A stretch of 23,498 nucleotides of DNA, from positions 1 through 23,498 of the IMG/VR virus record IMGVR_UViG_3300030012_001827, one strand, 5' to 3'. This document shows, one piece after another, positions 1 to 23,498 of the stretch. Made by a program: the position numbers and the translations under genes. This DNA is from a virus. Under the pieces are notes generated by a model. It was not told the DNA's origin. It ran no database searches and was given only the letters and a program-made list of their open reading frames with translations. Position 1 is the stretch's first letter; every line of letters begins with the position of its first letter.

Positions 1-1
1 G

Positions 2-172
2 GCAGGTTCACATTGGGATATTGGTTGGTTTGACTCTTGGATAAGCGATAATCCACTATCCTACAATGGATATATTTCTGCTATGAGAAATAAATATAGT
101 TCATATTGTGATAAAATAGGGGCTTGGTGTATTCCAAATGACATATTTAATATTTCTCTTATTTCTTCTTAG
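2..172 (+). CDS. 3' end of an unidentified plus-strand gene
   Basis: An open frame enters from the left edge and runs 56 codons to a TAG at 170-172. The visible C-terminus is rich in aromatic residues (Trp, Tyr, Phe) and Ser/Asn, with two Cys, and has no clear transmembrane helix. I do not recognise it. Together with the next ORF it is the only plus-strand coding sequence, so it probably belongs to a different transcription unit from the replication genes, perhaps a structural one; that is inference from orientation only. The next gene starts inside it, a 35-base overlap. Confidence 0.5.
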   Translation, partial: AGSHWDIGWFDSWISDNPLSYNGYISAMRNKYSSYCDKIGAWCIPNDIFNISLISS

Positions 173-311
173 TTTTATTTTTGGTTATCTAGTTATGTCA
201 TTAGCATTAAAAGATAATCAAACAACGGGGGTTATATTACTTAAAAGCGAAAACCCTGATTTTTACCTATTTAAAAAAAATGTAACGGAAAAAAGACCAA
301 AAAAAAAGTGA
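138..311 (+). CDS. small single-pass membrane protein, 57 aa
   Basis: ATG at 138 to TGA at 309-311. Residues 2-24 are almost all hydrophobic (MTYLIFLLFLLSFIFGYLVM at the start), giving one N-terminal transmembrane helix or an uncleaved signal anchor. A short polar domain follows, ending in a very basic tail (EKRPKKK). By the positive-inside rule the Lys-rich C-terminus would be cytoplasmic. The start lies inside the preceding ORF in another frame. No family recognised; a small virion-membrane, holin-like or accessory protein are all possible. The stop codon abuts the convergent hairpin. Confidence 0.55.
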   Translation: MTYLIFLLFLLSFIFGYLVMSLALKDNQTTGVILLKSENPDFYLFKKNVTEKRPKKK

Positions 312-337
312 GGAGGCCGAAGCCCCCTCAAATTGTT
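310..337. terminator. convergent hairpin terminator with a UUCG loop on the minus strand
   Basis: Inverted repeat 310-317 / 322-329 with a four-base loop. On the minus strand it reads GAGGGGGC-TTCG-GCCTCCTC: an 8-bp stem with one G-U pair, closed by a C(UUCG)G tetraloop, then A, C and a run of nine T. On the plus strand the stem has one A-C mismatch and is followed by AAATTGTTTTTT. It sits exactly where plus-strand and minus-strand genes converge, so it probably ends both transcripts. Archaeal termination mainly needs the U-tract, which is present on both sides. Confidence 0.7.
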
Positions 338-471
338 TTTTCTGACCAAATTCCATTACAAGCCCTACACTCCCACAATTTTACTTGTTCGGGAGAACCT
401 ACATAGAAACCTAACAGTCTCTTAGCAACTGTAAGTTCCTTACAATAAGGACACACTTGTTTTAATTTCAT
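328..471 (-). CDS. small zinc-ribbon protein, 47 aa
   Basis: ATG at 471-469, TGA at 330-328. Two CxxC knuckles (CPYC near residues 7-10 and CRAC near 36-39), spaced like a four-Cys zinc ribbon. Such miniature zinc ribbons are common in viral genomes, usually of unknown role. It is the last gene of the long leftward array. Its start shares one base with the previous stop (TAATG) and its stop lies inside the terminator stem. Confidence 0.7.
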   Translation of the reverse strand: MKLKQVCPYCKELTVAKRLLGFYVGSPEQVKLWECRACNGIWSEKTI

Positions 472-620
472 TAATTGCCGCCTTTATCTTCATTCATCAG
501 ACGCTTCATATATTCTTCAACGCTTTCATCGGTGATATTAGTTCCACCAAAAGCGGCAAAGAAAAGAAGCATCAAGATGGTAATGAAAATAAACAAGCCG
601 AACCATTCCCAACCAGTCAT
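471..620 (-). CDS. small single-pass membrane protein, 49 aa
   Basis: ATG at 620-618, TAA at 473-471. After the start MTGWEW, residues 7-25 form one hydrophobic helix (FGLFIFITILMLLFFAAFG). A charged, probably helical C-terminus follows (DESVEEYMKRLMNED). A GGAGGTGA Shine-Dalgarno lies 8 bases before the ATG, and both ends overlap neighbours by one base (TAATG). No family recognised. Confidence 0.65.
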   Translation of the reverse strand: MTGWEWFGLFIFITILMLLFFAAFGGTNITDESVEEYMKRLMNEDKGGN

Positions 621-1213
621 TACCACTTCACCTCCAATTCTTTAAATTCTCCTTCTTCTATAGAAAAAGCCTTAACAAATCCATTATCTTGACCATATTT
701 CCAAAGGTCATATACTAACTGTGTGTCTTTCATACAGTATTCTACCACTTCATCATATTGACCCATTTTCCACAACTTAGGAGCATCAGCACTATCCATT
801 AATTTGTAGTCGTTCATTGTGCATTTAACTAAGTTCTTTAGTTGAAATCTCTCTTTAAATTCTTTTAGAAGAATCTTAGAAGTATCAATATATTGTTTTT
901 CATTTACATATTTATTAATACAATAGATATCCATTGAGTCTCTTAGTATCGGTAGGTCAAATGCGGCAATATTATGTCCTAATAATAATCCTCCTTTTTC
1001 AAAATGCTCATCTAAATCATATTTTAATTCGCTAAGAGATTTAATTACATGACCCGATTTAGCAAAGGAATCAACGGATTCATCCACATAAACCGTTCCT
1101 GTATTGCCATCCCATGTAGCGACAGTAGATACTTGAAACATATGTGTATTAGAGAACCCGCCAATATCATAAGACATATTCTTGGTTTCTAAGTCAATTG
1201 CCAAGACTGACAT
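620..1213 (-). CDS. DEDDy 3'-5' exonuclease (DnaQ/RNase H fold)
   Basis: 197 aa from the chosen start. Exo I is AIDLET (D7, E9), Exo II is GHNIAAFD (D86), and Exo III is YCMKDTQ (Y159, D163), so all four acidic metal ligands and the DEDDy-type tyrosine are present. Members of this superfamily remove nucleotides from 3' ends. The proofreading part of this virus's polymerase B is also intact, so this free-standing enzyme probably works in repair, RNA or primer removal, or host DNA breakdown; that is inference. Possible starts are ATG 1222, 1219 and 1213. I chose 1213 because AAGGA lies 9 bases upstream and the protein then begins directly with the first strand. Confidence 0.85.
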   Translation of the reverse strand: MSVLAIDLETKNMSYDIGGFSNTHMFQVSTVATWDGNTGTVYVDESVDSFAKSGHVIKSLSELKYDLDEHFEKGGLLLGHNIAAFDLPILRDSMDIYCINKYVNEKQYIDTSKILLKEFKERFQLKNLVKCTMNDYKLMDSADAPKLWKMGQYDEVVEYCMKDTQLVYDLWKYGQDNGFVKAFSIEEGEFKELEVKW

Positions 1214-1218
1214 TAACA

Positions 1219-1449
1219 TCATTCCTTAGATGGACTAGACCAAAGTTTTGCTACCTTAGCCTCTTCTTTATCCACTTTTGGCTCCTCAACATCTGTTCTC
1301 CTCTTTAGAAAACAAACGATTTGAGAACCTGCAACGATTAGTTGAGAACAACATTCCCAACCATCATTACCATAGGTGTTTAAGGTATCAATTATTACTT
1401 TCGGCCCCTTTGCTACTTCAAATACTAGGTATGTATTTTCCCACTTCAT
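1219..1449 (-). CDS. DUF4177-like small protein, 76 aa
   Basis: The first 50 residues resemble the DUF4177 pattern: an MKWE opening, a strand (YLVFEV), a helix ending in NTYGNDGWEC, and a final strand with FLKRR. That family's function is unknown. The remainder is a charged, probably disordered tail (EEPKVDKEEAKVAK). GGAG lies 9 bases before the ATG, inside the last codons of the upstream ATPase gene, and the two genes overlap by ATGA, suggesting coupled translation. Confidence 0.6.
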   Translation of the reverse strand: MKWENTYLVFEVAKGPKVIIDTLNTYGNDGWECCSQLIVAGSQIVCFLKRRTDVEEPKVDKEEAKVAKLWSSPSKE

Positions 1450-2909
1450 TCTTCATCACTCCTGTTATATTTTACATATACGCTTCTTCCAATTCGCATC
1501 TCATCAAATTTATGTCTAATTACTTCGTAGTGGCGGTATATTTGTGCTTGAGATTTCTTGGCTTTGTTTCTTACTTCTTTCAAGAATAAACTTTTATTGA
1601 CATATCCTTCATCGTCTTTGTTCATTTTATCATAAACATTAGTAAAGACCATTTCCAACGAATTTTCCGTTATGCTTTGCCTTCTCACTCTTAGGCTTCG
1701 TTCTAACCAGTCTACCAATGTCATATAACATTGTCGGACGATAGTAGCGGCCTGTCTAACATTATGACCTCCCACCTTGAAACGGTCTTCCTTGTTCTTG
1801 ATTGAAGGAGCCGAAGCAATACTACATAAGACAGACATTTTAATTAAAATCTTCGTCAAACGAGTTGTAAAGTTAGAAGCAATAGCCGCTACATCGGGTC
1901 TTGTATTCTGTAGATACGCTCTCATGTTTTCGTATTCTAATTGTAGAACATCGTTAAAATCCGGAGTAAAGGTCATAGTTTTGATGGGGTCGCCTCCTAC
2001 TTCATCGAACCTTTCTTTCGTGATTTGATACAATTTGATGAATGCCTTTACATATTTGTCAATGGGTGAGGTTACTTCCTCTACTGTTCCTGCTTTTGAA
2101 TTCTGTTCTGTTCTCATTTTGTGTTGTATGAACTCCGGAACTTCCCAAACATATAGAAGCATTCTTTGTAAGACACCCTTTTCTGCCATGATAGAGTTAA
2201 GATTACTTGGCGGGTAAGTCATAGCCAAAACAGAACGCTCACAATAACATTCCATGACTTGATTATCATAGGAAGTTAAAGCCTTGGAAATTACCCAAGA
2301 TTCACCGGATAAACTATTCATTAAGGTATTTAGATACACAATGGAATTTTCTTTATGTTGGCTTTGTTTGAAAATACCGGAGTATTCAAACTCATCCCAA
2401 TGGGCTAAACCGCTTCCTTCTAGAAGCCCCGGTTTTCTTTCCCAAGTGGTTTCTCCATCATCATCTGTATCTTTTGAATAGTTGCCAATCAATACTGAAT
2501 CGGTATAATCTGTTACACCAAAAGTATTGAAAATTCTTGTCATTGGTATTCCATCTTTATTGATAAAGGCAGGATGGGAGTTCAGTTCATTGATTTTCTT
2601 AAATGTTTTATTTGCTACTGGCCCAACAAAATTCCATAATGTTGATTTTCCTGTTCCTGAAGTTTGAACCCAACAAAAATGAATCCTAGAATCTTCATGA
2701 TTTCTACCATTTGGTATAATAATGAAGTCCTTTACTATTTGACCTAGTATAGTAAAGAAACTAATTCCTGCGGGTATATCATTGTAATGAGATACTTCTA
2801 CTGCTGATTTTTGAAAGTCTCTAACGACTCTCGGTAGTGCTTCTTTGAAAACCCCTGCGTTTGTTTCTAGGGATTCCATATATTTTTCTTCGTCATAATT
2901 TTCATTCAT
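1446..2909 (-). CDS. P-loop ATPase, candidate replicative helicase
   Basis: 487 aa. Walker A is TSGTGKST (83-90) and a Walker B-like strand is LAHWDEFEY (168-176). Possible sensor residues lie in SVLAMTYPP (226-234), with an arginine-finger candidate in LQRML (near 249). The C-terminal ~100 residues look helical with a winged-helix feel. General architecture recalls DUF3987-type or SF3-like viral helicases, but I cannot place it in a named family. It sits between the ERCC4 nuclease and the DEDDy exonuclease, downstream of the primase, and no MCM- or DnaB-like gene is visible here, so replicative helicase is a reasonable inference. GGTGA precedes the ATG by 4 bases; ATGA overlap with the upstream gene. 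Confidence 0.65.
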   Translation of the reverse strand: MNENYDEEKYMESLETNAGVFKEALPRVVRDFQKSAVEVSHYNDIPAGISFFTILGQIVKDFIIIPNGRNHEDSRIHFCWVQTSGTGKSTLWNFVGPVANKTFKKINELNSHPAFINKDGIPMTRIFNTFGVTDYTDSVLIGNYSKDTDDDGETTWERKPGLLEGSGLAHWDEFEYSGIFKQSQHKENSIVYLNTLMNSLSGESWVISKALTSYDNQVMECYCERSVLAMTYPPSNLNSIMAEKGVLQRMLLYVWEVPEFIQHKMRTEQNSKAGTVEEVTSPIDKYVKAFIKLYQITKERFDEVGGDPIKTMTFTPDFNDVLQLEYENMRAYLQNTRPDVAAIASNFTTRLTKILIKMSVLCSIASAPSIKNKEDRFKVGGHNVRQAATIVRQCYMTLVDWLERSLRVRRQSITENSLEMVFTNVYDKMNKDDEGYVNKSLFLKEVRNKAKKSQAQIYRHYEVIRHKFDEMRIGRSVYVKYNRSDEE

Positions 2910-3595
2910 ATTTTCACCTTCTCTTCCGAGTTTAATGTGGAGATTATTCTTTTGGCTAAGGTTTCTCCAATTCCTTCGATGGCTTGTAATTCATATTCTG
3001 AACACTCACCTATTTCCATAATAGAGCCATATTGTTTGATTAATTCTTTTGCTTTTTTAATTGATACTCCTTTAATACTGCTTAATAGGTCTAATCTTAA
3101 ATCGTCTGTTGTTAGTCTTTTGAATACTTGGGGTGCTATTGTGTTTCTTTCTACTGGTTTCATTTTACTTACTGCTGTTATTATTAATGCTGCTTCTTCT
3201 TCTGTTTGAACCCAAAAGGGCTTTATGTCTGTATCTAATACTATTCTCCCTATTGCTCCAAGAAATTTATTATTTAACATAATACTTCTAGTTCCTATTG
3301 GCATTTTACTGGGAGAGTTTGAAATTACATTATGGATTGCTTCTTCTAGTTCACCATAAATGATTACTATATTTGTTTGATAATGTCTATCCATGTTATC
3401 GAGTTGAGTCCACAATCTTTTAGTCATAACAGAACCTAAAAAATCTGTTGATGACTTTGCCTCAAAACAAACATCATCGTAGACATAATCACCTATCTCA
3501 ATCCATCTTTTTTCGCATGGTATTCTAAGTGCCTTAGCCTTCTGCATAACTAACTTATACAGTTTGGATTTTTCTCTTGAATCAATTACTAACAC
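2906..3595 (-). CDS. ERCC4/XPF-family structure-specific nuclease with helix-hairpin-helix domain
   Basis: 229 aa. The ERCC4 nuclease core is clear: IDSRE (residues 4-8), GDY (35-37), FEAKSS (44-49, where most members have ERK) and KRLWTQL (59-65). Two C-terminal helix-hairpin-helix motifs follow (about 173-187 around IKGVSIKKA and 205-219 around IEGIGETLA), the usual DNA-binding module of XPF, Mus81 and Hef. There is no helicase domain, so it resembles the short archaeal XPF form, which normally works with PCNA on branched or flap DNA. I place the start at GTG 3595, with GGAGG 7 bases upstream; the ATG at 3622 has no Shine-Dalgarno. It overlaps the primase by 14 bases. Confidence 0.88.
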   Translation of the reverse strand: MLVIDSREKSKLYKLVMQKAKALRIPCEKRWIEIGDYVYDDVCFEAKSSTDFLGSVMTKRLWTQLDNMDRHYQTNIVIIYGELEEAIHNVISNSPSKMPIGTRSIMLNNKFLGAIGRIVLDTDIKPFWVQTEEEAALIITAVSKMKPVERNTIAPQVFKRLTTDDLRLDLLSSIKGVSIKKAKELIKQYGSIMEIGECSEYELQAIEGIGETLAKRIISTLNSEEKVKI

Positions 3596-4622
3596 TAGGA
3601 AACCTCCAACATTTACCAACACAAAATCCTTCGCTAATTAACTTGTCACAATGGGGAGCATTATAGTTATTGAATACTGTAAACTTCGCATGTTTTCTTG
3701 TAGTATTCTTGTCCCAATCTAACCACATTGAGTCTGAATCAGCAAACACTCTTTCTAATTCCTCGACAACTAAGTTTAGAGTCTTTTCCTTGTCATCCAA
3801 TGTCTGTAAATCTTGATAGCCCGATATCAAATCTCGATACCAAGACACTAGATAGGCTCTTGCTATGTGAGAGGGATTCTCGACCATGACCGCATTATAC
3901 AGACATGGTAGCATAGGCAATTCACCAACATTAGAAGGCACAGAAACCTCACCTTTCATGGCCTCAATAGGGGGTGCTTTTGGAAAAATTACCTTCGTAT
4001 TTCCGCACTTTTTGAAGGGTATCATTCTTTGTCGTTGCGCTAAAAGTAGTATATCGTTAAGTTCATTCTTTAGGTCTTCTTTAACCAACGGTATGCAAAA
4101 ATAAGGATTTCCGTCTTTATCAGACGATGCCATATTAACAGTATTGGGAACTCTACGCAATCTAGTATGCTGTCCTACTCTATCATCAAGAGAATTATCT
4201 TTACCAACTTTAGAAACCAAATATTCCTTTATCTCTTTAAAGAAGGTTTGAATGTTTCTCATATCTTTGGTTTCTTCTCCAAAGATAAAAACATGGAATC
4301 CTCTTCCTGAAAAGAAGAAAGTATGTTCATAGTCTCTTTGATGAATTAAACTCATTACTATTTTTAAATCACGCCAAGCCATATCTAAATTATCTTCATG
4401 TGCATCAAAGTCTAAAAAGATTCTATCTCTTATTACAGAAGAATCTATTTTTGCTTTTTCAGAAAACTCTCTAAAATCATAGACTGTTGTATATACATTA
4501 GTTCTATTATTTTGTGCGTGAACAAAATCAGCGTATGCTTGTCTAGTTAGAACTATCTTTCTCGCCATCTGAGGAGCGTTCTTGATTTGACTTCCTGCCC
4601 AAACTTCTCTCGGATATCTCAT
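3582..4622 (-). CDS. archaeo-eukaryotic primase: PriS-like catalytic domain fused to a PriL-like Fe-S domain
   Basis: 346 aa. The N-terminal half has the AEP motifs: FLDFDA (DFD at 71-73), SGRGFHVF (105-112) and DDRVGQHTRLRRVPN (146-160). The C-terminal ~110 residues look like the PriL C-terminal domain: LPCLYNA (C240), an H-x2-R pair (HIAR), a WLDWDK-like region, then PHC (C325), GFC (C334) and GKC (C338), four cysteines placed as 4Fe-4S ligands. One polypeptide would therefore carry both primase subunits' key parts, as reported for some archaeal mobile elements and nanoarchaea. It makes the primers for the polymerase. Start at ATG 4622 is set by GGAGG 8 bases upstream; further upstream there is only an in-frame TTG. 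Confidence 0.88.
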   Translation of the reverse strand: MRYPREVWAGSQIKNAPQMARKIVLTRQAYADFVHAQNNRTNVYTTVYDFREFSEKAKIDSSVIRDRIFLDFDAHEDNLDMAWRDLKIVMSLIHQRDYEHTFFFSGRGFHVFIFGEETKDMRNIQTFFKEIKEYLVSKVGKDNSLDDRVGQHTRLRRVPNTVNMASSDKDGNPYFCIPLVKEDLKNELNDILLLAQRQRMIPFKKCGNTKVIFPKAPPIEAMKGEVSVPSNVGELPMLPCLYNAVMVENPSHIARAYLVSWYRDLISGYQDLQTLDDKEKTLNLVVEELERVFADSDSMWLDWDKNTTRKHAKFTVFNNYNAPHCDKLISEGFCVGKCWRFPSVSN

Positions 4623-4908
4623 TGTTATTACCTCCAAAATTAACTGTGGCTGTGCTTAACATTTGTTTGATTACTCCTGCTACATCAGCCTGTATTTGTA
4701 TTAAACCCATATCTCTAAATTCATCTTCAAAAGTGTGTCCTAACATATTTTCATTTATTCTTAACTCTCTTACCAAGTTAAATCTTTCAGTAAGTGAAAG
4801 TTCGATGTATATTTCTTTGGCTAATAAACCAATAGAATTTGCTAAATCACTAACTTCTAAAAAAGACCAGTTCTTGGATAATACCTTTTGTTTAATTATA
4901 TCCTTCAT
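4543..4908 (-). CDS. unidentified protein, 121 aa, overlapping the primase start
   Basis: ATG 4908 with GGAGG 7 bases upstream. The first ~80 residues look helical (SFLEVSDLANSIGLLAKEIY, FNLVRELRINENMLG); the last ~30 are polar and charged (NNNEISERSLGRKSNQERSS), probably disordered. No motif recognised. The final 80 bases overlap the start of the primase gene in another frame, so the disordered tail may simply be what the overlapping frame allows. Position directly before the primase suggests a replication accessory, but the sequence does not show it. Confidence 0.65.
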   Translation of the reverse strand: MKDIIKQKVLSKNWSFLEVSDLANSIGLLAKEIYIELSLTERFNLVRELRINENMLGHTFEDEFRDMGLIQIQADVAGVIKQMLSTATVNFGGNNNEISERSLGRKSNQERSSDGEKDSSN

Positions 4909-5093
4909 ACATTTTCCTCCTGAAATCTTTTATATTTATAAATACCAATTCTTGTAGGAATAACCACTTCATTGTTGCATTTGTCACAGCATCTTCCCTT
5001 TTTTACGGGTTCAGCATTATGGCCACTATCCCAATACATTTTTCCGTTATGGTATTTCTTTTCTATTTCCTTTTTACATATACTGCATTCCAT
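4905..5093 (-). CDS. zinc-ribbon protein of a type common in phages, 62 aa
   Basis: ATG 5093 opens MECSICKKEI; CSIC at residues 3-6 pairs with CCDKC further on. The middle (YWDSGHNAEPV, then GRCCDKCN) and the end (VVIPTRIG) match, from memory, a small protein seen in many tailed viruses, whose function is unknown. I reject the longer upstream extension because the ATG at 5093 lies 4 bases after the previous stop and has GTGAT, part of an extended Shine-Dalgarno, just before it. ATGA overlap with the next gene. Confidence 0.75.
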   Translation of the reverse strand: MECSICKKEIEKKYHNGKMYWDSGHNAEPVKKGRCCDKCNNEVVIPTRIGIYKYKRFQEENV

Positions 5094-5097
5094 AATA

Positions 5098-6003
5098 TCA
5101 CACCCATGTATCTGCCCCTGCCGCATCACAAAGACCAAAATAACTACAATGAGAACAAGTTTTGTAAAACCACTTAGTAGGAAATTCCTTTTCTATGTAT
5201 GCTGAAATAAGCCTAGCAATATTATCTCTTACTGATGTCATTGAGCGAGTCTTGATAGGCTCAACTTGAACATGGTTAGAAACGGGATAATACCAACCCC
5301 AATGACTCACTTCCATATCTCTTGTTAAGTTGAACTTTTCAAGAACTTCATCACTAGCGTTTTCAATCAGCAGTTGATAGAAAGCCATTTCTTTTCTCAT
5401 ACTAGTCGCTTTGTAATCTTTCCATGCTCCGGTTTTATATTCAAAAGGAATAAGTTTACCATCCTCAATAAAAATACGGTCAATGATACCTTGAATATGA
5501 ATAATATAGTCTCTATCTAGTGGAAACTTTTTAGAGTAATCAGCAGGTATTGTTATTTCTGCATCAAACAATCCTTCGTTTACAATAGGAAGATATTCGT
5601 TGGTTTTTTCTTCAGACCTAGACTCGATAAATCTTTGCGCCTCAAAAGCCGCTACTGTTAAAGAAACATCATAATAATCATCTACTGGCATTAGACTTGT
5701 AGCATATTCTAGAACTTCGGTATTATTCATCAATTCTGCTTTCTTAACATCAAACTCATGAAAAAATGCTTCCCTATGATTATGTAAGATTGTTCCTTTT
5801 CTCATGGCTTCTGTTTGGTCTTGTGGCCTTCTTTCAACATAATTGAATTCATACTTCTTAGGACACCAATCAAAAGCACCTAGCGAGGATTTGGTAATTT
5901 TTAGTATTGGCTTAGAAGGGTCATCATAGTTTTCCGGTTGCCATTGATAACTGTAGTCTTTCATCGAGTTGATTCTCGCTTTGTATTTTTCATCGGTATT
6001 CAT
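5098..6003 (-). CDS. Cas4/RecB-like PD-(D/E)XK nuclease with Fe-S cysteines
   Basis: 301 aa. Features in order: C47 within FDWCPKKYEF; an H74 motif (GTILHNH); the catalytic pair D175 (GIIDRIF) and E188-x-K190 (PFEYKTG); a QxxxY-like motif helix (EMAFYQLL, 205-212); and a C-terminal cluster C283, C286, C292 (CSHCSYFGLC). One early plus three late cysteines is the Fe-S arrangement of Cas4 and AddB. Such enzymes are single-strand exonucleases that make ends for recombination; here it may work with the RecA-fold ATPase at 10310. No CRISPR array or cas1/cas2 is present, so an adaptation role is not supported. Start ATG 6003, ATGA overlap, AGGGGT upstream. Confidence 0.87.
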   Translation of the reverse strand: MNTDEKYKARINSMKDYSYQWQPENYDDPSKPILKITKSSLGAFDWCPKKYEFNYVERRPQDQTEAMRKGTILHNHREAFFHEFDVKKAELMNNTEVLEYATSLMPVDDYYDVSLTVAAFEAQRFIESRSEEKTNEYLPIVNEGLFDAEITIPADYSKKFPLDRDYIIHIQGIIDRIFIEDGKLIPFEYKTGAWKDYKATSMRKEMAFYQLLIENASDEVLEKFNLTRDMEVSHWGWYYPVSNHVQVEPIKTRSMTSVRDNIARLISAYIEKEFPTKWFYKTCSHCSYFGLCDAAGADTWV

Positions 6004-6188
6004 TGGTAATACCCCTTTCTTTTCATTTCATCAACAAATGATGTAAACTCGCCATCTAACATATCTACATACCAAAGAAGAAAATCCTCAAAGGACATAT
6101 CTTCTTTAACAGTTAATTGAAACTTACCAAATTCATAAGTCCACTTTTCTCTTATCTTATCTAATCCTTGTTTATTTTTTTCTTTCAA
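6000..6188 (-). CDS. unidentified small acidic protein, 62 aa
   Basis: Helical and charged (LDKIREKWTYEFG, then FEDFLLWYVDMLDG). No family recognised. Start choice matters here: GGAGG at 6200-6196 is 7 bases before a TTG at 6188 that shares TTGA with the stop of the polymerase C-terminal gene, while the ATG at 6194 is only one base from the Shine-Dalgarno. I prefer TTG because PCNA and the gene at 19363 use the same TTGA junction. The Cas4-like nuclease follows by ATGA overlap. Confidence 0.6.
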   Translation of the reverse strand: MKEKNKQGLDKIREKWTYEFGKFQLTVKEDMSFEDFLLWYVDMLDGEFTSFVDEMKRKGYYQ

Positions 6189-7099
6189 AACCATTCCTCC
6201 AAACTTTTCTGTATTCTTCCTGTTCTTATTGCTGATAAGTCCCAACCCATAGACTCATAAACGGGTTTTGCCTTATCTATAACTTGTTGTGCATAGTGTT
6301 CCCAATCCGGTGTAAAGCCCTTAAAATCAGCAAAAATAGTTCCCGATATAAATTCAGCAGGTTTTATCTCCTTGGTTAAAGGATTTACATAAGTCATGTT
6401 TGAATTCTTAACTTTTAAGAATACATAACTATCATCGAAATTAGTGCTGTTATTTTGCCAAGCGTTGATTACACCCGCTACACCCGAACCAATAGTAGCC
6501 TTTTTTCCTTCCACAGTAGTAAAGGAAGAGACGGGTTCACCACACTTATGAATTCCATCCTTACCCTCATTCTGACCGCAAACTGTAATTTTTGTTAATT
6601 CTTTTAGATTATATTTTCTACTACAATCCGGGCATTTTACGGTAAATCTTTCCGGTCTTAGGCGGGTTCTCTTAACTAATTTCTTGAAATCGTAGTTACC
6701 ATTTTTTACACTTACATATGTTCTGTGTAAATAAGCATTTATTTTCTCCATTGGTTCTTTGTTAGCCCACATCTTCAAGACTTTGGTTTGGACTTCTTTA
6801 GCCATTTTAGTTTCGCTAACTCTCTTGGCAATAAATCCAGTCATGGTAAATTTAGGCTCATCTAGCCATTCTCCATCTTCCCAAGTAATCATACCCGCAT
6901 TTCTATTTTTGACTGTTCCCACACCTAGAGCATCAAAATACTTCTCAAACTCTAAGACTACGGGGTGTTCTTGCAGACCCAAGATATTAGGGAAGTGTTC
7001 TCTAACACTTGCTTCTATCTCTTTGATAGCCTCTTGAGCCTTCTCTACTGAATCTATTTGCACATAGATTGAATCTGTATGTCCGTAAACTACTTTCAT
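6185..7099 (-). CDS. DNA polymerase B, C-terminal fragment (motif C, end of palm, thumb)
   Basis: 304 aa, beginning almost at polymerase motif C, YGHTDS (residues 5-10). The usual sequence is YGDTDS: the key catalytic Asp (second D) is kept, the first is His. Then come VKNRNAGM (the KKRYAG-like region), a zinc-binding insert with C156, C159, C174 and C186 (CPDC ... C ... C), and the classical family B end with QKSLEEWF. It completes the gene at 7849-9525; four small genes lie between. Both halves should assemble into one enzyme, as the split polymerase of Methanothermobacter does. Start ATG 7099 follows the previous stop by one base; the upstream TTG is not needed. Confidence 0.9.
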   Translation of the reverse strand: MKVVYGHTDSIYVQIDSVEKAQEAIKEIEASVREHFPNILGLQEHPVVLEFEKYFDALGVGTVKNRNAGMITWEDGEWLDEPKFTMTGFIAKRVSETKMAKEVQTKVLKMWANKEPMEKINAYLHRTYVSVKNGNYDFKKLVKRTRLRPERFTVKCPDCSRKYNLKELTKITVCGQNEGKDGIHKCGEPVSSFTTVEGKKATIGSGVAGVINAWQNNSTNFDDSYVFLKVKNSNMTYVNPLTKEIKPAEFISGTIFADFKGFTPDWEHYAQQVIDKAKPVYESMGWDLSAIRTGRIQKSLEEWF

Positions 7100-7100
7100 T

Positions 7101-7247
7101 TTAACCAATCCTTTGGTGTGTGATTATCCCTATTCTTTTTCCATTGACATATAATGAGACTACATCATTATGAATCATAATAGTAGTGACATCATCTACA
7201 TATCTTTTAGCCCAACCAATGAGTTCTTGTTGAGTTTTTTTATTCAT
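7101..7247 (-). CDS. unidentified protein, 48 aa
   Basis: ATG 7247 (ATGA overlap with the gene before) to TAA 7103-7101, one base before the polymerase C-fragment ATG. It has a predicted helix (TQQELIGWAKRYVDD) followed by strands (TIMIHNDVVSLYVNGKRIGII), a neat small alpha-beta unit. GGTGGGAATGT upstream supplies a Shine-Dalgarno. Its location between the two halves of the polymerase is the only clue to its role. Confidence 0.6.
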   Translation of the reverse strand: MNKKTQQELIGWAKRYVDDVTTIMIHNDVVSLYVNGKRIGIITHQRIG

Positions 7248-7504
7248 GACATTCCCACCCTAGTTGGTGCTTTTATTAGATTGATAGGATAAAAGTCACC
7301 CTTATCTCTAAGATATTCTTGTATCTCACATACTGCTCTTGCCAATTTAGCATTATCTATTTCAAATAAAATATCTAGGTCTTTCTCCAAACCCTTTATT
7401 TTATTTTGTGAATCTGCTATTTGCTTCTCTAGTCTTTGTGTTTCCTGTAGGGAAAACTTTTCTAATTTTGCTAGTCTTTTTTCTATTTCATCTATATCGT
7501 TCAT
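7244..7504 (-). CDS. coiled-coil protein, 86 aa
   Basis: Residues 1-50 are a continuous heptad-like coiled coil (IEKRLAKLEKF, LEKQIADSQNKIKGLEKDLD), then a second helix (AKLARAVCEIQEYLRDKG) and a short tail. Probably an oligomerisation or scaffolding protein. No enzymatic motif. GGTGG lies upstream of the ATG; both junctions are ATGA overlaps. It is one of four small genes inserted between the two polymerase parts. Confidence 0.7.
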   Translation of the reverse strand: MNDIDEIEKRLAKLEKFSLQETQRLEKQIADSQNKIKGLEKDLDILFEIDNAKLARAVCEIQEYLRDKGDFYPINLIKAPTRVGMS

Positions 7505-7626
7505 ATTACCACCGTCACTATTGTTATTATTGTTATTATATTTACAATGTTCACCATCATCAATATCTTGTTACTTCTTGCTATCATAGCGAGCAATTCT
7601 TCCAACAATTCATTTGTTCTGTCCAT
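7501..7626 (-). CDS. tiny membrane protein, 41 aa
   Basis: ATG 7626 (or 7629) to TGA 7503-7501. An acidic amphipathic start (MDRTNELLEELLAMIARSNK) leads into a long hydrophobic stretch of Ile, Val and Thr (about residues 21-41), one transmembrane helix ending at the C-terminus. It overlaps the gene before by about 17 bases and the next by ATGA. The exact ATGA junction and lack of any other reading for this stretch support it, but the low-complexity ATT/GTT-rich codons leave some doubt. Confidence 0.5.
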   Translation of the reverse strand: MDRTNELLEELLAMIARSNKILMMVNIVNIITIITIVTVVI

Positions 7627-7852
7627 CATCATAATAGTCCTCTTCCATATCTGTTTCTGAATAATCTGGATTAAGAAATGATAGGCTTAATTTACTCGAA
7701 TCTTGATTAATGCCCTGTTCTATATTGATAATAGAAGCGTTACGCTTTAGGTTATTCATCATTTGGAATATCTCTTCTACTTCTTGTAAAGTAATATCCC
7801 ATGTTTCTTCTGTATCGTAGTTTACTTTTACCGTTACATATTTTGTTTTCAT
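7610..7852 (-). CDS. unidentified acidic protein, 80 aa
   Basis: Begins with strands (KYVTVKVNYDTEETWDITL), then a helix (EVEEIFQMMNNLKRNASI), then another strand region (KLSLSFLN), and ends in an acidic tail (ETDMEEDYYDDG). No family recognised. The ATG at 7852 shares ATGA with the stop of the polymerase N-terminal gene, and GGAG in the polymerase's last codons lies 8 bases upstream, so its translation is probably coupled to the polymerase. Confidence 0.65.
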   Translation of the reverse strand: MKTKYVTVKVNYDTEETWDITLQEVEEIFQMMNNLKRNASIINIEQGINQDSSKLSLSFLNPDYSETDMEEDYYDDGQNK

Positions 7853-9525
7853 GTTTTCAACTCCTTTGCTTTAAATGCGGCTAATCTAATTGCTTCTCTA
7901 GCACTAGCAGTAATACTAGCGGCTAGTTTTGGATTAGCCCAACTAAATCCTGTAAATCCAATGATGCCGTAGAAAGATGCAGATAGGCGTTTTACTGCCA
8001 TTTGATTATTATACCATTTCATATATTCACCATTTGGTTTTCCTCTAGCCTCTTTCATTTTGGCTTTGTATTCATTTCTTAATTCTTTAAGTTCTAATAC
8101 TGCTCTAGGTAATAGGCCCAACTTATCTGTTTTGAAGTAAATCATATCTTCGCCTATAGGTTCGCTAAAATCTCTAGGCGTTAGAATATTAACGCCAAAC
8201 TCCGTAGGCTCATCAGAAATAGTTTCCCAACTAATATTTCTAGCAATCATCATACTGGGATATAGACCGGCAAAATCAAAAGCGGCTACATTAAGATGTA
8301 ATCCGTTTGTTCCTTCGCTAAGTGGGTCATATATCATAGCCCCTTGATATGCTTGTTTCTTTTCTTTCTTGTTTCCTGTTGGTGCTTTCCACCAAGCATT
8401 TCTCATGAAGTAAATACTACCCATGTGAGAGGCAAAGAAGCAAGCATCAAATGGTGCTTTTAGTAGTCTTTGAAGTGCTAGAATAGCCTCACTACAATAG
8501 TTTGATTCATCAATTTCTACCATTAGTTTTACATCTAAAACAGCATATTCAAGATAAGTTTCTGTATCTTCTAGCCATGCTCTACGATAAAACTCGTTTG
8601 GGTCGGGGAACTTTTCAGATACTAATTTGTTCTTACCTAATACTTCTTCAGATACATAATCTAAAGATAGCGAAGGTAATGTTCCTCTTTGTGAATCATT
8701 CCATTGTCGCTCAAAAGCCATATCAAGATTCAAAGTTATTCTTCCACCGATAGGTTGTTCTATTTGTGAAAAGCCCTTTTCATGATACATAAATTGATAG
8801 CCGTCTCTTTTAGTATTCTTTACTCCTTTAATAAAACCAATAGGCGACATAATCAATGGATTAAGCCCTACTGCACATGCTCTTTCAAGAAGTTTAGGAA
8901 CATCAGCAAAGTTTCCAAACCAAGCAATCAACATATCGGGGTCTTTTACAACCATGGTTGTCATAAAGTCTTCAAGCATATGTTTTTCACTATAAAATAC
9001 ATTTTTGACAATATCGCCATTACTCCATTTGAGGGTTTCATTAACCAACTCTTTGCTTTCTTCGGGAAACCATACCCATTGATAGTATTGCTTATCGTAA
9101 TTATCATACGCTACAATAGTGGTAATCTTACCATCATGTTCTCCACCTTGTTGCCATTCCATATCCCAATACCACTTACGCATATCATATTCAGGCATAT
9201 CATGTAATTCATCTACACAGTATCTAAACTGATAAGGCACATCGGCCTCATATGTTTTAGAGAACATATCTTTGGCTTTTCTAATATCATAAGAAGTATC
9301 TACATATACTCTTTTTAGCGGAATTCCATCAATGTTTATCCAATCGCCTCTAACATAATCAAAGTCTCTTTCGATATATTTGCTAGGGCGATAAGTAGGT
9401 GGCTCTTTTTCAGATTCTTCTACATAGAAGTATGGCCTAAATTCTACTTGCTCAAACTTTCTTTCGTTGTTTTCTCTCCACGCTTTGTATATTGTTTTAC
9501 CATCGTCCATTCTACTTATTATCAT
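7849..9525 (-). CDS. DNA polymerase B, N-terminal fragment (exonuclease, motifs A and B)
   Basis: 558 aa. Exonuclease motifs: Exo I YWDMEW (D121, E123), Exo II AWFGNFADVP (D208), Exo III YAVLD (Y327, D331), so proofreading looks intact. Polymerase motif A is FDFAGLYPSMM (D417) and motif B is KRLSASFYG (K512 to G520). The protein stops at AKELKT (558), just where a normal polymerase would run straight into motif C; motif C is in the gene at 6185-7099. No intein-like residues are seen at the break. Start ATG 9525 with GAGG upstream. This is the catalytic core of the viral replicase, working with the PCNA gene immediately upstream. Confidence 0.93.
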   Translation of the reverse strand: MIISRMDDGKTIYKAWRENNERKFEQVEFRPYFYVEESEKEPPTYRPSKYIERDFDYVRGDWINIDGIPLKRVYVDTSYDIRKAKDMFSKTYEADVPYQFRYCVDELHDMPEYDMRKWYWDMEWQQGGEHDGKITTIVAYDNYDKQYYQWVWFPEESKELVNETLKWSNGDIVKNVFYSEKHMLEDFMTTMVVKDPDMLIAWFGNFADVPKLLERACAVGLNPLIMSPIGFIKGVKNTKRDGYQFMYHEKGFSQIEQPIGGRITLNLDMAFERQWNDSQRGTLPSLSLDYVSEEVLGKNKLVSEKFPDPNEFYRRAWLEDTETYLEYAVLDVKLMVEIDESNYCSEAILALQRLLKAPFDACFFASHMGSIYFMRNAWWKAPTGNKKEKKQAYQGAMIYDPLSEGTNGLHLNVAAFDFAGLYPSMMIARNISWETISDEPTEFGVNILTPRDFSEPIGEDMIYFKTDKLGLLPRAVLELKELRNEYKAKMKEARGKPNGEYMKWYNNQMAVKRLSASFYGIIGFTGFSWANPKLAASITASAREAIRLAAFKAKELKT

Positions 9526-9548
9526 TGTTATTCCTCATTGGTATTCAC

Positions 9549-10313
9549 TTATCCGTTTACTGTTGGTGCTTTCAGTAAAAGCCTATCATCGGCTACTATT
9601 AGTATTGGAAACTCATCTTTTACATAGAAGTTCAATAATTGGTGATTATCAAAGAAAGCATATAATGGCCCACTAAACTCTACCGTTGCACTTTCACCGC
9701 TATTAAACACTGGCGTAACATTCTCGCTATATTTACTAGAGGTGTTATTTCCACTAGAAAAAGTAGAAACTCCTTCATCATAGTTTAACTTGTAAATTCC
9801 AGTCTTTGCTAATTCACAAGATTTTATGGTGTTTTTGAATTGGTCTACACTAAGAGTAAATGCTCCTTCAAATGGTTTCTTGTTAAAAGAAAACATAGTT
9901 TGTGGATTAGCCTCATATGTAACATGACTTAACAGTGTCCTTACTCTACTAATTGCTTCAAACCCACTATGTATTGCTACTTTAGGGATATTAGCATCTT
10001 TATTCTCTTGAGTAACACTAACTACATCTCCTACATTTATCTTAATATCGCCAGTAAATGATTTTAGAAACGGTGTTAATTCTTTAGCATCAGCAATAAA
10101 ATTACCGTCTTTTTCTCCATCTACTTCAAGTGTAATGCCTACGATAAAAGTAGCGTCACCGTTCCAAATACTTAGAGTATTATCTGTTAGTTCAGCCCAA
10201 AATAAAGAACCAATACTAGAATTAGAAAACCCATTTGTAGTCAAATGCTTTCCCTTTACTTGTATCTTATCTAGGGCATTCTGCAATTCTTTACTATCGG
10301 TTGTAAATATCAA
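9549..10313 (-). CDS. PCNA sliding clamp
   Basis: 254 aa, the usual PCNA length. The N-terminus (FTTDSKELQNALDKI), repeated beta-strand character, and the final part (SGPLYAFFDN, LNFYVKDEFPILIV, LLLKAP) match a PCNA fold, whose last strand normally ends in LAP. The trimer would encircle DNA and tether polymerase B, ERCC4 nuclease and ligase. The start is a TTG at 10313-10311: it shares TTGA with the stop of the RecA-like gene, has GAGAGG 6 bases upstream, and no ATG is close. It lies just upstream of the polymerase, a natural pairing. Confidence 0.85.
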   Translation of the reverse strand: MIFTTDSKELQNALDKIQVKGKHLTTNGFSNSSIGSLFWAELTDNTLSIWNGDATFIVGITLEVDGEKDGNFIADAKELTPFLKSFTGDIKINVGDVVSVTQENKDANIPKVAIHSGFEAISRVRTLLSHVTYEANPQTMFSFNKKPFEGAFTLSVDQFKNTIKSCELAKTGIYKLNYDEGVSTFSSGNNTSSKYSENVTPVFNSGESATVEFSGPLYAFFDNHQLLNFYVKDEFPILIVADDRLLLKAPTVNG

Positions 10314-11131
10314 ATCAATCCCTCTCTAAGTTCCGGAACACCACTCCATTTGACTTTACCACTACCGACTTCTAGAGTTTCCCATGTTTTACCAACAAGA
10401 GAAGTGTTTGTTTTACTGCTTTCTAATGTGCATTTGTAAACAACATCTCCTTTCTTTAGAGTTCTTTTAGTGTTAATTACTTGGAAAAGATAGTCTCCCC
10501 AGTTGTGCCAATTAGGTTTAGTTCCTACAACTTCACCGCTTGCTCCATAATCAGCCTTAGCATGAGTTATGTATATTTGGTCACACTTTAGATTCTTACA
10601 CATCATCAAAAGAGAATAGAAAGGAGCGTTTCTTTTACCCCATTCAAACTTCATCTTCTGTGGTTTTCCGATTTTAGAACTGCCTGTAACATGAAGTGTG
10701 CAGCAATCTAGCCACTTATCTACTCCATCAAATACAAAGAGAATATCCTCTCCTTGTTCGATTTGCTCTTTAACTGTTAAAACAAAATCTTCTGAATTTG
10801 CTTCGGACTTTTGTATATCTAATTCACCATTAGAATTTCTAACTTCAGGGTTCCAAAGAATAATTCTATCTGTCATTTCATGGTTTTGTCTCCATGTAGG
10901 CTCGCAACCATCATCCCAATCTAAAACATAAATCTGCTTATCAGGAAAATCTAAAGCAATACCGCTTTTTACAGTCTTGGGTTCTCCCCAAATACCGCAA
11001 ACTAGTTTGTTATTTCTAGCCAACCTAGCCTCGGTTTGTTGCTTTAACTTATCTCTAAACGCAGTAACCCTAGCATTGTCCTGCAATTCCTTATCTACTT
11101 TCATTCCGCTTGTTATTCCCATTATTTTCAC
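10310..11131 (-). CDS. RecA-fold ATPase resembling phage Sak4/AAA_24 proteins
   Basis: About 273 aa. P-loop region GIWGEPKTVKS (near residues 47-57), a following strand IYVLDWDDG (68-76), Walker B ILFVFDGVDKW (131-141), and ITHAKADYG later. The overall pattern fits phage nucleotide-binding proteins of the Sak4 type, RadA/RecA relatives used in single-strand annealing or recombination. The Walker A is unusual: GEPKTVKS lacks the Gly normally before Lys. Candidate starts are ATG 11134, GTG 11131 (GTGA overlap, AGAGG 4 bases upstream) and ATG 11122; I chose GTG on the junction pattern. A role in recombination-dependent replication, with the Cas4-like nuclease, is inference. Confidence 0.75.
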   Translation of the reverse strand: MKIMGITSGMKVDKELQDNARVTAFRDKLKQQTEARLARNNKLVCGIWGEPKTVKSGIALDFPDKQIYVLDWDDGCEPTWRQNHEMTDRIILWNPEVRNSNGELDIQKSEANSEDFVLTVKEQIEQGEDILFVFDGVDKWLDCCTLHVTGSSKIGKPQKMKFEWGKRNAPFYSLLMMCKNLKCDQIYITHAKADYGASGEVVGTKPNWHNWGDYLFQVINTKRTLKKGDVVYKCTLESSKTNTSLVGKTWETLEVGSGKVKWSGVPELREGLI

Positions 11132-11388
11132 CATTCCTCTATTATTTCATCTATATCTATTTCTACTTTCTTTCCTTTAATTTTAGACCACATCTCAAGT
11201 AAGTCTTTGAGAGATTCTTCGTCTTTACAAACATATCTTGCATCCTTACTACCAATGTGTAATTTAGCCCAATATGTTCCTGCTATCTTCTCATTTTCTT
11301 TCCATGTGATAAAGTCTACATTATCTAAATCAATCATATAACTGTTTGATTTAATCAAATATCTATTTGCTTTTATATCTCCTAACAT
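11128..11388 (-). CDS. unidentified protein, 86 aa, similar in layout to its neighbour
   Basis: Pattern: strand (YMIDLDNVDFITWKEN), strands (YWAKLHIGSKDARYVC), a helix (SLKDLLEMWSKI), then an acidic end (DIDEIIEEW). The order strand, 'V-x-x-I-x-W', strands, helix recalls small beta-sandwich domains that bind through a single helix, but no family is certain. It looks like a distant copy of the protein at 11382-11612. It overlaps that gene by 7 bases and the RecA-like gene by GTGA. Confidence 0.6.
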   Translation of the reverse strand: MLGDIKANRYLIKSNSYMIDLDNVDFITWKENEKIAGTYWAKLHIGSKDARYVCKDEESLKDLLEMWSKIKGKKVEIDIDEIIEEW

Positions 11389-11612
11389 CTATCTTCAACC
11401 CACCTTACTTTCATTTCTCTCCGATATGCTGCATGAAATATATCAAAGTTATTAACACTCATTTCTTGTATTATCACACCGGCACTTGAATATATTTTTA
11501 CTTCTCTCGGTGAATTATCACTTGAGGTAGTTTTCTTCCAAGAGTAGTGTTGAATATTCTTATAAAGAATAATCGCTCTATTTGTTTCTATTGCATTTGC
11601 ATATATTATCAT
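11382..11612 (-). CDS. unidentified protein, 76 aa, possible paralog of the next gene
   Basis: ATG 11612 with GGAG 8 bases upstream. Layout: strand (AIILYKNIQHYSWKK), strands (REVKIYSSAGVIIQEMS), helix (FDIFHAAYRREM). The 'I-x-x-W-K' step and following strand-strand-helix match the neighbour at 11128-11388. It is the first gene after the only sizeable gap in the array, so it may head a transcription unit that includes the RecA-like ATPase, PCNA and polymerase. Confidence 0.6.
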   Translation of the reverse strand: MIIYANAIETNRAIILYKNIQHYSWKKTTSSDNSPREVKIYSSAGVIIQEMSVNNFDIFHAAYRREMKVRWVEDRC

Positions 11613-11731
11613 ATTATTTTCTCCTTTAAAATAGGCTTTGCACCTATTCGAGCATCAATTTTTTCCACAAGTTCACACTTACACTTGCTTATGAAGGGGG
11701 GAAACTTGACAAACCCCCCCTTGGAAATTAA
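11613..11731. other. 119-base intergenic gap with two hairpins
   Basis: The longest non-coding stretch in the minus-strand array. It contains a G6/C7 inverted repeat (11694-11722) just after the stop of the ssDNA-binding protein, and a smaller inverted repeat AATAGG/CCTATT (11630-11648) just before the Shine-Dalgarno of the next gene, followed on the minus strand by TTTT. I see no clear archaeal TATA box/BRE here and no credible ORF. The likely meaning is a boundary between two transcripts, with the small hairpin in the 5' leader of the second. Confidence 0.55.
11694..11722 (-). terminator. G/C hairpin downstream of the ssDNA-binding protein gene
   Basis: AAGGGGGG (11694-11701) can pair with CCCCCCTT (within 11714-11722) around a 12-base loop. 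It starts 10 bases after the stop of the gene at 11732-12955. There is no strong U-tract after it on the minus strand (TTCATAAGC follows), so it may instead protect an RNA 3' end or pause polymerase. Confidence 0.45.
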
Positions 11732-12955
11732 TCAAAACCAGTCGAAGTCTTCCTCCATTGGCGGGGAAACTTCTACTGCTGAACCAGTTTTAACTGTGCA
11801 TAAAAGACCGCCTACATTGATAGTAGGGTCTTCTACTCCTTCATCAGTGGTTCTTTGACTGCTTCTACCAACAACAATTACAGTAGAACCTATACCGAAG
11901 TCTAGATTAATATGTTCCGGAATCCAACAAGTTGTAATTCCGTCTCCACCATTTTCATAATCCATAGTTGAATCAATATCTGTAATATTGATAATTCTAT
12001 TACCGTTTGAAGATGGGGTCATATTCATATTAGTAACCATTCCATCTGTAATGATAAACTTCTCTTTGTAAGGTAGAGCCTGTCTTTCGATGTGCGCTCT
12101 ATCTAAATCAACTAGAGGAACTAATTTATCCGAGAACTTGCTCATCAAAATTTGCTCAATATCATAATTAGATGTATCACGATAAACTTCGCTTTCCGGG
12201 TCTAAATCAGTATTTAGAGTAAGACTGTTCAAAGTCAAATCCTTTGCTCCGTAGATATCTGTTCCGTTAGAACCTTCTACACATAAGAAGTGAACGAACT
12301 CAAATGTATTAGGAGTAAAGTCTACTCCCGGTTGATTTTTGTAAGAAAAGAAATAAGTCTTCATTTCTCCATTACCTAGAGAACCATAGAATATTCCTGT
12401 TCTTCTCATCAGTTCTTTTGCTAAAGGCTTACCATAATTGGCATTCTTTCCGCCATTCATGTAAGTAGCAGTATTGTCTAATGGGATATATATTCTCCCG
12501 TCTTCTAATGTTTCTGCTCCTTCCGGAAGTTCGGAGATAATCTTTTCTTCATATTTGTCGTTGTGATATCTAGAAACAGCCCACTTTTCTGTTGCTGTTC
12601 TGTTAGCCACCGCTACAATTCCTTTCTCTAAAGCACTGTCAGAATCTCTTAGGAATTCTTCTTTTGCTTGATTTCTGTTCCAACTCAATGTATCTCTAGG
12701 TGCGTCTAGTGAGATAAAGAAGCCAAATGCATTCTTGTAGTAGGAATCATTATTGTTACTTCCTTCCTTATTCGCATTATTATTTCTTCTAACATTGGCA
12801 ACATAGTTTCTCCATAGCCCTTTCGCTATTGGATTATCTACGCTAATTCCGTTCTCGGCACAAATCTCCTCGAACTTAGCCATAGCCTCTTCTACGCTCA
12901 TATTGATATATTGTGCGCTATTTTCTATTTCATTCTTCATATCTTCAGGTATCAT
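11732..12955 (-). CDS. probable ssDNA-binding protein (RPA/SSB-like) with acidic tail
   Basis: 407 aa. The main clue is the C-terminus, PPMEEDFDWF (398-407): an acidic tip ending in aromatic residues, the hallmark of SSB, T7 gp2.5 and similar proteins that recruit replication partners through that tail. The C-terminal ~120 residues (IIDITD-like strands, STVIVVGRSS, GGLLCTVKTG) look like an OB fold. The middle (GFFISLDAPRD) may be another. Residues 58-70 are Asn-rich and probably a linker. It lies directly downstream of the clamp loader gene. I am fairly confident of ssDNA binding, less of membership in the RPA family. Start ATG 12955 with GGAG 12 bases upstream. Confidence 0.65.
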   Translation of the reverse strand: MIPEDMKNEIENSAQYINMSVEEAMAKFEEICAENGISVDNPIAKGLWRNYVANVRRNNNANKEGSNNNDSYYKNAFGFFISLDAPRDTLSWNRNQAKEEFLRDSDSALEKGIVAVANRTATEKWAVSRYHNDKYEEKIISELPEGAETLEDGRIYIPLDNTATYMNGGKNANYGKPLAKELMRRTGIFYGSLGNGEMKTYFFSYKNQPGVDFTPNTFEFVHFLCVEGSNGTDIYGAKDLTLNSLTLNTDLDPESEVYRDTSNYDIEQILMSKFSDKLVPLVDLDRAHIERQALPYKEKFIITDGMVTNMNMTPSSNGNRIINITDIDSTMDYENGGDGITTCWIPEHINLDFGIGSTVIVVGRSSQRTTDEGVEDPTINVGGLLCTVKTGSAVEVSPPMEEDFDWF

Positions 12956-12981
12956 ATATTTTCACTCTCCTTTTTCTTTTT

Positions 12982-13893
12982 TCACAATAATTGACCCACC
13001 ATCCATGATAGTAACAGTTTGGGGGTCATTGTATTGGAACGCCATTCACTTTCTCCTATTGTTCTTAAAAACTTAAATTTGACATTATTATCTAGCCCTT
13101 CTGCGCTGATAATAGCCTCATGTAATCCAATACAAACCTCTCTTACGGTTTGTCCTTCATACAATAAGTCGTGAATATCATTAAGCACATTGGTATCTTT
13201 ATTTATTATTTGCATTATAATTTTCTTGTAATCCTCAAGAGCCACTTCCACTTGCTTCCGAAGGGTAGAGTCACTAGCCTTGGCCGCTTGAATTTCCGTG
13301 ATTGCCCTACGAATATCACCGTTCATGGCATATATAAAGGGGTTCAACTCCTCTCTTGAGAACCTCGTTATGTTTTCTTGTTCAAGAATACTCTCTATAA
13401 CAGTAAGCATACTTTCATTAGAAACTGGTTTAAAATGATAATTTGCACATCTGCTTTGTAGCGCAAAAATGATTTTATTCCTATCGTTACAAGTAATAAT
13501 AAATCTAATATTGCTGGCATATCTTTCCATGATTCTTTTCAATGCGTTTTGTGCATCATTAGTCATTCCATCCATTTCATCTAATAGACACATTCTAAAT
13601 GGAACATCACCATAAGAACTGCTTTGTGCAAAGTTCTTGATTTTAGTTCTCACAGTTTCTAGTCTTCTATCATCACTAGCATTTATTTCTATAAAATTAT
13701 TAGCAAATCCATCACCCAACATAGTCTTAGCAAGAACTAAACAAGCACTTGTTTTACCATTACCGGGATTTCCGTAAATAAGAAGATTAGGCATATTTCC
13801 TTCTTCTTTCCACGAATGAGCATCCATTACAAAATGCTCTTGTCCTATGATATCTCCTAATTTACTTGGTCTGTATTTTTCTGTCCATAACAT
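12982..13893 (-). CDS. replication factor C small subunit (clamp loader AAA+ ATPase)
   Basis: 303 aa, slightly shorter than the ~320 aa usual for archaeal RfcS. RFC boxes: WTEKYRP near the start, IGQEHF, Walker A GNPGNGKT (41-48), Walker B LLDEMD (103-108), sensor 1 ITCND (N136), and the RFC-specific SRC motif LQSRC (145-149), with GDIRRAI as sensor 2. It opens PCNA and loads it at primer ends. No large subunit (RfcL) is seen here, so the virus may use the host's or work as a homomer. ATG 13893, GGAGG 7 bases upstream, TAATG junction with the gene before. Confidence 0.93.
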   Translation of the reverse strand: MLWTEKYRPSKLGDIIGQEHFVMDAHSWKEEGNMPNLLIYGNPGNGKTSACLVLAKTMLGDGFANNFIEINASDDRRLETVRTKIKNFAQSSSYGDVPFRMCLLDEMDGMTNDAQNALKRIMERYASNIRFIITCNDRNKIIFALQSRCANYHFKPVSNESMLTVIESILEQENITRFSREELNPFIYAMNGDIRRAITEIQAAKASDSTLRKQVEVALEDYKKIIMQIINKDTNVLNDIHDLLYEGQTVREVCIGLHEAIISAEGLDNNVKFKFLRTIGESEWRSNTMTPKLLLSWMVGQLL

Positions 13894-14117
13894 TACAAAG
13901 CCTCCAACTTAGATTCTATTTCTCTAACTAATTCATACATAATTTCACTTAGCCAACCATAAGGTTCTTGAATATTAACCTCTCCTATCATACCTAAAAT
14001 ATCAGTAATATAGCCTTCTGCTCTTTCAGCCCATTCAAGTAACTCTTCAAGTTGTTCGGCTTCGTATGCTTTCGATTTTAGTTCTTCGCTTTTTCTTTCT
14101 AATTCTTCACTTTTCAT
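13893..14117 (-). CDS. coiled-coil protein, 74 aa
   Basis: Almost all helix. The first 40 residues are a Glu/Lys/Leu-rich coiled coil (EELERKSEELKSKAYEAEQL); the last 20 another helix (IMYELVREIESKLEAL). Acidic overall. GGAGG lies 7 bases before the ATG, within the last codons (EE-stop) of the upstream gene. No family recognised; directly upstream of RfcS by a one-base overlap. Confidence 0.7.
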   Translation of the reverse strand: MKSEELERKSEELKSKAYEAEQLEELLEWAERAEGYITDILGMIGEVNIQEPYGWLSEIMYELVREIESKLEAL

Positions 14118-14119
14118 TT

Positions 14120-14335
14120 TTATTCCTCCATTAAATCAATATATTCTTGTAGCGTTTCTGCTACATCTTTCCAATATGCTACTTCTTGGTTAGCATTTTT
14201 TAGTAGGTCTATTTCCTTCTTTAGTTTGGCAACCTCTTTTTCTAAGGTTTTCATTTCGTAGTAGTATCTGTCTCTAGCACTTATAGCATCACGCCTTTCT
14301 TGGTCGGGTGATTTAGTATTGCTGAAACTTACCAT
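14120..14335 (-). CDS. coiled-coil protein, 71 aa
   Basis: After a short polar start, residues 17-50 form a coiled coil (YYEMKTLEKEVAKLKKEIDL). The end LMEE-stop is written GAG GAA TAA, which doubles as the Shine-Dalgarno of the next gene. GGAGG lies 7 bases before the ATG at 14335; the upstream gene's TAA touches it directly. Probably an oligomerising accessory protein paired with the next coiled-coil gene. Confidence 0.68.
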   Translation of the reverse strand: MVSFSNTKSPDQERRDAISARDRYYYEMKTLEKEVAKLKKEIDLLKNANQEVAYWKDVAETLQEYIDLMEE

Positions 14336-14632
14336 TTAAATTCCTCCTATTTGGTGTTTTTTTGGATTATGTTTTCTTCTAAACTGAATAGTTTTATTAT
14401 TCATTTTTCTTCTTTCTACATAATTATTATCAGTCAGCCATTTAAAGAAAGTTCTAAACTTATCTATCCCGAAAGTAGAAGAAGAATTTTTCTTTATTTC
14501 TGCCATAGTTCGCCATTCACTGTCTATCATTAGCAATACGGTTAGCCATTGTCCGGAAATCATTTCTCCCGCAGTAAATGAAATTTCAATAGACGAAAGA
14601 CAGCCCCACTTTAATTTCTCTTTAGTATTCAT
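14336..14632 (-). CDS. small winged-helix DNA-binding protein, 98 aa
   Basis: From ATG 14632. A helix (GQWLTVLLMIDSEW) leads to a helix-turn-helix and wing pattern: RTMAEIKKN, then FGIDKFRTFFKWLTDNNY (recognition-type helix) and VERRKMNNKTIQFRRK (a beta-hairpin wing). The tail is strongly basic. This resembles MarR/ArsR-type folds, so a regulator of viral or host transcription is likely. I reject a longer start at 14668 because ATG 14632 sits on an ATGA overlap with GAGAGAGGA in front. Confidence 0.65.
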   Translation of the reverse strand: MNTKEKLKWGCLSSIEISFTAGEMISGQWLTVLLMIDSEWRTMAEIKKNSSSTFGIDKFRTFFKWLTDNNYVERRKMNNKTIQFRRKHNPKKHQIGGI

Positions 14633-14850
14633 TCTTCCTCTCTCTCCTTCAACTTGTAAAGAAAACATTTTTCTTCCGTAGAAAAACCAACTTTTTCTAT
14701 TTCTTTTGATTTACCTAATACTTGCCCTAATTGTCTAACGGTAAAACTATTCATCTTTGATTCTCTTTCTTTTAGTATTCTCGCTATTTCATATGTTGAA
14801 AGCGTTTTATCGCCTAATGCTTCTATAATTCTTTTTTTGATTCTTTTCAT
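14629..14850 (-). CDS. small winged-helix DNA-binding protein, 73 aa
   Basis: Basic first helix (MKRIKKRIIEALG), then LSTYEIARILKERESKM, SFTVRQLGQVLGKSKEIEKVG (helix-turn-helix), and a hairpin wing (CFLYKL), ending EREEE. A compact winged helix like those regulating transcription. It is followed by another winged-helix gene, making a tandem pair. GGAGG 7 bases before ATG 14850, ATGA overlaps at both ends. Confidence 0.68.
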   Translation of the reverse strand: MKRIKKRIIEALGDKTLSTYEIARILKERESKMNSFTVRQLGQVLGKSKEIEKVGFSTEEKCFLYKLKEREEE

Positions 14851-15695
14851 ACATAGTCCTCCAACTTTTTGATTTGTATTTTACCAGAAGCGTTAGTCTT
14901 TTTTCGCTTCTTTCTCTTTTCACCTAAGCCAAGTATTCGGCATTCAGCGTTATTTAGTTTCTTTTGAAAAGATGAAACTAAGGTCTTATCCATACAAAGT
15001 TGCCGTAACACTCTTGGATTCTTAACCCCTAAGCGTCTAGCCAATCTAGGTATTTGTGAATATTGTCTTCTTTGCGGCATGGTTAATCTGCCGTATGATT
15101 TACCACTATGAGCATAGGCTAACATCTCATAGAAATATCTTTGACTCCATCTTCGTTTTACTACGCCATCAACAAAAATTAATTTGTTAGGGTGTATGTT
15201 TTGTGCCAACCAAGATATTATTTGTGTGTCCGATGGTTTATTGAATAGTAGTAACTTAGCCATAAAGTCTCTATCTGATTCTCTAAGATATTCGTTTACA
15301 AGTGAGTATGTGTCTCTTTCATATGATGACGGTTTTTCACTATGAACCGCCATTTCTGATATTTCATTCCAAAGATGATTTACTGAACCTGCTCTTTTTA
15401 TTTGGCACATAGTTTTGATTTCTTTGGGAACAGACTTTTCATTGATTGAAGTTAATACAACCTGCCCCCTGTATAATCTCAAGATAGTAAGTATTGCTTG
15501 CTTATCAGCATTATAATGCACATCTTCAATAATAATCCCATCTTCTATAGGATGAGAGAATATATCAAAGTCTACATCATCTGCATATACTATTTTAGGA
15601 TTCTTAACGAAGGTCTTGGCCTTAGTTGATTTTCCTGTTCCTGTTTTTCCTGTAAGTAATATTGCTCTATTTTTATTCATTGTTGTTAATCCCAT
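14847..15695 (-). CDS. P-loop ATPase of uncertain family, 282 aa
   Basis: Walker A GKTGTGKS at residues 16-23, and a possible Walker B strand GIIIEDVHY (about 53-61). After the ~130-residue nucleotide-binding core comes a helical region rich in Arg (RRWSQRYFYEML, LTMPQRRQYSQIPRLARRLG) that may bind DNA, then a very basic stretch (GEKRKKRKK). The end, IKKLEDYV, loosely resembles a clamp-binding (PIP-like) peptide but lacks the leading Gln. A DNA-dependent ATPase in replication or packaging is plausible; I cannot choose. Start ATG 15695, TAATG overlap, AGGGGT upstream. Confidence 0.7.
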   Translation of the reverse strand: MGLTTMNKNRAILLTGKTGTGKSTKAKTFVKNPKIVYADDVDFDIFSHPIEDGIIIEDVHYNADKQAILTILRLYRGQVVLTSINEKSVPKEIKTMCQIKRAGSVNHLWNEISEMAVHSEKPSSYERDTYSLVNEYLRESDRDFMAKLLLFNKPSDTQIISWLAQNIHPNKLIFVDGVVKRRWSQRYFYEMLAYAHSGKSYGRLTMPQRRQYSQIPRLARRLGVKNPRVLRQLCMDKTLVSSFQKKLNNAECRILGLGEKRKKRKKTNASGKIQIKKLEDYV

Positions 15696-16090
15696 TAGAT
15701 TACCCCTTTTATTTTCATTAGTATTTCCATTCCTTTCAATTCTTTATGAATTCCATTTGACATAATATGAACCGCTTGTCTGAAGTCTTTCCATTCCCCC
15801 TTTGCATCGGGAAGGTTAGGCACTAACTTAGTTACCTTATGGAGTTCTTTAATCCCACCTATTCTTAGAATGGGTTTAGGTCTTGAATTGTGTTCTCTTT
15901 GCTTATAATTAGATTTGATTTGATGCTGTTCAAGGCTTCTTTGGACTCCTAGTAAGAATTCTTCTGTGCCTCTTATGCTTAACCGAACCTTAGCATTATA
16001 GCCTAGTTTTGCTTTAGATGACCGTTCAATGTGTAAGTCCATCTTAGCAATACCCAATAGTATTCCTATCAGCATATCTTTACTATACAT
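15695..16090 (-). CDS. LAGLIDADG-like protein, probably degenerate homing endonuclease fold, 131 aa
   Basis: Residues 11-19 (LLGIAKMDL) align to the LAGLIDADG helix, keeping the Gly and the Asp at the catalytic position but losing the final Gly. The rest follows the order of that fold: strands (GYNAKVRLSIRG), helix (FLLGVQRSLEQHQI), strand (YKQREHNSRPKPILRIGG), helix (IKELHKVTKLVPNLP), then WKDFRQAVHIM. One motif means it would act as a dimer. It could be an active homing endonuclease or a domesticated DNA-binding protein; no intron or intein is seen around it. GGAG 8 bases before ATG 16090. Confidence 0.6.
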   Translation of the reverse strand: MYSKDMLIGILLGIAKMDLHIERSSKAKLGYNAKVRLSIRGTEEFLLGVQRSLEQHQIKSNYKQREHNSRPKPILRIGGIKELHKVTKLVPNLPDAKGEWKDFRQAVHIMSNGIHKELKGMEILMKIKGVI

Positions 16091-16436
16091 GCGATACGCT
16101 CCTATGGCTAGAAATATATTCTGCTTTATATCTTAAATATTCTAAACCGTCACAAACGATAGTTTTGATTATTTCTTCTATTAGCATTTCATCACCCGCA
16201 AAAACGAATGTGATTGAAGTTCCTCGATAGATATTCCAAGCAACTGCTTGTTCTTCACTTACTTCATCAAAAAATACTGCCATTTTAGTGTCATCGAAAT
16301 CCGCTAACTGAACTAGCAATCCTTTGATAAGAAGGTCTACTTCATCGTGAGTAAGTTTACCATATGCCATAAAAGTGAAACTTGTAGCCACTCCATGTTG
16401 CTCAATCCATTTCTGAATATCTGCATCATGGAACAT
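16083..16436 (-). CDS. unidentified acidic protein, 117 aa
   Basis: Alternating strands and helices: TSFTFMAYGKL, then a helix (HDEVDLLIKGLLVQLADF), strand KMAVFFDEV, strand TSITFVFAGD, helix (MLIEEIIKTIVCDGLEYLRY). A compact alpha-beta fold with no visible catalytic motif. ATG 16436 has GTGAT just upstream, part of an extended Shine-Dalgarno. It lies between the histone-fold gene and the LAGLIDADG-like gene. Confidence 0.65.
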   Translation of the reverse strand: MFHDADIQKWIEQHGVATSFTFMAYGKLTHDEVDLLIKGLLVQLADFDDTKMAVFFDEVSEEQAVAWNIYRGTSITFVFAGDEMLIEEIIKTIVCDGLEYLRYKAEYISSHRSVSHV

Positions 16437-16440
16437 ATTA

Positions 16441-16896
16441 TCACTTCATGTATTCCTCATTAGAAGGCCAATAACCATTAGGTGCTGTATTAGTTTCTAG
16501 CCAAAAAATGTGGGCGGCACTGATAGTCTTGGTGTTCCGGTTTAAAGCGTTTTCTTCTGCATTCGCAAGGAGATTCAATAATGCTGTTTCTACCCATTCA
16601 GCGAGGAAATATCTTGCTGACCTTGAAACTCTTAAATCAATATTTTCTTTAATTAGTTTAGAAATATTAATTGTGGTCTTTGGTTTTATTTTTACTTCTT
16701 CCTTTTTAGGAGTAATTAAAATATCATTCTCAACATACGGGCATTCCTCTATAGGGATTATTTTTGGTTTACCACCTGCACCATCATTAATTACATTTCT
16801 AAGAACAGCATTTCCGTTTTCTATTCTCACACAACGATATGTTTGAGGTAGTCCTCGCTTATCTTTTATAATAGTCATTTGGCCTTGCTCTATCAT
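16441..16896 (-). CDS. histone-fold protein (archaeal-histone-like domain in a 151-aa protein)
   Basis: Residues about 77-134 align without gaps to archaeal histones as I remember HMfB: INISKLIKE, then LRVSRSARYFLAEWVE (RVS..AR..LA...E matches), ANAEENA, and NTKTISAAHI (KTI.A..I matches). These cover the three helices and both loop strands of the fold, including the conserved Arg before VS and the Lys-Thr pair. Archaeal histones are ~66-70 aa; this has an extra ~75-residue N-terminal domain of mixed strands with no known family, linked by a Lys-rich stretch (KKEEVKIKPK). It could compact viral DNA or act as a histone-like regulator. ATG 16896, GAGG 7 bases upstream, ATGA overlap with the ligase gene. 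Confidence 0.8.
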   Translation of the reverse strand: MIEQGQMTIIKDKRGLPQTYRCVRIENGNAVLRNVINDGAGGKPKIIPIEECPYVENDILITPKKEEVKIKPKTTINISKLIKENIDLRVSRSARYFLAEWVETALLNLLANAEENALNRNTKTISAAHIFWLETNTAPNGYWPSNEEYMK

Positions 16897-18425
16897 TCTA
16901 ATGCCTCTACATCTTCTAAAGTATTACAATCTGAAGCAAACTTATCATCTCTAATTCTATTACATCTAGGAAATCTAAGACCTATATTATTATTAGAATC
17001 TCTAGTGACTAAATCTGCACTAACTTCTAAAACAGTTCTTGGTAAAAAAGAATATGTTCCGTTATCTACATTAGAAATAATAGTTCTTAATTCTCTTGTT
17101 AATCTAAGTAAATCTTCATCACTAAATCCAGTTCCTACAGAACCAATAGAAATCCATTCTCCTTCATTTCTTACACCAACGCCAAATGTAGCAAAAACAT
17201 TTGACTTAGCACCTTCACCGTATTTAGCATTAAGAATAGCAACATCTAATTCAATTCGTGGAGGCTTATATTTAGCCCATCCTGCGCTTCTTTTACCTGC
17301 TTCATAGGGTAAGGTAGTATCTTTGATAATAATGCCCTCAAAACCATCGTTAATGGCTCTATTATAGAATGCTATAACATCACCACCAATTTCCATTCTG
17401 TGTGCTTGGTCGGGTAATTTTTTCATATATTGTAATCTAGTAAGATACTCTAAATCCATAATAGTCTTATCTCCCATCTTGAGGCAATCAAATATAACCC
17501 ACTTGACTTTAACCTTCTCTCTTGCTTCCGCATGGTCTTTAGAATGAACTCTTGTTCCCATTAGTTTATGTTCAGCAGGTGAACCATCATCTTTAATTGG
17601 ATATATTTCACCATCAAGAATACAATCTACTTCATATTGTCTAACTGTTTCTACAACATCTTGGAACTGTGGTGTAACTACCTTACCTTTACGATTAAAG
17701 ATAATCACACTATCTCCTTCTTTGTGTATCTGATAGCGATTACCGTCATACTTGTAATCTACAATTTTATTCTCCGGCCACTTATTTATAGGCACATCTT
17801 TAGCCAACATAGGAGCAACGAATGTTCCATGGGATAAAACCGTAGGTGGGTTTTCACCCATTTCATAATAGATTGCTGTTGTTTCAATATTACTCAAATT
17901 AAGGTGTTTCTTTACTTCGCTAACTTTCTTATTATAGTATTTAGCCATAATCTTGACTACTGTTCCTTTGTTAATTCCATTTCTAGGAGTTCTAAGTAAA
18001 TAACGAATAAACCATCTGCGCTCTAATGCCGACATATCTCTAATAGCAAAATAAAAAGTATCATAATTATTTGAAGTGATGCTACCATAATCCATTTCCA
18101 ATAGACGCTTAACATTAGCAATACTCAAAGGATTGCCTTGTGTTTCTGCTGAAGAATCTAGATAATACAATGCATCTCCTAAATCATTGTGTGCATTGTA
18201 ATTACCTTCTATCTCATCTTCAAAGATATCAAACGCCTTTGCTATCCATTTCTTTGCTTTTGCTAAGGCTATATTATTGGCAATTAATTCATCCTTAGAA
18301 AGAATAGAAAGCACTAGAGGAACTTCATCAAAATTCTGTAAGTCTCTTGATATTCTTGTTATCTGCTGTGTTGGTATTAGGCCGTCCGTTGATTCTAACA
18401 TTCGGCTCATCATTTTCCATGTCAT
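16893..18425 (-). CDS. ATP-dependent DNA ligase
   Basis: 510 aa. N-terminal DNA-binding domain (SRMLEST ... LLRTPRNGINKGTVVKIMAKYY). Catalytic motif I is DYKYDGNR with the adenylated Lys at 225. Further motifs follow: LDGEIYP (motif III region), FDCL (IIIa), EGIIIKD (IV), GWAKYKP (V). The OB fold at the end contains FPRCNRIRDDK. Order and length fit the archaeal/eukaryotic LigI-type family (usually ~550-600 aa). It joins Okazaki fragments using ATP, probably with PCNA. Start ATG 18425 has GGAG 10 bases upstream; the preceding gene overlaps by 98 bases. Confidence 0.93.
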   Translation of the reverse strand: MTWKMMSRMLESTDGLIPTQQITRISRDLQNFDEVPLVLSILSKDELIANNIALAKAKKWIAKAFDIFEDEIEGNYNAHNDLGDALYYLDSSAETQGNPLSIANVKRLLEMDYGSITSNNYDTFYFAIRDMSALERRWFIRYLLRTPRNGINKGTVVKIMAKYYNKKVSEVKKHLNLSNIETTAIYYEMGENPPTVLSHGTFVAPMLAKDVPINKWPENKIVDYKYDGNRYQIHKEGDSVIIFNRKGKVVTPQFQDVVETVRQYEVDCILDGEIYPIKDDGSPAEHKLMGTRVHSKDHAEAREKVKVKWVIFDCLKMGDKTIMDLEYLTRLQYMKKLPDQAHRMEIGGDVIAFYNRAINDGFEGIIIKDTTLPYEAGKRSAGWAKYKPPRIELDVAILNAKYGEGAKSNVFATFGVGVRNEGEWISIGSVGTGFSDEDLLRLTRELRTIISNVDNGTYSFLPRTVLEVSADLVTRDSNNNIGLRFPRCNRIRDDKFASDCNTLEDVEALE

Positions 18426-18555
18426 CTATAATCATCTCCATATTGGTATTCACTTTAATAACCAGTTCTTTTAGAAGGCGGGATATTTCACCTTCATTTT
18501 TATCCGAGTAAGTCCACATAGCATTCGCTAAGTAAATCCATTCACTCTTCTTCAT
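18328..18555 (-). CDS. unidentified protein, 75 aa, overlapping the ligase start
   Basis: Begins MKKSEWIYLANAMWTYSDKN, then a helix (EISRLLKELVIKV) and an acidic, Asn-rich tail running into the overlapping ligase frame. No family recognised. ATG 18555 (GGGG upstream) or ATG 18570 (AGGT upstream) are both possible. The 98-base overlap with the ligase gene is unusually long for this genome. Confidence 0.55.
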   Translation of the reverse strand: MKKSEWIYLANAMWTYSDKNEGEISRLLKELVIKVNTNMEMIIDDMENDEPNVRINGRPNTNTADNKNIKRLTEF

Positions 18556-18901
18556 CTGTATTCCCCGCATCTACTACCTGTAAAAGTCTTAGAAAGTTAG
18601 TCATCATATGTTGAACCATTTCTGCTTCTTCCATATTTTTGTTTTCTAATAAACGATGAAATAAATGAATAAGAGTTGCTTGGGTAATAGCGGGTGCTAG
18701 TTTAGCCATTGAGCCATTAGTAAATATCTCCCAATAACAAACAAAACTCGCTCTTGCTAGATAGTTGCCTCTCGCTATGTCATTATAGCCTTGAGAAAAA
18801 TGGTCATGTGCCAAAGGGTCTTTCTTCAGTTTTTTCTTTGTGGCTTTACCCCAATCATCAAATTTCTTGTCGTTTGTTGTTATCAAATATAATTTATTCA
18901 T
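18542..18901 (-). CDS. unidentified helical protein, 119 aa
   Basis: After a short strand (LYLITTND) it is nearly all helix: KKFDDWGKATKKKLKKD, NYLARASFVCYWEIFTNG, LAPAITQATLIHLFHRLLEN, EEAEMVQHMMTNFLRLLQVV, and an acidic end (NTDEEE). No motif recognised. GGAG 10 bases before ATG 18901; overlaps its neighbours at both ends. Confidence 0.65.
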   Translation of the reverse strand: MNKLYLITTNDKKFDDWGKATKKKLKKDPLAHDHFSQGYNDIARGNYLARASFVCYWEIFTNGSMAKLAPAITQATLIHLFHRLLENKNMEEAEMVQHMMTNFLRLLQVVDAGNTDEEE

Positions 18902-19169
18902 TATCCATACTCTCCTTTAATATTATTAAATGCTCCAAACTATTTTGAGCAATAGCAAAAGTTTTCTCTATATGCTCAACTTGGACTCTACAACCCTCTC
19001 CGCTATTGGGAGGCTTTTCCATGTAGGCTTCTATCAGCCTAGAAAAAGTATGCAGTAGAGAACTAGAACATTTAGCAAAACGCTCGGTAGAGCCATCTCC
19101 AAAAGAACGCTTTGGGTTTGGCTGTCTAAGTAGTTTATTTGCCTCTCTTATGCTTATACTATATTTCAT
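18894..19169 (-). CDS. unidentified helical protein, 91 aa
   Basis: Starts with a helix (SISIREANKLLRQPN), a loop (KRSFGDGST), then helices (FAKCSSSLLHTFSRLIEAYM and VEHIEKTFAIAQNSLEHLII). No catalytic motif. GGAGGG 7 bases before ATG 19169, ATGA overlap with the gene before. Confidence 0.65.
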   Translation of the reverse strand: MKYSISIREANKLLRQPNPKRSFGDGSTERFAKCSSSLLHTFSRLIEAYMEKPPNSGEGCRVQVEHIEKTFAIAQNSLEHLIILKESMDNE

Positions 19170-19363
19170 TCTAATTCCCTCCTTAATATCTGTAATAGAA
19201 GTTTAGCCTCTTCTATGTTTAATCTAATTCCTTTATTTGTAGGTTTATCATCTCTAAACCAACGAATATCTAATACTTCTATATTCCAGTAAACACCTCT
19301 TTTTACTAAAACTTCCTGCGTTGCATCTCTTACAACTCTACCTACTATTGGCATTTCACTCAA
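19166..19363 (-). CDS. PC4-like (transcriptional coactivator p15) small protein, 65 aa
   Basis: The core VLDIRWFRDDKPTNKGIRL followed by a helix (IEEAKLLLQILRREL) fits the PC4/YdbC pattern: a DIR-x-W/Y strand, a turn with PT-x-KG, and a C-terminal helix. PC4-like proteins bind ssDNA and act in transcription or repair. The family call is from pattern only. Start choice: the TTG at 19363 shares TTGA with the upstream stop and has GGTGG 5 bases before it, the same junction as PCNA; GTG 19372 lacks spacing for a Shine-Dalgarno. Confidence 0.55.
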   Translation of the reverse strand: MSEMPIVGRVVRDATQEVLVKRGVYWNIEVLDIRWFRDDKPTNKGIRLNIEEAKLLLQILRRELE

Positions 19364-19758
19364 TTCATCCACCCCTGTTTGAATTTATCTAGTTCATTTC
19401 TAGACTTGAAATATCTAGGTGTGTCTAATTCATCTAGACGATTAACAACCCAACAAGCACCACCAAGAGAAGAAATCTGAACAACTTCATATTGTCCTCC
19501 GTTTACTTCTAAAACTTCTAGTGTATTTACTTCGGGAACCAAACCATACTGTCTAGTTATTTCTCCTGCTATATCATGTATATTATCAACTACATACTTT
19601 ACAATGTGTGAGCGTTGGATTGGTATTTTGGGTGCGACATCTATCTTTAGATTACCAGTCATATTACAGACTATGCACTTATTTCCTTTACAAATAGGGC
19701 ATTTAATCTGTGCTTTATGTGGCGCAGGTAATGTTACTGTTACTGCTTTCTTTTTCAT
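19360..19758 (-). CDS. protein with a DnaJ-type zinc knuckle pair, 132 aa
   Basis: After a basic start, KCPICKGNKCIVCNMTG holds two closely spaced CxxC pairs, the style of DnaJ-like zinc modules or zinc ribbons. The rest is strands and helices (HIVKYVVDNIHDIAGEI, TLEVLEVNGGQYEVVQI, CWVVNRLD) ending FKQGWMN. Unknown role; protein or nucleic acid binding likely. ATG 19758 has GGTGAT 6 bases upstream and ATGA overlap, so I reject the longer start at 19779. Confidence 0.68.
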   Translation of the reverse strand: MKKKAVTVTLPAPHKAQIKCPICKGNKCIVCNMTGNLKIDVAPKIPIQRSHIVKYVVDNIHDIAGEITRQYGLVPEVNTLEVLEVNGGQYEVVQISSLGGACWVVNRLDELDTPRYFKSRNELDKFKQGWMN

Positions 19759-19862
19759 TTTCTCATCACCTTTACACATTTTTCACATACACCGTATCGT
19801 CTTAGAAAGTATCCGTCTGTTGTTCTTAGTCGTCTTTTGCATCTAGAACAATCTTCAATCAT
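19755..19862 (-). CDS. miniature zinc-ribbon protein, 35 aa
   Basis: ATG 19862 to TGA 19757-19755. MIEDCSRCKRRLRT ... YGVCEKCVKVM: two CxxC knuckles with a basic turn between them. Both ends are exact ATGA overlaps with neighbours, and GGAGTGA lies 6 bases upstream (9 from the core GGAG). Together these make it a convincing gene despite its size. Probably binds nucleic acid or protein. Confidence 0.72.
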   Translation of the reverse strand: MIEDCSRCKRRLRTTDGYFLRRYGVCEKCVKVMRK

Positions 19863-20515
19863 ATGTCGTCACTCCTTTCATATTTATATCCTAATTTTTT
19901 CATTAGTTTTGGTGATAAGAAATGTTCACGCATAGGTCTTTGTTTTCCGAAAGTAGGGTCTTGTTCCATTCTTTGAGCAACAGAAATAAAATACTCCCTT
20001 TCTTCCGGGGTTTTAGCATTTTCTAATTGCTTAGCAAGATAATGTGCTGTTGCCTCTTTTGATATTTCTGCATTAGGATAAATTTCTTGATAGTTGTAGC
20101 CAAAATCTAACTTATAGTCTTCGGGATAAACCCACAAATGAAATTGATTACAAGTATCAACTAGTTTACTCATAGGAGGATAGATTTCTACAGCAGTTCT
20201 TTCTTCACCACAAATTTCATTTTTTATCATCTGCATATCTCTCCAATCATGTGCATGATGGGTATTTTTAGTATTTCTAATACTTAACCATGTAAACTTA
20301 TTGTTAGGAAACTGATGAGTGGGGTTATCAGGGTAATATACTTTAACAACATATTCATCATTACCCCAAAACTCATCATATTCTAAATTACTTATATCAG
20401 TATTAGGGAAGTTTTCTTTGGTTATTTCTAATTTAACTAACGGAGTCCAAACACTCTTTTTAGGTTTAGACCTTCTAGATTTTCTTTGTTTTCTTTTTAC
20501 AACATTAAAATTCAC
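19859..20515 (-). CDS. phage-type protein of unknown function (DUF7694-like), 218 aa
   Basis: The central part (LSIRNTKNTHHAHDWRDMQ, then IKNEICGEERTAVEIYPP, SKLVDTCNQFHLWV) matches from memory a domain widely found in tailed phages and named, I believe, DUF7694. Its hallmark is HDWR..Q.IKNE..G.E..A.E.YP..S.LVDT.NQ.HLW. Function unknown. A very basic N-terminal stretch (KRKQRKSRRSKPKK) suggests nucleic acid contact. The start is GTG 20515: GGAGG 7 bases upstream and no in-frame ATG nearby; the ATG two bases upstream is immediately followed by a stop. Confidence 0.7.
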   Translation of the reverse strand: MNFNVVKRKQRKSRRSKPKKSVWTPLVKLEITKENFPNTDISNLEYDEFWGNDEYVVKVYYPDNPTHQFPNNKFTWLSIRNTKNTHHAHDWRDMQMIKNEICGEERTAVEIYPPMSKLVDTCNQFHLWVYPEDYKLDFGYNYQEIYPNAEISKEATAHYLAKQLENAKTPEEREYFISVAQRMEQDPTFGKQRPMREHFLSPKLMKKLGYKYERSDDI

Positions 20516-20517
20516 AT

Positions 20518-20838
20518 TTATTCCTCCTTAAAATAATGGAGCGTGGCGTTGTTGTTGGTTTTAACTGGTTTATTGGTTCTATCACTAAGATATACTTTAG
20601 AATAATTTCTACCGAGATACCAAATTATTTGGCTACTAGTCGGCATGTCATAACTGCGTGTTGGCCGTCTGTTGGCCCTTCCATTAATTTTGTTGATTCG
20701 ATGCTCAACCGTTTTTAAAACAAATAAATCATCTAATATAGCCCGATAGGTTCTTGGTTTAGAAGTTATTACTATATCTATACCCTTTTTAGCCCATTCA
20801 GATATCGGTGCAGAATTAGGATTTCTAGCACTTACCAT
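20518..20838 (-). CDS. small probable winged-helix protein, 106 aa
   Basis: From ATG 20838: helices ISEWAKKGIDIV and RTYRAILDDLFVLKTVEHRI, then MPTSSQIIWYLGRNYSKV, a helix-turn-helix-like pair, and a strand ending (ATLHYFKEE). Basic in the middle. Possibly a DNA-binding regulator; I am not certain of the fold. Shine-Dalgarno GGAGG 7 bases upstream inside the previous gene's final codons. Confidence 0.6.
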   Translation of the reverse strand: MVSARNPNSAPISEWAKKGIDIVITSKPRTYRAILDDLFVLKTVEHRINKINGRANRRPTRSYDMPTSSQIIWYLGRNYSKVYLSDRTNKPVKTNNNATLHYFKEE

Positions 20839-20840
20839 AT

Positions 20841-21038
20841 TTATTCCTCCGCTAGCAAAGCCCATTCAATTTTATCTTTCATATTAAGACCAAATGTATT
20901 TCCATACGCTTCAAGGAAATCTACTACAGTTTCTACACAACCTATTCCTTCAACCATGTTTTCTATATCTCGCTTATCCCATTCATAAAGGTCTATAGCA
21001 ACCATACACGCTAATTTTCTCATTTCTCTATATCCCAT
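20841..21038 (-). CDS. unidentified helical protein, 65 aa
   Basis: Helices MRKLACMVAIDLYEWDKRD, MVEGIGCVETVVDFLEAYG and KDKIEWALLAEE. Acidic, no motif recognised. It begins from the same GGAGGAATAAATATGG leader that ends the GroEL gene, and its own final GAG GAA TAA makes the leader of the next gene. Confidence 0.65.
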   Translation of the reverse strand: MGYREMRKLACMVAIDLYEWDKRDIENMVEGIGCVETVVDFLEAYGNTFGLNMKDKIEWALLAEE

Positions 21039-21040
21039 AT

Positions 21041-22546
21041 TTATTCCTCCAATAATACTGCAACATCTGTAGTGTAGAACAATTTTGCTATTGACATAGC
21101 AGTTAAGAAACTGTTCTTAGTTACCTTAACAGGGTCAAATACTCCCGCTACTTCCAAATCCATGTAATCGCCAGTAAGAGCATTGAATCCTAAAGAACCC
21201 ACTAAATCATCATCATGCCAACTACCTTCATGGTTACTATTGCTTAATAGCGTGTTATATGGAGCATAAAGGGAATGCGCTAAGAAATTGAACTTTGTTT
21301 CTATCTTATCACCTGCATGGGCTAATGAGGTTCCGCCACCCAAAACAATCCCTTCTGCTAATGCCGCTTTAGTAGCATTAAGAGCATCGTCTAATCTTTC
21401 CTTCTTTTCTCTTAGTTCTAAGGAAGAAGAAGCACCAACTTTTATTGTTGCCACGCCACCCTTTAGTCTAGATATTCTAGATTTAATACGGGCTTTGTCA
21501 AAGCCTTCCATGTCATCTAATTGACCCTTTAGAAGTTTTATTTGTTTTTCAGCATCACCGACACCGCCAACTACAATTGTTTTTTCCTTAGTTACTGTAA
21601 TATTTTCACAACTACCAAAGTCACTCAATACAACATTAGTCGGGTCGTCTTTGCTTTCTTGAGTAAATAACTTACCATCTACTAATGATTGAATATCGGC
21701 TAATTCATCTAGTTGCTTATCTCCAAAATTAGGTGCAAGTATGGCACAACATTCCACCGTTTGATTCATTAGATTCATAACTAAATTGTTTAATGCTGAA
21801 CCCGACATACCGCCACAGAAAATAACTAGCGGCCTACTATTAGAGGAAGCCAGTTCTAACATAGGAATCAAATCCTTAAAATTCTTAAAATGAATATTAG
21901 AAATAAAGATAAGAGGATTACTAAACACAGTTCTTCCATTAGCGGTGTTAGCCATTAAATGACTAATATAACCTTCAGTAAGTTCCATACCCTCTCTTAT
22001 CACCAGTTCTGTATTATGTGATTTAGATTCTTCTACTGTAACAATACCGTCTCTACCTACTTTAGCCAAAGCATCACTAATTAGTTTACCTAGAACCCTA
22101 TCGTTGTTTGCCGCTATTGTAGCGACTTCAATAATATCAGCATCTTGTATTTCTGTAGCCATTGAATCTAATTGCTCTACCACTTGATTTGTAAAATCAT
22201 CAAGAAGACCCATGAATTCATGAGTGGTTAAATCTAGTTTGCTGTTGTGATTATGTATTGCATTACAAAATGCTTGTGCTAAAATACAAGCAGTGGTAGT
22301 TCCATCACCGCTTCCTTCTTGTGCTTTATGTGCTAGATTTTGAACCATCTGAATACCCATCTGAACATAAGGGTCTTCGCTACTAATATGTCTTGTAATG
22401 GTTACTCCATCGTTAATAATAACAGGAGGATTACCCTGTAGAATAACTGTTTTGGCTTGTGGGCCAAGTGTAGGGCTAACAGTATTAGCAACTAAATTAA
22501 TTCCTTGTAGTAGTTTTTCTTTTACTTCTTTACCGTGTATAATCAT
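21041..22546 (-). CDS. GroEL-type (group I) chaperonin
   Basis: 501 aa, shorter than bacterial GroEL (~545 aa). Group I signatures: TVSPTLGPQAKTVILQ at the start, INDGVTIT (D46), GSGDGTTTA (D81), ISRLKGGVATIKVGA and LDDALNATKAALAEGI (D387), with EGIVLGGG after it. So the ATPase Asp residues matching GroEL D52, D87 and D398 are all present. It is not thermosome-like. The Gly/Met tail of GroEL is absent; it ends AVLLEE. A GroES-like gene lies just upstream. It probably folds capsid or other viral proteins, as phage chaperonins do. ATG 22546 (ATGA overlap, GGTGG upstream) rather than 22579. Confidence 0.92.
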   Translation of the reverse strand: MIIHGKEVKEKLLQGINLVANTVSPTLGPQAKTVILQGNPPVIINDGVTITRHISSEDPYVQMGIQMVQNLAHKAQEGSGDGTTTACILAQAFCNAIHNHNSKLDLTTHEFMGLLDDFTNQVVEQLDSMATEIQDADIIEVATIAANNDRVLGKLISDALAKVGRDGIVTVEESKSHNTELVIREGMELTEGYISHLMANTANGRTVFSNPLIFISNIHFKNFKDLIPMLELASSNSRPLVIFCGGMSGSALNNLVMNLMNQTVECCAILAPNFGDKQLDELADIQSLVDGKLFTQESKDDPTNVVLSDFGSCENITVTKEKTIVVGGVGDAEKQIKLLKGQLDDMEGFDKARIKSRISRLKGGVATIKVGASSSLELREKKERLDDALNATKAALAEGIVLGGGTSLAHAGDKIETKFNFLAHSLYAPYNTLLSNSNHEGSWHDDDLVGSLGFNALTGDYMDLEVAGVFDPVKVTKNSFLTAMSIAKLFYTTDVAVLLEE

Positions 22547-22758
22547 TCTTCCACCAACCTTGTTTGGATTCCTCTCCACAAATCATATGCTTGTTTCTTT
22601 CCGGGAATTGTATTCAATAGGGTTTTTATCATCATCAGTAAAAAATCTAATTCACCAATCAAAAGCCTATCGTCCATTTCTTCTCTAAATAAATCTCCAT
22701 CTTCTGTTACATCAATCATTCTTATCAAAATATCTTCGTATAATTCTATATCATTCAT
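22543..22758 (-). CDS. unidentified protein between the GroES and GroEL genes, 71 aa
   Basis: Acidic helical protein: IELYEDILIRMIDVTEDGD, RLLIGELDFLLMMIKTLLN, then KKQAYDLWRGIQTRLVEE. No family recognised. ATG 22758 and its stop both form ATGA overlaps, tying it tightly between the two chaperonin genes, so it could be an adapter or assembly factor; that is inference. GGTGAT lies 3 bases before the ATG. Confidence 0.65.
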   Translation of the reverse strand: MNDIELYEDILIRMIDVTEDGDLFREEMDDRLLIGELDFLLMMIKTLLNTIPGKKQAYDLWRGIQTRLVEE

Positions 22759-22970
22759 TCAATCACCGCCATTATCTTATCATAGGGAACAAACTTTACC
22801 CCATCATATTCTTGTATTGCTCTTTCAGTAGAAAAGATTACAACTTTACCTTCTAAGTCGGGTTCTACCAAACAAGATAAAACCCTACCTACATTGTTTT
22901 CTTTCATCATAATCTTTCCACTGCCCTGTATTTCAGGCTCTATAATTACATAATCATTCTTCGCTTTCAT
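22755..22970 (-). CDS. GroES-like co-chaperonin, 71 aa
   Basis: Short compared with GroES (~95 aa). It keeps the GroES order: AKNDYVIIEPE, a mobile-loop region with GKIMM (18-22, where GroES has GGIVL), VGRVLSC, GKVVIF, and the end VKFVPYDKIMAVIE (GroES ends in ...ILAIVE). The roof hairpin region is reduced, as in phage co-chaperonins such as T4 gp31. It should cap the GroEL ring encoded downstream. ATG 22970 has GGTGA 5 bases upstream; ATG 22982 is an alternative. Confidence 0.82.
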   Translation of the reverse strand: MKAKNDYVIIEPEIQGSGKIMMKENNVGRVLSCLVEPDLEGKVVIFSTERAIQEYDGVKFVPYDKIMAVIE

Positions 22971-23289
22971 TTTCTTCACCATACCATTCTTCTTTGTTTA
23001 CCATCTGTATTCCATCATAATCGTTACAATTAGAACATGACCAAAAACCAAAATCATCGTTTGCTTCTTCATCACAAAAAACACAAATCACGACTTTTGT
23101 TTTGTCTTTTAATTGTTCATCACCCATCCAAACAGAATCAAACTCCTGTTTTTCCTTTAACGCCTTCTCACACATTTCTAGAGCCGCATTATCAAAAGAA
23201 GTTCCATTACCTTCGGCTATTTTCTCTTTGATTCGTTTAATTGCTATTAAATAGTCCATTTTGAATACAGTTTTCTTTGGATAAGTCAC
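22954..23289 (-). CDS. zinc-ribbon protein, 111 aa
   Basis: N-terminal helix (MDYLIAIKRIKEKIAEGN, then LEMCEKALKEKQEF), then a four-Cys ribbon (CVFC ... CSNC) and an acidic end (GEENESEE). No family recognised. The start is GTG 23289, sharing GTGA with the previous stop, GGAG 9 bases upstream; ATG 23259 (before MDYLI) is an alternative. It overlaps the GroES-like start by 17 bases. Confidence 0.65.
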   Translation of the reverse strand: MTYPKKTVFKMDYLIAIKRIKEKIAEGNGTSFDNAALEMCEKALKEKQEFDSVWMGDEQLKDKTKVVICVFCDEEANDDFGFWSCSNCNDYDGIQMVNKEEWYGEENESEE

Positions 23290-23498
23290 TCTTCTTCACT
23301 CCCGAATCTTTGGCCCCAAGTTTGTATTCTCTCTATCTCTCCATTACGGAAAATATGCAGTTCTTTGGGCATGTCCTGTTGCCAATAACCATAATGTTCG
23401 TATTCCCAACCACCTAAAACAAAAGCCTCTTTCATTAGAGGTTGCCATTGACTTACTGTTTTAATATCTACACCACTAAAATAAGCACTACCAAATGG
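23286..23498 (-). CDS. unidentified protein, 5' end cut by the window
   Basis: An open frame runs from the right edge through 70 codons to TGA 23288-23286. The visible part is rich in Trp, Tyr and Gly (FVLGGWEYEHYGYWQQ, then ELHIFRNGEIERIQ) and ends GSEEE. No family recognised. The tight GTGA junction with the next gene supports it being real. Confidence 0.6.
   Translation of the reverse strand, partial: PFGSAYFSGVDIKTVSQWQPLMKEAFVLGGWEYEHYGYWQQDMPKELHIFRNGEIERIQTWGQRFGSEEE

Follow-up and report, generated by a model that had tools for sequence, protein, structure and literature searches.

The family B DNA polymerase (PolB) of a marine virus was found to be divided between two genes, here called N and C, which are best read as encoding an obligate two-subunit replicase whose gene was broken once, in place, by an insertion and then kept in that state; this reading is considered likely. 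The window analysed is the whole of a 23,498-nucleotide stretch (IMG/VR record IMGVR_UViG_3300030012_001827, positions 1 to 23,498). Translation of a single gene run would yield both proteins, which would assemble, unjoined, into a complete polymerase-exonuclease, with N supplying the exonuclease, motif A and the fingers with motif B, and C supplying motif C, the thumb and the PCNA tether. Coding DNA would have been inserted once, in the ancestor of a magrovirus clade, exactly between the Y and K codons of the sequence ELGY-KV and immediately ahead of the strand running into motif C. After the break the last codons of N would have gained a ribosome-binding site and C a start codon, and the gap would then have been visited by small genes and homing-type nucleases, in and out. 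An insertion of the homing kind may also have made the original break. The position of the break, its single origin, the conserved motifs, selection, flanking synteny, gene turnover in the gap and one nuclease-bearing recombination tract were all shown by sequence comparison; physical assembly of N and C and their role as the working replicase are inferred.

Its gene content identifies the window as part of a magrovirus-type genome, that of a marine tailed virus of archaea. Magroviruses have tailed-virus genomes of ~90–110 kb and share a gene set of PolB, PCNA, clamp loader, archaeal primase, ATP-dependent ligase, ERCC4 nuclease and chaperonin (PMC10160649, PMC10768690). All of these markers were found in the window, the primase by inspection, and the assignment rests on the match of the gene run, ligase and chaperonin to the published set (PMC10160649, PMC10768690). 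Most genome-size relatives measured 94–97 kb, and archaea are thought to be the hosts of this large ocean virus group. The run on the minus strand begins with an AAA clamp loader (12982-13893), a Sak4-like ATPase (10310-11134) and, directly upstream of the N gene, a PCNA-like sliding clamp (9549..10313; phrog_947 processivity factor, 2e-4). The C gene is followed by a small gene, a Cas4/PD-(D/E)XK nuclease (5098..6003; Pfam PDDEXK_1, 4e-16), a PriS-like primase (3582-4637), whose sole profile match was phrog_9660, of unknown function, and an ERCC4 nuclease (2906-3622). The ATP-dependent ligase (16893-18425) and the chaperonin (21041-22579) lie further upstream. The closest named phage records were haloviruses at ~25% identity, and the C half gave no match among named phage records. 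A cellular origin of the polymerase was considered and rejected, as a GTDB scan returned only viral-type contigs in bacterial MAGs (56%, 43%) and distant PolB, nearly all of the latter below 30% identity. Two magrovirus-like contigs, L244 and L245, are binned in GTDB into bacterial MAGs (Maricaulis, Altibacter); the split C start is seen in L244, and L245 is unsplit.

Both PolB open reading frames, their motifs and the four small frames between them were present as described in the initial annotation. The N gene (7849..9525, minus; 558 aa) encodes the N-terminal and 3'-5' exonuclease domains, palm motif A and fingers motif B, and the C gene (6185..7099, minus; 304 aa) encodes palm motif C, a thumb with a four-cysteine insertion and a PIP tail. 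N matched the Pfam families DNA_pol_B (2e-20, profile positions 35-193) and exo1 (5e-5), and C matched DNA_pol_B (1e-8, profile positions 220-369), so that the two pieces are consecutive on the same profile. When aligned to complete family B polymerases, as the initial annotation had proposed, the proteins proved complementary, N covering residues 14-530 and C residues 536-684 of Pfu polymerase (chain 3a2f, PDB profile search). The AlphaFold models had pLDDT values of 90.7 for N and 92.2 for C; the top Foldseek matches of N were Thermococcus PolB, and C likewise matched PolB structures. The C gene very probably starts at the ATG at 7097-7099 and not at the mechanical TTG at 7108, since the TAA of the preceding gene lies immediately before this ATG and relatives begin at the same codon, mostly with ATG and in some lineages with GTG or TTG.

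The exonuclease residues D121, E123, D208, Y327 and D331 were invariant in 59 sequences, together with D417 and Y422 of motif A and K512, Y519 and G520 of motif B, which reads KRLSASFYG (NS to AS). Motif C, YGHTDS (7070..7087, minus), occupies residues 5-10 of the C protein, and its H7-T8-D9-S10 was invariant across the 59 sequences of alignment A2. N and C thus hold between them the exonuclease and polymerase domains and the motifs A, B and C of a family B DNA polymerase. Motif C usually contains two Asp residues; the first is His throughout the 59 sequences of A2, whether split or unsplit, which places this change before the split. The haloviruses HF1 and HRTV-27 have YGDTDS at this position. 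The C protein closes with a predicted PCNA-interacting (PIP) box, QKSLEEWF (6188..6211, minus), and the pattern Q-x-x-[LIMF]-x-x-[FWY]-[FWY] closes the C-terminus of all 86 split C proteins. The insertion in the thumb region is zinc-ribbon-like and spans residues ~155-185 of C; its four-cysteine pattern was present in 77 of 86 split C proteins compared to 0 of 56 unsplit proteins. A related Cys-rich insert occurs in some others and is absent from the deepest lineage, L230.

Comparison with unsplit relatives located the break to a single codon boundary. The unsplit gene reads AFKAQELGY-KVIYGHTDS, while the split pair reads AFKAKELGI followed by a stop codon and, in C, M-KVVYGHTDS, which puts the break precisely at the Y/K boundary of ELGY-KV, with no residue lost and a start codon added. 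The halves had been described as losing almost nothing; compared with the unsplit relatives, nothing at all is missing. In the structural models N ends just past a helix at 532-555 and C opens with the strand leading into motif C. A Shine-Dalgarno-like site, AAGGAG (7861..7866, minus), lies within the last N codons and serves the next gene, which starts with an ATG that shares bases with the N stop codon (7849-7852). A motif of this kind was found in 76/76 distinct split N 3' ends (AAGGAG itself in 61), and the overlap of N with the following gene by ATGA was found in 59 of the 76. None of AAGGAG, AGGAG or GGAGG was flagged at the homologous positions of the 24 unsplit genes listed. The signals upstream of the C start were more varied than those at the N end. 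A rise in silent-site conservation at the junction was considered and discarded, being small (0.69 over the last 20 N codons vs 0.46 in unsplit genes) and at least partly due to the ribosome site.

In IMG/VR scans that used N, C and other pieces as queries, both halves could be read at 140 loci; these include overlapping pulls of one contig and represent 99 distinct gap sequences. The same break point was present in every one of the 140 loci of this clade, which come from many metagenomes, so that it is neither chance nor an assembly error. The survey for unsplit versions that had been suggested at the outset gave 76 unsplit genes, comprising a sister clade of 38 loci, each a single ORF, together with a more distant marine group and two haloviruses. 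No unsplit gene was found inside the split clade by an IMG/VR-wide pattern scan for an uncut junction with YGHTDS, a scan that is not fully exhaustive as the pattern needs a pre-Lys codon that does not start with A. In a tree of 62 polymerases the split occupied one side of one branch and required one change (SH-aLRT 99), and the lowest polymerase identity within the split clade was 49%. The split, as placed by this tree, arose once at the base of one large magrovirus clade, which bears out the earlier suggestion that it is old. Split and unsplit viruses share the flanking order Sak4-PCNA-PolB-nuclease-primase, including the adjacency of the PCNA-like clamp to PolB and the position of the nuclease, indicating that polB was interrupted where it stood.

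The gap between N and C varied from 79 to 2819 bp in the 99 distinct sequences, with a median near 890. In the window it holds four small genes on the minus strand. The first, cl0 (7610..7852, 80 aa), has no known function and occurs in the gaps of the window and of 62 relatives; it is followed by cl1 (7501..7632, 43 aa), which is very highly conserved and has a hydrophobic C-terminal half, by the coiled-coil-like cl2 (7244..7504, 86 aa), with 59 family members in the gap, and by cl6 (7101..7247, 48 aa), confined to close relatives (8 loci). The first three are nearly always in the gap and in that order in the subclade of the window; other subclades have different small genes there, many with zinc-ribbon-like cysteines, and the contents differ between the main split lineages. 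Extra genes enter mostly directly behind N. The conservation of cl1 exceeds that of the polymerase (28 invariant columns in 29 sequences). In some unsplit genomes this gene is located ~6 kb upstream of polB, and in the deepest split lineage, whose gap contains only two small ORFs, one of them winged-helix-like, it stands between the nuclease and primase genes. The trio cl0/cl1/cl2 was rejected as the original insert on account of these outside positions of cl1, which indicate that the trio entered the gap later. The winged-helix family cl3 was likewise rejected as a multicopy mobile family, as it was present as a single copy beside the polymerase halves in 3 of 13 genomes. Judged by these differences in content, the gap is a site of turnover and the small genes of the window are late arrivals.

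A survey of the gap for endonucleases, also proposed in the initial annotation, identified HNH genes in L001, L005 and L129, a GIY-YIG gene of the MUG113 type in L007 and a weaker HNH-like ORF in L070. In some relatives such nuclease genes adjoin the 3' end of N. Recognisable nucleases were present in only about 5 or 6 of the 99 distinct gaps, and the gap of the window has none. This scarcity, and the differing gap contents of the main split lineages, count against assigning the first break to any of these elements. The suggestion that the mobile element has gone fits the window, but several relatives retain HNH or GIY-YIG genes, including the near-identical L001. The gap of another relative, L147, contains 620 bp into its length an HUH Rep domain of the Viral_Rep type (PF02407, 4e-17; L147:4979-5320, minus), a type that is typical of small ssDNA viruses.

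L001 and the window form a filled and empty pair, with 99.6% identity in N and 100% in C, yet only L001 has an HNH gene in the gap. With the HNH-bearing L005 taken as donor, the informative sites of L001 were window-like in the N gene (77 window-like vs 10 donor-like), donor-like in the first ~600 bp of the gap (12 vs 53), window-like in the C gene (43 vs 5) and again donor-like after the C gene (9 vs 80). The tract in the gap is as homing with co-conversion would leave it, and is taken as support rather than proof; the second switch, after C, shows that recombination is common, so that the tract need not be due to homing. When positions 6185-9525 of the window were compared with L006 and L007, third-position identity was high from about codon 250 of N to codon 50 of C and then dropped, a pattern that points to past recombination across the gap.

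The two-subunit enzyme would stand equally if illegitimate recombination had dropped small viral genes into polB and homing nucleases had arrived later, an origin of the break to which we give somewhat less than an even chance. It accords with the sparse gap of the deepest split lineage and with the location of cl1 outside the gap in unsplit genomes, and the split of a T4-like phage polymerase may predate the invasion of its nuclease gene (PMC2988022). The codon-exact insertion beside an active-site motif is instead what homing elements favour (PMC2988022). It is doubtful that the small genes, above all cl1, are extra polymerase subunits and that the gap is a polymerase-subunit operon instead of a parking place for mobile genes.

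The preferred reading takes N and C as separate chains that act together, and it is very improbable that an intein, intron or frameshift joins them into one chain after all. A joined chain finds some support in archaeal PolB, where motif C is known to harbour inteins. It also finds some in Nanoarchaeum, whose split PolB comes with a split intein (PMC4104785). The gaps of the window and its relatives, however, contained no intein family in Pfam, no Rfam match was obtained in 5900-9600, and the smallest gap is 79 bp. No reading frame was preferred among the gap lengths (34/34/31), and the position that follows the break is mostly occupied by Lys rather than Cys, Ser or Thr; both observations speak against an intein as the origin of the break. 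The gap is moreover full of short ORFs, often overlapping start to stop, and its ends carry only stop, ribosome-site and start signals.

The ratio dN/dS for N and C ranged from 0 to 0.22 over 11 pairs, indicating purifying selection on both halves. A search of 12 genome-size relatives for PolB found only the two halves in 11 of them, so that the second complete polymerase that would have made the pieces relics was not encountered in these genomes. The twelfth record, L078 (184733 bases), contains two pairs of PolB halves and is perhaps two virus genomes joined in assembly. The low dN/dS, the invariant residues, the PIP box and the single PolB pair together argue for a working two-chain enzyme, in which binding between the chains would be expected. 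The presence of two pieces instead of one and the His in place of the first Asp of motif C could be taken as signs of decay, with another enzyme replicating the genome and N and C surviving only as relics. Both pieces are nevertheless under selection, their catalytic residues are invariant, the His is shared with unsplit relatives and no other member of PolB, the one family searched, accompanies them in 11 of 12 genomes, which makes decay highly unlikely. An assembly error or chimera in this contig is refuted by the identical break in independent contigs and has a negligible probability.

The clade thus provides a replicase of single origin that was cut beside a catalytic motif and has stayed so throughout a large set of ocean viruses, whose unsplit sisters allow comparison. 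It opens tests of how an essential enzyme tolerates fission and of whether homing nucleases cause it, and the natural two-part polymerase could be tested as a split enzyme tool.

A magrovirus PolB in two labelled parts has appeared before, in the legend to Fig. 1 of the 2023 ICTV profile, where PolB-NTD and PolB-CTD are marked for Poseidoniales virus YSH_150918 (Aoguangviridae, Magrovirales; PMC10768690). Judging from the figure label this is very probably the same split as in the window; the profile gives the label only, and its text is without the position of the break, its origin, the gap contents or the unsplit relatives (PMC10768690). No dedicated analysis of the magrovirus split was found in the literature searched, which did not extend to Philosof et al. 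2017. The present analysis adds the exact break, the single origin, the unsplit sisters, the gain of a ribosome site, gene turnover in the gap and an empty/filled pair.

Among other tailed viruses, the T4-like Aeromonas phages 25 and 44RR divide PolB between two neighbouring genes, gp43A and gp43B, separated by an insert. The insert of phage 25 encodes a homing endonuclease, and its two polymerase parts purify together and show activity (PMC2988022). The closeness of the break to phage insertion sites drawn in the initial annotation is not supported by this case, as the 44RR polymerase is cut between motifs A and B, compared to between B and C in the window. The T4-like split is also reported for a few phages (PMC2988022), while the magrovirus split spans a large clade. 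In Aeromonas phage Aeh1 a different essential enzyme, that of nrdA, is split by the homing nuclease gene mobE and is active as two chains (PMC2988022). The PolB3 of the Methanobacteriales (Methanothermobacter) is an archaeal PolB in two genes like that of the window, but it is cellular and its split is attributed to faulty intein removal (PMC4104785), and the window has no trace of an intein. Nanoarchaeum equitans PolB is also encoded by two genes, but these are non-adjacent and their products are joined by a split intein (PMC4104785), an element absent from the window. As similar splits are known elsewhere, the magrovirus polymerase is an unusually clear and old example and not a new kind of thing.
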